Positions 1 through 64,000 of a stretch of 64,000 nucleotides of DNA are shown in pieces. A program made the position numbers and the translations under genes. Source of the DNA: Cognatundibacterium jejuense (lineage in GTDB: Bacteria > Pseudomonadota > Gammaproteobacteria > Burkholderiales > Burkholderiaceae_D); assembly GCF_014284255.1 (NCBI RefSeq), contig NZ_JACOFV010000002.1:124001-188000 (forward strand), read 5' to 3'. The first letter of the stretch is position 1. Each line of letters opens with the position of its first letter. The notes beneath the pieces were generated by a model that worked only from the letters and a program-made list of their open reading frames with translations, was not told where the DNA came from and searched no databases.

Positions 1-123
1 CAACATCAAGAAGTACAACACCACAAACATCAACACCAATGGCAAGAAACTCATCAAGCCACCATCGCCACCAAATACACCACCAGCACCTGCGGACTGC
101 GCGTAAGCGTTAGAAATAAACAC
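1..123 (-). CDS. yajC: Preprotein translocase subunit YajC (N-terminal part, runs off the window)
   Basis: YajC is a small inner-membrane protein associated with SecDF in the Sec translocase. The 41 codons visible start at a GTG (121-123) with a GGAG Shine-Dalgarno 7 nt upstream. They encode a short N-terminus with the typical ISNAYAQ stretch, a glycine-rich segment, and the start of one hydrophobic helix (SFLPLVLMFVVLYFLML). The rest lies left of base 1. The gene is in the expected queA-tgt-yajC order, but an amine oxidase gene lies between tgt and yajC. Identity rests on the N-terminal pattern and gene order; confidence is high for a partial gene. Confidence 0.85.
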   Translation of the reverse strand, partial: MFISNAYAQSAGAGGVFGGDGGLMSFLPLVLMFVVLYFLML

Positions 124-182
124 GTTAAGACTCCATTCGTTATAAGAAACAGCAGCCCATCAAAACAAGCCGCTTTCGTTGC

Positions 183-214
183 AATTACCCATATATCGTG
201 ACAGATGGGTAATT
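183..214. repeat. Perfect 10-bp inverted repeat upstream of yajC
   Basis: The arms AATTACCCAT (183-192) and ATGGGTAATT (205-214) are exact reverse complements separated by 12 nt. The element lies about 60 bp upstream of the yajC start. It has no T-tract on the yajC strand, so an operator or structured leader is more likely than a terminator. No regulator is assigned. Confidence 0.55.
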
Positions 215-283
215 TTCAATTGGCAAAGCGCCACATTCTAGCATTGGCAAGCAAAAATACCGCTTTTTCGTGCGCTTTACTGT

Positions 284-299
284 GTTTTGCTAGCAAAAC
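284..299. repeat. 16-bp perfect palindrome in the amine oxidase-yajC spacer
   Basis: GTTTTGCTAGCAAAAC reads identically on both strands. It is followed immediately by another inverted repeat, ATCATCT (303-309) with AGATGAT (322-328), which runs into a short T-stretch on the plus strand. Together with the repeat at 183-214 this 250-bp spacer holds three inverted repeats. The function is unknown; a terminator for the amine oxidase gene or a protein-binding site are both possible. Confidence 0.5.
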
Positions 300-373
300 T
301 TCATCATCTCATTCATTTTTTAGATGATTTTTGGCGTTGCCATAGCAAAACCGTACCAGATTTGCACTCAATT

Positions 374-1897
374 TCAGGCAACGTTCATTGTTTCTAGCGC
401 CAACTCAGCCGTGTTCAATGCACCTTCGACAAACCCCTGATAATCAGAATACGCTTCACCAACAATATGAATATTTTTAGCCCCAGATCCAAAATCAAAG
501 GCTTTAAACACATCCATCACCTTCCATGAACGTACACCTGGCTGCCAACCGTGATTGGCGGCGCCATACGGCGCACGTGCCCAATCACGGATACCATAGG
601 TAATGACTGAGTTCTTAATAAACGCCGCGGTTTCTTCCAAGCTCTTTTCTTCAAACATGTGGCGTGCCTGCTCAGTTAAACTTAAACCGGAACGATTAAT
701 ATCAATCAAGCGCTTCACATCGCGCGCGACAAACAAAGAGAAGGCTTCTACGATTTTGGCATTTTGATCAATTTCTGCGCGGTCGTGCTTATCGCCCTCA
801 ACCACGTAATGCTTCCAGAACTCGGTCGAAGGACGATCCATGTATAACAAAACCATGCCATGCCCGTCTTTGTCTTTATTCTCTGGGCGGCGGAAATAAT
901 GAATCTCACGAGTCGGTAAGCAGCTCGCATATTGTTGCGGCTTTTGAGAATAATCCCACCACGGCGCATCCGTCACAAAAAACAGCTTTAGCATCGGGAA
1001 GCCATTCACGGAATCAAGCTGGCTCGACACGTGCTCTGGCAAGGAAGATGCCAATTTAACCAATGGCAAGCGCGGCAACGCCAAAATCAGGCGATCAGTT
1101 TGTAACTGGATCACGCCATTTTTGGTATTGATTTCCAGCTCCAGACGCGGCTGCCCCATCGCCACTTGTTTGAAGCTTTTCAAGGTATGCCCACCAGCCA
1201 GTGTGACATTACTTGATGCGCGCAATTTAGCCATGATGCTATCGGTTAGCTTGGCACTACCACCATCAATCGTTGCCAATTCCTGCCCTACTGTTTTCAA
1301 GGCGCGCAGCCACCAAATGATCCATTCAATTGCATTCAGATTTTCCGGCAGCATGTGGTAAAAAGTACCAGTATCACGCAACTTGGTCAGTGCCAGATGC
1401 GACAACACGCCTTGCGCCGACATCGCATTCCAAAAGCCCATGCTCCATAATGGCTGGCCATTCAACTGCGCGTGTTTGCGCATACGCTGGTAATCGGCTT
1501 CCGTTTGCTTATCGATCCAAGCCTGATCATCGGGTGATTGCCCCATGATCAGCATGATGCCGCGTTTGAGCAGTTGCAATGAATTAAGTCCTAATTCTTC
1601 ATCCGGCAAATCATAGGTTGGGGCATTGACCTCTTCACCTACCGGGCCACTAAAATCAATCAGCTTCACGCCCAGATCACGGCATAAACCTGCAAAGCGT
1701 GGTTGCAGCGTCGGTTCAAAGCGCATTGGGCCCCATTCAGCGGTAAAGCCATCCAGGTCTTCGGTCTCGATGCGACCACCCCAACGATCCGCAGAGCCTT
1801 CCAACACCACCACTTGCTGACCGGACTCAGCGAGCCGCCAGGCGCAATACAAACCGGCAATACCGCCACCCGCGATCACCACAGGATGAAAATTCAT
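374..1897 (-). CDS. FAD-dependent flavin amine oxidase family protein
   Basis: This 507-residue protein is predicted to oxidise an amine using FAD. The N-terminus carries a Rossmann dinucleotide-binding motif (GGGIAGLYCAW, about residues 10-20), then the second-strand acidic ELE-like position (VVVLEG) and an RWGGRIET motif typical of the amine oxidase family. Near the C-terminus IVGEAYSDYQGFVEGAL is the second FAD-contacting segment. There is no signal peptide, so it is likely cytoplasmic. The ATG has a strong AAGGAG 5 nt upstream. It is inserted between tgt and yajC, which are usually adjacent. The substrate cannot be told from sequence; a desaturase or L-amino-acid oxidase role is also possible. 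Confidence 0.82.
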   Translation of the reverse strand: MNFHPVVIAGGGIAGLYCAWRLAESGQQVVVLEGSADRWGGRIETEDLDGFTAEWGPMRFEPTLQPRFAGLCRDLGVKLIDFSGPVGEEVNAPTYDLPDEELGLNSLQLLKRGIMLIMGQSPDDQAWIDKQTEADYQRMRKHAQLNGQPLWSMGFWNAMSAQGVLSHLALTKLRDTGTFYHMLPENLNAIEWIIWWLRALKTVGQELATIDGGSAKLTDSIMAKLRASSNVTLAGGHTLKSFKQVAMGQPRLELEINTKNGVIQLQTDRLILALPRLPLVKLASSLPEHVSSQLDSVNGFPMLKLFFVTDAPWWDYSQKPQQYASCLPTREIHYFRRPENKDKDGHGMVLLYMDRPSTEFWKHYVVEGDKHDRAEIDQNAKIVEAFSLFVARDVKRLIDINRSGLSLTEQARHMFEEKSLEETAAFIKNSVITYGIRDWARAPYGAANHGWQPGVRSWKVMDVFKAFDFGSGAKNIHIVGEAYSDYQGFVEGALNTAELALETMNVA

Positions 1898-2062
1898 GTT
1901 GTCTCCTTTTTATTTTTACGTCTATGCAGCGAGCGTTGATCTCAGCCACAGAGCTATCAGCAATGCAGAAAATCTGTCAGACGCGATTTTACCCTCGGAG
2001 AGCCGCAAAAAGCCGTGAATCACCGACTATATTTGAAAAACTCATATCGTTATGACAAACGT

Positions 2063-2090
2063 AAAAAAGGGCCGCAGCGCGACCCTTTTT
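2063..2090 (-). terminator. Rho-independent terminator downstream of tgt
   Basis: Read on the minus strand, a GC-rich stem (GGGTCGC pairing with GCGGCCC, one G-T wobble) is flanked by A and T tracts, giving a canonical bidirectional-looking terminator 45 bp after the tgt stop. It would separate tgt from the downstream amine oxidase and yajC genes. Confidence 0.8.
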
Positions 2091-2134
2091 GGACTGCATC
2101 AATTCAATTTGATGCTTTGAATCTTCAGGTAAAT

Positions 2135-3322
<1,188 letters not shown>

Positions 3323-3331
3323 TCATCCGAC

Positions 3332-4390
3332 TTATTTGTTCGCAGCAGCCTGATCACCGGAGGTGTTGTTCAGTAACATTGCATCGCCATAGCTAAAAAA
3401 ACGATATTGTTGTGCAATCGCATGGGCATAAGCAGCCTTGATACTATCGTAACCTGCAAATGCCGACACCAGCATCATCAACGTTGATTTTGGTAAGTGG
3501 AAATTCGTGATTAAGCGATCTACGGTTTTAAATACATACCCTGGCGTGATAAACAATTGTGTATCGTCACTGCCAGCCTCTAACTGACCAGATTGCGATG
3601 CCGATTCCAGGGCGCGCATACTTGTCGTACCAACCGCAACAACCTTACCGCCACTAACCTTGGCGGCGCGAACAGCATCCACAGTTTCTTGCGGCACGGT
3701 GTACCACTCGCTGTGCATGACGTGTTCGTTCAGGTTTTCTACACGCACAGGCTGAAAAGTACCAGCACCGACGTGCAAAGTCACATAAGCAAGCTGCACA
3801 CCTTTAGCCTGACAAGCTTGCAACAAGTTTCGATCAAAGTGCAAACCAGCCGTTGGCGCAGCCACAGCGCCCGGAACACGGTTATACACGGTTTGATAAC
3901 GCTGCTCGTCAAACTCGTCAGCATCATGCTCGATATACGGTGGCAACGGCAGACGTCCGTACTGTTCGAGCAAATCGAAAATATCTGACGGGAAAAACAG
4001 CGTAAAAAACTCACCTTCGCGCTCACCTACGACAACATCAAACGCATCTGCCAGACGAATTTTACTCCCCGGCAAAGGCGCTTTGGAGGCACGCATCTGA
4101 ACCAGAACACTGCGATTTTCTTCCGTATTTGATAAAACCCGCTCAACTAACATCTGCACTTTGCCGCCGGATTCCTTCACACCAAAAAATCGCGCTTTGA
4201 GAACCCGCGTATCATTAAACACCAGGACATCACCGGCATTCAATTGCTCGATTAAATCAGAAAAATGACGGTCTACGAGTTGCTCATGATCGACATGTAA
4301 CAAACGCGAAGCGGTACGGTCAGGCAATGGTATTTGCGCGATCAAGGTTTCGGGCAAATCAAAATCGAAGTCACTAAGAGAATATTTCAT
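3332..4390 (-). CDS. queA: S-adenosylmethionine:tRNA ribosyltransferase-isomerase
   Basis: QueA transfers and isomerises the ribosyl group of SAM onto preQ1-tRNA to form epoxyqueuosine. The protein has the family's N-terminal [25 protein letters not shown], the [11 protein letters not shown] segment, APTAGLHFD and the C-terminal [18 protein letters not shown]. An upstream in-frame ATG at 4414 exists, but family members begin just before LSDFDFDLP, so the ATG at 4390 (MKYSLSDF) is chosen, giving 352 residues. It heads the queA-tgt transcription unit and is divergent from recG. Confidence 0.97.
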
Positions 4391-4563
4391 GCTCGGAATA
4401 CCAAAAAAGGCCAAAAAGGTAAAAACAAAATGCTGGACACTGTATAAAAAATCAGTAGAATAGTTTGCGGTATGCTATGCTTTTAAGATTGAAGTCAAAA
4501 AATTGACAGATCAACACATTTTTATCAAATCACGCAAACAGCAAAACCCACCATTTTACACCC

Positions 4564-6708
4564 ATGGCAGCTGAAGCCCCAAATCTACCCGCCGCAGCCC
4601 CTGAAATCACCGAAACACCGGATGATGTTAAAGCCAATGGCCGTGCCTCAGCGAAGAAAAGTAATAAAAAGCCTGCAGTCAATAGCACCGTCAAAGCCAG
4701 TGACAAACTAGCAAAATTAGGCTTGCGTAAAGACATGGATTTTGCCTTGCATCTGCCAATGCGCTATGAAGACGAAACCAGCATTACCAGCATGCACGAT
4801 GCCTCATTGCGTGGTGGCAGCACAGCACAAGTTGAAGGTGTCGTTACCGAATCGGATGTGCAATATCGTCCGCGTCGACAACTAGTTGTTACCATTTCTG
4901 ATGATAGCGGCCAAATAGTGCTGCGTTTTTTAAATTTTTACGGCAGCCAACTCAAACAAATGGCAGTCGGTGTGCGTGTCCGCGCACGGGGCGAATTAAA
5001 GCATGGTTTCTTCGGTGCAGAAATGGTGCATCCGACATACAAAATCGTCAATGAGGGAGCGCCATTAGCGACGGCATTAACGCCCGTCTACCCTTCCGGC
5101 GAAGGCGTACCCCAATCGCTATTACGCAAAGCAATTGCTAACGCTCTGGGACGCATGCATTGGCGCGACACCTTATCACCAGCACGATTGGCGGCACTGG
5201 GATTACCCGGCATCGAAGAAAGCGTGCGTATTCTGCACAACCCGCCGCCAGACATCGATCAATACAGCCTGATAGAACACGAACATCCAGCCTGGCAACG
5301 CGTCAAATTTGACGAATTATTGGCACAACAATTGTCGCTCAAGCGCGCGCAGATTACGCGCCGTAGCAAAGGTGCAAATGCCTTGCCTATGGTTGGTGAA
5401 TTGAGCAATGCGTTCTTACTTAATTTGCCGTTTTCATTGACGGGCGCACAAGAAAAAGTGTTGGCAGAAATTCGCCATGATTTGCGTGCCAGTTACCCTA
5501 TGCAACGCTTATTACAAGGCGACGTTGGTAGCGGCAAAACCATCGTCGCTGCACTGGCTGCCGCACAAGCGATAGACAATGGTTATCAGGCTGCGCTCAT
5601 GGCACCAACAGAAATTTTGGCGGAACAACATTTCCGCAAAATTGCCGCCTGGCTAGAGCCTTTGGGTGTCAAGACTGCATGGCTGACTGGTAGTCTGAAG
5701 AAAAAAGAAAAAGACGCCGCCAATGCTTTAATTAGTTCTGGCGAAGCGCAATTGGTCATCGGCACCCATGCGTTGATTCAAGATACGGTGCAGTTTAAAA
5801 AATTGGGATTAGTGATAGTCGACGAGCAGCATCGCTTTGGTGTCAGCCAACGTTTAAATCTGGCGAACAAAGCTGAGCAAGGCAAAGTCCCGCATCAACT
5901 GATGATGTCAGCCACACCAATTCCTCGCACGCTGGCGATGACCTATTTTGCTGATCTGGAAGTCTCAGTCATTGATGAGTTACCGCCTGGTCGTACACCG
6001 ATCGTTACGCGTGTGATTGATCAGAATCGTCGCGATGAAGTCATCGCCCGTGTGCACGCAGCTGCCCAGGAAGGCAAGCAAGTGTATTGGGTATGCCCGC
6101 TGATCGAAGAATCAGAAACCCTACAATTACAAACGGCTACTGATACCCACATAATGCTCGCTGCCGCGCTGCCAGGCATTCAAGTGGGCCTCGTACATGG
6201 TCGTTTAAAACCTGCGGAGAAACAGCAGGTCATGAATGATTTTATCCACAACCGTAGTCAGGTGTTAGTCGCTACCACGGTAATTGAAGTGGGCGTTGAC
6301 GTACCCAATGCGAGTCTGATGGTGATTGAACACGCTGAACGTTTTGGTCTGTCGCAGTTGCATCAGTTGCGTGGCCGTGTCGGGCGTGGCGCTGCTGCGA
6401 GCGTCTGCCTGCTACTATACCAAGGCCCGCTTGGTGGCACCGCCAAACAACGACTTGCAACCATGCGTGAAAGTAATGATGGCTTTGAAATCGCACGTAA
6501 AGATCTAGAGCTACGCGGCCCTGGTGAATTCCTCGGTGCGCGGCAATCCGGTGAAGCCATGTTACGGTTTGCGAATCTGGAAACCGATCAGTGGCTGGTA
6601 GAAAAAGCCCGTAATCTGGCCGATGATTTATTAAAAAACGATCCCGTGACTGTCGCTGCGCATCTGGAACGCTGGCTGGGAAATCGGGAAGAATTTTTGC
6701 GGGTTTAA
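4564..6708 (+). CDS. recG: ATP-dependent DNA helicase RecG
   Basis: RecG remodels stalled replication forks and Holliday junctions. The order is a short low-complexity N-terminal extension, the wedge/OB domain (about residues 75-170), and two helicase lobes. Walker A is GDVGSGKT at residues 319-326, the Walker B variant is DEQH at 420-423, motif III is SATPIPRT, and motif VI is QLRGRVGRG. The C-terminal DLELRGPGEFLGARQSG is the TRG region characteristic of RecG. At 714 residues it is slightly longer than most because of the alanine-rich N-terminus; a later start is possible since no strong Shine-Dalgarno precedes 4564. Confidence 0.97.
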   Translation: MAAEAPNLPAAAPEITETPDDVKANGRASAKKSNKKPAVNSTVKASDKLAKLGLRKDMDFALHLPMRYEDETSITSMHDASLRGGSTAQVEGVVTESDVQYRPRRQLVVTISDDSGQIVLRFLNFYGSQLKQMAVGVRVRARGELKHGFFGAEMVHPTYKIVNEGAPLATALTPVYPSGEGVPQSLLRKAIANALGRMHWRDTLSPARLAALGLPGIEESVRILHNPPPDIDQYSLIEHEHPAWQRVKFDELLAQQLSLKRAQITRRSKGANALPMVGELSNAFLLNLPFSLTGAQEKVLAEIRHDLRASYPMQRLLQGDVGSGKTIVAALAAAQAIDNGYQAALMAPTEILAEQHFRKIAAWLEPLGVKTAWLTGSLKKKEKDAANALISSGEAQLVIGTHALIQDTVQFKKLGLVIVDEQHRFGVSQRLNLANKAEQGKVPHQLMMSATPIPRTLAMTYFADLEVSVIDELPPGRTPIVTRVIDQNRRDEVIARVHAAAQEGKQVYWVCPLIEESETLQLQTATDTHIMLAAALPGIQVGLVHGRLKPAEKQQVMNDFIHNRSQVLVATTVIEVGVDVPNASLMVIEHAERFGLSQLHQLRGRVGRGAAASVCLLLYQGPLGGTAKQRLATMRESNDGFEIARKDLELRGPGEFLGARQSGEAMLRFANLETDQWLVEKARNLADDLLKNDPVTVAAHLERWLGNREEFLRV

Positions 6709-6803
6709 CACTCAATCAAAAGTATAAATCATCGCAACTTCCTAAGGCGATTGCAACCCACACGGCATCGCGTAAGCATCATGACTAGCGGATTGTACCC
6801 GCC

Positions 6804-7604
6804 CTACAAAACCAAGGTTTCAACTAAAGTCGCAGTCAAAGATGTTCGCAACGAAGCCAGCGCATCATTAAATGCTGACAAACTCAATTTCGCTGTCGCC
6901 GTTGCCAGACATTGGGTAACACCGCTACCGGCTGAAACATATGGCTCCAATTGTGCCAACACAGTATCCGCAGGATCAAGAAAAGTCACCTGCTGTGCCG
7001 CAGTTTCGAAAAAAGATTTCAACCACGGAAGATGCGTGGACGACATTGTCATCACATCCAAGGTCGGATGTTGACTGAGAAGTTGCGCAATAAAATCACT
7101 CACAGTTTTTTGTGTGAATTCCGGATTATTAAGAAAATCAAAATTCTCTACCAGATCAACTAATGACGATGCATTGCTCAAAACCACGCTGTCATGTTGC
7201 GATGTGTTCTTTGCGACGTAAGCTTGCATCGCAGTGCTCGTCACCATGGATTGCACACCTAAAATCGCGACGTGCTTAGAAACAGATTTTTCCAAGGCTT
7301 CACGCACCGGAGGAAATACACCAATAACGGGTACAGAGACCGCCTTGCGCAAGTCATCAAGAACAACGATGCTCGGCGCGTTTGATGCTAACACTACGGC
7401 TTCACAACCTTGACGTTGCAAATATTCTGTGGCGGCACGTACCGATTGCAATAATTGTTGTGGTGTCTTTGTACCATAAGGAAAACTGGCCCGATCAGCA
7501 AAATAGACAATATCTTGAGATGGGAAACGACGACGGACTCTTTCTACGATCGCATAGCTACCGATACCTGCATCAAAAACACCTATAGGGCGATGAAGTT
7601 TCAT
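6804..7604 (-). CDS. Glutamate racemase-like protein lacking both catalytic cysteines
   Basis: The 266-residue protein aligns by motif with MurI, the cofactor-independent glutamate racemase. It keeps the N-terminal IGVFDAG with Asp11, the YFADRASFPYG segment and the histidine after the second active-site cysteine (His191). However, the first catalytic cysteine (ACNT in MurI) is serine here (ASNA, Ser74), and the second (GCTH) is also serine (SSTH, Ser189). Two-base racemisation through thiols is therefore not expected. The reading frame is intact. It may be a non-racemising paralogue, a binding or regulatory protein, or an enzyme with altered chemistry. It lies convergent with recG and has no partner gene. 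Fold assignment is confident; function is not. Confidence 0.75.
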   Translation of the reverse strand: MKLHRPIGVFDAGIGSYAIVERVRRRFPSQDIVYFADRASFPYGTKTPQQLLQSVRAATEYLQRQGCEAVVLASNAPSIVVLDDLRKAVSVPVIGVFPPVREALEKSVSKHVAILGVQSMVTSTAMQAYVAKNTSQHDSVVLSNASSLVDLVENFDFLNNPEFTQKTVSDFIAQLLSQHPTLDVMTMSSTHLPWLKSFFETAAQQVTFLDPADTVLAQLEPYVSAGSGVTQCLATATAKLSLSAFNDALASLRTSLTATLVETLVL

Positions 7605-7669
7605 TATTGAGCAACACCTAAAATTAATCTAAAAGATCAGTAGCGGGATCCGACACACTGACCAGACAG

Positions 7670-7701
7670 CTTTCTGATTCTTTGTACAATGAATCAGAAA
7701 G
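7670..7701. repeat. Perfect 11-bp inverted repeat between two divergent genes
   Basis: CTTTCTGATTC (7670-7680) and GAATCAGAAAG (7691-7701) are exact reverse complements separated by 10 nt that contain the palindrome TTGTACAA. The repeat lies in the divergent spacer between the racemase-like gene and the YbaK remnant. It has no T-tract, so an operator or cruciform is more likely than a terminator. Confidence 0.55.
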
Positions 7702-7755
7702 TCAAAATTTCAATGCATGTGCAAAAAATTTTATCAAAGTATAAAAGGAATGAAG

Positions 7756-8046
7756 ATGTTTGAAAAACTAAAATCTTTGCTGATAACCAACAATGCCCGC
7801 CTCAAAGAAATTCATCACGCCTCCGAAGGCAATAGTGAAAAAGTTGCCGCCGTGCGTGGAACAGAAGTAGGCCAAGGTGCCAAAGCCATACTCTGTCGTA
7901 CCAAAGAAGATGAGAACATCCTGGTCCTTGCGGTTTTGCCGGGCGATAGAAAACTGGATTTTAAAAAGCTAGCGCAAGCAATATCCTGCAAAAAAATTAC
8001 ACTTGCTGCACCTGCAAAGGTCAATCAAAATTGGCTGGTTATGTAA
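7756..8046 (+). pseudogene. Truncated YbaK/EbsC-type aminoacyl-tRNA deacylase remnant
   Basis: The 96 residues match the first part of the YbaK/EbsC domain: the RGTEVGQGAKAILC strand with its conserved lysine, the VLPGDRKLDFKKL segment and KKITLAAP. Family members of this type are about 160 residues and continue with a Gly-Pro-rich catalytic loop and a C-terminal sheet; here a stop follows within 15 residues of KKITLA. Only 65 bp separate the stop from the next gene and I see no remnant of the missing half in any frame. The start at 7756 (MFEKLKSLL) has AAGGAA 6 nt upstream and fits the family better than the ATG at 7717. It may be a deletion relic or a shortened protein. Confidence 0.65.
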
Positions 8047-8111
8047 AAAAACATTTCCATTTAATAATTTTCTGCCTAAAATGAAAATTCTCGTTTTGCG
8101 GAGAACGTGCT

Positions 8112-8885
8112 ATGTCACAAATTATTGTGTTGTTACTTCTCGGCATGTTTTTTTCGCACGCCCACGCTGACGGCGTCAATCTCAAATTCTGCTACGAAGA
8201 CGACTCGGTCTACCCCTGGATTACCGGAACTAATGAAGGCTTAGTCATTTCGGAAATTCATATGATAGAAAAAGAGGTAGATATGCAGTTTGAGCTAATA
8301 CGTCTGCCTTGGAAGCGTTGTCAGAATGAGGTAAAAGAGGGGCGTATTCATGCAGCAATCGCCGCCAGCTTCAACAAAGATCGCGCTAAGTGGGGAAGCT
8401 ATCCGGTCGACACCAAGGGAGGGCTCAATAAGGAATTGAGCCTTTTTACAGATAGCTTTTTCATTTATCGCAGGACCGATAGCGCGGTACGTTGGCAAAA
8501 CCATCGCTTTGAAAATCTAAATCAAAAAAACGTTGGCGTACAACTCGGTTATAGCGCAGGCAAAGATCTGGAAGAACTTGGCTATCAAGTCACTTATTTG
8601 CCAACCAGCGAAGATCTGGTTGCGGTTCTCAAATCTCATTCTTTGGAAGTCATCGTATTACAAAATTACGAAGCACAAAGACTGATCACGCTCAATCCCG
8701 ATTTAGAAAAAATCATGGTAAAAGAAGCTGAACCTGTCAAAGTGGCAGAGCAATTTCTCTTATTTAATACCTCTTTTTATAATGCGAATGCTTCACTTGT
8801 ACAAACAATTTGGGAGGCAGCTGCGAAGGTACGTAAGAGCAAAGCGTTTAAGGATGAGCGCGCAGTCTATTTAAAAGAAAAATAG
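8112..8885 (+). CDS. Periplasmic solute-binding protein, family 3-like
   Basis: The 257-residue product starts with a signal peptide (hydrophobic stretch ending SHAHA, cleavage about residue 19) and then reads like a bacterial extracellular solute-binding protein family 3 domain: LKFCYEDDSVYPW at the start of lobe 1, then WKRCQNEVKEGRIHAAI, with a second lobe starting around NVGVQLGYSAGKDLE. GGAG lies 8 nt before the ATG. No permease or ATPase gene is adjacent, so it either serves a transporter elsewhere or has been recruited as a sensor. The ligand is unknown. It follows the YbaK remnant closely and converges on the VOC gene. Confidence 0.75.
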   Translation: MSQIIVLLLLGMFFSHAHADGVNLKFCYEDDSVYPWITGTNEGLVISEIHMIEKEVDMQFELIRLPWKRCQNEVKEGRIHAAIAASFNKDRAKWGSYPVDTKGGLNKELSLFTDSFFIYRRTDSAVRWQNHRFENLNQKNVGVQLGYSAGKDLEELGYQVTYLPTSEDLVAVLKSHSLEVIVLQNYEAQRLITLNPDLEKIMVKEAEPVKVAEQFLLFNTSFYNANASLVQTIWEAAAKVRKSKAFKDERAVYLKEK

Positions 8886-8906
8886 TTATAGCCCGTATAT
8901 TGCAAC

Positions 8907-9296
8907 TTAAACGAAGTTTAGCTCTATGCCATTTCCTAACGGATCATTGAAAAAAATTTGCTGTTGAGTCGGAAAACCCTCGGATGCGGGGATTTCGGCA
9001 AGTCGATAAACGATGCCAGCCTGTTGCAACTTCTCTTGCATCGCCTGACTGTCTACACAATTAAATGCAACGTGATCAAAACTAGTTTTTAATTCAGATT
9101 GCCGTTGCTCGCCGCTCCGTATCTCAGACAAATGTAAAACTGCCTGATCACTGGCATACAGCCAAAATCCATAACTATTGAGGGCAGCACGCGGCCCCAC
9201 TTTAAGCCCTACAAATTCACAATAAAAATCCTTGAGCAACGCCATCTTTTCGCGATCCGCACGCAAATTGTAGTGACTCAATGACATAGCTGACAT
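8907..9296 (-). CDS. VOC-superfamily (glyoxalase/dioxygenase fold) protein
   Basis: The 129-residue protein fits a single vicinal-oxygen-chelate unit pair: an opening SHYNLRAD strand, the KDFYCEFVGLKVG helix-turn, the central FDHVAFNC strand carrying a possible metal-binding His, and a terminal FFNDPLGNGIELNF with the metal-binding Glu. The first metal-position His in SHYNL is also kept. These are metal-dependent isomerases, lyases or dioxygenases; the substrate cannot be assigned. It is a lone gene convergent with the solute-binding protein gene, with only 21 bp between the two stops. Confidence 0.75.
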   Translation of the reverse strand: MSAMSLSHYNLRADREKMALLKDFYCEFVGLKVGPRAALNSYGFWLYASDQAVLHLSEIRSGEQRQSELKTSFDHVAFNCVDSQAMQEKLQQAGIVYRLAEIPASEGFPTQQQIFFNDPLGNGIELNFV

Positions 9297-9365
9297 GCTC
9301 AGTGTCCTTAAATATTTATTTGATCGCTGATTTTTAAACCGCGTTACGACACCGCATTAGGAACA

Positions 9366-9830
9366 TTAACGAACAGATTTATTGATTACTTTATCTATCA
9401 TCTTCAACCGCAAATCCTGCTCGGCGCCACTGGCTGCCTGATCGTCAGATTCAGCTGGTTTAGGATGAACAAAGCCCTGAGTATCGTTGAGCTTCAAATG
9501 CTTGGTTGTAGAATTTTGGTCTGTGCATTCGGTGTCAGAAAAAACAGCCTTGCCATTAATGGTGCAGCGACGCACTCCCGTTTCAACTGTGACCGGCGTT
9601 GGTACGCCATTGCTTTCCTGTCCGGGTAGCTTTAAGTCTTTTACGCCAGAAGCTTTCTGTAACTCGTTCCCGATGACATTTGCCGACTTCCCCCAGCGTT
9701 GCCACACATCCTGAAAAGGTAAGTGGCCATTACGCTCCCAATAGAGCAGGCTCATGCCGATAGCAGCAACTGCCATAGAGAAAATCGCGACCCCGACTAA
9801 ACTAATACCATTTTGTTGTTTGAGACTCAT
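9366..9830 (-). CDS. Membrane-anchored DUF4124-like protein
   Basis: The 154 residues comprise one N-terminal transmembrane segment (about residues 10-30), a linker, and a small cysteine-containing segment [16 protein letters not shown], which resembles the DUF4124 pattern (a short strand pair ending in DTxC). The C-terminus is charged. Its ATG overlaps the mtgA stop by 4 nt, so it is translationally coupled to the transglycosylase and is the last gene of the RNB, TonB-like, aroE, mtgA operon. A periplasmic role linked to the cell wall is possible but unproven. Confidence 0.6.
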
Positions 9831-10522
9831 GGAAGTTCTGCGTTGTTCATACGTTTAACAATAACCTCTGTGCGTCTTTGCAAGTAGCCAGAGCCTTGGT
9901 TTTTATCGAAGTAACGGGGTTTCGGTAACATCACGGCCAAGCGTGCAGCTTGCGCAACACTTAGGGCCGAAGCACTAATATGGTAATAATGCTGCGACGC
10001 AGCTTCAGCACCAAATACACCCCCCCCCCATTCTACCGAATTCAAGTAAATCTCTAAAATTCTTTCTTTACTCATACACGATTCCAGCATGTAGGTAATG
10101 ATGAGCTCCTGCCCTTTACGCAAATAGCTGCGCTCGCCAGACAAAAACAAATTTTTAGCCAGTTGTTGCGTGATGGTAGAACCACCTGAAACGACCTTAC
10201 CCTTCTTTTGATTTTTTTCATAAGCCTTTTGCATCGCTTCCCAATCAACACCTTCGTGATCAACAAAGCTGTCATCCTCAGAAGCAATAACGGCGCGCTT
10301 CAGATTATTAGAAATGCGATTGTAAGGAACCCATTGATGCTGCAATTTAGCATCTGGATTTTTTTCTTGCAAGACACTGAGCTGATGGCGCATAAAGCTC
10401 GTCGACGATGGATTGAAATTCACCCACCAGGCGATCTGCAGAAAAAAATAGGCCTGCAATAGCAGCACCAATAACAGCGGCACTCCGACTAGCCAAAAAA
10501 CAAGACGACGAAAGATTTTCAT
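9827..10522 (-). CDS. mtgA: Monofunctional biosynthetic peptidoglycan transglycosylase
   Basis: MtgA polymerises lipid II into glycan strands at the periplasmic face of the inner membrane. It has one N-terminal transmembrane helix (about residues 8-30), then the GT51 domain. The catalytic Glu82 lies in [12 protein letters not shown], followed by [15 protein letters not shown] and the RKGQE..ITYMLE segment. The motif that is usually EWGxGVFGAE is encoded across a run of ten G residues (plus-strand C10 at 10020-10029), a slippage-prone site: any change in run length would truncate the enzyme. In this assembly the frame is intact, with 231 residues. It is 27 bp downstream of aroE. Confidence 0.96.
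10020..10029 (-). repeat. G10 homopolymer inside mtgA
   Basis: Ten consecutive C on the plus strand (G on the coding strand) encode Trp-Gly-Gly-Gly at about residues 165-168 of MtgA. The tract is of the length associated with slipped-strand phase variation in other bacteria. The gene is in frame at this length. Confidence 0.9.
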
Positions 10523-10549
10523 AATTTAAATAAAGACTTCAAGCAAACT

Positions 10550-11434
10550 TCAAGCAGGTTTTGAAGTGGGCAATTCTTCACGCAGATTTGCTAATACCGT
10601 TGACGTCTGCGGACGCACGCCACGCCACACAAAAAATGCCTCCGCGGCTTGCTCTACCAGCATGCCCAATCCATCACGGCATATTGCGCCTGATTGTTCC
10701 GCAAAGCGCAAAAAGGCGGTTGGTTGCGCACCGTACATCATGTCGTAGGCCAAGGTTTGTGGGCTGAATAGAGTAGCTGATATTGGCGGAACATCGTCAT
10801 TCAAGCTGGCGGAAGTTGCATTAATAATGACATCAAAATGGCCTGCCACATCCGAAAAACTGGCGCAATCAACTTGCGCATCAGGTAAAAAATCATGCGC
10901 GATTTTTTGTAAATCCTGTGCTTTAGAAAGTGTGCGATTAGCAATCGTCAATGATACGGGCAATTGCTCCAACAGCGGTAACACAGCACCGCGCGCACCA
11001 CCACCGGCACCTAGTAACAAAATACGTTTGCCAGACAGGTTGATGCCAGCATTGTTGACGATATCAGCGACCAACCCCATTCCATCTGTGTTATCTCCGA
11101 TGATGTGATCGGTATCAAATTTCAAGGTATTGACTGCGCCAGCCGCCGCTGCGCGCGGTGTCAACTTGCTTGCCAGCGCATAAGCTTCCAGCTTAAATGG
11201 CACCGTCACGTTAGCGCCTCTTCCGCCTTGCTGACGAAAGGCTTCTATACTCGCGACAAAACCATCAATTGGTGCGAGTAGACGTTCGTATCTCATCGTT
11301 TGCGCCGTCTGCTGTGCAAAAGCAGCATGGATAGCAGGAGATTTGCTGTGCGCAATCGGATTGCCAATCACCACATACTGATCGATTCTTTCCGATTCGG
11401 CTTCACTTACGTTATGAGGTAAGTGCGTATTCAA
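10550..11434 (-). CDS. aroE: Shikimate dehydrogenase (NADP+)
   Basis: AroE reduces 3-dehydroshikimate to shikimate in aromatic amino acid synthesis. Motifs are the shikimate-binding VIGNPIAHSKSPAIH, the catalytic-lysine segment GANVTVPFK, DNTDGMG, the NADP-binding LLGAGGGARG and the ANRT motif. The start is a TTG at 11432-11434 that overlaps the TGA of the upstream gene; a full GGAGGT Shine-Dalgarno 5 nt before it, and the lack of any later Met before the first motif, make this start convincing. The gene gives 294 residues and sits mid-operon between the TonB-like protein and mtgA. Confidence 0.97.
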   Translation of the reverse strand: MNTHLPHNVSEAESERIDQYVVIGNPIAHSKSPAIHAAFAQQTAQTMRYERLLAPIDGFVASIEAFRQQGGRGANVTVPFKLEAYALASKLTPRAAAAGAVNTLKFDTDHIIGDNTDGMGLVADIVNNAGINLSGKRILLLGAGGGARGAVLPLLEQLPVSLTIANRTLSKAQDLQKIAHDFLPDAQVDCASFSDVAGHFDVIINATSASLNDDVPPISATLFSPQTLAYDMMYGAQPTAFLRFAEQSGAICRDGLGMLVEQAAEAFFVWRGVRPQTSTVLANLREELPTSKPA

Positions 11435-12375
11435 CTTTTACCTCCGCGCAATTCGGTTTCCAGTTGTTCGTCGCGGGTAAATTTGAAACGGGTAATCACC
11501 ACCCATAAATCATCTTTGTCCGTCGAACGCATGTTTTGCGGGAATTTTCCGAACGGTGCAGCGTGTCTCACGATGCGCAACGCCGCTTTATCAAGGGCCT
11601 TGCTACCGGAGGATTTTTCTATGCGCGGGCCGCCATCTTTTTCGTAGATTGTGCCATCCTGAAAAATCGGGATATACACAATCAATTCGCCATACAGCTT
11701 TTTGCCTTCTTTTTGCGGAAAATGCACAGTACCAAAATCTTCTATGCGTTTTTGCATTTCTTTGTAATACATCGCATAACCGACTTTTTGCGTGCTCGGT
11801 GTAATGAAGGTTTTACGAGGACGTTTGTTCTGATCTTCGATAGTTTGAGAAATCTCCGCCGCCATCCTTGCCAAGGCTTTGGTCGTGTTTAAATCATCGT
11901 CGCCCTTTGCAGGTGAACGACTATCGTCGAGTCGACGTTTATCCTGTTGTGGCAAACGGAATTTTTCTTGTTGCTTAGCTTGATCCAGCAACTGCTTTTG
12001 CTGTTGCTCCAGTTCTTCTATGCGCTTGGTCGCGGCACGGACATTATCGCCATCCTCGCTTTTTTGCATATCGGGTAGCGGTGACTTACTACGTCCTGTA
12101 TCGTTCGCTCCGCCACCATCCAGATCTGCTTGTGCCAATGCCTCCGCCTTTAAAGGCTTTTTATCGTGTTTGGAATTCACCAAAATCACTTCTAAGCCTG
12201 GATCAGCGGCCTTGGTTTCTGCAGTATCAGGGACGACGAAATGAACCAGCATCAAAACCGCGTGTACCATCACGGAAATCGTGATGGCGATAGTCAGTAT
12301 CAAATTATCGAAAATAGATTTCAATGGTATGTTACCTGTCTTATTGTTGATCTCTGGTTGGATACTATCCAACAA
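11431..12375 (-). CDS. TonB-family protein (energy-transducing C-terminal domain)
   Basis: The protein has a short cytoplasmic N-terminus, one transmembrane helix (about residues 26-48, ending VLMLVHFVV), a long periplasmic charged linker with a coiled-coil-like Gln/Lys stretch (RIEELEQQQKQLLDQ), and a C-terminal region (YMYYKEMQ-like start, GELIVYIPIFQDGTI, ALDKAALRIV) that matches TonB. No ExbB or ExbD gene is nearby. The reading frame opens at a TTG (12375) directly after the ribonuclease stop; a second TTG 17 codons later has a better-placed AGG, so the start is uncertain. It lies between the RNB ribonuclease and aroE. Confidence 0.8.
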   Translation of the reverse strand: MLDSIQPEINNKTGNIPLKSIFDNLILTIAITISVMVHAVLMLVHFVVPDTAETKAADPGLEVILVNSKHDKKPLKAEALAQADLDGGGANDTGRSKSPLPDMQKSEDGDNVRAATKRIEELEQQQKQLLDQAKQQEKFRLPQQDKRRLDDSRSPAKGDDDLNTTKALARMAAEISQTIEDQNKRPRKTFITPSTQKVGYAMYYKEMQKRIEDFGTVHFPQKEGKKLYGELIVYIPIFQDGTIYEKDGGPRIEKSSGSKALDKAALRIVRHAAPFGKFPQNMRSTDKDDLWVVITRFKFTRDEQLETELRGGKS

Positions 12376-14496
12376 TTATGGCTGCGTATTTTCTTGAGAA
12401 GCAGTAATTTCTGGGTTAGCTGAAATACCATCTTCGTCATTCTCAAATTCTGGTTGCGTATCATTGACAACATCGCTGACAACCTCGCTGTCCGCAGCAT
12501 TGGCAGCTTCAGCTTTCGCTTCTTGCTCCAACTCCGCTTCTAATTCTTCTTCCATGCCTTCATCCTCACCAAGTTCAGTGACGGTATTCAAGACTTCCAG
12601 CAAACGTGCCTCAACGCTGAGATCGACTTCATCCCAACGCAAAATATCCAATTTCACTTGTGCACCACGCGCCGTTTGCGGCATCCCCGGTAAGCGTATC
12701 ACGAGAGGGATATCGACCAGTCGCAAAATTTCATCTTTCAGCACTACCGCATCGACCTGACGTGCGCTTTCTTGTTGCAACCAGCGCAGACACCAGTAAC
12801 GTTCCATATTATTCTGGAAATCAGCATACGCAGAATAAGCTGCATCAAAGCCAGAAACAATCGCAAACAGATCAGCGTCTTTCGGTTTGAAAGTGGCAAC
12901 CAAAGGCGCGGTAATGCCGTGTTCGACGCAAGCGATAATCTGCCATTGATTGACCAGATCGGTGTAGCGACGCAATGGTGAAGTGCTCCATGCATATTGA
13001 TCAACGCCCAATCCCTGATGCGGAGCTGCGTGTGTGAGCATGCGCACTTGCATACGTCCGGCCCAACCGCCCTGTCCACGGCCACCAGCGACGCCTTGGG
13101 CTCGATAGATCCCCGGAATGCCGTGATCCGCCATCAGCTTACCCCAGGTGCTGTTAGCGAAAATCATCAGCTCAGCAACCATTTTATCTAGCGGTGCGCC
13201 ACGCTTACGGCGCACGATGCTGACCACATCATCTTCTACATAGAAATTAAAATCGACGCGATTAGTTTGCTCTGGTTTCATGCCAAAACTTTCGCGCTTT
13301 GCCATGCGGCCTTTTTCTAATTCCAGCGCCCACTTCCAGATGTGGGCAATTTCGGTTTTGTGCGGATATTCTCCGGCGTTATTTGCCAGATTTTCTTCAG
13401 TGACCAAGGCATCCAGATCATTATGGCGTAAATTCGACGCCATCGGTATCGCTTCAACTTTGGTTTCTGTTGCAATGACTGACCAGTCTTCAGTATTGAT
13501 CGTAGCGTACAAAGACAAAGCAGGACGGGTTTGACCGGCACCAAGCGTATAGGTATTGACCAGATCATCTGGCAACATCGTAATTTTGTCACCCGGCATA
13601 TACACCGTCGACATACGGGCACGTGCAATTTGGTCAATCGCGTCGCCACGTTGTATGCCGAGTGCTGGTGCTGCAATATGGATACCCACACGCAGCTTGC
13701 CGTCACCGAGTTCCACTACGGAGAAGGCATCATCAATTTCGGTCGTGGTGACGTCGTCAATAGAAAATGCCTGTACATCCGCAACTGGTAAATCAGTAGG
13801 CAATGCCGGAACCTGGATTGCTGGAAAAGCGACACCTTTGGGAAAATTCTCAAAGTGAAATTTCGCCAGATGTAAATCTTTTGGACTACTGATACCACCT
13901 ACCGCCAGCATCAAGCGCTGTGCTGAGGTTTGCATCACATCGCAAGCTTCTGCCAATGCTTTGTATTCAATGCTGTTTTTATCCGGTTTAAACAATAACT
14001 GCAACGCCAATGCTTTCATTGCATCTGGTAACTTGCTTTGTTTTAAGTCTTCTACATAACCCGCCTGAATCAGCAATTGTTGCTTCTTTTTTTCGATACC
14101 AGCCAATGCTGCTTTGAGTGAAGCCTCTGGTGCCGCTTTGTAACGACCACGGCCTTTTTTGTAGAAATACACAGGCGCAGAGTGCAATGCAAAAATCAAT
14201 CCAGCCGCTTCTACCGGATGTGGCGCATGGCCAAAATATTCGGCGCCCAATTCAGCAAAGCCAAATTCTTCTTGCCCTGCCACTTCCCATAAGAATTCCA
14301 GATCAATCTCTGTCGCTGCTGCCTTTGCTTGTTCAAGCAACGTGGCTGGATCAGGGGCAGTAAATTGCAGCAACACGTCTTTCGCTTTGATCTTGCTACG
14401 CTTACCGCTCGCTAACTCTACCTGATAGGCTTCGCCTGCCTGAGACAGCACACTACCTGCTTTAAAATCGCCGGATTCTTCAAAAAATAAATTCAT
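12376..14496 (-). CDS. RNB-domain exoribonuclease (RNase II/R family)
   Basis: This is a 706-residue predicted 3'-5' exoribonuclease. The RNB catalytic segment is SIDDVTTTEIDDAFSV at about residues 241-256, with the aspartates that bind magnesium, followed by GIHIAAPA and ARMSTVYMPGDKITMLP. A C-terminal region with KLDILRWDEVDLSVEARLLEV may be a degenerate S1-like fold, then an extended acidic tail of about 60 residues. It differs from canonical RNase R in lacking the N-terminal cold-shock arrangement that I could recognise. It heads the TonB-like, aroE, mtgA operon. The exact substrate is unknown. Confidence 0.88.
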   Translation of the reverse strand: MNLFFEESGDFKAGSVLSQAGEAYQVELASGKRSKIKAKDVLLQFTAPDPATLLEQAKAAATEIDLEFLWEVAGQEEFGFAELGAEYFGHAPHPVEAAGLIFALHSAPVYFYKKGRGRYKAAPEASLKAALAGIEKKKQQLLIQAGYVEDLKQSKLPDAMKALALQLLFKPDKNSIEYKALAEACDVMQTSAQRLMLAVGGISSPKDLHLAKFHFENFPKGVAFPAIQVPALPTDLPVADVQAFSIDDVTTTEIDDAFSVVELGDGKLRVGIHIAAPALGIQRGDAIDQIARARMSTVYMPGDKITMLPDDLVNTYTLGAGQTRPALSLYATINTEDWSVIATETKVEAIPMASNLRHNDLDALVTEENLANNAGEYPHKTEIAHIWKWALELEKGRMAKRESFGMKPEQTNRVDFNFYVEDDVVSIVRRKRGAPLDKMVAELMIFANSTWGKLMADHGIPGIYRAQGVAGGRGQGGWAGRMQVRMLTHAAPHQGLGVDQYAWSTSPLRRYTDLVNQWQIIACVEHGITAPLVATFKPKDADLFAIVSGFDAAYSAYADFQNNMERYWCLRWLQQESARQVDAVVLKDEILRLVDIPLVIRLPGMPQTARGAQVKLDILRWDEVDLSVEARLLEVLNTVTELGEDEGMEEELEAELEQEAKAEAANAADSEVVSDVVNDTQPEFENDEDGISANPEITASQENTQP

Positions 14497-14633
14497 TCAA
14501 GACTTCTTTATAAACATCTGTGTTTGCAAACCGTTGCGCATCTGACGTCATTCACGCTAACTATTTGCTGTATTTTAGGGAGCATCTTTCACTCCCCTCC
14601 TATATTTCAATTTTTTTATTTCACCGTATAGCT

Positions 14634-15290
14634 TTATGCAGTGCGGACAAGCGGCTCTTGCTGCGATAATTCAAGCGGCGCTTTCTCTTTGAGCGTCAAA
14701 CTGGAAATGGTCGGCAAAAACACCTCGGTCACCAATAAACAAGCTCCTTTACGCCAGAATAAAGACCTTCTGGCAGGCAAGCTAGTAGCAGTAACTTCAG
14801 GTACTTCACGTTTAATTCTTTGCAGCAAAGGATGACTTGCATGCAAACGGGCATACGATAAAACACCGCGCTTAACCAAAGGATCATTAAACAAAGTACT
14901 ACCAAGCGACTTTTCACCAAGAGCACGAAACAAGGGCCACTGACTTGCTGTAGCGGACAATGGCACTACCGTATGACCATAGATCATTGCCACCCCGTCA
15001 CAACGCAACAACACTTCACGCTCATGCACTTTGGCTGGACGTGATAACCCGATTTCGACAAACTCATCCACAAGACAGCGGCTCTGCTTTTGCGACAAAC
15101 GCTGTACTCTGAATTGCTGACAACACGCCACCAACCTTGCGGTCAATGAATTACGATTACACAACCAATCCTGCATCGCTGGTGAGGTCTCAACAGTGTT
15201 GACATGCTCAACCCAATGCGCAAGCGCAGAGCGACGTATCGCTTTGCTACAGTTTGGCATTGAAACATCACGCATGAGCTTGTTTGCCAT
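14634..15290 (-). CDS. ubiC: Chorismate--pyruvate lyase
   Basis: UbiC converts chorismate to 4-hydroxybenzoate, the first committed step of ubiquinone synthesis. The family's features are present: WLCNRNSLTARL, REVLLRCDG, GHTVVPLS, the EKSLGSTLF segment and LPARRSLFW. Its 5' end overlaps the yqiA 3' end, implying translational coupling. GTG at 15293, ATG at 15290 and further ATGs at 15275 and 15260 are all in frame; none has a clear Shine-Dalgarno, so the start is approximate. The product is about 218 residues, slightly above family average. Confidence 0.93.
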   Translation of the reverse strand: MANKLMRDVSMPNCSKAIRRSALAHWVEHVNTVETSPAMQDWLCNRNSLTARLVACCQQFRVQRLSQKQSRCLVDEFVEIGLSRPAKVHEREVLLRCDGVAMIYGHTVVPLSATASQWPLFRALGEKSLGSTLFNDPLVKRGVLSYARLHASHPLLQRIKREVPEVTATSLPARRSLFWRKGACLLVTEVFLPTISSLTLKEKAPLELSQQEPLVRTA

Positions 15291-15849
15291 CACAAAATGC
15301 CATTAACTGATCAAACATGTCGGCAAATTCTGCAAGACCGTGATCACTGCCCTGAATAATTAATTGTTGCGCGCCCTGATAAAAGGTAACCATTTCGCGC
15401 CAATCGAGCACTTCATCACCAGTGGCTGCCAATAAAAAGTAGCGTTCCGGCTGAGTGATGTTAGCGACGGCTAAAGCGCGTAATTCATCGACGTATTCCG
15501 CTTTAAATTCGAACACTTCATCGCTATGGTAATACGTGGTAACGCCAACATAGCTTTCTAATTCACGTGGCGGTTTCACCGCAGGGTTAACCAGCATCGC
15601 TTTGCAGCCATATTTTTCAGCCAACCAGGTGGCATAATAACCGCCCAACGAAGAACCAATGATGGTGACATCAGCCGGATCAGTACCGTCTAAGATTTGT
15701 TCTGCTTGCGCGATCGCCAAAGCAGGTGACGGTGATAAAGCAGGACAAAAAAATTCTGCAGCACGTCCAATGCGCTGCATATATTCTTGCATCCTGCGCG
15801 CCTTGAACGAACTTGGCGACGAACGAAAACCATGCAAATACAAAATCAT
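15268..15849 (-). CDS. YqiA/YcfP-family alpha/beta hydrolase (esterase)
   Basis: The 193-residue protein opens with ILYLHGFRSSPSSFKA, the oxyanion-side HGF motif of small alpha/beta hydrolases, and has the nucleophile elbow GSSLGGYYA at about residues 65-73. GDEVLDW supplies a candidate acid and GSDHGL the catalytic histidine. It is predicted to be a cytoplasmic carboxylesterase; the physiological substrate is not known. Its ATG overlaps the mpl stop by 4 nt and its end overlaps ubiC, so mpl, this gene and ubiC form one coupled operon. Confidence 0.88.
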   Translation of the reverse strand: MILYLHGFRSSPSSFKARRMQEYMQRIGRAAEFFCPALSPSPALAIAQAEQILDGTDPADVTIIGSSLGGYYATWLAEKYGCKAMLVNPAVKPPRELESYVGVTTYYHSDEVFEFKAEYVDELRALAVANITQPERYFLLAATGDEVLDWREMVTFYQGAQQLIIQGSDHGLAEFADMFDQLMAFCDGKQAHA

Positions 15850-17240
15850 ACTGAGCCTGCCTCAGGGTGATGTTTAGCTTTGAGCGCAGTCAATATTTTT
15901 TGATGAACGCCACCAAAACCGCCATTACTCATCACCAACACATGATCACCAGGGCGTGCTACCGCCACAATCGCTTCGACTAATTCTGGTAACTGGTGGA
16001 AGCTCTGTGCCTTATTACCAAGCGGCGATAAAGCTTCCGCCAGATCCCATCCGAGCGCGTCTTTTCCTTCGTGTGCACCGAAGCCAAACACCAAATCCGC
16101 TTCTTTCAGACTATCCGGCAAGGCTTGTTTCATGGTACCGAGCTTCATGGTATTTGAACGTGGTTCTAACACAGCCAGAATACGAGCAGTACCAAGCTTG
16201 CGCCGCAAACCAGCCACGGTGGTGGTAATCGCCGTCGGATGATGGGCAAAATCGTCAATCACAGTCACACCATGCTCAACGCCACGGATTTCCATACGGC
16301 GTTTGACGTTAACAAATTCAGCCAGTGCAGCAATCGCGATCGCAGGCGTAACGCCGACATGGCGCGCTGCGGCAATCGCTGCCAGCGCGTTCTGACGGTT
16401 GTGTTCGCCATTCAATTGCCAATGCACAGTGCCTTGCAACTCATTATTAAAGTACACATCAAAATCTTCACCCTCGCTCAACACCAGACGCCACGCCTGA
16501 TCCTGACCAAAAAATTCTTTTTCACTCCAGCAGCCACGCGCTACCACGCGTGCCAGCGACTCATCGTTGCCATTCACAATTAAACGACCGACACCCGGAA
16601 CAGTACGAACCAAATGATGGAATTGTGTTTCTATCGCTGTCACGTCAGGAAAAATATCGGCGTGATCATATTCTAAATTATTCAGAATGGCGGTTTTGGC
16701 GTGGTAATGGACGAACTTACTACGCTTATCAAAAAACGCCGTGTCGTACTCATCGGCTTCAATGACAAAAAAGTCCGAGGATTGCTTTCCGTGCAGACGC
16801 GCAGAGATACCAAAGTTCAACGGAACACCACCTATCAAAAAGCCCGGTGCGTATCCCGCGTATTCAAGTATCCAGGTTAACATCGCTGATGTGGTCGTTT
16901 TGCCATGCGTACCAGCCACGGCAAGAACCCACTTATCACGCAAAATATGCTCCCCCATCCATTGCGGACCAGAAACATAAGGCAAACCACGGTTCAGAAT
17001 TTCTTCCATTAAAGGATTACCGCGCGAAACCACGTTACCAATGACATATAAATCAGGTTCCAGCGCCACTTGTTCCGCCCCAAAGCCTTGCGTCAGTTGT
17101 ATGCCTTGCGCCTCAAGCTGAGTACTCATCGGCGGATAGACGTTAGCATCACAGCCGGTGACGGTGTGCCCGGCTTCTTTTGCTAAAACAGCAAGTCCAC
17201 CCATAAAAGTGCCGCAGATACCTAAGATATGAATATGCAT
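15846..17240 (-). CDS. mpl: UDP-N-acetylmuramate:L-alanyl-gamma-D-glutamyl-meso-diaminopimelate ligase
   Basis: Mpl recycles murein tripeptide by joining it to UDP-MurNAc. The N-terminal IHILGICGTFMGGLA is the Mpl version of the Mur ligase Rossmann motif. The ATP loop is [13 protein letters not shown] and the central region has EADEYDTAFFDKRSKFVHY, which distinguishes Mpl from MurC. DDFAHHPTAI and LEPRSNTMKLG complete the C-terminal domain. The length of 464 residues is normal. It starts the mpl-yqiA-ubiC transcription unit, divergent from the gene at 17334. Confidence 0.97.
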   Translation of the reverse strand: MHIHILGICGTFMGGLAVLAKEAGHTVTGCDANVYPPMSTQLEAQGIQLTQGFGAEQVALEPDLYVIGNVVSRGNPLMEEILNRGLPYVSGPQWMGEHILRDKWVLAVAGTHGKTTTSAMLTWILEYAGYAPGFLIGGVPLNFGISARLHGKQSSDFFVIEADEYDTAFFDKRSKFVHYHAKTAILNNLEYDHADIFPDVTAIETQFHHLVRTVPGVGRLIVNGNDESLARVVARGCWSEKEFFGQDQAWRLVLSEGEDFDVYFNNELQGTVHWQLNGEHNRQNALAAIAAARHVGVTPAIAIAALAEFVNVKRRMEIRGVEHGVTVIDDFAHHPTAITTTVAGLRRKLGTARILAVLEPRSNTMKLGTMKQALPDSLKEADLVFGFGAHEGKDALGWDLAEALSPLGNKAQSFHQLPELVEAIVAVARPGDHVLVMSNGGFGGVHQKILTALKAKHHPEAGSV

Positions 17241-17333
17241 AATTTCACTTATTTTCAGAATCCCGTAATTCTACCTGAGAGCTGCGTGGTTTCCCTATGC
17301 ACGAAGGGATAGATCTTGAGTTATGATGCCAAC

Positions 17334-17927
17334 ATGATGATCCACACTCCTACCGAAGCTGAAGCATTGCGAGCAGAAATCGCCGCACTTGCCGCCCGCA
17401 TGATTGCGGAAGACGGCGCCGATTACGCTACAGCAAAGCGAAAAGCAGCCAAACAATTACTTGGCAATCAAAAACTCAAAGGCGATGTCTTGCCGGATAA
17501 CGAGCAAATAGAACAAGAAGTTCGCGAATACAACGAATTATTTTTCGGCGACACACAACCTCAACGACTTTTGCAATTAAGGCAACTCGCTGCAAAGTTA
17601 ATGGCAGAGCTTGAGCGCTTCAATCCCTATCTGGTCGGCTCGGTATTAAATGGTACCGCTGGCGCTCATTCGGATATCTATTTGCACCTATACACAGACA
17701 ACAATAAGGATGTTGCCATCTTCTTATTAAATAAAGATGTGCAGTTTGAAGTCTCGGAAACATTTAATAAGCGCAACGAAAGCATAGAAACCCTGAGTTT
17801 TATGTTTGAAAACGAAGGCGTTCATCTGGTGCTGCATGACCACGATGCAATCCGCAGTGGAAATGGCAAGGGTATAGAACGCGCCAACCTGAACGCCTTG
17901 CAAGCCTTAATCGCGTCTGAAATCTAA
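17334..17927 (+). CDS. Degenerate nucleotidyltransferase-like protein
   Basis: I recognise this as a conserved Burkholderiales protein with a nucleotidyltransferase-like core. A helical N-terminal half leads to YLVGSVLNGTAGAHSDIYLHLYTD, which resembles the polymerase-beta-type GS...SDIDL signature. The second catalytic Asp of that signature is Tyr here (SDIY), so catalysis may be lost or altered. The C-terminus is a small beta-rich segment ending in a helix. A TTG start at 17316 is possible; ATG 17334 is chosen as the simplest start (197 residues). It is divergent from mpl and 20 bp upstream of the thioredoxin-like gene, so the two may be co-transcribed. Confidence 0.6.
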   Translation: MMIHTPTEAEALRAEIAALAARMIAEDGADYATAKRKAAKQLLGNQKLKGDVLPDNEQIEQEVREYNELFFGDTQPQRLLQLRQLAAKLMAELERFNPYLVGSVLNGTAGAHSDIYLHLYTDNNKDVAIFLLNKDVQFEVSETFNKRNESIETLSFMFENEGVHLVLHDHDAIRSGNGKGIERANLNALQALIASEI

Positions 17928-17947
17928 CATTCATAGAAGCTGAGTTA

Positions 17948-18505
17948 ATGATGAACAAAATGATGAACAAAAAAATAATCTCGCTCGCCGCCATCATGGC
18001 AGCACTGGGTCTGAGTCTTGGAATTTACGCCGGGAACCTAAATACCACTCCAGAAACGCCTCAAGACAAGGCCGTCGCACAGTTGCTCGCGAAAACACTG
18101 CCAGACAGCGCAGGCAAGCCGCAAGCACTCAATCAATGGCAACATCACTTCCTGGTGGTGAATTTCTGGGCAACCTGGTGCGCGCCTTGTGTACAGGAAA
18201 TGCCTGAATTATCTGCCTTACAAAAAGAATTCAAAGGTAAATCGACGCAAATCATAGGCTTAGGCATCGATAGCCCAAGCAATATTGCCGAATTTACCAA
18301 GAAATACAATATTAGCTATCCCTTATATGTGGCAGGCATGGACGGCAGCGAACTGTCACGACAAATGGGCAACCAGGCTGGCGGTCTGCCTTTTACCATC
18401 TTAATTAACGCCGATGGCAAAGTCGTCAAAAGCTATCTTGGACGACTGAAGATGGACGAGCTACGTGCTGACATCACCAAATTTTCTGCGGAAAAGTCAA
18501 AGTAA
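17948..18505 (+). CDS. TlpA-family periplasmic thiol:disulfide thioredoxin-like protein
   Basis: The 185-residue protein has an N-terminal signal or anchor helix (about residues 9-28) and a thioredoxin fold. The active site WCAPC places cysteines at residues 78 and 81; NFWATWCAPCVQEMPEL is typical of TlpA/ResA reductases, and the cis-proline loop GGLPFTILI follows. Such proteins reduce disulfides outside the membrane, for example during cytochrome c maturation. No partner is adjacent, so the client is unknown. Two in-frame ATGs lie close together (17948 and 17951), with a third five codons on. Confidence 0.88.
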   Translation: MMNKMMNKKIISLAAIMAALGLSLGIYAGNLNTTPETPQDKAVAQLLAKTLPDSAGKPQALNQWQHHFLVVNFWATWCAPCVQEMPELSALQKEFKGKSTQIIGLGIDSPSNIAEFTKKYNISYPLYVAGMDGSELSRQMGNQAGGLPFTILINADGKVVKSYLGRLKMDELRADITKFSAEKSK

Positions 18506-18577
18506 GTCGTTTTTTCCTTGCCAATCTGTAGTCATTAGCGGCAAAATGCGGCCATCTTCGTCAAATTGAATCCGACT

Positions 18578-19015
18578 ATGGCAAGCAAACTGCTGCTACT
18601 GAATGGCCCCAATCTGAATTTACTCGGCACCCGTGAGCCTGCTACCTATGGCGCGACGACTTTAGCCGAAGTGGAGGCAGCAGCCTACGCGCAAGCGCAA
18701 GCAGTCGGTGCTGAACTGACCTCTTTCCAAAGTAATCACGAAGGCGCTCTGATCGACAGAATTCATGCAGCGCGCCTCGAACAGGTTGATGCCATCGTCA
18801 TCAATCCCGGTGGTCTGACACATACCAGTGTCGCGTTACGTGATGCGTTGGCTGGCGTCGCCATCCCGTTTATTGAAGTTCACATCTCCAATATCCATTC
18901 GCGGGAAGCCTTCCGTCACCATTCCTTTTTATCATCAATCGCGAAAGCTGTGATTTGTGGATGTGGCACTGACGGTTATCGCATGGCTATTGATTTTTCT
19001 CTAAAAAATATCTAA
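18578..19015 (+). CDS. aroQ: 3-dehydroquinate dehydratase, type II
   Basis: AroQ dehydrates 3-dehydroquinate in the shikimate pathway, so it acts two genes' worth of chemistry away from AroE at 10.5 kb. Family features are [16 protein letters not shown] with the catalytic Tyr in [36 protein letters not shown], and [17 protein letters not shown]. The ATG at 18578 (MASKLLLL) gives 145 residues, the usual length; a TTG 12 nt upstream is also in frame. In many betaproteobacteria it precedes accB and accC, as here. Confidence 0.97.
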
Positions 19016-19040
19016 TTTCTTTTAACTTCGCTTAAATAAC

Positions 19041-19066
19041 GTACATTTTCATTTATTTTAATGTAC
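19041..19066. repeat. 7-bp inverted repeat upstream of accB
   Basis: GTACATT (19041-19047) and AATGTAC (19060-19066) are reverse complements 12 nt apart, in an AT-rich stretch about 95 bp before the accB start. It could be a regulatory site for the acc genes, but short repeats in AT-rich DNA arise easily by chance. Confidence 0.3.
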
Positions 19067-19159
19067 AATCCGCAATCCGGCAGCATTGCAAGAACTTCAG
19101 AATCGTTCTATATTGCGCCCTTCAGATAATTCAGAACTACTTTTTTAAGGGGATTACAC

Positions 19160-19618
19160 ATGGATTTAAGAAAACTCAAGACCCTGATTGACCTCGTTGC
19201 AGAATCGGACATCGCCGAACTCGAAGTAACCGAAGGCGAAGGCAAAGTCCGCATCGTTAAATCTTCCGCATTACCCCAAAATCAAGTGGTGATGATGCAG
19301 CAGCAACCGCAAGCGCATCAACCAACAGCGCCAATGGCTGCAGCGCCAATGCCAGCAGCAGCGCCAGTCGCAGCAATTCCAGAAGGCCAGATCGTTAAGT
19401 CCCCAATGGTTGGCACGTTCTACCGCTCCTCTTCTCCAGGTTCCGCTCCGTTTGTTGATATCGGCAAGCAAGTCAACAAAGGCGACACTCTGTGCATTAT
19501 CGAAGCAATGAAATTATTAAATGAAATCGAAAGCGATTTCGACGGCGTGATCAAACAAATTCTGGTCGAAAATGGTCAGCCGGTTGAATACGGCCAACCA
19601 CTGTTCGTCATTGGCTAA
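19160..19618 (+). CDS. accB: Acetyl-CoA carboxylase biotin carboxyl carrier protein
   Basis: AccB carries the biotin of acetyl-CoA carboxylase. The N-terminus ([23 protein letters not shown]) is the conserved AccB entry, then a Pro/Ala-rich flexible linker (about residues 48-75), then the biotinyl domain with [11 protein letters not shown]; the biotinylated lysine is Lys118. AAGGGGA lies 8 nt before the ATG. accC follows 66 bp downstream on the same strand; the two subunits form one operon in most bacteria. Confidence 0.98.
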
Positions 19619-19684
19619 TCCGGGCTAGCGTGTTCAATTTACTGACACCAAGAGCTGCAACCATTGCCACAGCAAAGTTAAATC

Positions 19685-21052
19685 ATGTTTGAAAAAATTC
19701 TTATCGCCAATCGTGGTGAAATCGCGCTCCGTATTCAGCGCGCATGCCGCGAGATGGGTATCAAAACCGTGGTTGTGCATTCTGAAGCCGACCGCGAAGC
19801 AAAATATGTCAAACTCGCCGATGAATCTGTCTGCATCGGCCCAGCACCATCGAATCTGAGCTACCTCAGCATGCCTGCGATTATCAGCGCAGCTGAAGTG
19901 ACCGACGCACAAGCGATCCATCCTGGCTACGGTTTCTTATCCGAAAATGCCGATTTCGCCGAGCGCGTAGAGCAATCCGGCTTTGTTTTCATCGGACCAC
20001 GCGCAGAATCGATTCGCCTGATGGGCGATAAAGTATCCGCCAAACACGCGATGATAGAAGCTGGCGTCCCTTGCGTACCCGGCTCTGAAGGCGCATTGCC
20101 TGACGATCCTAAGGTTATCGTCCAAACCGCACGCAAAGTTGGCTACCCTGTCATTATCAAAGCAGCAGGTGGTGGTGGTGGTCGCGGTATGCGCGTCGTT
20201 CACACAGAAGCAGCCTTGCTTAATGCAGTCACGATGACCAAGGCAGAAGCTGGCGCGGCATTTGGCAATCCGGAAGTGTATATGGAGAAATTCCTGGAAA
20301 ACCCACGTCACGTGGAAATCCAGATTCTCGCCGATCAGCACGGAAATGCAATCTGGCTAGGCGAACGCGATTGCTCTATGCAACGTCGCCACCAAAAAGT
20401 AATCGAAGAAGCACCAGCACCAGGCATTCCACGCAAACTGATAGAAAAAGTTGGTGATCGTTGCGCTGCTGCCTGCCGAAAAATCGGCTACCGCGGTGCT
20501 GGCACATTTGAATTTTTGTACGAAAACGGCGAATTCTATTTCATCGAAATGAATACCCGCGTTCAGGTTGAGCATCCGGTGACAGAAATGATCACTGGCG
20601 TGGATATCGTACAAGAACAGATCCGCATTGCTTTCAACGAAAAATTGCGTTTCAAACAAAGTGACATTACGATCAAAGGTCACTCGATTGAATGTCGCAT
20701 CAACGCTGAAGATCCATTTAAGTTCACACCATCGCCTGGTCGCATTACGTCCTGGCACACACCGGGTGGGCCTGGCATTCGTGTCGATTCCCATGCTTAT
20801 GCAGGTTACTTTGTACCGCCTAACTATGACTCCATGATAGGTAAAGTGATTTCCTACGGCGAAACGCGCGAACAAGCGATACGCCGCATGCAAATCGCCT
20901 TATCAGAAATGGTCGTTGAGGGCATACAAACGAATATCCCGCTGCACAGAGAATTGATGATTGACGCACGCTTTATCGAAGGCGGCACCAATATTCACTA
21001 TCTGGAACATAAACTGGCAGACATGCCAGATTTGTCGAAGAAAAATAAGTAA
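19685..21052 (+). CDS. accC: Acetyl-CoA carboxylase biotin carboxylase subunit
   Basis: AccC carboxylates the biotin on AccB using ATP and bicarbonate, the first step in fatty acid synthesis. The 455 residues show the expected [16 protein letters not shown] start, the ATP-grasp glycine loop [12 protein letters not shown], the [12 protein letters not shown] segment, [26 protein letters not shown]-type active site (read in two parts), and a C-terminal domain with [14 protein letters not shown]. No alterations are apparent. Confidence 0.98.
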
Positions 21053-21079
21053 AGCTTAAGACCTCGTAATACAGGGGCA

Positions 21080-21143
21080 CAAAGGGCACAGAAGGATTAG
21101 AATAGAGTGTATTCTTTATATCAAATCCCGATGTTGCCCTTTG
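21080..21143. repeat. Nested inverted repeats between accC and prmA
   Basis: An outer pair, CAAAGGGCA (21080-21088) and TGCCCTTTG (21135-21143), encloses an inner perfect hairpin, AGAATA (21099-21104) and TATTCT (21110-21115). The flanking text is rich in GGCACA/TGTGC words. This may be a folded intergenic element or an imperfect terminator after accC. Confidence 0.45.
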
Positions 21144-21191
21144 GCGTTTTCTCTGTGCAACTTGCATTAGGTGTATTGGTTTTAACGTAGG

Positions 21192-21211
21192 AATAGAAAG
21201 TAATAGAAAGT
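21192..21211 (+). repeat. Tandem 10-bp duplication at the prmA ribosome-binding site
   Basis: AATAGAAAGT occurs twice in direct tandem immediately upstream of the prmA ATG (21218). The second copy supplies the GAAAG that would serve as Shine-Dalgarno at 7 nt spacing; the first copy is a duplicate of it. Confidence 0.6.
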
Positions 21212-21217
21212 AATAAC

Positions 21218-22129
21218 ATGGCTTGGATAGAAATTGTCATCGAAGTAGCACGTGCTCATGCTGAGCCTTTATCAGACGCTTTGATGGATGCTGGCGCCTT
21301 ATCAGTTTCCGTTGAAGATGCAGACGAAGGTACAGAAGACGAAAAGCCCTTGTTTGGCGAGCCTGGTATGGAACCAGATGAAACTGCATGGGATCGTAGT
21401 CGCGTTGTTGCATTAGCTGAAGTTGACAGTGACCATGCAAGCATTGTTGCCGAAGCAGCAGCAGCCATCTCCCTGGCAGCAACACCAACTTACACCACTC
21501 GTCCAGTCGAAGAACAAGACTGGGTGCGCCTGACGCAATCACAGTTTGCGCCTATCCATATCGGCAAAAACATCTGGGTTGTCCCTAGCTGGCACGATGC
21601 CCCGGATGCTGATGCACTGATATTGGAATTAGATCCGGGTCTGGCATTTGGTACCGGCAGCCACCCCACTACCCGTCTCTGCATGGAATGGCTGGAAGCG
21701 CACGCACCAAAAGATTTAAGCGTATTAGATTACGGTTGTGGCTCAGGCATTCTGGCGATGGTCGCTAAAAAATTGGGCGCAAGTCATGTGGTCGGCGTGG
21801 ATATCGATCCACAAGCGATTGAATCAGCAAAATACAATGCAGAACGCAATCAATGCGACATTGAATACGCATTACCGGCCGAATTTGGCGAGGCACACCC
21901 GGCGTCTGAAAAATTTAATGTTGTTGTGGCGAATATTTTATCTAGCCCACTCAAATTAATGGCGCCGATGCTGGCCGGGCGCGTAGCGGCCGGTGGCTCT
22001 TTAATCTTATCCGGTGTGTTAGCGCGTCAGGCGGAAGAAGTGGCGGCCGCTTATGCACCATTTATTCAACTCAGCGTCTGGGCAGAGCATGAAGGTTGGG
22101 TCGCTTTGTCTGGTCAGTTAGCAGGATAA
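21218..22129 (+). CDS. prmA: Ribosomal protein L11 methyltransferase
   Basis: PrmA trimethylates ribosomal protein L11 with SAM. The N-terminal substrate-recognition domain ([22 protein letters not shown]) is joined to a class I methyltransferase domain. Landmarks are [22 protein letters not shown], the SAM motif [13 protein letters not shown], the acidic [14 protein letters not shown] and the motif IV segment [10 protein letters not shown]. The length of 303 residues is typical. The tandem repeat just upstream may affect translation. It is followed 5 bp later by the DUF3426 gene. Confidence 0.97.
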
Positions 22130-22134
22130 TTCCA

Positions 22135-23496
22135 ATGGCACTAGCCACTCGCTGCCCCCACTGCCAGACTACTTTCAGAGTCGCCAATGACCAACTGAAA
22201 TTGCATGCCGGCCTGGTGCGCTGTGGCTCGTGCCAGCAAACCTTTAATGGTGTTGAACACCTGATTCCACTCGATACCGCCAAAGCGGCAGTTGGCATCA
22301 CAAGAAGCAATCAGACGACTCCTGCACTGGAAACAAACACCAAATCTGAACCTGCCGCCGCAGTACAAACAGAAGTACAGACTATTCATCAACGCCCGGT
22401 TCAGGAACAACCGCCAGCGGAAGTCGAAAACCTTGTCGAGCATACAGAAGCGTTTGATGAGTCGTTCCCTATTCTACCGCCAGATGAGGATGAAGATCAT
22501 GCTACTCCCGCGCACAGCGACAAGTTAGTAAGTCATGGCGCAGAAGTCAGTGAACAAGTTGAACAATTAAGCGAAACACGCGCTCCGGAACAAGAAGTGC
22601 GAGAAGAAGTGCTGCCCGATTCAGCCGCATCACTCGATTTCGATCTTGGTGAAGACGAAAATGATCCAAGCATCCATGCAACGCCACCAGCCAATCTGGC
22701 GACAAAAGCAGAACTCGATACCAAAGCCGCCCTCCTCGATTCCACCGATGCGGCATGGTCTGTTACTGATACGGCAGAACATCCAGATCCTGAAATAGAT
22801 CGAGCGAATGCCACAGATGATGAACTGGCATCACTGCGCTTCGCTTCCGATGCAGCAGATGAAGAGCCGCGCGAACCTTACATTGGCGAGGCAGAGGCCG
22901 CACTGGCGCAACATGCGGCACTTTCCGAAGATTCGGTCAGCGATGCCGTAGAAGATGTGAGAGCGGAAGACAAGCCAGATTTTGTACGGAAAGCCGAACG
23001 CGAACAAAAGCGCGGACGCATACTACGGATAGCAATGCTGCTTTCTTGTTTGATTTTGCTACCAGCCTTATTGCTGCAATTAGCATATATTTTCCGGGTG
23101 CAGATTTCCGCTAACTTCCCAGAAGCACGTCCGGTACTGACGCAAGCCTGTGGTGTCATCCATTGCCAGATTGGTCTGCCAGCGCAAATAGAACATATCA
23201 CGCTGGAATCGAATGAACTGGAATCACCGCCACCCGATGCAAAGGCTTTTACACTGACCATGCAACTGCAAAATAACGGCACGACAATACAGACATGGCC
23301 GCACGTCGAACTGGTGTTAAACGATGAAAAAGACAAGGCCGTGCTGCAAAAAGCCTTTGCCCCGTCAGACTACCTGAATGATAAAAATGCCCTGAGCAAA
23401 GGCTTTGCGCCTAAGAGCCAGCAAAACATTAAACTCTATTTTGAATTACCTAAGCTGAAAGCTTCCGGTTACCACGTCAGCGTGTTTTATCCGTAA
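22135..23496 (+). CDS. Zinc-ribbon and DUF3426 domain membrane protein
   Basis: The 453-residue protein begins with an MJ0042-type zinc ribbon (two CxxC pairs: CPHC and CGSC within the first 30 residues), continues with a long acidic, disordered central region, then one transmembrane helix (IAMLLSCLILLPALLLQLAYI) and a C-terminal periplasmic DUF3426 domain (VHxQIGLPxQI-like start, LQNNGTTIQTWPHVELVL). The ATG 5 bp after the prmA stop is preferred to an upstream in-frame start inside prmA. The gene is conserved next to prmA in Burkholderiales; its function is unknown. Confidence 0.88.
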   Translation: MALATRCPHCQTTFRVANDQLKLHAGLVRCGSCQQTFNGVEHLIPLDTAKAAVGITRSNQTTPALETNTKSEPAAAVQTEVQTIHQRPVQEQPPAEVENLVEHTEAFDESFPILPPDEDEDHATPAHSDKLVSHGAEVSEQVEQLSETRAPEQEVREEVLPDSAASLDFDLGEDENDPSIHATPPANLATKAELDTKAALLDSTDAAWSVTDTAEHPDPEIDRANATDDELASLRFASDAADEEPREPYIGEAEAALAQHAALSEDSVSDAVEDVRAEDKPDFVRKAEREQKRGRILRIAMLLSCLILLPALLLQLAYIFRVQISANFPEARPVLTQACGVIHCQIGLPAQIEHITLESNELESPPPDAKAFTLTMQLQNNGTTIQTWPHVELVLNDEKDKAVLQKAFAPSDYLNDKNALSKGFAPKSQQNIKLYFELPKLKASGYHVSVFYP

Positions 23497-23545
23497 AACC
23501 CTGTAGGTCTGACCGTGGAACAGTCACTATCTTAAGAGTGAAATT

Positions 23546-23587
23546 AAAAGCGGATCTCCAGCACCGCAGTGCACGTGATCCGCTTTT
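23546..23587. terminator. Bidirectional terminator between the DUF3426 gene and psuG
   Basis: AAAAGCGGATC pairs with GATCCGCTTTT across a 20-nt loop and is followed by T residues on the plus strand and preceded by A residues, so it can serve both convergent genes. Confidence 0.85.
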
Positions 23588-23613
23588 TATGTTGCTTGGG
23601 TAGCCCTACGGTA

Positions 23614-24528
23614 TTAGTGCTTTTTGTGTAAAGCCAGCGCCAACTGCGCACCGACTTTCGCATTATTTTTGACCAGCGCAATGTTCGTCACCAGACTACG
23701 GCCGCCAGTCAGCTCTTTTATTCGGCTCAATAAAAATGGTGTGACTGCTTTGCCAGCAATCCCTTGCTGTGTCGCCTCTTGCAAAGCTTGCGCAGTGATG
23801 CCATCAATTTCATCTTTAGGCATCGCCTCAGACTCCGGAACCGGATTAGCGACGACTATCCCTCCGCGCAACCCAAGATTCCATTTGGCGTGAATAAAGT
23901 CCGCCTGTTCATCAGCAGTATCCAATTGAAAATCGGCGCGGTAACCACTATCACGAGTAAAAAATGCCGGAAACGCAGCTTGCCCAACACTGACGACAGG
24001 TACTCCGTGGGTTTCCAGGTATTCCAAAGTCAAACCCAAATCTAGAATAGACTTAGCACCAGCACACACGACCGCAACCGAAGTACGGGCTAACTCTTGC
24101 AAATCTGCAGAAATATCAAAACTGGTTTCAGCACCGCGATGCACCCCACCAATACCTCCAGTAACAAATACTGAAATACCAGCCAATTCTGCACAAATCA
24201 TGGTCGCCGCCACTGTTGTGGCACCGAGTTTTTTACTGGTCAATACATACGGCAAATCACGGCGGCTGACTTTTAATGCATCTTTGGATTGTCCCAGCAG
24301 TTCTAATTCCGCATCTGAAAGACCGATGTGAATTTTTCCATTGATGATTGCAATCGTTGCCGGAACCGCGCCCTGTTCGCGAATAATGGCCTCAACCTCG
24401 CGTGCGGTCTGCACGTTTTGCGGATACGGCATGCCATGGGAGATGATGGTTGACTCTAAAGCGACGACTGGCTTACCAGACAGTTTGGCAGCACGGACCT
24501 CTTCAGAAAAATTCAAATAGGATTGCAT
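23614..24528 (-). CDS. psuG: Pseudouridine-5'-phosphate glycosidase
   Basis: PsuG breaks the C-C glycosidic bond of pseudouridine 5'-phosphate to give uracil and ribose 5-phosphate. The 304-residue product has the family's [42 protein letters not shown], the [10 protein letters not shown] loop and [23 protein letters not shown]. The start overlaps the 3' end of the HTH-kinase gene by 16 nt, showing tight coupling of the kinase and glycosidase that act in sequence. A weak GAAACATC precedes the ATG. Confidence 0.97.
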
Positions 24529-25640
24529 GATGTTTCCTCGTTAAATAATGATGGGTGCAAAGTTTGCGCAACCGTCGTTGTTGTTCTTACCGTGATCGCA
24601 GCCATTTTCAGCCCGCGTTGGCAGGCCAGAAAGATGTCATCTGCTACTTCATTGAGTGACCAGCAAACGCCTGCGGTAAAAGCATCGCCAGCACCAGTGA
24701 CATCTGCCACTTCAGCAGCCCCGACATCTTCAGCTTTGCAAAACGTCCAATCATCACGATGCAAACTATTGCTGAACAATACGCCTTCAGCACCTAAAGT
24801 GACAATCACATCTTGTACACCTTGCGACTGCAAATGACGTCCAGCCTGGATAATTTCTTCATGGTGAGCGAAAACACGCCCACTGCGCTGCTCCAGCTCA
24901 CCCTGATTTAATATTAACAAACGTATGCCGCTGAGCTGCTCCGGCAAACGCGCCATTTTAGGCTGGGACACTGCGACGATCACAAGAGGATGTTGATTCT
25001 GCTTCGCCTCATCAATCAACAATTGAATACTATCGGAAGGTAAATTCATATCAACAACGGTCAGGACGGCATTCGCACGTTGTTGCTGACGACTGAGCAA
25101 GAAAGCCGGCGTCAACGCTTCACACAATTCCATGTGCGCCATCGCTAACACAAGATCACCGGTATCACTCAATAAAGCGGTATAACTACCACTCAATTCA
25201 CCTTTGACTTGCAGGCTTGCGGACACATCAATACCGACCGAGTCGGCCTGCGCCAGTAAACTCTGTCCTGCACCATCATCACCAACTGCACACAACAGTC
25301 GCACTGAAGAACCGAGCCTGGCGAGGTTTTCAGCAATATTGCGCGCCACGCCACCAAAGCTCTCATCCTGACTGACCGGATTAGAGGTACCCATCTGTAA
25401 TGGCGCTTTACTACGCAATTTGCGATCGATATTTGCACCACCTATACAAATAATCGGGCGACCGTCAGGTAATACATAAGCACGCCCCAGAATGCGACCG
25501 TCCTTTGTTAAATTAGCGACATAACCAGCGACCGCTGAACGGGATAATTGCAATTGCTGCGCAAGCTCTTGCTGTGAAATATAGGGGTTTGCGCGTATCA
25601 ATTCAAATAGCAGATCCCTTTTTGATATTGTTTTATTCAT
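24513..25640 (-). CDS. psuK: PfkB-family kinase with N-terminal winged helix-turn-helix, probable pseudouridine kinase
   Basis: Residues 7-55 form a winged HTH ([24 protein letters not shown], then the wing [10 protein letters not shown]), followed by a PfkB sugar-kinase domain from residue 62. Kinase marks are [15 protein letters not shown] (96-110), and the anion-hole/catalytic-base motif DVTGAGDAF (313-321, Asp319). The fusion resembles E. coli YeiI rather than the HTH-less PsuK YeiC. Pairing with psuG makes pseudouridine the likely substrate. The same protein could bind its own promoter: two matching palindromes overlap a consensus promoter just upstream (25702-25745). DNA binding and its control by substrate are inference. 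Confidence 0.88.
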
Positions 25641-25701
25641 GAGCGCGGCATATGGAAGGACGATAAGGGACTAAAAAAGACTGACTAAGGGAAAACCTAT
25701 G

Positions 25702-25713
25702 GAACAATTGTTT
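25702..25713. promoter_or_regulatory. Candidate operator copy 1 for the HTH-kinase gene
   Basis: Near-palindrome GAACAATTGTTT lies around the predicted +1 of the promoter at 25717-25745. It matches the second copy (25722-25733) in pattern AAACAAWTGTTY on the minus strand and is exactly 20 bp away from it, two helical turns. Confidence 0.5.
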
Positions 25714-25716
25714 AGG

Positions 25717-25745
25717 ACAATAAACATTTGTTTTAAAACTGTCAA
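25717..25745 (-). promoter_or_regulatory. Sigma-70 type promoter for psuK-psuG
   Basis: On the minus strand TTGACA (25740-25745) is separated by 17 bp from TATTGT (25717-25722), a near-consensus promoter. The start codon of the HTH-kinase is about 70 bp downstream. Palindromes occupy the spacer and the transcription start, an arrangement suited to repression. Confidence 0.65.
25722..25733. promoter_or_regulatory. Candidate operator copy 2 for the HTH-kinase gene
   Basis: AAACATTTGTTT lies between the -35 and -10 boxes and overlaps the -10 by one base. With copy 1 it forms a phased pair of half-symmetric sites, as expected for a dimeric or tetrameric HTH repressor. Confidence 0.5.
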
Positions 25746-25978
25746 TCTGGATTGCGAATAATGAATTTCTAGTTAATTTTAAATATATCCACATAAAATC
25801 CCTGGCATCAGAGTCAATTCTCATTTGACAGCCAGTGCTATCAGCCCCACAATCTTGATCGCTGAGAATGCACAAAAAAAGCGAGATCAAAATCATAAAA
25901 ATGACCGCTTGCACTATCACGGAGACGCATCGCAAGTCTTAAAATTGCACAAAATTTCACCAAAAATTGAGAATGCGC

Positions 25979-26007
25979 TTGACGAGCGCATTTGACCATA
26001 GTTAAAT
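25979..26007 (+). promoter_or_regulatory. Candidate promoter for the ribokinase gene
   Basis: TTGACG (25979-25984), 17 bp spacer, then TTAAAT (26002-26007); an 18-bp spacing to TAAATA is an alternative. A second candidate, TTGACA at 25825-25830 with CACAAT 17 bp later, lies farther upstream. Confidence 0.5.
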
Positions 26008-26019
26008 ACGAAATCGATT

Positions 26020-26035
26020 GCGCAAACGATTGCGT
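26020..26035. promoter_or_regulatory. LacI/PurR-type operator before ribokinase
   Basis: GCGCAAACGATTGCGT is a near-perfect palindrome around a central CG, the signature of LacI-family operators and close to the PurR box. It sits just downstream of the predicted transcription start, where a bound repressor would block transcription. No LacI-family gene is in the window. Confidence 0.6.
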
Positions 26036-26063
26036 AATGACTTTTTATCGAGAAAATAGCATT

Positions 26064-26993
26064 ATGAAGCCACGCATAACGGTAGTCGGCAGCGTCAATA
26101 TGGATTTGGTCTTTCGCACTCCGCGCATGCCTGCGCTTGGCGAAACCTTACATGGCCATGAATTTCGCCAAATTCCTGGCGGCAAAGGCGCCAACCAGGC
26201 GGTTGCTGCAGCTCGTCAAGGTGCACAAGTTAACTTCATCGGTGCCGTAGGCGACGATGGATTCGGCGCATTCTCAAAACAATGCTTGTCTGCTGAAGGC
26301 ATAGATATTACTCATCTGACTACCGTTGCTGGTGTCGCTACTGGTGTCGCCGGCATTCTGGTGGAGGATGGCGGCGATAACAGTATCGTTTTAGCTGCCG
26401 GAGCCAATGCCTGCCTGCAGAGTCAACATATAGACGCGGCACGCTCAGGTATCAACGGTGCCCAATTATTGCTGTGCCAGCTCGAAACACCAATTGCTAC
26501 CGTTGAACATGCGATTGCAGTAGCGCGTGAACAAGGGGTCAAAGTCATTCTGAACCCCGCACCAGCCCAGGATTTGAGCCCAGTGCTCTTGAAACAAGTT
26601 GATTTCTTGATTCTGAACGAAACAGAAGCCTCTCAGCTCAGCGGCATCAGCGTCATTGACCAGGTAACAGCGCAAACTGCCTCAGAAAAATTGCTGGCAA
26701 TGGGCATCGTGACTATTATTTTGACAATGGGTGGCAACGGCGCACTGATCACGCAGCAAGCTGGATCTAAGTTCATTCCGGCAGTGAAGGTTGACGTGCT
26801 AGATACAACAGCCGCGGGTGACACCTTTGTCGGTGCATTTGCCGTAGGCATTGCCAACGGCCTTAGCGTGTTGGAAGCCAGTATCGAAGCACAATATACT
26901 GCCGCATTGACAGTAACGCGTTTAGGAGCTCAAACATCGATTCCACAACGTCAGGAAGTACTGGATTTCATGGCGCAACGTAAGGCGATGTAA
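26064..26993 (+). CDS. rbsK: Ribokinase
   Basis: RbsK phosphorylates ribose to ribose 5-phosphate. The 309-residue protein shows PRITVVGSVNMDLVFRTPRMPALGET (here read as two adjoining motifs), the sugar-binding GGKGANQAVAAARQG, the LNPAPA segment and DTTAAGDTFVGAF, which carries the catalytic Asp in the TAAGD form of E. coli RbsK. The reading frame opens farther upstream, but family members start at MKPRITVVGS, so ATG 26064 is chosen. It leads the ABC transporter and nucleoside hydrolase genes and would consume ribose they release. The LacI-type operator and promoter lie within 90 bp upstream. Confidence 0.93.
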   Translation: MKPRITVVGSVNMDLVFRTPRMPALGETLHGHEFRQIPGGKGANQAVAAARQGAQVNFIGAVGDDGFGAFSKQCLSAEGIDITHLTTVAGVATGVAGILVEDGGDNSIVLAAGANACLQSQHIDAARSGINGAQLLLCQLETPIATVEHAIAVAREQGVKVILNPAPAQDLSPVLLKQVDFLILNETEASQLSGISVIDQVTAQTASEKLLAMGIVTIILTMGGNGALITQQAGSKFIPAVKVDVLDTTAAGDTFVGAFAVGIANGLSVLEASIEAQYTAALTVTRLGAQTSIPQRQEVLDFMAQRKAM

Positions 26994-27106
26994 GTGTTAT
27001 GTTTGCGATGCCTGGGTGCTAACCGTCAGAGTCGCTAGACAAACAACTAAGCAATAAAATAAGCAATATCCATAGCAACATCAGTATTTGATAAAATTTC
27101 GCCTCT

Positions 27107-27131
27107 ATGTCAGAGCAAACGCTGCTGACAT
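27107..27131. promoter_or_regulatory. Inverted repeat with GCAAACG core upstream of the binding-protein gene
   Basis: ATGTCAG (27107-27113) and CTGACAT (27125-27131) flank AGCAAACGCTG. The GCAAACG core is shared with the LacI-type site at 26020-26035, so the same regulator may act here, though the right half is degenerate. Confidence 0.3.
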
Positions 27132-27238
27132 GTTAGGCTAGTGACAGCGAATATTTTCCGGCTGCAGGAAACCAGAAAACTGGATTAAAACCGCGGCGTA
27201 TCGCCTTCACACCCCGACATCTGAATAAGGAAGCTCTC

Positions 27239-28234
27239 ATGAAACTCAAGCAAATTTGCCTTTCTCTGGCTGGTCTGTTAGCAGCAAGCAGCGTCTACGC
27301 GGCTGATCCTAAAGTCGCGGTAATCTATGACGCGGGCGGCAAATTTGATAAGTCTTTCAATCAATCGGCTTCTGAAGGCGCAGATCGTTTCAAAAAAGAA
27401 ACCAAAATCAATGTCATTGAAGTGCAGGTCGCCAGCGATACACAAGCTGAACAGATGTTGCGTAATCTGGCACGTAAGAATGTAGACCTGATTGCAGCTA
27501 TCGGCTTTGCGCAAGCACAAGCAGTACAAAATATCGCCAAAGAATTTCCAAAGACAAAATTTGTGATCATTGATGGCGTTGCTAAGGGCGATAACGTCAA
27601 CTCCGTTCTGTTTAAAGAGCAAGAAGGTTCTTACCTCGTTGGTGTCGCGGCAGCCTTATCCAGCAAATCGAAAAAGCTTGGCTTTGTCGGTGGCATGGAT
27701 ATTCCTTTGATCCGCAACTTCTCTTGCGGTTATACCCAAGGTGCAAAAGCAACCGACAGCAAAATTGATGTTGTACAAAACATGGTTGGTACCACAACGG
27801 CAGCATGGAACGACCCTGCCAAAGGCGGTGAGCTGGCACGCGCTCAAATGGAACGTGGTGTTGACGTAATCTTTGCTGCGGCAGGTGGTAGCGGCATGGG
27901 TACTTTGCAAGCAATCAAAGAAAAAGGCAAATTAGGTATTGGTGTCGATTCCAATCAAAACTACATCCATCCAGGCAATATGCTGACCTCCATGGTAAAA
28001 CGCGTTGATCAAGTGATTTACGACAGCTTTATGGAAGTTAAAAACGGCACCTGGAAAGGTGGCGTGACTTACAAAGGTTTGAAAGAAGGCGGCGTTGACT
28101 GGGCGTTGGATAAAGACAATCGTAGCGTAGTGAGCGCCGACGTAGAAAAACGTGTCAATGCAGCGAAGCAAGACATTATTAGCGGCAAGATCAAAGTAGT
28201 TGATTTCCGCGATGCAAATAAGTGCCCGGTCTGA
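27239..28234 (+). CDS. BMP-family nucleoside-binding lipoprotein-like periplasmic protein of an ABC importer
   Basis: This 331-residue protein is the substrate receptor of the importer encoded downstream. A signal peptide (residues 1-21, ending SSVYA) precedes a BMP/PnrA-type domain: VAVIYDAGGKFDKSFNQSASEGADRF, then IAAIGFAQAQAVQ, FKEQEGSYLVGVAAALSS, GFVGGMDIPLIRNF and DVIFAAAGGSGMGTLQA. These match nucleoside-binding proteins such as PnrA. There is no lipobox, so it is probably soluble in the periplasm. AAGGAAG lies 7 nt before the ATG. A strong hairpin after its stop would set binding protein above transporter expression. Confidence 0.92.
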   Translation: MKLKQICLSLAGLLAASSVYAADPKVAVIYDAGGKFDKSFNQSASEGADRFKKETKINVIEVQVASDTQAEQMLRNLARKNVDLIAAIGFAQAQAVQNIAKEFPKTKFVIIDGVAKGDNVNSVLFKEQEGSYLVGVAAALSSKSKKLGFVGGMDIPLIRNFSCGYTQGAKATDSKIDVVQNMVGTTTAAWNDPAKGGELARAQMERGVDVIFAAAGGSGMGTLQAIKEKGKLGIGVDSNQNYIHPGNMLTSMVKRVDQVIYDSFMEVKNGTWKGGVTYKGLKEGGVDWALDKDNRSVVSADVEKRVNAAKQDIISGKIKVVDFRDANKCPV

Positions 28235-28250
28235 TTTAAGATCTGGCAAA

Positions 28251-28275
28251 CGGGGCGCTGTTGGATAGCGCCCCG
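28251..28275 (+). terminator. Intra-operon hairpin after the binding-protein gene
   Basis: CGGGGCGCT pairs with AGCGCCCCG (7-nt loop), followed by AAATTTTT. Within a binding protein-ATPase spacer this normally acts as a partial terminator or mRNA stabiliser, so the binding protein is made in excess. Confidence 0.7.
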
Positions 28276-28344
28276 AAATTTTTAGACTAGCGTATTTACC
28301 TCTGTCCCCTATTTTTATTATCCATTATCCGGAATCCCGAAAGT

Positions 28345-29874
28345 ATGCAGCCAGCCGTCGAATTTCAACACATCTCCAAACGCTTTGGTGCGGTACAGGC
28401 CAATCGCGATGTGAGCTTTTCCATTGAATCGGGCTCGATACATGGCGTCATCGGTGAAAATGGTGCGGGTAAATCGACCCTGATGAGCATTTTGTATGGC
28501 TACTATCAGGCAGATAGCGGCAAGTTGCTCATCAACGGTCAGGAACAACAGATACGCAATAGCCACGAAGCCATCGTCTCTGGCATCGGCATGGTGCATC
28601 AGCACTTTATGCTCGTAGAAAATATGACGGTACTCGACAATGTGATGCTTGGTGGCGAAGGCGGCTTTCGTTTGGCATCACGCCGCAAAGAAGTCGAAGT
28701 AACCTTGCGCGACATCTGTAAACGCTACAATCTCGAAGTCGATCCACTGGATAAAATTCAAGACTTGTCAGTCGGTGTGCAGCAGCGTGTGGAAATTCTG
28801 AAGCAAATTTATCGTAGCGCTAACATCCTGATTCTGGATGAACCTACAGCGGTGTTGACGGTACAAGAAACCGCATCTTTGTTTGAAGTCTTGCGTCTTT
28901 TCAAAGAGCAAGGCAAGACTATTATCCTGATCACCCATAAACTGCAAGAGATTTTAGAAATCACCGATGAAGTCACGGTGATGCGTGGCGGCACGGTCGT
29001 GGGCTCCGTCGTCACCGCTGAAACCAATAAAGAACAATTAGCTGAATTGATGGTGGGTCGCCCGATTGAAACACAATTGCCACGCGCAGCATATGCGCCC
29101 GGCGACACTGTGCTGGACGTCAAAGGTCTCAATCTGGTCAATGATCAACAGGTGAGTTTGCTCAAGGATCTGAACTTTAACATCCGTGCTGGTGAAATCG
29201 TCGCGATTGCAGGTGTCTCGGGCAATGGTCAGAGCGAGTTACTGGAAATTTTAAGTGGCATGCGTTTGCCGTCCAGCGGCTCGATTACGATGCAAGGAAA
29301 AACGCTACCTTATGCTGGACGCAAAGATGCCGACGGCTTGCCAGCCGTGTATCGCGAACGTGGCATAGGTCATGTACCGGAAGATCGTTTGCGTGATGCG
29401 GTCGTCAAAAATTTTTCAGTAATGATGAATAGCTTTCTCGGCTACCAAAAGAAGTTAGGCAAAACGTTTGGTTTACTCGATTACAAACAAATTCTGAGTA
29501 ACTGCAACGAGATGCTGCGCAAATTTGATGTGCGCCCTGCTGATCCGCATTTGCGTATCGCTTTGTTATCCGGTGGTAATCAGCAAAAAGTGGTGATGGC
29601 ACGTGAGATTGATGCCAATCCAAAACTCATGCTGGTCGGCCAACCAACCCGTGGTGTTGACATCGGCACAATAGAAAGCTTGCACGCGCGCTTACTGGCG
29701 ATGCGTGATGCGGGTGTTGCCATTTTGTTGGTATCGGTAGAACTGGAAGAAGTCCGCGCATTGGCTGACCGCATCTTAGTCATGTCCAGCGGTGCGATCA
29801 CCGGTGAATTGAAAGTGGAAGAATTTGATGCAACCCGTATCGGCTTATTGATGGGTGGTTTGCACAAACATTAG
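28345..29874 (+). CDS. ABC transporter ATP-binding protein, nucleoside/simple-sugar type (two nucleotide-binding domains)
   Basis: The 509-residue protein contains two ABC domains in tandem, as in RbsA/NupA-type ATPases. Domain 1 has Walker A GENGAGKSTLMS (residues about 36-47), signature LSVGVQQRVEI and Walker B ILILDEPTAVL. Domain 2 has a Walker-like GVSGNGQSELLE, signature LLSGGNQQKVVMARE and a degenerate Walker B (LMLVGQPTRGVD) where the family often loses catalysis. It powers the two permeases downstream for import recognised by the BMP protein. Confidence 0.93.
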   Translation: MQPAVEFQHISKRFGAVQANRDVSFSIESGSIHGVIGENGAGKSTLMSILYGYYQADSGKLLINGQEQQIRNSHEAIVSGIGMVHQHFMLVENMTVLDNVMLGGEGGFRLASRRKEVEVTLRDICKRYNLEVDPLDKIQDLSVGVQQRVEILKQIYRSANILILDEPTAVLTVQETASLFEVLRLFKEQGKTIILITHKLQEILEITDEVTVMRGGTVVGSVVTAETNKEQLAELMVGRPIETQLPRAAYAPGDTVLDVKGLNLVNDQQVSLLKDLNFNIRAGEIVAIAGVSGNGQSELLEILSGMRLPSSGSITMQGKTLPYAGRKDADGLPAVYRERGIGHVPEDRLRDAVVKNFSVMMNSFLGYQKKLGKTFGLLDYKQILSNCNEMLRKFDVRPADPHLRIALLSGGNQQKVVMAREIDANPKLMLVGQPTRGVDIGTIESLHARLLAMRDAGVAILLVSVELEEVRALADRILVMSSGAITGELKVEEFDATRIGLLMGGLHKH

Positions 29875-29954
29875 TGCGACTGGCCACCATTTCCAATACC
29901 CCGACATAAGTTCCGAAAAATAGATAGCTAACAGCGACGATAAAGTTTACACGT

Positions 29955-31034
29955 ATGAATCAAGCCGACCTGCCCCGTTGGGCCAGTACCTTTGCCCTGC
30001 CTTTACTGAATTTGTTATCTGCCCTGCTGGTGGCGGCAGGTGTAATTTATTTACTGGGAGAAAATCCCATAGAATCATTACAAATTCTGGTCAATGCAGC
30101 AGTGCTTGACCCTGAAGGTCTGGGCTATACCTTGTTTTACGCTGCGACCTTTATCTTTACTGGTCTTTCAGTATCGGTAGCGATGCAAGCAGGTTTGTTT
30201 AATATCGGTAGTGAAGGTCAAATGTATATCGGTGGCTTGGGCCTGACGCTGTTAATACTTGCATTAGATACGCATTTACCGGGCTGGATTTTAATACCGC
30301 TAGCGATTGCTAGCAGTGCGATTTTTGGTGCAGCGTGGGCATTTTTGCCTGGCTACTTACAAGCAAAACGCGGCAGTCACGTGGTCGTCACGACGATTAT
30401 GTTTAACTTTATTGCTGCTAACCTGATGAACTACCTGATCATCTTGATGATTCCGGATGGCCAGCAAAATCCTGCAAGTCGTTTGTTCGCTAACAGCTCC
30501 TGGTTACCAAAATTAAATGGCTTGTTTCCGATTCTGGGCGAAACACCGTTGAATATCAGTTTCCTTCTCGCTATTGTGGCTCTGGTGATTTACGGTGTTG
30601 CGGTATGGCGCACCACATGGGGCTATCAACTGCGCGCCACTGGCTTGAATCAGCATGCAGCACACTATGCAGGTATTTCAATCAAAAAGACCATCATCGT
30701 GACAATGATGATTTCCGGTGCCTTAGCGGGCTTGGCGGCGGTTAATTCTGTGATGGGTTCTACGCACTATCTGAACCTGAACTTCCCTGCCGGCGCTGGT
30801 TTTATCGGGATTGCGATTGCTTTGATGGGTCGCCAACATCCGGTCGGTATCTTTTTGTCTGCCATTTTATTTGGCGCATTGATACAAGGCGGATTTGACC
30901 TTTCATTGGAAAAACCAAATATTCCACCAGAGACCTTTATTTTCATTCAAGGTCTGATAATTTTGTTCTGCGGTGCGATGGAAAATCTATATGCGCCAGC
31001 TCTGTCCGCACTGTTAAAACGTAAGGAAAAATGA
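29955..31034 (+). CDS. ABC transporter permease, nucleoside type (first)
   Basis: The 359-residue protein has about nine hydrophobic helices and the branched-chain/ribose permease pattern, including FNIGSEGQMYIGG and ALMGRQHPVGIFLSAILFGAL, a form found in the YufP/NupB-type nucleoside permeases. It pairs with the second permease, whose ATG overlaps its stop codon by 4 nt. The sequence is intact. Confidence 0.92.
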   Translation: MNQADLPRWASTFALPLLNLLSALLVAAGVIYLLGENPIESLQILVNAAVLDPEGLGYTLFYAATFIFTGLSVSVAMQAGLFNIGSEGQMYIGGLGLTLLILALDTHLPGWILIPLAIASSAIFGAAWAFLPGYLQAKRGSHVVVTTIMFNFIAANLMNYLIILMIPDGQQNPASRLFANSSWLPKLNGLFPILGETPLNISFLLAIVALVIYGVAVWRTTWGYQLRATGLNQHAAHYAGISIKKTIIVTMMISGALAGLAAVNSVMGSTHYLNLNFPAGAGFIGIAIALMGRQHPVGIFLSAILFGALIQGGFDLSLEKPNIPPETFIFIQGLIILFCGAMENLYAPALSALLKRKEK

Positions 31035-32002
31035 TGTTTGATGATTTTCAATTTTCCAGCATACTGGTGTCCACCATCCGCAATGCCCCAGTACTGATGT
31101 TCGCCGCCATGGCAGGCTTGTTTGCCGAGCGCAGTGGGGTGGTTGATCTGGCACTCGAAGGCAAAATGTTAGCTTCTGCATTTGTTTCTGCCGCCGTTGC
31201 ATTTACCACACAAAATCCATGGCTGGGCGTATTGGCAGGTGTGGGCGTATCGGTTCTCATCGCCCTGATACAAGCCTTTGTCAGCATTACGCAAAAAGGG
31301 AATCAATTGGTCGCTGGTATTGCGATCAATATCGCGTTAAGCGGACTGACCTTCGTGCTGGCACAGTTTTTCTTTACGCAAGGTGGCCGTACACCTGATC
31401 TGGGTGAAGCACGCTTGTTCGACATCGTTTTACCTGGCTCTGCAGCGGTCGCCAATATTCCGTTTTTCGGTTGGTTTTACACGAAGCTGCTTGGCGGGCA
31501 TAGTGTTTTAGTCTATCTGGCATTTGGCTTGATTCCTCTGGTGCACTGGGTGCTGTATCACAGCCGCTTTGGCCTGCGTTTGCGTGCCGTGGGTGAGAAC
31601 CCCCATGCGGCTGATGCGGCTGGTGTGAATGTTGAGCGCACCCGTTTTATGGCAATGATCTGTGCTGGCGTACTGTGCTCGTTTTCAGGTGCTTATTTAT
31701 CCATCGTGCAAAGCGGATTTTTCTTACGTGATATGTCGGCTGGTAACGGCTATCTGGCATTGACGGCATTGGTGTTTGGTAACTGGCGTCCGCTGCAAAC
31801 CGCATTGGGTTGCCTGATGTTTGGTTTCTTCACCGCCTTGCAAGTACAAATTGAAGGCGTGGTTTTCCCTGTGATCGGTAAAGTCCCTGGCTCATTAATT
31901 CAGATGATCCCGTATGTCGTTACCGTCATCGTACTGGCAGGTCTGATGGCAAAATCGGTAGCACCAAAAGCCATCGGCGTACCATTTGTAAAATCACGAT
32001 AA
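31031..32002 (+). CDS. ABC transporter permease, nucleoside type (second)
   Basis: The 323-residue protein has about eight to nine hydrophobic helices and the motif ERSGVVDLALEGKMLASAF near the N-terminus, characteristic of the YufQ/NupC-type partner. GENPHAADAAGVNV is the cytoplasmic loop that contacts the ATPase, and GNGYLALTALVFGNW is also typical. Translation is coupled to the first permease by the overlapping ATGA. Two adjacent ATGs (31031 and 31034) are possible starts. Confidence 0.92.
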   Translation: MMFDDFQFSSILVSTIRNAPVLMFAAMAGLFAERSGVVDLALEGKMLASAFVSAAVAFTTQNPWLGVLAGVGVSVLIALIQAFVSITQKGNQLVAGIAINIALSGLTFVLAQFFFTQGGRTPDLGEARLFDIVLPGSAAVANIPFFGWFYTKLLGGHSVLVYLAFGLIPLVHWVLYHSRFGLRLRAVGENPHAADAAGVNVERTRFMAMICAGVLCSFSGAYLSIVQSGFFLRDMSAGNGYLALTALVFGNWRPLQTALGCLMFGFFTALQVQIEGVVFPVIGKVPGSLIQMIPYVVTVIVLAGLMAKSVAPKAIGVPFVKSR

Positions 32003-32010
32003 AGAATTGA

Positions 32011-32044
32011 TGATCTGGCTGTCACCACGGACACAGTCAGATCA
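32011..32044 (+). other. Long stem-loop between permease and nucleoside hydrolase genes
   Basis: TGATCTGGCTGT (32011-32022) pairs with ACAGTCAGATCA (32033-32044) over 12 bp including one G-T pair, with a 10-nt loop. No T-tract follows, so an mRNA-processing or stabilising hairpin is more likely than a terminator. Confidence 0.55.
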
Positions 32045-32157
32045 GTTTCAGGAAAAGCGCAATTTACGGCCTCCTTGAACCGGGTCAACCGCAACAAATC
32101 GCTTCGCGTCTGGGTTCTGTCCAATGGCCAGCCGGAGTTATTTTTTGGAGAACATCC

Positions 32158-33150
32158 ATGCAAACAAAACACAAAGTCATTTTTGATACCGACCCAGGTG
32201 TAGATGATGCAATGGCGCTGTACTTTGCACTCGCGCATCCGGATATCGATGTCGTTGGTATCACCACGACTTTTGGTAACGTCTACGTTGAGCAGGCAAC
32301 TATCAACGCGCTGTATCTGACACGTATCGCTGGCCGCCATATTCCAGTAGCGCAAGGTGTGAACGTTCCATTGGCAAAAGCAGCTGGTACACCACCTGAC
32401 TTCATTCACGGTGCTGACGGTTTGGGCAATCTGCCTTCACGTATCGAAGTCGGTGGCAAAGCAGAAGTTGAAAGCGCCGCAGAATTCATCGTCAAAATGG
32501 CACGCCAACATCCAGGTGAAATTACGCTGGTGGCAGTCGGTCCATTGGGCAATCTGGGCCTGGCATTGAAGATGGAACCACAACTGCCTAAGTTGTTGAA
32601 AAAAGTTGTCTTGATGGCGGGTGCCGTTGATGAACCAGGCAATGTTTCCCCAGTGGCGGAAGCTAACGTATGGAACGATCCTGACGCTGCTGATCTGGTA
32701 TTTACCGCTGGTTGGGACCTGACTATGGTTGGTCTGGATGTCACACACCGCGTAGTATTGCCTTCGACATTCTTTGCACGTCTGGCGCAACATCATAAAC
32801 ACGTGGCGATGGATACTTTATCCCACGCTGTGAACTTCTACGCCAACTTCTACCAAAGCATTCGTCCAGATCTGGGCCATGCTTGCTACGGTCATGACGT
32901 TTTGGCGTTTGTCTGGTTGGTTGCACCAGAAATTTTCGAAACCCAATCTGGCCGCGTACGCGTTGCCAAAGAAGGTATCGGCAATGGTCAGACAATGATG
33001 GCAAAACTGCCTATCCCGTATCCACAAGCAGGTTGGGAAGCCAGCAAACCAGAAACCCGCGTATGCATGAAGGTCGATGCAGAAGCGTGCTCCAAACTGA
33101 TCGATGCAACCTTGAGCAGCAATTGGCTGCAAGCACCTTTGAGCAACTAA
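32158..33150 (+). CDS. Nucleoside hydrolase (inosine/uridine-preferring family)
   Basis: Nucleoside hydrolases cleave N-glycosidic bonds to release a base and ribose. The calcium-binding motif DTDPGVDDAMAL is at residues 10-21, followed by GITTTFGNV, and NLGLALKMEPQLPKLLKKVVLMAGA. NVWNDPDAADLVF and the C-terminal YGHDVLAFVWLVAP include the second metal and catalytic-site histidine. The length of 330 residues is standard. The gene sits after the importer and before a dioxygenase and cytidine deaminase. Specificity (purine, pyrimidine or both) cannot be read from sequence. Confidence 0.95.
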   Translation: MQTKHKVIFDTDPGVDDAMALYFALAHPDIDVVGITTTFGNVYVEQATINALYLTRIAGRHIPVAQGVNVPLAKAAGTPPDFIHGADGLGNLPSRIEVGGKAEVESAAEFIVKMARQHPGEITLVAVGPLGNLGLALKMEPQLPKLLKKVVLMAGAVDEPGNVSPVAEANVWNDPDAADLVFTAGWDLTMVGLDVTHRVVLPSTFFARLAQHHKHVAMDTLSHAVNFYANFYQSIRPDLGHACYGHDVLAFVWLVAPEIFETQSGRVRVAKEGIGNGQTMMAKLPIPYPQAGWEASKPETRVCMKVDAEACSKLIDATLSSNWLQAPLSN

Positions 33151-33159
33151 GGAGCCATC

Positions 33160-34002
33160 ATGCATATTCAACCAGTTGATTATCGTGATCCGGATGCCGC
33201 CAGAAAATTCACTGAAAGCCTGCATCAAACCGGCTTTGGCGTGTTAACGAACCACCCTTTGTCGCAAAATCTGCTCAACACCATTTATCAGGAATGGTAT
33301 GAATTCTTCCAGACGGATGCGAAGAATCAATACACATTTGATGCTGAAAAAATGGATGGCTATTTTTCGCCAAAAATTTCTGAAACAGCCAAGGGTTTCG
33401 CTAAACGTGACTTAAAAGAGTTCTATCACGTTTACCCATGGGGTCGCGTTCCCTCTGAAGTATCGAATGCAGCACGCGAATACTATGTCGAAGGCTCTAA
33501 GCTGGCAGCAGAGTTATTGCAATGGGTAGAAGATCATACCCCTGCAGAGATTAAAGCCAAATATTCTATGCCTTTGTCTGACATGATTACAGACAGTGAT
33601 CTGACTTTGTTACGCGTATTGCACTACCCGCCATTACGCGGCGACGAAGAGCCAGATGCAGTGCGTGCGGCAGCCCATGGCGACATCAATTTGCTGACGG
33701 TCTTGCCAGCGGCGACTCAAGCCGGTTTGCAAGTGTTAGGCAAGGATGACGCGTGGCATGACGTACCATGTGATTTCGGTATGTTGATCGTCAATATTGG
33801 CGACATGCTCGATGAAGCATCGCAAGGTTACTATCCTTCGACAATTCATCGCGTACTTAATCCAACGGGCGAAGAAGCGAAGAAATCACGTATTTCTTTG
33901 CCGCTATTCTTGCATCCACGTCCTGATGTCGTGCTCTCTGAGCGCCACACATCGGGTAGCTACCTGCAAGAACGTCTACGTGAATTAGGCGTTAAAAAAT
34001 AA
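33160..34002 (+). CDS. Isopenicillin N synthase-like Fe(II)/2-oxoglutarate dioxygenase
   Basis: The 280-residue protein belongs to the Fe(II)-dependent oxygenase superfamily. The iron triad is visible as AAHGD (His and Asp) and STIHRVLNP (second His), and the co-substrate-binding Arg-x-Ser follows as SRISLPLF. The N-terminal GFGVLTNHPLS is the typical DIOX_N entry. It begins 9 bp after the nucleoside hydrolase stop, so it is co-transcribed with nucleoside breakdown. Eukaryotic relatives of this superfamily hydroxylate thymine and pyrimidine nucleosides; a similar oxidation of a base or nucleoside here is inference. Confidence 0.88.
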   Translation: MHIQPVDYRDPDAARKFTESLHQTGFGVLTNHPLSQNLLNTIYQEWYEFFQTDAKNQYTFDAEKMDGYFSPKISETAKGFAKRDLKEFYHVYPWGRVPSEVSNAAREYYVEGSKLAAELLQWVEDHTPAEIKAKYSMPLSDMITDSDLTLLRVLHYPPLRGDEEPDAVRAAAHGDINLLTVLPAATQAGLQVLGKDDAWHDVPCDFGMLIVNIGDMLDEASQGYYPSTIHRVLNPTGEEAKKSRISLPLFLHPRPDVVLSERHTSGSYLQERLRELGVKK

Positions 34003-34030
34003 TACCTCACGATTAGTGACGTTATAAAAC

Positions 34031-34061
34031 AAAGGCATGCCGTTGAACGACATGCCTTTTT
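34031..34061 (+). terminator. Terminator-like hairpin directly before cdd
   Basis: AAAGGCATG pairs with CATGCCTTT (11-nt loop) followed by a T-run. It ends about 15 bp before the cdd ATG, so cdd is either reached by read-through or has a promoter inside the preceding gene. It may attenuate cdd expression. Confidence 0.7.
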
Positions 34062-34072
34062 CACTGGAATAA

Positions 34073-34474
<402 letters not shown>

Positions 34475-34490
34475 ATAGAGGTAGCTTTGT

Positions 34491-34518
34491 ACCCATGTCC
34501 CGCAAGCAGGACATGGGT
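34491..34518. terminator. Hairpin between cdd and the lactate permease gene
   Basis: ACCCATGTCC pairs exactly with GGACATGGGT (8-nt loop), followed by CTTTATT on the plus strand. It lies between convergent genes and is a likely terminator for both, mainly for cdd. Confidence 0.7.
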
Positions 34519-34531
34519 CTTTATTCACACA

Positions 34532-36229
34532 TCAATGTACCAGTGCAGTAAACGGCGGCACGTAAGCCAACAAGAACACAAACAAGCCAACCAACACCGC
34601 TAAAGCCAAGCTATGGAAAAATACGAAACGCAGAATGCTGCTTTCATGTCCATACCAACGTGTCGCAGTACTGGCAACCACGATACTTTGTGCATCTACC
34701 ATTTTGCCCATCACACCACCAGCACTATTGGCAGAGGCCATCAATACCGGATTTAAACCTAATTGTTCTGCTGTGGTTTTTTGCAAACCACCAAACAAAA
34801 CGTTGGCTGCTGTATCAGACCCAGTTAAAGCGACGCCCATCCAACCCAATAAAGTACCGAAAATCGGATATAAGCTACCAGTGTGGGCAAACGCAATTCC
34901 CAGGGTTGCATCGGTACCCGAATAACGTGTCAGATATCCCAACGCCAGCATCAAGACGATCGTCAAAAGGGAATAGCGCACTAACCAGATGGTGCGCAGA
35001 TAAATACGCACTAAATCCTGCAGACGGTACTTCATCATGACGCCGCTCAATACACTCGCGATGAAGATACCGGTACCCGTCGCCGACAGCCAGTTAAGCA
35101 CGTAGACCGCAGACTCCTTATGTGGTGTTGTCACAACTGGCGCAACTTTTTGCACCATATTATTCAGACCGCTGAAAGGAATTTTTAAAATAGAAATCCC
35201 GTCAACCCATTTTTTAAATTCTGGCACACCCCAGATAAATACGAGGATCGTCAAAATAACCCACGGCATCCATGCCATCACCAAGGCACGACCATCATGT
35301 TTTTTGAAGATCGCAGCGCCCACATCGGCTTCATGTCCATGTGGTCGCTCGCTGGCAACATCTGGTACACCTGAATCATCTGCATGACCTTTTAAAGAAA
35401 CCGACGTCCAGACTTTAGCGGGTTTCCAGACTTTCAGGAACAAGATCAGACTGACCATAGAAACAATCGCTGCCACCACGTCGACCAACCATGGGCCATG
35501 ATAGTTAGAGACCAGATATTGTGGGATCGCAAAACTCAAGCCAGCGACCAGAATTGCCGGCCAGATTTGCAACATACCTCTGAAGCCTGCAAACGCCCAG
35601 ATCAGCCAGAATGGCACCAGTAAAGAAAACAAAGGCAAGATACGACCTATCATGCCGGAGAGTTGCATCAGATCAAGCCCGGTCACTGCTGCCAGCGCAA
35701 TCACTGGCGTACCCAACGCACCGTAGGCGACTGGAGCGGTATTGGCGATCAGACACAAGCCAGATGCGGCAAGCGGCGAGAAGCCAAGACCGATCATAAT
35801 CGCCGCAGTGACGGCGACCGGAGTACCAAAACCAGCCGCACCTTCAAAAAATGCACCGAAGCAAAATGCGATCAGCAGCAATTGTATGCGGCGGTCATCT
35901 GTGATGTTGGTGAGGCTATCCTGCAACACATTAAAAGAGCCATTTTCTATCGTCAATTGATGCAAGAAAATGATGTTGAGTACAATCCAACCGATTGGCA
36001 ACAGTCCGTAGGCTGCACCAAAACCGGCAGCATTCCACGCCAAACCAGCTGGCATACCGAAACCCCAGATAGCGACTAACAAGGCGCTAATGAGCCCCAA
36101 AGCAGCTGCGTAATGCGCTTTCATGTGACCAAAGGCAATACACGCCAACATCACTACCACCGGTATCGCTGCCATTAAAGCAGACAACCATACGTTCCCT
36201 AACGGGTCATACACCTGACTCCAGACCAT
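34532..36229 (-). CDS. lldP: L-lactate permease (LctP family)
   Basis: This 565-residue inner-membrane protein has about 13 hydrophobic helices and the LctP family pattern: WLSALMAAIPVVVM at the N-terminus, GAFFEGAAGFGTPVAVTAA, and near the end VALTGSDTAANVLFGGLQ with NSAGGVMGKMVDAQSIVVA. It moves lactate (and possibly glycolate) with protons. AAGGAG lies 5 nt before the ATG. No lactate dehydrogenase genes are near. A 300-bp leader upstream contains a possible six-codon ORF. Confidence 0.95.
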   Translation of the reverse strand: MVWSQVYDPLGNVWLSALMAAIPVVVMLACIAFGHMKAHYAAALGLISALLVAIWGFGMPAGLAWNAAGFGAAYGLLPIGWIVLNIIFLHQLTIENGSFNVLQDSLTNITDDRRIQLLLIAFCFGAFFEGAAGFGTPVAVTAAIMIGLGFSPLAASGLCLIANTAPVAYGALGTPVIALAAVTGLDLMQLSGMIGRILPLFSLLVPFWLIWAFAGFRGMLQIWPAILVAGLSFAIPQYLVSNYHGPWLVDVVAAIVSMVSLILFLKVWKPAKVWTSVSLKGHADDSGVPDVASERPHGHEADVGAAIFKKHDGRALVMAWMPWVILTILVFIWGVPEFKKWVDGISILKIPFSGLNNMVQKVAPVVTTPHKESAVYVLNWLSATGTGIFIASVLSGVMMKYRLQDLVRIYLRTIWLVRYSLLTIVLMLALGYLTRYSGTDATLGIAFAHTGSLYPIFGTLLGWMGVALTGSDTAANVLFGGLQKTTAEQLGLNPVLMASANSAGGVMGKMVDAQSIVVASTATRWYGHESSILRFVFFHSLALAVLVGLFVFLLAYVPPFTALVH

Positions 36230-36538
36230 CTTATCTCCTTGTCGTTTTATTCTTGCATCGAACCTGATTGGCTCTGAGTTTTGGATGGTACGACAGGTAG
36301 ATGACAGAAAATCATTCGAAAAGCATGAAATGAATTTCAGCGATCGTTGAATTTTTTAGCAGTTTTGAACAAAACAGTAAGCTGCTCAGGTTAAAGATGA
36401 GCGCATGCTTGCTCCTTAAAGAAAGCTGATTACCAGACTTATCGTGAAAATCACAAATATATAGCGTCGATAACGAGACTTAAAAATTAAAAAATCCCTA
36501 CAAAGAATGATCTAACCCCAGAGTAGATTGAAATTGAA
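36230..36538. other. Leader/spacer between lldP and the histidine kinase gene
   Basis: This 309-bp stretch has no conventional gene. It holds the lldP Shine-Dalgarno, the micro-ORF at 36386-36406, a weak A/T-rich hairpin (around 36361-36385), and a GTGA-AAA-TCAC palindrome at 36444-36454. I see no clear terminator for the kinase gene and no good consensus promoter. Confidence 0.5.
36386..36406 (-). CDS. Possible six-codon leader ORF upstream of lldP
   Basis: On the minus strand AAGGAG is followed after 5 nt by ATG and five sense codons (MRSSLT) then TGA. The Shine-Dalgarno and spacing match that of lldP itself. It lies about 155 nt upstream of the lldP ATG. A regulatory leader is possible, but a chance match in AT-rich DNA cannot be excluded. 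Confidence 0.3.
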   Translation of the reverse strand: MRSSLT

Positions 36539-38152
36539 TTACTCTTTTTTGAGGTTATCCGGCGCATACAAAGGAATTAATATTTCAAACTGAGTGCCAT
36601 GCCCTTTTTCTGAAATTACTTTCAAACTACCACCTAGCACCGCCTCGACCAGGTTATGACAGATATGCAAACCCAGACCTGAACCACCCTGTCCAAATTT
36701 GGTGGTAAAGAAAGGATCAAACACGCGCACAAGATTTTGCTCGGGAATGCCAGCGCCGTTATCTGAGAAGCAAATGAGGGCGTGATCTTGAGTCAAACCG
36801 TGCAAACTGGCACTAATCTCGATTTCGCCTTCATCCATATCTTCAAAAGCGTGGAGCAAACTATTATTGAACAAATTAAAAATGACCTGCGTCAAAGGGC
36901 CAGGAAAACTATCCATTACCACATCATCAGCAATATCCACCCTCAAATCCAATTTGCGTTTTTTTAATTGCAAACGTAATGTGGGCTCTAATTCTGAAAT
37001 CAGTTTTTTTAGATTAAATTTTCTGCGCAATTCGCTAGTCTGATCTACCGCAATCGTTTTAAAGCTGACGATTAATTCTGATGCTCGCAAGATATTTGTC
37101 GTGAGTAAGTAGCTAGCCTCGTTAAGCGTATTGAAATGGCGTTCCAGTAGTGATTTTTTGAGATTCCCCGCCGCGTATTCTTTCTGCGTCTGATTGACTT
37201 TATCGATAAGCGAAGTAGCAACGGTCAAGGCATTGCCGATTGGAGTATTAAGTTCATGTGCGACACCTGCCACTAAAGATCCGAGACTGGCCAGCTTTTC
37301 TGAATTTACCAGTTGCGTTTGCGTGTTCTTCAGGTACTGCAAATTATCGGATAGCAATCGATTCGACAGCTCCAGCTCTGAAGTGCGCTGGGCGACTCGT
37401 TGTTCCAGGGTTTGATTTAAGACGGTGATTTCTTTGATTTTCTTATCGATTTCAAACGCCATTTGATTAAAATCGTTACCCAGTGCGGCAAGCTCATCAC
37501 GCCCTGAAATATCAATTTTTTGATCGTAATGACCAGAAACAATTGCTTGACTGGCGCAGGCCATTTGCTTCAACCGACGTGAAATACGCCAGCCTAAAAA
37601 CAAGGTCACCATCAAAGTCGCCAACATAATCGCAGAAGTTCTGAGCAATGAGCGTTGTTGTTCTCTGGATGTCGCGTTAATTAAGCTTTTAGTAGAAAAT
37701 CCATATTGTAAAAATCCCGTTTCACGATGGGCTAACAGCAAGGGATTGCGAATATGGATCACACCATCTTTTAAGGCTGCGTTTTCAAACGCACTCTCTG
37801 GTGTTGGTATAGCGAGTTTATTTTCAGCGTTTAAGGTGCTCAGTAAAACCTTACCTTCCGAATCAAGAATAACGACATAGATCAAACCGTTTTCAGCATG
37901 CTGATCCAGCATTTCACTAAAAAAGATTTTGACAGTTTTGAGGTCGTTCCTGATCACGTAGGTTGATACCGTCATATTCAGTATCTGTGAAGTTTGATTG
38001 ATGCTCGATTTTACATTTTCAAAAACCGCTGTTTTAAGAGTACGGTTTCCATCATAAAAAACACCCGCAATAAGTAGCGAAAAAGACACCGCCGCAGTTA
38101 TCGTAAAATAACCAATTAACGAATGAAAAAATCGGCTCAGCCTGACAATCAT
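36539..38152 (-). CDS. Orphan membrane sensor histidine kinase
   Basis: The 537-residue protein has transmembrane helices at about residues 12-32 and 172-189 enclosing a periplasmic sensor domain, then a HAMP domain (about 190-243), a coiled coil, and the kinase core. The phosphoacceptor is His299 in GVAHELNTPIGNAL; the N box is FNLFNNSLLHAF, the G boxes are DNGAGIP and GGSGLGLHI. It resembles HAMP-type kinases with an HATPase_c domain. No response regulator gene is adjacent, so its partner is elsewhere. Signal is unknown. Confidence 0.9.
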   Translation of the reverse strand: MIVRLSRFFHSLIGYFTITAAVSFSLLIAGVFYDGNRTLKTAVFENVKSSINQTSQILNMTVSTYVIRNDLKTVKIFFSEMLDQHAENGLIYVVILDSEGKVLLSTLNAENKLAIPTPESAFENAALKDGVIHIRNPLLLAHRETGFLQYGFSTKSLINATSREQQRSLLRTSAIMLATLMVTLFLGWRISRRLKQMACASQAIVSGHYDQKIDISGRDELAALGNDFNQMAFEIDKKIKEITVLNQTLEQRVAQRTSELELSNRLLSDNLQYLKNTQTQLVNSEKLASLGSLVAGVAHELNTPIGNALTVATSLIDKVNQTQKEYAAGNLKKSLLERHFNTLNEASYLLTTNILRASELIVSFKTIAVDQTSELRRKFNLKKLISELEPTLRLQLKKRKLDLRVDIADDVVMDSFPGPLTQVIFNLFNNSLLHAFEDMDEGEIEISASLHGLTQDHALICFSDNGAGIPEQNLVRVFDPFFTTKFGQGGSGLGLHICHNLVEAVLGGSLKVISEKGHGTQFEILIPLYAPDNLKKE

Positions 38153-38430
38153 TTCTCACCTTGGGGTAAGGATTCGTTAGACATCTAAAAATCCAGCTAC
38201 TTTTACAATGCGTACAAAACGATCTATCTTCAAAGTAATATTATAGGCACATAAATATAACAAGCGTATGGCAGCTTCATATCGTGCAGAAACAGAGCAA
38301 ACGGAGATAATCGTTAGGTGCAAGTTAACGTTACATCAAACCAAAGAATTTCAAGCTAAGATATGTCAGGAAATTGGTCTTGCCCTGAGAGTCTGTGAAA
38401 TGACGATCCTTAACCGTACTGGAGAAAACG

Positions 38431-39312
38431 ATGCAACATCGCCAAGAGTTTAACAGTTTGACAGGAAGTTCTGATGAATCTGAACCAATGAATCGCCGTA
38501 ATTTTATACAAACGGCGGTGGGTGTTGGTTTTGCAGCTGCCGCATTACCAGTGTGTGCGCAAACCGTCATAAAAACCGATAAGACCGGCCTCGAAGACGG
38601 CACGGTCAAGTTAGTTGTCAAAGGGCAGCAAGTACCAGCGTATTTCGCTAAACCCCAGGGTAAAAATAAGCTTCCTGTCATTTTGGTCATTTCCGAAATT
38701 TTTGGTGTACATGAGCATATCGCCGATGTCGCCAGACGCTTTGCCAAACTGGGTTATCTGGCGATCGCTCCAGATTTGTTCATTCGTCAGGGTGATGTCA
38801 ATCAATACCCATCCGTCGCAGAACTCATTCAAAACATCATTGCCAAGGTACCCGACGCCCAGGTTATGGAAGATCTGGATGCAACGGTAGCCTGGGCAGA
38901 AAATAATGGTGGCGATGTGTCACGATTGGGAATCACTGGTTTTTGCTGGGGTGGCCGTATTACCTGGATGTATTCTGCTCACAATCCAAAAGTCAAAGCA
39001 GGAGTAGCGTGGTACGGGCGTCTGGTGAGTGATCCAACACCGTTGTCACCAAACAATCCGATTGATATTGCCGCAAATTTAAAAACACCTATTCTTGGCT
39101 TATATGGCGCCAAAGATACTGGCATTCCGGTGTCTACCGTAGAACAAATGAAAGAAGCCTTGGCAAAAGGCCAAAGTGGTTCCGAGTTTAAGGTCTTTGA
39201 TAACTCGGGACATGCCTTCCATGCGGATTACCGCCCTAGCTACGTAGAAGCAGACGCTAAAGATGGCTGGTCACGCGCCGTGGCATGGTTTAAAACACAC
39301 GGCGTAGTCTGA
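38431..39312 (+). CDS. Exported dienelactone hydrolase family protein (Tat-type leader)
   Basis: This 293-residue alpha/beta hydrolase has a 19-residue N-terminal extension and then a twin-arginine leader (NRRNFIQTAVGVGFAAAALP, cleavage after about CAQ). The catalytic triad is Cys172 in GFCWGG, Asp229 in YGAKDTG and His261 in GHAFHAD, with the usual Glu89 in SEIFG. The start at 38431 is supported by GGAG 7 nt upstream; a later ATG at 38488 would lack a ribosome-binding site. Substrate is unknown; hydrolysis of lactone-type compounds in the periplasm is likely. Confidence 0.9.
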   Translation: MQHRQEFNSLTGSSDESEPMNRRNFIQTAVGVGFAAAALPVCAQTVIKTDKTGLEDGTVKLVVKGQQVPAYFAKPQGKNKLPVILVISEIFGVHEHIADVARRFAKLGYLAIAPDLFIRQGDVNQYPSVAELIQNIIAKVPDAQVMEDLDATVAWAENNGGDVSRLGITGFCWGGRITWMYSAHNPKVKAGVAWYGRLVSDPTPLSPNNPIDIAANLKTPILGLYGAKDTGIPVSTVEQMKEALAKGQSGSEFKVFDNSGHAFHADYRPSYVEADAKDGWSRAVAWFKTHGVV

Positions 39313-39350
39313 TACTGACGAGTTCAGAACAATCAATCTGATGATAAAAA

Positions 39351-39381
39351 CAGAGCCGGATTTGCAGAAACTCCGGCTCTG
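39351..39381 (+). terminator. Terminator after the dienelactone hydrolase gene
   Basis: CAGAGCCGGA (39351-39360) pairs exactly with TCCGGCTCTG (39372-39381), followed by TGTTCTAATTT. It lies 39 bp after the stop. Confidence 0.75.
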
Positions 39382-39387
39382 TGTTCT

Positions 39388-39410
39388 AATTTGCAACCTA
39401 GTTGCAAATT
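39388..39410. promoter_or_regulatory. Perfect 10-bp palindrome overlapping the ZIP-gene start region
   Basis: AATTTGCAAC and GTTGCAAATT flank CTA. The palindrome ends just before the Shine-Dalgarno (GAGG, 39416-39419) of the ZIP transporter. The position is right for a repressor or RNA-structure site; the sequence does not match Zur or Fur boxes I know. Confidence 0.5.
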
Positions 39411-40199
39411 AACCTGAGGTTTAAAATTCACTCCACGCTGATTTCCATACTAATCACCACGTCACTCGCTGGTGTATTAAGTATTACTGCCGCCGCGATT
39501 TTTTCGTTTTCACTGCTCGCCAAAATGGTAGAACGGATGGTAGCGTTGTCGGTTGGTATTATGTTATCCACATCGTTATTACACGCTTTGCCAGAGGCAT
39601 TTGAATCCAAAGCTGATCCACACACTTTGTTCGCTTGTCTGCTCGGTGGCCTGCTGGCATTTTTTCTGTTAGAAAAATTTGCTATTTTGCGTCATTCGCA
39701 TCACCACGAAGGAGACGGGCACCATCACGAACATGGCCATGATGCCCATGAGGCAGGTAAAGCTGGCTGGATGATTTTAGTCGGCGACGGGATGCATAAT
39801 TTTACCGATGGCATCCTGATTGCCGCGGCATTTTTAGCGAATCCACAGTTAGGTTTTGTCACAGCGTTTGCCATCATCGCACATGAAATACCGCAAGAAA
39901 TAGGCGACTTTATTGTCTTACTGAATGCCGGATTCAGCCGTACCCGCGCGTATTTGTACAATCTTGCTTGCAGCATGATGGGGGTACTGGGCGGCGTGCT
40001 TGGCTACTACACCCTGGAACACGCGAATGGCATGATTCCTTACGTACTGGTCTGTGCGTCTTCCGGCTTCATCTATATTGCCGTCAGCGACCTGATGCCG
40101 CAAATGCAGCGCAGAACAACACTGAAAGAAACGATTCCGCAGATTATTCTGGTTACGCTTGGCGTATTGATTGTGCTCTTTGTCACCAGAAATCATTAA
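39402..40199 (+). CDS. ZIP-family divalent metal transporter
   Basis: The protein has about eight transmembrane helices with a His-rich loop (HSHHHEGDGHHHEHGHD, about residues 98-114) and the ZIP metal-channel motifs HNFTDGILI and HEIPQEIGDF. It should import zinc or other divalent metals. The start is unclear: the TTG at 39402 lies inside a palindrome with no ribosome-binding site, whereas GAGG is ideally placed (6 nt) before an ATT codon at 39426 (reading IHSTLIS...). No in-frame ATG occurs before the first helix. Start by ATT, or a sequencing change of ATG to ATT, would explain this. Confidence 0.88.
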   Translation: MQINLRFKIHSTLISILITTSLAGVLSITAAAIFSFSLLAKMVERMVALSVGIMLSTSLLHALPEAFESKADPHTLFACLLGGLLAFFLLEKFAILRHSHHHEGDGHHHEHGHDAHEAGKAGWMILVGDGMHNFTDGILIAAAFLANPQLGFVTAFAIIAHEIPQEIGDFIVLLNAGFSRTRAYLYNLACSMMGVLGGVLGYYTLEHANGMIPYVLVCASSGFIYIAVSDLMPQMQRRTTLKETIPQIILVTLGVLIVLFVTRNH

Positions 40200-40247
40200 T
40201 TATAGAATTGACGTATAACCGCCCTGACGGCGACCACATCAGTCATA

Positions 40248-40275
40248 AAAAATGGGAACGTGTGTTCCCATTTTT
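40248..40275. terminator. Bidirectional terminator between ZIP and sulfurtransferase genes
   Basis: AAAAATGGGAAC pairs with GTTCCCATTTTT (4-nt loop), giving A and T tracts on both sides for two convergent genes. Confidence 0.85.
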
Positions 40276-40277
40276 GT

Positions 40278-41135
40278 TTAACGCGCAACTGGACGGCTAC
40301 TGTCCGAACACCACTCACTCCATGACCCGGGGTACAAGGATGCACCTTTGAGTCCGGCAACTTCTAAGGCTAGTAAATTATGGCAGGCAGTAACACCAGA
40401 TCCACATTGCATGATTGCTTTTTCTGGTCGTGTTAGCAAGGCAGACCATTCTGCATGTAATTGATCTGCTGTTTTAAAGTGCCCATCCGCCTGCAGATTG
40501 TCTTTAAAGAAGCGATTCAGCGCACCGGGAATGTGTCCACCTACCGGATCTATCGTTTCATTTTCACCGCGATAGCGATCAGCTGCCCGCGCATCAACCA
40601 AAATAAATTCTGCACTAGTGATGTTCGCAAATACCGCAGCCACATCAACTTGAGCGACCAACGATGTTTGCTCCGTCATTGCACCAGAACGTGCAAGTGG
40701 AACATCCGTCGTAAGTGGCAAAGACAACGCGTTCCAGGCAGGTATGCCACCATCCAATACTGCCACAGCGGCATGACCAACCCAACGTAACATCCACCAT
40801 AAACGCGCCGCAAACATGCCGCCATGTGCATCATAGGCAATCACCTGGGTGTCATTGCTAATACCTAAACGACGCAAAGTTTGTATGAACTGCTGCTTGT
40901 CTGGTAAAGGATGGCGACCACGAAACACGCCATCAACACTCACTTTAGGTGCTGATAGTGATTGATCAAGATGCACAAATTGGGCTTGTGGTATGTGCCC
41001 AGCCGCGTAAGCCTGAGAACCAGCATTGGTATCCATTAAGTCATGTCGACAATCGAGAATCACCCAACGTTCGTCACTGATATGAGTAAATAAATCTTGT
41101 GCGCTGATCAGCGTGGAATATGTAGGTAAGTGCAT
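40278..41135 (-). CDS. Thiosulfate/3-mercaptopyruvate sulfurtransferase (two rhodanese domains)
   Basis: The 285-residue protein has an inactive N-terminal rhodanese domain (ISAQDLFTH...DERWVILDCRHDLMD, with GHIPQAQFVHLD) and a catalytic C-terminal one (VDARAADRYRGENETIDPVGGHIPGALN). The active-site loop is CGSGVTA, the version of mercaptopyruvate sulfurtransferases; the cysteine takes up sulfane sulfur. An upstream ATG (41183) exists, but GGAG is well placed before ATG 41135, which is chosen. It lies alone on its strand next to the Rieske gene. Confidence 0.93.
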   Translation of the reverse strand: MHLPTYSTLISAQDLFTHISDERWVILDCRHDLMDTNAGSQAYAAGHIPQAQFVHLDQSLSAPKVSVDGVFRGRHPLPDKQQFIQTLRRLGISNDTQVIAYDAHGGMFAARLWWMLRWVGHAAVAVLDGGIPAWNALSLPLTTDVPLARSGAMTEQTSLVAQVDVAAVFANITSAEFILVDARAADRYRGENETIDPVGGHIPGALNRFFKDNLQADGHFKTADQLHAEWSALLTRPEKAIMQCGSGVTACHNLLALEVAGLKGASLYPGSWSEWCSDSSRPVAR

Positions 41136-41293
41136 GGGCAACTCCGCAATGTGTTCAGTGTTGAAATTATGGGCGGGATGCAAATTCTAACTCTCATATT
41201 CAAGTCGAATTTGGATACTCGATACCAACTTAAGCACTACGACAATATCACATTGTTTTGGCTGAGATGTCATTGGCAGATGTAGGGACGAAA

Positions 41294-41323
41294 AAAAAGC
41301 ACGCCATTCCGAGCGTGCTTTTT
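41294..41323 (-). terminator. Terminator after the Rieske oxygenase gene
   Basis: AAAAAGCACGC pairs with GCGTGCTTTTT (8-nt loop); on the minus strand it ends with a T-rich run about 45 bp after the stop. Confidence 0.8.
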
Positions 41324-41366
41324 GGAGATTTTTGTAAGGGAGATGCACCCGCCGTACAAAAGCAAT

Positions 41367-42467
41367 TTAAAACGACATACGGCGACGGTACCAGTCGTGG
41401 AAATGTTGCATACCATCTTCCATCGGTGACTGATACGGACCAACCTGATTTTCACCACGATCGAGCAAAATTTTACGGCCGGCATCCATACGCAAACCGA
41501 TTTCATCATCCTCGATACAAGTTTCCATGTACGCAGCACGTTCTGCCTCGATGAATTCGCGTTCGAAAAGCACGATTTCTTCGGGATAATAAAACTCAAC
41601 CACATTGCGGGTTTTACCGGTCGCAGTCGGCCATAAGGTAGAAACTACGAGAACGTGTGGATACCATTCGACCATGATATTCGGGTAGAGAGTCAACCAG
41701 ATGGCACCGTATTTTGGTGGTTCGCCATTACGGAATTGCAGCACCTGCTCTTGCCACTTACGGTATTTTTCGGAACCTGATTTGAGCAAACCACTATTCA
41801 CACCAACGGTTTGTACGCTGTAATCTTCGCCGAATTCCCAGCGCAGATCGTCGCAAGTCACAAAACTACCGAGACCAGGATGGAATGGTTCGACGTGATA
41901 ATCTTCCAGATAAACTTCGATAAAAGTTTTCCAGTTGTAATCACATTCATGCACTTCCACGTGATCCAGCATATAGCCAGTGAAATCAAGGTCTTTGGTC
42001 ACGCTGAGTTGTCCCATGCGTTCCATCACGTTATAACCATTTTGTTCAAACAACAGACCATTCCAGTTTTGTAATGGCGTGCGCTTTAAATTCAGACACG
42101 GCGTGTCAGCAAAATGTGGCGCACCGATGAGCTCACCTTTGAGGTCATAGGTCCAGCGGTGCAAAGGACAAACGATATTATTAGTGTTACCACGGCCGTT
42201 AAACATCAGCGCCTGACGATGACGACAGACGTTAGACATCAGCTCGATGCCATGCGCATTGCGCACCAGCATACGACCTTCATTTTCGGACTGTAAAGTC
42301 GCAAAGTCACCCACGTTGGGTACCATCAGTTCATGACCGACGTAACGTGGACCAGCTTGGAACAGGTCTTTGATTTCACGTTGCAACAACGTTTCGTCAA
42401 AATACACATGCACCGGAAGTTGCGCGTCAGAACGCGCGAGTGTAGACAAAGAAGCCAGATCGGACAT
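41367..42467 (-). CDS. Rieske-type ring-hydroxylating oxygenase alpha subunit
   Basis: The 366-residue protein has an N-terminal Rieske domain with CRHR and CPLHRW binding the 2Fe-2S cluster, and a catalytic domain whose mononuclear iron ligands are seen in LEDYHVEPFHPG (Asp and two His). It is close in pattern to choline- or aromatic-hydroxylating oxygenases. The start at 42467 (MSDLASLS) follows a GGGGTGGGG and is preferred over an upstream ATG at 42518. No ferredoxin, reductase or beta subunit is adjacent, so its electron donor is encoded elsewhere; the substrate is unknown. Confidence 0.9.
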   Translation of the reverse strand: MSDLASLSTLARSDAQLPVHVYFDETLLQREIKDLFQAGPRYVGHELMVPNVGDFATLQSENEGRMLVRNAHGIELMSNVCRHRQALMFNGRGNTNNIVCPLHRWTYDLKGELIGAPHFADTPCLNLKRTPLQNWNGLLFEQNGYNVMERMGQLSVTKDLDFTGYMLDHVEVHECDYNWKTFIEVYLEDYHVEPFHPGLGSFVTCDDLRWEFGEDYSVQTVGVNSGLLKSGSEKYRKWQEQVLQFRNGEPPKYGAIWLTLYPNIMVEWYPHVLVVSTLWPTATGKTRNVVEFYYPEEIVLFEREFIEAERAAYMETCIEDDEIGLRMDAGRKILLDRGENQVGPYQSPMEDGMQHFHDWYRRRMSF

Positions 42468-43902
<1,435 letters not shown>

Positions 43903-43937
43903 GCCATCCTGACCACATGACCGGCGCGGAGTCAGAT

Positions 43938-44903
43938 ATGAAAACCAGAACAAAATTTTTGCTGTTAGCGGTGATGATAGTCACCGCTTTTTTTTCTCTA
44001 CATTTTTTCAAACCTGATAACAAAAACCAAGAAATCCACCTGACCGCTGATGATCATCAATTTGCATTTGTGCACTCGCTAGAGGGAACCAACGCAGATG
44101 GTGATATCCAACAAAACAAAGATGGTGATCTACAATTAGATGCTGAATTAAAACGCCTGTTTGACTACTATCTTTCTGCAATCGGTGAAAAAAGTCTTCC
44201 CGAAATTCAATCACAAATCGAGAAAATCCTCGATCAAAAATTGCAAGCCCAAGCAGCTAGGCAAGCAAAGGAATTGCTGAAGCGCTACATCGCTTTTAAA
44301 CAAGCTTTGGTCGATCTCGAAAAAAATGCCAGCTCAACTTTATCTACAAATGATAACCTTCTTAGCGCGGTCAACAACAAGTGGCAAAGCATGCGGCAAT
44401 TACGTTCACAGTTTTTTAGCGAGAAAGAAATCCAGGCGATGTTCGGGTTTGACGATGCCTACGATCTGGACGCCCTGTCACGCCTCGCCATCAGCCAGGA
44501 TAAAACCTTAACCGACGCCGAAAGACGCAATAAATTGCAGACACTGGATAAAAATATGCCTGCAGATCTGAAAGCGGCAAAAGATGCGCCATATCAAGTA
44601 ATCCGGCTAGAGGATCAAGCAAAAAAAATGCGTAATGAGGGTGCAAGCGAAGACGATATCTACCGCATGCGCGCCGCCGCAACCAGTCCAGAAGCAGCCA
44701 ATCGTCTTGCCCAAGTCGACCGCGATATCAATGACTGGAACGGTCGTGTTAGCCAATATCTTGAGCAACGCAAGCAGCTTACATCATCACCAACAAATGC
44801 CAGTGACAATGACAATGACAATGACAAACAACGCGCTTTGCAGCAATTGAGAAATAAATATTTTACAAGTCAGGAACAGAGAAGATTGGCTGCTTACGAG
44901 TAA
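43938..44903 (+). CDS. lipB: Lipase-specific foldase (Lif chaperone)
   Basis: The 321-residue steric chaperone is anchored by one N-terminal helix (about residues 6-25) and projects into the periplasm. The conserved Lif motif is LKRLFDYYLSAIGE at about residues 73-86. The rest is highly helical, as in Lif, and ends in an Asp-Asn repeat linker and a final helix. GGAG precedes ATG 43938 at 6 nt; an upstream ATG at 43917 is less likely. It works with the lipase encoded just before. Confidence 0.93.
   Translation: MKTRTKFLLLAVMIVTAFFSLHFFKPDNKNQEIHLTADDHQFAFVHSLEGTNADGDIQQNKDGDLQLDAELKRLFDYYLSAIGEKSLPEIQSQIEKILDQKLQAQAARQAKELLKRYIAFKQALVDLEKNASSTLSTNDNLLSAVNNKWQSMRQLRSQFFSEKEIQAMFGFDDAYDLDALSRLAISQDKTLTDAERRNKLQTLDKNMPADLKAAKDAPYQVIRLEDQAKKMRNEGASEDDIYRMRAAATSPEAANRLAQVDRDINDWNGRVSQYLEQRKQLTSSPTNASDNDNDNDKQRALQQLRNKYFTSQEQRRLAAYE
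44805..44828 (+). repeat. GACAAT microsatellite in the foldase gene
   Basis: Three exact GACAAT units plus GACAAA encode an Asp-Asn repeat (NDNDND) in the linker before the last helix. Changes in unit number keep the frame, so the tract can vary in length without inactivating the foldase. Confidence 0.75.
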
Positions 44904-45028
44904 CGCTGATAAAGCATTTATTTCTAGTGCCTAGGATAGGCGACCCAACTCGATGCAGTTGAATAAGATCAGATACGGTGGGTTGCGCGCGCCACGTATG
45001 CCGTAAAAGTAGATAACTGTATTACTCG

Positions 45029-47308
45029 CTATGCTGTTGTTTCAGCGTCGTTCATTGTATCAGCAGATTCTATGCTGTCACTATTTTCGTCAGGGATATG
45101 GTCAAGCGCTTCCAGCAAAGCTCTGTCAACAACTTTATCGAGCACCAGAATTTTCGCACGTTGTTCGCTAAAGACTTTTTCCAGTTCTGGCGCGCCAATA
45201 GAGAAGCTCTTTTCTTTTTCGCTGGAAGTGAAGATGTAAAGGCTGCGCATAGGGCTCACCCAGGCCAATCTGACTCTCAGAGCTTCGTCGTTTTCTTTGA
45301 TAAATTCCAACCAGATACCGCGCTCTAACTGAGATACCGTGGTGACGTATTCTTCTGATATTGGTGGAGGCGCAGATGCGGCAGCTTGTTCAGCGGCTAC
45401 ACGTTTTTCCAAACGGCGTTCTGCTGCTTTTTGAGCTGCCTCAACCGCAATTTCAACCTGGCGCTCTGGAGAAAGTTCTAACGGCGCCCTTACAATCGAT
45501 GCATGACATTCTGCGAGATCAGCGAAAAACTGTACGCGATCAACATCTTCCCATTTAATCAGGCTCAGCCATTTATTCAGGCGTGCCAAAATAGCTGGCA
45601 GACGATTCAATAATTCCTGACGCTCTTGCAATGTGATCTTGGGTTTGACGCTCCAAATCAAATCGTCCATGGTTTTGATCGCATCAACAACAGCGTGTGG
45701 CTTTTCTTCCTGCACTGTGTAGGCGAGCGTCAATACCTTCGTCCAGCGATTTTCCAGGAAGGTTTCTATGAAAGCGACCACTTCGCCACTGCCGACACGA
45801 ATCGCCACCTCATGTGTGGCAGTAATGTTGGCTTGCTTGATTTTTTCTTTACGAAGCGCCTTCTGAATAGGTGCTTCTAATGCCTGCGCGCTGGCTTGCT
45901 CTTCTTTAGCAATAAAGGATTCGAGGTCGTTGACGACCTCATCAAACAAGGTAATTTCCTGATCAAACTCTTGTGAAACCCGCTGCACATTCTTTTGCAT
46001 GGTCTGATACAGCGGATCTTGTTTGCCTTTTGTTTTATCCAGTGCAGGACTATAACGCGACAATAAGTCAATCAGGCGGCGCGCAGGATGTTGCTCCTGA
46101 AAGAAAAATTCTTTATCGATCAGCGCAGCTTTGAGTACCGGGATCTGTAGTACCGAGATCAATTCTTTTACATGCGCGGGAATATCCTGATTGCGGAAAA
46201 CACTATCAAAAACCTGCGACAACAAATCCAGCGTGTGCTTTTCTACGCCAGTTCCCATGCTTTCAGACAAATGTTCACGCATCTGCGACAGGCGCATAAC
46301 ATCTTGCGCCTCAGACATTAATTGCTGAAATTTGACACTCTTTTGGAACTCACCCAACTGCCGGAAAAGTGCCGAATTGATCGCGTCGTCTGTGCTGCCG
46401 GGGACACCATAATCGGAGCTTTGATGGTTAGCACCGGAATGAGAAGAGGATGGATGACCGGATCGATGTTTTTTGCCACGACCACCAGACAAAAATGCCT
46501 TTAATTTGCGACGCACTGGATTTTGGTTGCTGCTGGATTCTTCACCAAATTCATTCGTTGAATCGACTTGAGCATCATCTTCTTTTTCAACAACGTGTGA
46601 CTTGCTTTGCTTTCGCTGTATCCGATATGATTCTTGCAAATCAGGCAATACGCCCTTATTGATCAACCACTGATTAAGTTCCAGCAATATAGGCTCAAGA
46701 TCAAACAAAATGTCGACGCGAAGCAGAGGCAAAATGAGTTCGCGACTGCTTTCTTCCGGGTCAAAAGCACACCAAGCGACATATAGTGCACGCAAAAAGA
46801 CCTCGGGACGAAATGGGTTTTGCGCAATGCTTAAAGTCTCGCGGTCGAGCAGGTGAGACAATCGCATATTCAAGGCTGCATATTGTTCCGCGCTATCGAG
46901 CTCTATCGCTCTGCTCACCCGGCTCAAGGTCAGCTTTTGGTCCATTTCTTCATAACTAACCAAACTAAAGTCACCGTCTTTAGTTTCAACCGCTTTTTTA
47001 ATATCACCAGCTGTGAGTAACAGCTCGGTTTCGTGCTTAAATACTTTTTCAAGCTCTACTGAGGCGATGTGATAGAACGCGTAAGCATTTTTCTTAAGCA
47101 ATTGGCCTGCATTAAAGCTGAGATTGGCGATGCGCGAATCCATGCTTTGTTCAGAGTAGGCCAGTAAAGCATTTGCTAGTCGCGCCGAAAACGCATCTAC
47201 CTGTGCAATAGTTAGGTGACTGGCTAACGGAGTCAAACCACGCAACATCTCCGGGCGAGGAATAACTGCTCCCGCCAGTTCAGAAGATGTGATTTTGGAA
47301 TGACTCAT
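45029..47308 (-). CDS. DUF1631 family protein
   Basis: The 759-residue protein matches DUF1631, a large Burkholderiales family with no known function. It is mostly helical with charged middle sections (the KxKKHRSGHPSSSHS stretch may be a disordered linker around residue 270-290) and a conserved C-terminal part (VAFIETFLENRWTKVLTLAY, WEDVDRVQFFADLAECHASI, LERGIWLEFIKENDEALRVRLAW, and SPMRSLYIFTSSE). The last segment resembles a PilZ-like beta fold, which suggests a link to cyclic-di-GMP signalling, but I cannot confirm it. It is a single-gene unit. Confidence 0.75.
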   Translation of the reverse strand: MSHSKITSSELAGAVIPRPEMLRGLTPLASHLTIAQVDAFSARLANALLAYSEQSMDSRIANLSFNAGQLLKKNAYAFYHIASVELEKVFKHETELLLTAGDIKKAVETKDGDFSLVSYEEMDQKLTLSRVSRAIELDSAEQYAALNMRLSHLLDRETLSIAQNPFRPEVFLRALYVAWCAFDPEESSRELILPLLRVDILFDLEPILLELNQWLINKGVLPDLQESYRIQRKQSKSHVVEKEDDAQVDSTNEFGEESSSNQNPVRRKLKAFLSGGRGKKHRSGHPSSSHSGANHQSSDYGVPGSTDDAINSALFRQLGEFQKSVKFQQLMSEAQDVMRLSQMREHLSESMGTGVEKHTLDLLSQVFDSVFRNQDIPAHVKELISVLQIPVLKAALIDKEFFFQEQHPARRLIDLLSRYSPALDKTKGKQDPLYQTMQKNVQRVSQEFDQEITLFDEVVNDLESFIAKEEQASAQALEAPIQKALRKEKIKQANITATHEVAIRVGSGEVVAFIETFLENRWTKVLTLAYTVQEEKPHAVVDAIKTMDDLIWSVKPKITLQERQELLNRLPAILARLNKWLSLIKWEDVDRVQFFADLAECHASIVRAPLELSPERQVEIAVEAAQKAAERRLEKRVAAEQAAASAPPPISEEYVTTVSQLERGIWLEFIKENDEALRVRLAWVSPMRSLYIFTSSEKEKSFSIGAPELEKVFSEQRAKILVLDKVVDRALLEALDHIPDENSDSIESADTMNDAETTA

Positions 47309-47687
47309 AATTAAAGTCCGACAAGATTCGACACTTCATCGATAGCATGACAACTAAACACGTATGCTAGCGATGGGTTTTACATTTTTACAACTTAAGC
47401 TAACGACAGCCAATTTCCCTGAAAAGGCGGAAAAATAAACACCTTTCTATGTGGAACTATATACGCTTAATTTCCATGAGGAAATGTTGTATTCACAATT
47501 TTGACATCTTTTTTTATTTTAATTACCGTATACCAACAATTCGATTTCACAACTGAAACAAACATTACATTTTGTAAGTATTTTTATATAACTATGACAA
47601 TTTAGCGCCAATATGAATAGATTGCTCTAAAATAGAGGGTTAAACTTTTTCGCGTATTTGTGCGCCATATTTGTAAATAAACATTTT
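47309..47687. other. AT-rich divergent spacer between DUF1631 gene and xseB
   Basis: The 379-bp stretch carries no gene. A TTGACA at 47501-47506 stands in an AT-rich stretch with a weak -10 (TACCGT) 17 bp on; TTTGTA followed by TATATAAC at 47571-47592 is another candidate. These could be the xseB-ispA-dxs promoter, but neither is convincing. No repeats or RNA genes are evident. Confidence 0.4.
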
Positions 47688-47957
47688 ATGCCTAAAAAAA
47701 ACACCATTGCAACAACGCAAGAAATGGCTTCTCCACCAGCTTCGTTTGAGGCCGCAATGCAGGAGTTAAGCGAATTGGTAAAGCAAATGGAAGCAGGCGA
47801 TTTGGCGCTGGAACAATCTGTTGTCGCTTATCAGCGAGGCTCTGAGTTAATTAAATATTGCGCAAATCAGCTCGATAAGATTGAGCAGCAGGTCAAAGTG
47901 CTCGAAACTGGAATTCTAAAACCTTTTAACGTGGATAACGACGAGGATCTCGCATGA
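47688..47957 (+). CDS. xseB: Exodeoxyribonuclease VII small subunit
   Basis: The small subunit of exonuclease VII is 89 residues here. The segment SFEAAMQELSELVKQMEAGDLALEQSVVAYQRGSEL is the family signature (short coiled helices), and the frame ends in a short acidic tail. ATG 47688 (MPKKNTI) is preferred over the upstream in-frame start. Its stop overlaps the ispA start by 4 nt (ATGA), so the two are translated together. Confidence 0.95.
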   Translation: MPKKNTIATTQEMASPPASFEAAMQELSELVKQMEAGDLALEQSVVAYQRGSELIKYCANQLDKIEQQVKVLETGILKPFNVDNDEDLA

Positions 47958-48841
47958 GTCTGGATTTCCGCACCTGGATGAAAAATACCCAGGAAAATTG
48001 CGAACAAGCACTCTCAGAATACATTCCGCAATGTGACATCGTCCCGCAGCAACTGCATGAAGCGATGCGCTACGCCGCCCTGGACGGCGGAAAACGGGTA
48101 CGCCCTTTGTTGGTGTTTGCTGCCGGACGTTTGTTTAATGCCCCGGAAGAATTATTAAGTCGTGCTGCATGTGCAGTCGAGATGATTCACGCTTACTCCT
48201 TAGTTCACGACGATATGCCGTGCATGGATGACGATGAGTTGCGCCGCGGCAAACCAACGGTGCATGTCAAATATGATGAAGCCACTGCCTTGCTGGTCGG
48301 TGACGCTTTGCAAGCACAAGCCTTTATTGTTTTATCGGAAGGTAATGGCGATGCACAGATGAAGTTGTCCATGGTACGCGTACTGGCACAAGCTTCAGGG
48401 TCAGTTGGCATGTGTGGTGGCCAGGCAATTGATCTCGCTAGCGTTGGTCTGGCGTTGAGCCGTGAACAATTGGAACAAATGCACCGCTTAAAAACTGGCG
48501 CCTTACTTCGTGCTTCAGTATTGCTTGGCGCGATGAGTGGAAAAACCCTATCGAGCAGCGAAACCGAAGCACTTTATGCCTATTCGGCTGCAATTGGCCT
48601 GGCATTCCAGGTTGTGGACGATATCCTTGACGCTACTGCCGATTCAGCAACACTGGGCAAAACCGCTGGCAAAGACGCTGCGGATAATAAGCCGACCTAC
48701 GTCAGCTTATTGGGCTTATCGGCTTCACAAACTTTAGCAGCACAACTTTGCAACGATGCACACAATGCTTTGTTGCCGTTTGGCGAAAACGCACAATACC
48801 TGCACGACCTGGCCGATCTGATCGTGCAAAGACAAGCATAA
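47954..48841 (+). CDS. ispA: Farnesyl diphosphate synthase
   Basis: IspA condenses dimethylallyl and isopentenyl diphosphates to farnesyl diphosphate. The 295 residues show the first Asp-rich motif DDMPCMDDD, preceded by LVHDDMPC and followed by RRGKPTVH; the second Asp-rich motif is DDILD near residue 230. [15 protein letters not shown] is the C-terminal feature. It is flanked by xseB and dxs in one operon, the classic gene order. Confidence 0.97.
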
Positions 48842-48854
48842 CCGGCAGACTTCT

Positions 48855-50732
48855 ATGACGAATTTACTTCAACAAATTAACTCCCCTGCCGACCTGCGTC
48901 ATTTGACCCGTCAGCAATTACATTCGTATGCAGCCGAGCTACGTCAATACGTGCTTGAATCAGTTTCTAAAACAGGCGGTCATTTATCTTCCAACCTCGG
49001 CACGGTAGAGCTAACGATCGCTTTGCATTACGTCTACAACACGCCAGAGGATCGCGTCGTTTGGGATGTGGGACATCAGACATACCCACACAAAATAGTT
49101 ACTGGTCGTCGCGATATGATGCATACATTGCGTCAGTTCGATGGCATTTCAGGTTTCCCACGTCGTTCAGAAAGTGAGTACGATACATTTGGTACCGCAC
49201 ACTCGTCGACGTCGATTTCTGCTGTTTTGGGGATGGCATTAGCTGCCCGTACCAAAGGGGAAGACAGACATTCCGTTGCGGTGATCGGCGATGGCTCGAT
49301 GACCGCGGGTATGGCATTTGAAGCACTCAATAATGCTGGTGTGTATGACGACATCAATATGCTGGTGATTTTGAACGACAACGACATGTCGATCTCACCG
49401 CCGGTCGGCGCTTTGAATCGTTATCTAGCGCGTTTAATGTCAGGTAAATTTTATGCCGCCGCACGCAATGTCGGTAAATCGGTTTTACCTTCGCCAATGT
49501 TGGAATTAGCCAAACGTTTTGAAGAACACGCTAAAGGCATGTTGGTTCCTGCCACCATGTTTGAAGAATTTGGCTTCAATTATATTGGCCCTATCGACGG
49601 TCATGATCTGGAATCGCTGATCCCGACGTTGCAAAATATTCGTAACCTGAAAGGTCCACAGTTCTTACACGTGGTCACTAAAAAAGGCCAAGGCTACAAA
49701 TTGGCAGAAGCAGATCCAGTCTTGTACCACGGTCCTGGGAAGTTCAATCCGGCCGAAGGGATCAAACCAAGCACGTCGAGCAAGCTGACTTACACACAGG
49801 TGTTTGGCCAATGGCTGTGCGATATGGCGGCCGCTGACAAGAAGCTCATCGGCATCACGCCAGCGATGCGCGAAGGCTCAGGCATGGTGGAATTTGAAAA
49901 GCAATTCCCAAAACGCTATTTTGACGTTGGCATTGCAGAACAACACTCGGTCACCTTTGCTGCTGGCCTGGCTTGTGAAGGATTAAAACCTGTGGTGGCG
50001 ATCTACTCGACGTTCTTGCAACGCGCCTACGATCAGTTGATACACGACGTCGCTTTACAAAATCTGGACGTTACCTTCGCGCTTGATCGTGCTGGTCTGG
50101 TTGGTGCCGATGGTGCTACCCATGCGGGTAACTACGACATCGCGTATTTGCGCTGCATTCCAAATATGGTGGTGATGGCTGCTGCCGATGAAAACGAGTG
50201 CCGTCAGATGTTAAGCACTGGTTACCATTATCCAGGACCAGCAGCGATTCGCTATCCGCGCGGTGCTGGCGTAGGCTCGAAAGTCGAAAGTAATTTAGAC
50301 ACGTTGCCTATTGGTAAAGGTGAAATGAAGCGTCAAGGTCAAAAAGTTGCCATTCTGGCTTTTGGCTCTATGGTTCATCCAGCAATCCAGGCAGCTGAGG
50401 CGCTCAACGCCACCGTCGCCAATATGCGTTTCATCAAACCTCTTGATACAGAATTGGTCAAGTCACTGGCCGCCACACATGATGCGTTAATCACAGTGGA
50501 GGAAGGCTGCACAATGGGCGGTGCAGGTTCGGCGGTTGCGGAAGCATTGTCAGAAGCTGGAATTCAAATTCCAATCCAGATCCTCGGTCTTCCAGATAAG
50601 TTTATTGATCATGGCGATGTACATCTGCTGCTGAGTCAATGCGGTCTGGATGCTAAAGGCATAGAAGCATCAATACGCACTCGTTTTCCTGAGATTTTCA
50701 GCACAGTGCCTAAACTCGCAGCAAACTCCTGA
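48855..50732 (+). CDS. dxs: 1-deoxy-D-xylulose-5-phosphate synthase
   Basis: Dxs makes DXP from pyruvate and glyceraldehyde 3-phosphate at the start of the methylerythritol phosphate pathway. The thiamine diphosphate motif is [37 protein letters not shown]-type N-terminal segment, [16 protein letters not shown], the catalytic Glu segment [16 protein letters not shown] and [15 protein letters not shown] are all present. At 625 residues it is full length. It completes the isoprenoid operon and provides precursors that IspA uses. Confidence 0.98.
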
Positions 50733-50760
50733 GTAGTTCGAAACGAAGTGTAGGGCTAAA

Positions 50761-50798
50761 AAAAATGGCTACCGTGTAAATTGACGGTGGCCATTTTT
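50761..50798. terminator. Bidirectional terminator between dxs and lpxC
   Basis: AAAAATGGCTACCGT pairs with ACGGTGGCCATTTTT (one T-G pair, about 8-nt loop), ending in T-runs on both strands, between two convergent genes. Confidence 0.85.
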
Positions 50799-50839
50799 CT
50801 ATCTAAAACCTGGAACAAGCCCTGGTTCATATATTCACA

Positions 50840-51775
50840 TCACATCAACGTCCACTCGCGCTGACTCTGCTCAGAATAGCTTACCGGTGCGCCTTGTACA
50901 TCATCAAACGTGACGATGTCATAGGCGTCGGGTTGGGCTAACAAAGCTCGGAGCAATTGATTGTTCAGACCATGCCCGGATTTATGCGCTGTGTAACTCG
51001 CCAGGAATGGGTGACCGATTAAATACAAGTCGCCAATCGCATCGAGAATTTTGTGGCGTACAAATTCATCATCGAAGCGCAAACCATCAGAATTCAGGAT
51101 CCGGTATTCATCCATCACAATCGCGTTTTCCATTGAGCCGCCACGTGCCAGACCTATGCCACGTAACATTTCCACGTCTTGCATAAAACCAAAAGTTCGT
51201 GCTCTTGCCACATCTTTGACAAACGACACTTTTTCAAAATCAACCTCTGCCGTCTGCACAGTACCATCTACCGCAGGGTGATTAAACTCAATGAAAAAAT
51301 GTAATTTAAAACCATCATATGGCTCGAGGCGAGCCCATTTTTCTGCTTTACCTGTACCCTCGCGGATTTCAACTGGCTTTAAAACGCGAATGAATTTCTT
51401 CGGCGCCGCCTGTTCTTGCAAACCTGCTTGCTGCAATAAATACACAAATGAAGAAGCCGAACCATCCATGATAGGAATTTCTTCAGCACTGACATCGATG
51501 TATAAATTATCAACACCGAGTCCGGCGCAGGCTGATAATAAATGCTCAACCGTCGACACACGCTGCCCATTATTGGACAAAGTGGACGCCATACGGGTAT
51601 CGCCGACACTCATGGCGTCAGCAGGAAAAACCAGTGGAGGCTCGAGATCAGTTCTGGTAAAAATAATACCGGTATCCACCGGCGCTGGTCGCAATACCAG
51701 CTCTACTTTCGTACCAGAATGCAAACCGACACCGACGGTTTTGACTAATTGTTTAATTGTTGTTTGCTTTAACAT
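50840..51775 (-). CDS. lpxC: UDP-3-O-acyl-N-acetylglucosamine deacetylase
   Basis: LpxC catalyses the committed step of lipid A synthesis. The 311-residue protein starts [21 protein letters not shown]; the earlier in-frame ATG lacks support. Zinc and catalytic residues are visible in STVEHLLSA (His), [18 protein letters not shown] (His and Asp) and KSGHGLNN (catalytic His). In betaproteobacteria it usually follows ftsZ and a peroxiredoxin, an order kept here apart from the inserted protease pair and GNAT gene. Confidence 0.97.
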
Positions 51776-51847
51776 GCCGATATTATAGCGATTCATTCCA
51801 AACTCCATGTAACACTGTGCAAAATGAGTCCAAAACCAGAGAATCCC

Positions 51848-52333
51848 ATGACGAACCCATCCCTGAGCATTCGTGCTGCCATCGCTGCCGATCTCGATGG
51901 CATTTGCTCACTGAGTCAACAAATCAACCAACAACATCATCTGGCTGCACCGCAAGTATTTGTTGAAAATATCGATCCGACTTTTGAACGTCTATTCTGG
52001 AAAGCAAGATTGGATTTGCCGGAGAATGCCCATCTGATTGCCGAGATCGGGGGTGTGATGATCGGTTATATCACCGCCAGCATCAGTGAAACCATGAAAA
52101 ATCCATTTTTACACACTAACAAAATCTGTCGTATTGGCACTATCGTGGTTGATCAACATCACCACCATACCGGAATAGGCAAAGCCTTGATGGATGCAGC
52201 TTGCCAATGGGGCAAGCAAAATGGAGCGGCAGAAGTAAGGTTGGAAGTGTTTGACTTCAATAGCAATGCAATACAGTTTTACGATAATCTGGGCTTTGGC
52301 ATGCAGTCCCATATTATGCATAAAACGCTATAG
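51848..52333 (+). CDS. GNAT-family N-acetyltransferase
   Basis: The 161-residue protein shows the GNAT order: the N-terminal [20 protein letters not shown] strand-helix, [13 protein letters not shown], and the acetyl-CoA pyrophosphate-binding segment [16 protein letters not shown] (a Q/RxxGxG/A variant), then [18 protein letters not shown]. The acceptor substrate is unknown. The gene is on the plus strand opposite to lpxC and peroxiredoxin; ATG 51824 upstream is an alternative start. Confidence 0.85.
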
Positions 52334-52381
52334 AAAACAGCGCCAGCCTGAATGGCAAAGCGCTGCCTTAATATGACTGAG

Positions 52382-52888
52382 TTAAGCGAGCTGAGCTAAC
52401 AAAGTTTCGGCGTTGGACACTTCAAATTTACCGCCTTCTTCAATGTTGAGTTGTTTAACGACACCGTCAACTACCAACAAAGAATAGCGCTGTGAACGCG
52501 TACCCATACCAAATTTACTGAAATCTGCATCCAGACCCAAAGCCTTACTAAAGTCTGCATTACCATCGGCCATCATGCGAACAATGCCAGTTGCCTTCTG
52601 ATCGCGGCCCCATGCGCCCATCACGAACGCATCGTTCACAGAGATACACCAGATCTCGTCAACGCCTTTAGCTTTTAAGTCTGCGGCGTGAGCAATGTAA
52701 CCGGGAACATGTTTTGCTGAGCATGTCGGAGTATAAGCACCTGGCAAACCAAAGATTGCAATCGTTTTGCCTTTCACCAAGTCTGCTACTTGGAAAGTAT
52801 TTGGACCTATGCTGCAGCCCTCGCCTTCCACTTCGATAAATTCAGCCAGACTGCCTGCTGGTAACTGTTGACCGATTTGTATGCTCAT
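52382..52888 (-). CDS. Peroxiredoxin, Prx5-like (AhpC/TSA family)
   Basis: The 168-residue enzyme reduces peroxides through the peroxidatic cysteine Cys56 in PGAYTPTCSAKHVPGY, the signature of the Prx5/AhpE-like group. DEIWCISVNDAFVMGAW and the C-terminal GKFEVSNAETLL follow. Three consecutive ATGs occur; AAGGA is 6 nt before the third (52888), which is chosen over the much longer upstream ORF. In related genomes a peroxiredoxin lies between ftsZ and lpxC; here the ftsZ side is separated from it by the RCC1 and subtilase genes. Confidence 0.93.
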   Translation of the reverse strand: MSIQIGQQLPAGSLAEFIEVEGEGCSIGPNTFQVADLVKGKTIAIFGLPGAYTPTCSAKHVPGYIAHAADLKAKGVDEIWCISVNDAFVMGAWGRDQKATGIVRMMADGNADFSKALGLDADFSKFGMGTRSQRYSLLVVDGVVKQLNIEEGGKFEVSNAETLLAQLA

Positions 52889-53326
52889 CATCATTCCTTT
52901 CGTGTAGTTCAAAATAATCTGCCGCCGGGTTGGCATGGCAATGGGTGGCAGGGTGCATAGCATAAACAGCAAATGCCCGCGCACGCCGGAAGTATGCCTG
53001 AGTAAAGAAAATCTTGCAGAAGTCGAACGATATATCAATCATTGTTTTAGATATGTTGCTCAAAAAATACTGAAAGGTATTTTTCATATTTTTGTCATGA
53101 AAGTCACAATATTTAACAAATAATGATGCTAGGATGAGCATTGATGACGTTGAGCAGCCCAAGACAATGCATCCACATTGAAACAAAAAACATCGATTCT
53201 CGCCGCCAATGATCTGAATGAGATGAATGCTGGTTAAGCTCAGCAAGAGGTTTGTCTCTGCTTGTTCGATTCAATGCAGGTGAGAATGACGATAAATTTA
53301 TCCCTGACCGAGGAGTACAAAAGAAA

Positions 53327-54985
53327 ATGAATATTTCGATCTCGTCAAATGGCATGCCGATCAAGCGCATTTGCCTGGCGTTAGCAGGTGTTGGCTTTAC
53401 TGCATTATTAGCAGGTTGCGGAGGCGGTTCATCCTCATCTGTGGTCACACCACCACCACCGCCAGTCGTTACAATTGATGTTTTCGGCGCACGTGGAACG
53501 ACGTTGACAGCACAGGTTACCTCAAGCAATTGCTCAGCAACGCCGACCGTATCTTGGCAAACCTCAGGTGGTGTCGCGTTAGGGACTGGCTTAAGCATTC
53601 AGGATACACAGCCAGCCTCAGCGATCACGGCGACCGCAACATGTTCTACAGCAACGGCGACCGAAAACTTACAAGCACTCTCGGTCTATAACACGCTTGC
53701 CGCATTCGCTGTAATGCAAAATAATTCCGCTGAAGCATGGGGAAATCCGGTATGGGGTGGACAAACTGCTGCTGGAGAGGCCTTAACCAACATCTCTCAG
53801 TTGTTTCCGTCTGAACGGGGATTCGCTGCGTTATTAGCGGACAGTACAGTACAAACTTGGGGTAGTGGCTATGTCGCGGTGAAGGATCCGAATTTAACTG
53901 ATCCAAGTAAAGGTGCCATTACAACAAGCGCTTTAACTAATATTGCATCCGTTATTCCAGGAAGAGTTGCTTACTTTGGTGTGAAGAAAGATGGCTCATT
54001 CGTTGCATGGGGCAATTACCGTGGTCTGATTACACAAGTTGATGTTGCCATGAATGACGCAACTGCTGGCTTAAGTGCGACAACTCTAGCATCACTGACT
54101 AATGTGAAAAGTATTGCGTCAACAGAAGGTGCTTACGCAGCCTTAAAAGCTGACGGTACAGTAGTTAGCTTTGGTGACCCGGATTCAGGTGGTGACAGTA
54201 GTTCTGTAAAAGCGCAACTAACGGGTGTCACCCAGGTCGTGGGCACCAATTATGATTTCCTGGCACTGCGCAAAGACGGAACTGTCGTTGGCTGGACTGG
54301 TCAATTCGGATGGGCGATTCCAACGAGCAATCAAACGTTGAGCAATGTGAACAACCTCACCGTTGACGGCACTGTAGGTGTTGCAACGACTAACTCTGGG
54401 ACTGCCTCTGCATTTGGTTATACTCCTGACGTCGATGCCGCAGACAGCACTTCTGTCGCAAGTCTGTTAACAGGCGTCGCGAATATCTACGCAACACAAA
54501 CCTCGTTCGCCGCATTACTCTCCAACGGAAATGTCGTCAGTTGGGGAGACTTGCCGCGTATGCAAGCGAGTCTGAACACTGTGCAATCTTCTTTGACGAA
54601 TGTGAAAAATATCGTAAGTTCAGAATACGCATTTGCTGCCTTAAAAGGTGATGGAACAGTTGTGACCTGGGGTGATCCGATAGTAGGTGGAGACAGCAGT
54701 AAAGTTTCGGCACAGTTGACCAATGTCGTGGCACTGACATCGAATAAGTATGCGTTTGCAGCGCTTAAATCGAACGGTACGGTAGTGACCTGGGGTATGG
54801 CGAGTAAAGGTGGCGATAGCAGCGCCGTCGCATCCAACCTGACCAATGTCCGAGCAATTTACGCTACACCATTTGGGGCATTCTTGGCAGTCAATAAAGA
54901 CGGCACGTTTGTAAATTGGGGAGATCAGTGGGCTGGCGGTGGAAAAACACCTGCAAAACTGACAAAAATCCCATTTGCAAGCTGA
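53327..54985 (+). CDS. RCC1-repeat lipoprotein (predicted beta-propeller)
   Basis: The 552-residue protein has a signal peptide with a lipobox (LLAGC, lipidated Cys about residue 31), a Ser/Pro-rich spacer, and about nine to ten imperfect repeats of 40-50 residues of the type AFAALKxDGTVVTWGDPxxGGDSS, as in RCC1 and BLIP-II propellers. The clearest copies lie at about residues 280-320, 430-470 and 470-510. It would sit on the outer membrane facing the periplasm or outside. It lies directly before a secreted subtilase, suggesting a linked role such as binding or inhibiting the protease; that is inference. MNISISSN at 53327 is the likely start. Confidence 0.82.
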   Translation: MNISISSNGMPIKRICLALAGVGFTALLAGCGGGSSSSVVTPPPPPVVTIDVFGARGTTLTAQVTSSNCSATPTVSWQTSGGVALGTGLSIQDTQPASAITATATCSTATATENLQALSVYNTLAAFAVMQNNSAEAWGNPVWGGQTAAGEALTNISQLFPSERGFAALLADSTVQTWGSGYVAVKDPNLTDPSKGAITTSALTNIASVIPGRVAYFGVKKDGSFVAWGNYRGLITQVDVAMNDATAGLSATTLASLTNVKSIASTEGAYAALKADGTVVSFGDPDSGGDSSSVKAQLTGVTQVVGTNYDFLALRKDGTVVGWTGQFGWAIPTSNQTLSNVNNLTVDGTVGVATTNSGTASAFGYTPDVDAADSTSVASLLTGVANIYATQTSFAALLSNGNVVSWGDLPRMQASLNTVQSSLTNVKNIVSSEYAFAALKGDGTVVTWGDPIVGGDSSKVSAQLTNVVALTSNKYAFAALKSNGTVVTWGMASKGGDSSAVASNLTNVRAIYATPFGAFLAVNKDGTFVNWGDQWAGGGKTPAKLTKIPFAS

Positions 54986-55038
54986 TCAACCATAGTCCCT
55001 AAGATCTATGACTATCCAATTTTTGGAGTATAAAGAGA

Positions 55039-56553
55039 ATGAAAGCATTTAAGTTTCCAATAAAATCATTAGTGTCTGCTTGCATCGCCGGTGCCATCAT
55101 GACCCCGGCCTTTGCCTATGTCACTGCCACAAATAAGAATGGCAATACGCAAGCGCAGGTTGAGCAAAACTTAACTCAACTTATTGTTAAGTATCGCAAC
55201 GATATCAACACGAATGCCGCTACAACCAGCGTCGGTACAGGCAAATCTGGTATCACCCAGGTACAAATCCAACGCCTTTCTGCGCTGCAATCGGTAGCAC
55301 AATCTTTTGGCGCATCGTTTGAAATTAAACGCCAGATCGTCACCGGTGGTTGGGTGTATCGCTCAAGCGTTGCACTAAAACCATCTCAAATGAGAGCACT
55401 CGCCGCTAAGCTGGCACAAAGCGATAAAACCATCGATTACGCAGAGCCTGACTATATTCGTCACGCCTTGTATGTACCTACCGACCCGCTTTATGCAACT
55501 GCGCAATGGGATATGCAATCTTCAGCAACTCAGCCGGGCGGATTAAATCTTCCGGCCGCATGGGATCTGTCTTTGGGTAAAGGGATGGTCGTTGCTGTAT
55601 TAGATACAGGTTATCGTCCTCACCCGGATATTCTGCCAAATCTGGTTCCGGCACAAAATGGCGCTGCTGGCCAATACGGATACAACTTTATCAGCGACCC
55701 AGTGACAGCCAGACTGACCTTGTCTGCGGGAACAACCAGTGCTCGCGGTTACGACGCATTAGATCAAGGTGATTGGGTTCCAACCGGTGATACAGTTTGC
55801 CCAAGCCAGGCAGGTAAAAATAGTAGCTGGCATGGTACGCATGTGGCAGGTACGATTGCAGCAGCAGCGAATAGCATCGGTGTCATCGGTGTTGCACCTT
55901 CAGCGAAGGTATTGCCATTACGAGTACTTGGAAAATGTGGTGGTTCAGACTCGGATATTGCAGATGCGGTTGCGTGGGCAGCTGGAATCAGTGTCAACGG
56001 GGTACCAAACAATACCAACAGAGCCAACGTCATCAATCTTTCTCTCGGTGGCACTGGTTTCTGTACGAAAACGAGTGCAACCGCTTTCCAACTTGCGATG
56101 GCAAACGGAACAGCAATTGTAGTTGCTGCCGGCAACGAAAGTATAGATGCGAAACTTTCCTCACCTGCTAACTGCCCGGGAGTCATCACCGTAGCATCCA
56201 CTTCAATTGCAGGTGGTCGTTCAGGCTACTCTAACTACGGTGGTACTGTTGCTGTCGCCGCGCCTGGTGGTGGTTTTACTACGGCGGCTGACCTCATTAC
56301 CTCAACCTTGCCGACTGGTACAACGGTGTCTAAGGATGATACGACCTATGGCACGATGGCGGGTACGTCTCAGGCAACACCGCACGTAGCTGGTATCGTT
56401 GCTTTGATGTTAGCGGTTAAACCTAGCTTAACGCCCGCACAAATCAAGAGTATTTTGATTTCTACAGCACGTCCTGCACCAGCGAACTGCCCGGCCTGTG
56501 GTTCAGGTATCGTTGATGCTGCTGCTGCTGTGAAAGCTGCAGCAGGAAGTTAA
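55039..56553 (+). CDS. Secreted S8 family serine protease (subtilase)
   Basis: The 504-residue protein has a signal peptide (1-26, ending TPAFA), a propeptide (I9-like, to about residue 145) and a subtilisin domain. The catalytic triad is Asp189 (AVLDTGY), His265 (WHGTHVAGT) and Ser444 (GTSQATPHVAG), with the oxyanion Asn in the VVAAGNES segment. Several Cys (including CGGSDSD and CPACGSG) may form disulfides. There is no C-terminal anchor, so it should be extracellular after type II export. It is 53 bp after the RCC1 lipoprotein gene, likely one operon. Confidence 0.95.
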   Translation: MKAFKFPIKSLVSACIAGAIMTPAFAYVTATNKNGNTQAQVEQNLTQLIVKYRNDINTNAATTSVGTGKSGITQVQIQRLSALQSVAQSFGASFEIKRQIVTGGWVYRSSVALKPSQMRALAAKLAQSDKTIDYAEPDYIRHALYVPTDPLYATAQWDMQSSATQPGGLNLPAAWDLSLGKGMVVAVLDTGYRPHPDILPNLVPAQNGAAGQYGYNFISDPVTARLTLSAGTTSARGYDALDQGDWVPTGDTVCPSQAGKNSSWHGTHVAGTIAAAANSIGVIGVAPSAKVLPLRVLGKCGGSDSDIADAVAWAAGISVNGVPNNTNRANVINLSLGGTGFCTKTSATAFQLAMANGTAIVVAAGNESIDAKLSSPANCPGVITVASTSIAGGRSGYSNYGGTVAVAAPGGGFTTAADLITSTLPTGTTVSKDDTTYGTMAGTSQATPHVAGIVALMLAVKPSLTPAQIKSILISTARPAPANCPACGSGIVDAAAAVKAAAGS

Positions 56554-56562
56554 TTAGTGGTG

Positions 56563-56595
56563 CGTTGCACACTGCGCAGACCGCAGTGTGCAACG
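56563..56595 (+). terminator. Long GC hairpin after the subtilase gene
   Basis: CGTTGCACACTGCG pairs exactly with CGCAGTGTGCAACG over 14 bp with a 5-nt loop. No T-tract follows; it may block exonucleases or help terminate the transcript together with the next hairpin. Confidence 0.6.
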
Positions 56596-56648
56596 ATGCA
56601 GAAATAATTTCGTTGATCCATAACCCAGCATTCCATGCACTAAAGATG

Positions 56649-56676
56649 AAAAAAAACCGCATTATGCGGTTTTTTT
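56649..56676. terminator. Bidirectional terminator between the subtilase and ftsZ genes
   Basis: A run of A, ACCGCA, a 3-nt loop, TGCGGT and a run of T give a terminator usable on both strands; it lies about 110 bp after the ftsZ stop on its strand. Confidence 0.8.
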
Positions 56677-56785
56677 ATAAGCACCAGTAACAGTCAATCT
56701 TCGTTACGCCACTTTTTCAGCGAGATCAGAACGACTTATAAAACGAGATAAGGTCGTTCTGATGATATACACGCCCTGGATAATA

Positions 56786-57988
56786 TCAGTCCGCCTGCTT
56801 ACGCAAAAAGGCTGGAATATCGTACGTTTCCATGCCATTTTTCTCTAACGCACGCACTGTATCGGATGCTGATTCACGACGCCATACAGCTGGTTTGCTC
56901 AGACCGTCAAATGCTGGTGCCGCGCTTGCCATGCCGTTAGATACTGTCGTGCTTGCCACACCCGCCGCAGCCATCATTGGTTCGTTATTCGTACCGGTAC
57001 GCAGCATTGGTGTTTGTACTAACTGGATGTTTTTCTTGCCACGACCCAGACCAGTTGCGACAACAGTGACGCGGATATCATCACCCATGGTGTCATCGTA
57101 GGCGATACCTTGTGCGATCGATGCATCAGGTGCTGCAAATGCACGAACTGCCGCCATCACTTCTTTGATCTCTTTACCTTTGAGACTACGGCTTGCAGTA
57201 ACGTTCACCAATACACCGCGTGCACCAGACAGATCGATACCATCCAACAACGGAGAAGCAACCGCTTGCTCTGCTGCCAGACGTGCACGATCAACGCCAG
57301 ACGCTGTCGCTGTACCCATCATAGCCTTGCCTTGTTCGCCCATGATCGTTTTCACGTCATTGAAGTCAACGTTGATATGGCCAGGTACATTGATGATTTC
57401 TGCAATACCAGCAACCGCATTGTTGAGCACATCATCTGCGTGCTGCAACCATTCGATCATGCTGTCGTCTTCGTAAATCTCTTCCAATTTTTCATTGAGG
57501 ATGATGATCAGAGAGTCGACGTGCTGAGACAAGGCTTCCAGACCTTCGTCAGCGATGTCCATGCATTTCTTACCTTCGTAAGAAAATGGCTTGGACACAA
57601 CTGCCACAGTCAAAGCGCCTAATTCTTTAGCAACTTGCGCCACCACTGGAGCAGCACCAGTACCGGTACCACCACCCATCCCAGCAGCGATGAACACCAT
57701 GTGTGCGCCACGCAATGCATCTTCAATGCGCGCGCGGGAATCTTCAGCCAGTTTGCGACCGACTTCAGGTTTCATACCAGCACCCAAACCGGTTTCACCG
57801 ATTTGAATGACATTATGCGCCTTCGATTGCAACAATGCTTGTGCATCAGTATTAGCAGCAATAAATTCAACGCCGGAAACACCTTTGTTGATCATATGCT
57901 GTACCGCGTTACCACCTGCACCACCTACGCCGACAACCTTAATTACGGTGCCTTGTGTGGCGTTATCAACCATATCGAACTCCATCAT
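56786..57988 (-). CDS. ftsZ: Cell division protein FtsZ
   Basis: FtsZ is the GTPase that forms the division ring. The 400-residue protein has the nucleotide-binding GGAGGNAV near residue 22, the tubulin signature GGGTGTG at 105-111, the T7 loop segment NVDFNDVKTIM, and a C-terminal conserved peptide YDIPAFLRKQ that binds FtsA and ZipA. GGAGGA is just before two adjacent ATGs (57988 and 57985). A 5' stem-loop and a -10 box lie in the 120-bp spacer from ftsA, so it is probably transcribed from its own promoter as well as from the operon. Confidence 0.98.
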   Translation of the reverse strand: MMEFDMVDNATQGTVIKVVGVGGAGGNAVQHMINKGVSGVEFIAANTDAQALLQSKAHNVIQIGETGLGAGMKPEVGRKLAEDSRARIEDALRGAHMVFIAAGMGGGTGTGAAPVVAQVAKELGALTVAVVSKPFSYEGKKCMDIADEGLEALSQHVDSLIIILNEKLEEIYEDDSMIEWLQHADDVLNNAVAGIAEIINVPGHINVDFNDVKTIMGEQGKAMMGTATASGVDRARLAAEQAVASPLLDGIDLSGARGVLVNVTASRSLKGKEIKEVMAAVRAFAAPDASIAQGIAYDDTMGDDIRVTVVATGLGRGKKNIQLVQTPMLRTGTNNEPMMAAAGVASTTVSNGMASAAPAFDGLSKPAVWRRESASDTVRALEKNGMETYDIPAFLRKQAD

Positions 57989-58004
57989 GACTCCTCCAGG
58001 TAGG

Positions 58005-58057
58005 CAGTTATCAGTCGCTAATCATCACCCGATGAGACGACTAGCGACTAATAACTG
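58005..58057 (-). promoter_or_regulatory. Stem-loop in the ftsZ leader
   Basis: Arms of 16 bp (58005-58020 and 58042-58057) match at 15 positions; the 21-nt loop holds a second hairpin (TCATC with GATGA). On the minus strand it begins about 5 nt after the likely start of transcription and ends 16 nt before the ftsZ ATG, so it would form the 5' end of the ftsZ mRNA and may stabilise it or limit translation. Confidence 0.7.
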
Positions 58058-58068
58058 TATATCAGACC

Positions 58069-58074
58069 ATTATA
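58069..58074 (-). promoter_or_regulatory. Candidate -10 box for ftsZ
   Basis: TATAAT on the minus strand is a perfect consensus -10 in the ftsA-ftsZ spacer. The -35 (TATCAC or TTGTAT, depending on spacing) is weak, so the promoter is tentative. Confidence 0.45.
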
Positions 58075-58108
58075 AAATGACTACACCAATTGTGATACAA
58101 AAAGCTGA

Positions 58109-59341
58109 CTAAAAATTCCCCAAAAACCACTCTTTCATGCGTTGCCAGGCCGCTTTGGCAGAACCTTCCTGCCTTGTGACCAGATTTCCACGCAAGTACT
58201 GCTTCTTCGCTTCCAACAACAACCCCAAAACTGTGGCATAACGTGGGCTACGGACAACATCTGCTAGTTGCCCGGTGTACGCTGGCATGCCTAATCTGGT
58301 TGGCTTCAAAAAGATATCTTCTGCCATTTCAACCATACCCGGCATCGCTGAAGATCCACCGGTAAGCACGATGCCAGATGACAGCACATCTTCATATCCT
58401 GATTCACGAACTACCTGATGCACCAACGCGAACAATTCTTCAACGCGCGGCTCAATCACTGCAGCTAACGCCTGACGTGACAACGAGCGTGGTCCACGAT
58501 CACCTAAGCCTGGCACATCCAGCGTATCGGAAGGATCAGCGAGCACTTGCTTTGCAACGCCAAACCGGACTTTGATTTCTTCTGCTTCAGAAGTCGGAGT
58601 ACGTAATGCCATCGCAATATCGTTCGTGATCTGATCGCCAGCGATAGGAATCACCGCCGTATGACGAATCGCGCCTTCACTGAACACCGCGACGTCGGTT
58701 GTACCGCCACCGATATCGATCAACACTACGCCTAGTTCTTTTTCATCACGAGTTAATACCGCCTCAGCAGACGCCATCGGTTGCAGAATCAGGTCTGACA
58801 CTTCCAGACCACAACGGCGCACACATTTAACGATATTCTGAACTGCTGACACAGCACCGGTGACGATGTGGACTTTGACTTCTAAACGAATTCCGCTCAT
58901 CCCTATCGGCTCACGTACATCGTCCTGGTTATCAACAATAAATTCTTGCGGCAATGTGTGTAGCAATTGCTGATCGGTAGGAATATTCACTGCTTTTGCG
59001 GTTTCAATCACGCGCGAAACGTCTGCGGCTGTAACTTCTTTATCCTTAATCGCCACCATGCCACTAGAATTGAAGCTGCGAATATGGCTACCGGCAATCC
59101 CCGTATAGACGCGACTGATCTTACAGTCGGCCATTAATTCGGCTTCCTCAAGCGCACGCTGTATCGACTCCACCGTGGCTTCGATGTTGACTACAACACC
59201 TTTTTTTAAGCCTTTGGATTCATGCTGTCCCAAACCAATTACTTCATGCCGACCATCTGGCATGACTTCAGCGACTACCGCCACAATTTTTGATGTGCCG
59301 ATATCGAGACCAACGATCAGATTTTTTGCGTCTTTTGTCAT
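58109..59341 (-). CDS. ftsA: Cell division protein FtsA
   Basis: FtsA is the actin-like protein that tethers FtsZ to the membrane. Its 410 residues open with the phosphate-1 motif VGLDIGTSKIVAVVAEV, continue with the 1C subdomain (RVYTGIAGSHIRSFNSSGMVAI), and have the phosphate-2 motif VLIDIGGGTTDVAVF and the adenosine motif GIVLTGGSSAMPGM. The C-terminal amphipathic helix (WQRMKEWFLGNF) is the membrane anchor. The start overlaps the ftsQ stop by 4 nt. Confidence 0.98.
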   Translation of the reverse strand: MTKDAKNLIVGLDIGTSKIVAVVAEVMPDGRHEVIGLGQHESKGLKKGVVVNIEATVESIQRALEEAELMADCKISRVYTGIAGSHIRSFNSSGMVAIKDKEVTAADVSRVIETAKAVNIPTDQQLLHTLPQEFIVDNQDDVREPIGMSGIRLEVKVHIVTGAVSAVQNIVKCVRRCGLEVSDLILQPMASAEAVLTRDEKELGVVLIDIGGGTTDVAVFSEGAIRHTAVIPIAGDQITNDIAMALRTPTSEAEEIKVRFGVAKQVLADPSDTLDVPGLGDRGPRSLSRQALAAVIEPRVEELFALVHQVVRESGYEDVLSSGIVLTGGSSAMPGMVEMAEDIFLKPTRLGMPAYTGQLADVVRSPRYATVLGLLLEAKKQYLRGNLVTRQEGSAKAAWQRMKEWFLGNF

Positions 59342-60117
59342 GTCTTTCCACTTGCTTTTGTTTGCTTTTTCGATCCAACGGAATGGGCATATTTCATCGC
59401 TAATCCATTTGGATAACGCATGTCTATACTTTCAATACTATCTTGGGCGCTGGCAATCAGTTGCGGATAAATCATCAATAATTTATCCACTCTCATTTTC
59501 AGCGTTGCGCCATCCTGCAATCTACCTAATTCAACTTGCATACCATTGTTTAGTTTCAAACTCCAGGCATAGCGATTTGAATACGTTACTGATTCTGGTA
59601 CCAGATTTATTTTGCCGAACCATTCTTTTAATGCCAAATATTGCGACAACACTTCTTTTTCACTGCCATCAGGGCCGTTCAAAGCAATCAGATCAGTATC
59701 GTCTTCTGCTTCAGCCAGATTGGCGGTAAAAACATCACCCGCCACAGAAATCAAACGTCCGTCACCGCCCCATGTTCCCAATGCAACGTGCTCATCAAGC
59801 GTGACTGTTAATTTGTTCGGCCATTCTCTTTGCACACTGGCTTTACGAACCCAAGGTACACTTTCAAAAGCGCCACGCACAGCATCGAGATTGGCCGTAA
59901 AAAAATTACCTCTGATTTTTGGTACTGCGGCGTTTCTAATGGTGACTGCATCCACGTGACGTAAGGACTGCGATGTCGCACCAACCACGCGTATGCTGTG
60001 CAAAGTAAACATCGGTCTTTGTATCACCCACCAGACTCCAGACGCCATCAGAGCGAGCAACACCAGGCCGAATAAAGCATTGGCGGTATTATTCATCATT
60101 TTGACGTCATGCCACAT
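59338..60117 (-). CDS. ftsQ: Cell division protein FtsQ
   Basis: FtsQ is a bitopic division protein that connects cytoplasmic and periplasmic division proteins through FtsB and FtsL. The 259-residue chain has a short cytoplasmic part, one transmembrane helix (about residues 12-31), the POTRA domain (FTLHSIRVVGATSQSLRHVD) and the beta domain (VQREWPNKLTVTLDEHVALGTWG). It lies 14 bp after ddlB and overlaps ftsA, as in the standard cluster. Confidence 0.96.
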   Translation of the reverse strand: MWHDVKMMNNTANALFGLVLLALMASGVWWVIQRPMFTLHSIRVVGATSQSLRHVDAVTIRNAAVPKIRGNFFTANLDAVRGAFESVPWVRKASVQREWPNKLTVTLDEHVALGTWGGDGRLISVAGDVFTANLAEAEDDTDLIALNGPDGSEKEVLSQYLALKEWFGKINLVPESVTYSNRYAWSLKLNNGMQVELGRLQDGATLKMRVDKLLMIYPQLIASAQDSIESIDMRYPNGLAMKYAHSVGSKKQTKASGKT

Positions 60118-60131
60118 CCGTTTTTTCCTCT

Positions 60132-61091
60132 TTATTTAGATTCGGTATGAATTTTCAAACGGGCAGATTTTAAAATCTCCACACAAAGATCTTCATAACT
60201 CATCCCAGTTGCCTTGGCAGCCATCGGTACCAACGAATGTCCAGTCATGCCAGGAGATGTATTAATTTCCAGCAAGAATGGTTGGTTATCCGACTTACGC
60301 AACAAAACGTCAACCCGCGCCCAACCTTCGCAATCGATAGAACGATAGGCTTCGACTGACATTTGCTGAATACGGGCGGTCAATTCCTCATCCAAAGGTG
60401 CGGGGCAAAGATATTGAGTATCATCAGTAAAATACTTGTTCTGATAATCATAGTTACCGTCAGGAGCAACGATTTCAATAATTGGCAAGGCGTGGGCATC
60501 TTTGCCGCGTCCTAAAATCGCAATCGTCAATTCACGGCCTTCAACAAATTCTTCCGCCAACACCACATCATCAAACTGCGCTGCCAACGCATAGGCTTCC
60601 TTCATTTCAGAGTAGCCTTTGACCTTGGTGATACCGATGGTTGACCCTTCATGCGGTGGTTTCAGAATTAACGGCAGGCCTAACTCATCAGGCACTTCGC
60701 GTAGGATGGTTTCTGGTGTCAGTACCGCGTATTTAGGTGTGCTCAGACCATGTGTCTGCCAGATACGTTTGGTAAAAATTTTATCCATCGCGACAGCCGA
60801 TGCCATGACACCACTGCCGGTATAAGGAATATTCAATTGTTCCAATACACCTTGCAAACTACCATCTTCACCGTAACGTCCATGCAATGCAATAAAAACT
60901 CGGTCAAATTTTTCTGCTGCCAACTCAGCAATGCTCCGCTCTGCTGGGTCGAATGGGTGTGCATCGACACCTTTCGCGCGGAGCGCCGCCAGCACGCCAG
61001 TGCCTGACATGATAGAGATATCGTGCTCAGCAGACCGTCCGCCAAACAAGACGCCGACTTTACCTAAAGATTTGTTATTCAATTCACTCAT
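60132..61091 (-). CDS. ddlB: D-alanine--D-alanine ligase
   Basis: Ddl joins two D-alanines for the peptidoglycan stem. The 319-residue ATP-grasp enzyme shows VGVLFGGRSAEHDISIMSG, ALHGRYGEDGSLQGVLE, the LKPPHEGSTIGI ATP-binding strand, VDVLLRKSDNQPFLLEINTSPGMTGHSLVP and the final conserved helix. The gene sits between murC and ftsQ in the expected dcw order. Confidence 0.97.
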   Translation of the reverse strand: MSELNNKSLGKVGVLFGGRSAEHDISIMSGTGVLAALRAKGVDAHPFDPAERSIAELAAEKFDRVFIALHGRYGEDGSLQGVLEQLNIPYTGSGVMASAVAMDKIFTKRIWQTHGLSTPKYAVLTPETILREVPDELGLPLILKPPHEGSTIGITKVKGYSEMKEAYALAAQFDDVVLAEEFVEGRELTIAILGRGKDAHALPIIEIVAPDGNYDYQNKYFTDDTQYLCPAPLDEELTARIQQMSVEAYRSIDCEGWARVDVLLRKSDNQPFLLEINTSPGMTGHSLVPMAAKATGMSYEDLCVEILKSARLKIHTESK

Positions 61092-61112
61092 GATGATCTG
61101 CTGGTTAATTTT

Positions 61113-62498
61113 TTATTTTGCCTGCGCCAGTTTTGCTGGCACGGCACTGATCGAGCCTGCACCCATGACGATTAAGACGTCGCCATCGTTCAAGACATGC
61201 AATAAGCTCTCTGGCATGTCTTGTATATTTTCAACAAATACAGGTTCAACTTTTCCGCTGACGCGTAAGGCACGGGTCAATGCACGACCATCTGCTGCCA
61301 ATATTGGCGCTTCACCAGCGGCATAAACTTCTGCCAACACGACGGCATCCGCGGTCGAGATCACTTTAACGAAGTCTTCAAACAAATCACGTGTGCGGGT
61401 ATAGCGATGCGGTTGAAATGCCAGAACCAACCGACGGTCAGGATACGCTCCACGCGCTGCTGCCAACGTTGCAGCCATTTCAACCGGATGATGACCGTAA
61501 TCATCAACCAGAGCAAAGCTACCGCCCGCTTCAAGTGCAATTTCACCGTAGCGTGTGAAGCGACGACCAACACCATTAAATTCGCTCAGCGCTTTTTGCG
61601 TGGCTTCATCAGCAACGCCAATCTCACGCGCAATCGCGATCGCTGCGCAAGCATTCTGCACATTGTGCATCCCGGGCTGATTCAGACTGACTTGCATATC
61701 AGGATACCCCTCCTGAACCACCGTAAAATGCATTTTCCCACCAGCAGCAACGGCATTCACGGCACGGACTTCCGCTTCTTCATGGAAGCCGTAAGTGACG
61801 ATAGGTTTAGAAACGAACGGCATGATTTCGCGAACATTTGCGTCATCAAGACACAACACTGCCACGCCATAAAATGGCAGACGTTGCGTGAATTCGATAA
61901 ATGCTTGTTTTAGCTTTGCAAAATCATGGCCATAGGTTTCCATGTGATCGGCATCGATATTAGTAATGACTTCAATCACCGGCAGCAAATTCAAGAATGA
62001 AGCGTCAGATTCATCCGCTTCGGCAACAATAAAATCACCACTACCTAATTTTGCATTAGCGCCTGCACTATTTAAACGACCACCGATCACAAAGGTTGGA
62101 TCAAAACCACCTTCTGCGAGCACGCTAGCAACCAGACTCGTAGTCGTAGTTTTGCCATGCGTGCCAGCAATTGCAATACCGCTTTTGAGGCGCATCAACT
62201 CCGCCAACATCATTGCCCGCGGAACAATAGGAATATGCTTCGCTCTGGCGGCGATCACTTCCGGATTATCACCCTTGACGGCAGTGGAAGTAACGACCGC
62301 ATCGGCTCCGGCGATATTCTCAGCGGCGTGGCCAATTTTGACATCTGCACCAAGTTCAGCTAAACGTTGCGACGCCGCATTATTACCAAGGTCAGAACCG
62401 GAAATGGTGTAACCCAGGTTCAGTAAAACTTCGGCAATACCGCTCATACCCGAGCCACCAATGCCGACGAAATGTATATGTTTGACTTTATGTTTCAT
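61113..62498 (-). CDS. murC: UDP-N-acetylmuramate--L-alanine ligase
   Basis: MurC adds the first amino acid to UDP-MurNAc. The 461 residues start with [19 protein letters not shown], the Rossmann motif; the ATP loop is [30 protein letters not shown] and [16 protein letters not shown] complete the MurC pattern. Its start overlaps the murG stop by 4 nt. The Mpl protein at 15.8 kb is a recycling relative that uses a different substrate. Confidence 0.98.
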
Positions 62499-63571
62499 AC
62501 TAATGATTCCAAAATTTTTGCAATATTCATACTTGCATCACGCTGCCCAACGGCGTAAGCATGGCCGGCCATCTGTAAACATTGCACTCTATCCAGTGCT
62601 TGTAATTGTGCTGCCAACTTCTCTGCATTTAACTCGCTTTGGGGCAAATAAATCGCGGCGCTTTGTTTTGCCATCCACATGGCATTTTCTTTTTGATGCG
62701 AAGTACTTGCAGCCATAAAAGGGACCAAAATACTTGCCACCCCTGCTGCTGTCAGTTCCGATACCGTAATCGCACCAGCCCTGCAAATCACCAAATCTGC
62801 CTCAGCATAACGACGTGGCATATCGTCGATAAAATCCAGTACCTCAGCATCCACACCTGCTTTGGAATAGTTGTCGCGCAATGCCTGAATATTTTGCTTT
62901 CCCGATTGATGCGTCACAACAGGGCGTTGCGCCACGGGTATCAATGCGAGCGCTTGTGGCAAACAATCATTCAAGACTTTGGCGCCTAAACTTCCACCAA
63001 CAATCAAAATTCTTAATACACCTTGCCTTTGTGCATAACGCACTTCAGGCGCTGGCAGCTGACAAATATCTTTGCGAATCGGGTTGCCAGTGACTTGTAA
63101 TTTGGCATCATCGACCTGCCCTTCTGAAGGCAAACCAAACAACAATTTTCTGGCAAATGGACGCAAAGCTTTATTCGACAGCAGCAATGCGGCATCTGCA
63201 TTCATCAATACCAAAGGCTTACCACGAAACGCCGCCATCAAACCACCAGGTACCGTGACGTAGCCACCCATGCCCAACACCACATCGGGGCGACGTTGGG
63301 CTAAGATTTTTAAACAGCTGAAAAAACTTTTGACTAATTTAAAGGCCCCCGTCAGCGTATGTTTCCAACCTTTGCCACGTAAGCCGGTAAATTCAAGGCT
63401 ATCCATAGGAACGCCATGCTTAGGTACGATCTGGCACTCCATGCCAGTGCTGGTACCAAGCCAAGAAACTTCCCAACCACGTTCGCGCATGATGTCCGCA
63501 ATCGCGAGACCAGGAAAAATATGGCCACCGGTACCCGCCGCCATAATCATGAGTTTTTTCTGCGCGCTCAT
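62495..63571 (-). CDS. murG: UDP-N-acetylglucosamine--lipid I transferase
   Basis: MurG makes lipid II at the inner face of the membrane. The 358-residue GT28 protein has the N-terminal [20 protein letters not shown], the donor-binding C-terminal motif [15 protein letters not shown] and the [22 protein letters not shown] segment. Both ends overlap neighbours by 4 nt, consistent with coupled translation within the dcw operon. Confidence 0.98.
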
Positions 63572-64000
63572 GCACGACCTCCACGCATCAACACGCGATT
63601 TTCAAAATCTACTCTAAGCAAAATAGCCAGACCCACACAATTAATCATCACACCAGAACCACCATAACTCATCAGCGGCAGGGTCAACCCTTTAGTGGGC
63701 AACAAGCCGAGATTCACGCCCATATTAATGAATGCTTGCACGCCAATCCAAATGCCGATGCCTTTGGCTGTCAAACCCGCAAAGGTCTGATCCAATGCAA
63801 TTGCCTGACGGCCTATTTCAAACGCTCGTTTCAAAATCCAGTAGAACAATAAGACAACGACCATCACACCAACGAAACCTAATTCCTCACCAATCACCGC
63901 CAACAAAAAGTCGGTGTGTGCCTCAGGTAAATAATGCAATTTCTCAACACTGCCACCAAGTCCTACGCCAAGTAATTCACCACGACCAAACGCAATTAAA
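63568..64000 (-). CDS. ftsW: Lipid II polymerase/flippase-like division protein FtsW (C-terminal part)
   Basis: Only the C-terminal 143 codons lie in the window; the frame continues past base 64000. Landmarks are [29 protein letters not shown] (visible across the window edge in shorter stretches), [11 protein letters not shown], the [24 protein letters not shown] loop and SYGGSG. About four hydrophobic helices are present. Its stop overlaps the murG start by 4 nt. FtsW polymerises septal peptidoglycan together with FtsI. Confidence 0.95.

Follow-up and report, generated by a model that had tools for sequence, protein, structure and literature searches.

Can a homologue of glutamate racemase (MurI) in which serines have taken the place of both catalytic cysteines still be a racemase, or is it a decaying gene copy, or a protein with a different task? 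This question is raised by an open reading frame (ORF) in a 64,000-nucleotide stretch of the Cognatundibacterium jejuense genome (contig NZ_JACOFV010000002.1), hereafter called the window. An earlier interpretation based on the letters of the window (the sequence-only reading) had proposed a repurposed protein rather than random decay. We now consider it quite probable that the protein represents an old and distinct subfamily with the MurI fold and a Ser/Ser pair, in which the rest of the glutamate pocket also shows a fixed set of changes, and that it functions on its own as an accessory protein, its most likely role being that of an enzyme for some small carboxylic acid that is not free glutamate.

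The ORF begins with ATG, contains no internal stops and lies on the minus strand, which the sequence-only reading had not specified (Table 1). Asp11 is found in the motif FDAGIGSY, Ser74 in LASNAPS, and Ser189 together with His191 in SSTHLPW; all four residues reported earlier were read directly from the translation. In the alignment, Ser74 and Ser189 occupy the positions at which canonical MurI has its two conserved cysteines.

Table 1. Coordinates of the studied gene and its active-site codons in the window
Feature	Position	Strand	Basis
Protein of predicted MurI fold with Ser/Ser pair, 266 aa	6804..7604	minus	ORF; coordinates include the stop codon
Residues 9-16, VFDAGIGS: Asp11 retained; Ala12 = MurI Ser11, Ser16 = MurI Gly15	7557..7580	minus	computed from the ORF
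Ser74 codon (tca), site of the first catalytic Cys of MurI	7383..7385	minus	computed from the ORF
Ser189 codon (tcc), site of the second catalytic Cys of MurI	7038..7040	minus	computed from the ORF
His191 codon (cat), kept	7032..7034	minus	computed from the ORF

The earlier assignment as a glutamate racemase homologue, with an intact frame and good fold signals, was borne out. The protein scored 57.8 bits with PF01177 (Asp/Glu/hydantoin racemase superfamily), above the gathering cut-off of 31, and 132.3 bits (E 1.9e-38) with TIGR00067, the glutamate racemase equivalog, which is under the cut-off of 146.65. Eight other subfamily members reached 87.6-117.0 bits with the latter model, and all nine members scanned were thus under its cut-off. 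The protein matched 24 PDB sequences, 23 of them glutamate racemases by name; the weakest is an aspartate racemase homologue. The AlphaFold model (mean pLDDT 94.2) superimposes best on MurI structure 2jfu (Z 29.6, 254 residues, 2.4 A rmsd), and Foldseek gave an E value of 2.2e-17; a MurI fold is therefore predicted for this protein. In a profile search of PDB sequences, glutamate racemases accounted for 23 matches (118 bits at best) and an aspartate racemase homologue for one more, with no solved subfamily member apparent among them.

An order-level search (399 sampled genomes, including that of C. jejuense) placed one other genome far ahead (268 bits, 53% identity), followed by a match of 106 bits. 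The leading match is also Ser/Ser and appears to be one and the same gene as L089 of Achromobacter, with which it was counted once. The alignment of the window protein with this relative served as the query for a scan of one genome per species, which yielded 208 pattern matches, 152 of them encoding a relative; the best 80 of the 152 were retained, and all 80 are Ser/Ser. The peptide patterns were taken from the N-terminal part and did not include the serine positions, but one of them, ADRASFPY, is a typical subfamily sequence, which biases this sample toward the subfamily. Profile searches independent of these patterns recovered members only (373-401 bits), in 3 of 398 genomes of the phylum and 2 of 294 of the family, the C. 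jejuense genome being included in both; no other protein was found down to E 1e-40 among the best 6 to 8 candidates scored per genome. The nine loci read from genome searches are all likewise Ser/Ser, some of them being already among the aligned sequences (L138 and L211 correspond to the Thalassospira gene L116). As a control, 49 canonical MurI loci of related genomes were inspected, and the 47 that were readable were all Cys/Cys.

The final alignment comprised 83 rows: the window protein, the 80 relatives from the scan and two relatives from a plasmid collection (Phyllobacterium and Fusobacterium). Asp11, Ser74, Asn75, Pro77, Glu153, Ser189, Thr190, His191 and Pro193 are present in every row, Trp194 in 82, Tyr17 in 81 (Phe in the other two) and Ala12 in 80, one of the three deviating rows retaining the serine of MurI. 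As the Ser/Ser pair is kept in 83/83 rows, in relatives down to about 42% identity, it defines a subfamily. The sequence-only reading had set this outcome of such an alignment against another, in which close relatives carry Cys/Cys and the change is unique to one genome; it is the first that was obtained. The window protein shows the other marks of the subfamily as well, i.e. FDxG[IL]GS[YF], ASNxP[ST], SSTH[LM]P and Arg38-x-Ser-Phe before PYG, and it falls in the separate clade. In a quick tree of 63 subfamily rows and 8 MurI rows (SH-aLRT support only), the subfamily formed a single branch with a support of 100; its Fusobacterium row is a long branch. A conserved subfamily that is related to MurI yet distinct from it is firmly supported by these comparisons. 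No published natural MurI-like family with a Ser/Ser pair was found among the matches listed in the open-access literature.

Among close relatives the dN/dS ratio had a median of 0.116 and a maximum of 0.328 (78 of 88 computed pairs, not mutually independent). The 10 pairs excluded because their synonymous change was saturated or zero include all 6 with the window gene; synonymous sites between this gene and its relatives are saturated, so the median covers the relatives only. Among these relatives, the subfamily is under purifying selection. A decaying or mis-sequenced murI copy, to which nothing but the cysteine loss points, is refuted by the intact frame, the 83 Ser/Ser rows over several phyla and the low dN/dS of the relatives. 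The Cys-to-Ser change is family-wide and old rather than an event of the C. jejuense genome. Together with the Cys/Cys murI found elsewhere in that genome (see below), the family-wide pair and the low dN/dS in relatives support the earlier proposal of repurposing rather than decay.

The active site was compared between 49 subfamily representatives (<80% identity) and 47 MurI sequences, MurI residues being numbered after L002. The catalytic loops changed in a coordinated manner. Fixed replacements from MurI to the subfamily are Ser11 to Ala, Gly15 to Ser, Leu16 to Tyr, Cys73 to Ser, Thr75 to Ala, Ala116 to Gly, Thr117 to Val, Thr120 to Leu or Met, Gly185 to Ser and Cys186 to Ser, while Arg38, Ser40, Phe41, Pro77, Pro99 and Trp194 are invariant in the representatives and not conserved as such in MurI. 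The sequence-only reading had both cysteines lost in step. Both are indeed replaced; the loss is, however, not confined to them, as Ser11, Thr75, Thr117 and Thr120 of MurI have gone too. The active-site residues of Helicobacter pylori MurI given in excerpts of PMC6927343 are D7, S8, C70, T72, E150, C181, T182 and H183; when matched by motif, four are kept in the subfamily and S8, C70, T72 and C181 are replaced. The same excerpts report a loss of about 1000-fold on a Cys to Ser change in L. fermenti MurI, and excerpts of PMC12661438 state that OpaE C90S keeps 4.8% of activity, whereas C199S and C90S/C199S keep at most 0.3%. Because the active-site changes are fixed, half of these H. pylori residues are replaced and Ser variants of MurI and OpaE lose most of their activity in the published excerpts, the pocket looks rebuilt and not merely disarmed.

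The protein might nevertheless still be a slow or one-directional racemase or epimerase of glutamate, aspartate or a related amino acid, with Ser74 and Ser189 as the acid/base pair. The fold and several pocket residues are retained, and a hydroxyl group can stand in for one thiol, as described in parts of PMC8142540 and PMC12661438 for EcL-DER (Thr83/Cys197) and MMP0739 (Cys/Thr). Both of these enzymes, as presented there, still have one cysteine, and the cost of serine in L. fermenti MurI and in the OpaE double mutant, as well as the further pocket residues lost, speak against such activity. We regard this explanation as unlikely, also in view of the distribution of MurI among the hosts.

The C. 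jejuense genome encodes a separate Cys/Cys MurI (motifs ACNTA and GCTHYP, 205 bits), the second murI that the sequence-only reading had suggested looking for. A third PF01177 protein of this genome (L001:1438-2175, 148.7 bits) resembles aspartate racemase by eye (CTNTMH, GCTEI). From the 80 subfamily loci 39 were taken, of which 38 genomes could be searched; MurI over the cut-off was present in 34. Matches were read in 30 of these 34: 25 are Cys/Cys, three more proved so on a second look (L173, L175, L178), and in two (L184, L190) only the second cysteine was read. The four carriers without MurI over the cut-off are a metagenome-assembled genome (L067), two Nocardia, each with a second, sub-cut-off TIGR00067 match of 111 bits, and Thalassospira (L116).

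Genome G671 gives the same coordinates as the Thalassospira genome of L116, and its family sample consists of a single genus, taken on this match to be Thalassospira. In this sample, all 29 genomes are without a glutamate racemase over the cut-off. Six have a TIGR00067 match, all six Ser/Ser (loci L209-L214), and the other 23 have no such match at E 1e-8, hence neither protein. D-amino-acid transaminase gave only sub-cut-off matches in the 10 genome handles searched (G671 and G1092 are apparently one genome), including the three distinct genomes of this genus that were searched; MurL is recorded in other alphaproteobacterial genera according to part of PMC8788868. The four carriers without MurI raised the possibility that the Ser/Ser protein replaces it, an idea we rejected, as 23 of 29 Thalassospira-group genomes have neither protein and most of them therefore make D-glutamate without it. 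The Ser/Ser protein is hardly a cell-wall racemase, although, given these four carriers, it could have a role in D-glutamate supply in a few hosts.

The subfamily is rare yet widely scattered and strictly conserved. Its members carry the taxon labels Rugamonas, Duganella, Telluria, Solimicrobium, other Burkholderiales, Neisseriales, Halomonadaceae, Acinetobacter, Rhizobiales, Thalassospira, Nocardia, Leucobacter, Microbacterium and Fusobacterium, besides one bin labelled Phycisphaerales, and thus span Proteobacteria, Actinobacteria, Fusobacterium and that bin. None of 42 other genomes of the window genus carries the gene (34 of them are >=90% complete), and the four congeners with a match reaching E 1e-22 all have Cys/Cys MurI there; in the family-level search the gene occurred in 1 of 293 other genomes. 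At 19 recG loci of congeners, the Ser/Ser gene and the other window neighbours are absent within about 1.5 kb beside recG. The window segment 6709-8900, located after recG, differs from all of these loci, several of which hold an acetyltransferase-like ORF and a short-chain dehydrogenase in this place (names assigned by eye). The GC content of the window gene resembles that of its flanks. As the gene is patchy and the local region differs from congeners, its distribution fits horizontal transfer, with loss as the alternative.

Among mobile elements, the seven stretches of viral_contigs that matched the peptide patterns encoded no relative, these patterns being specific and of limited sensitivity, and no PHROGs family matched. 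Matches were obtained in 21 records of the phage collection (identity at most 31.9% among the 5 matches listed) and in 66 of the plasmid collection; among the 20 of the latter listed, the two best are the subfamily members of Phyllobacterium (48.7%) and Fusobacterium (42.3%), and the others do not exceed 32.4% identity. The Fusobacterium vincentii 'plasmid' pSB055A (L135) is probably a chromosome, since it is 2.1 Mb long. A record titled Bacillus subtilis SK6B4 (L086) is probably mislabelled or contaminated; its gene and neighbours cluster with Pseudochrobactrum.

Gene neighbourhoods were compared all-against-all (5,490 ORFs, 81 loci, 46 taxon labels). No partner gene was common to more than 6 of the 46 labels in these 81 loci; ORFs were called only crudely in GC-rich loci, where neighbours may have been missed. 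The contexts are lineage-specific and the racemase-like gene stands alone. Several candidate partners were considered and set aside because they recur too little. A LysE-type exporter gene lies upstream in several Halomonadaceae (Pfam assignment on L070, the rest by cluster). The gene stands between HprK-like, EIIA-like and HPr genes before it and AhcY after it in Brucella, Phyllobacterium and Falsochrobactrum, these names coming from models on single members (with sub-cut-off scores for HprK and EIIA) and otherwise from clusters. Upstream in Bradyrhizobium (L110) are genes for a radical SAM/SPASM protein, judged by eye to be PqqE, and for an alpha/beta hydrolase; a MocR-like gene (GntR plus aminotransferase) is divergent in Lampropedia and, by cluster, also in two other taxa. 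As no neighbour recurs widely enough, no pathway can be named.

One placement alone, in the pyruvate dehydrogenase operon, was seen in separate clades. The gene follows E1 and E2 and lies directly before E3 in Comamonadaceae OH2545 and Vandammella, whose proteins are 98% identical, and in Ottowia, where an extra 257-codon ORF comes in between; in Crenobacter and Neisseriaceae JH1-16 it lies just after the E3 gene. The E1 and E2 assignments come from models on L124 and that of E3 from a model on L101; the remainder were made by sequence cluster. The two groups sit in different clades of the tree. This placement is the only functional hint, and a link cannot be proved from just two events. The recurrence beside E3 in two separate clades hints that a cofactor-free Ser/Ser enzyme of MurI fold may handle a by-product or a damaged 2-oxo acid near pyruvate dehydrogenase, in a horizontally spread form of metabolite repair or detoxification; as a specific proposal this is a long shot.

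How might such a site work? Asp11, the PYG loop, Asn75, Glu153, Thr190 and His191, all retained, would hold a ligand between the two domains, with Ser74 facing it on one side and Ser189 on the other. The alpha-proton of glutamate is only weakly acidic, and serine is a poor base for removing it. Any reaction would for this reason probably be limited to a substrate with a more acidic C-H or to a proton relay, and we reason that isomerase, tautomerase, decarboxylase or lyase type chemistry might take the place of two-thiol amino-acid racemisation. What we infer is an enzyme, a small-acid substrate other than glutamate and a reaction other than two-thiol racemisation.

The conserved active site could equally serve binding or regulation. 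The protein might then be a pseudoenzyme, i.e. a ligand- or protein-binding relative of MurI such as a sensor or a gyrase-binding protein, for which one may cite the absence of both catalytic thiols and the gyrase inhibition by MurI of E. coli, B. subtilis, M. tuberculosis and M. smegmatis described in part of PMC10886550. Conservation is, however, strictest in the catalytic loops, which gyrase binding would not obviously need, the gene is patchy, unlike that of a core regulator, and no link to gyrase was found in this analysis. A pseudoenzyme seems improbable to us, and on the best reading of the sequences the protein would have been repurposed, as an enzyme or as a ligand binder, and would have another substrate.

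At least one member (WP_262291953.1) is annotated as an Asp/Glu racemase, although the family lacks both thiols of the mechanism. If the chemistry differs, such annotations mislead, and a cofactor-free scaffold would have acquired a novel activity that uses two symmetric serines.

Among known systems, MurI/RacE (TIGR00067; PDB 2jfu, 1zuw, 2jfn) shares with the window model the two-domain fold over nearly the full length (254 residues at Z 29.6), and its Asp, PYG, Asn, Glu and Thr-His-x-Pro positions are kept in the subfamily. On the other hand, the nine members scanned stay under the TIGR00067 cut-off, and the subfamily has serine for both catalytic cysteines and replacements of the four MurI serine and threonine residues named above, and adds Tyr17, Arg38, Ser40, Phe41 and Trp194 as new conserved residues. 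The aspartate/glutamate racemases EcL-DER and MMP0739 are members of the same superfamily in which, according to part of PMC8142540, a hydroxyl residue also replaces a catalytic thiol, but only one cysteine is exchanged, giving a Cys/Thr pair; the EcL-DER structure 5ell is also farther from the window model (Z 15.9 versus 29.6 for the best MurI). Arylmalonate decarboxylase (Gly74/Cys188), as portrayed in part of PMC4996985, is a superfamily member that has one of the two cysteines and catalyses a different reaction. It differs from the Ser/Ser proteins in keeping that cysteine; the comparison covered the cysteines and the reaction.
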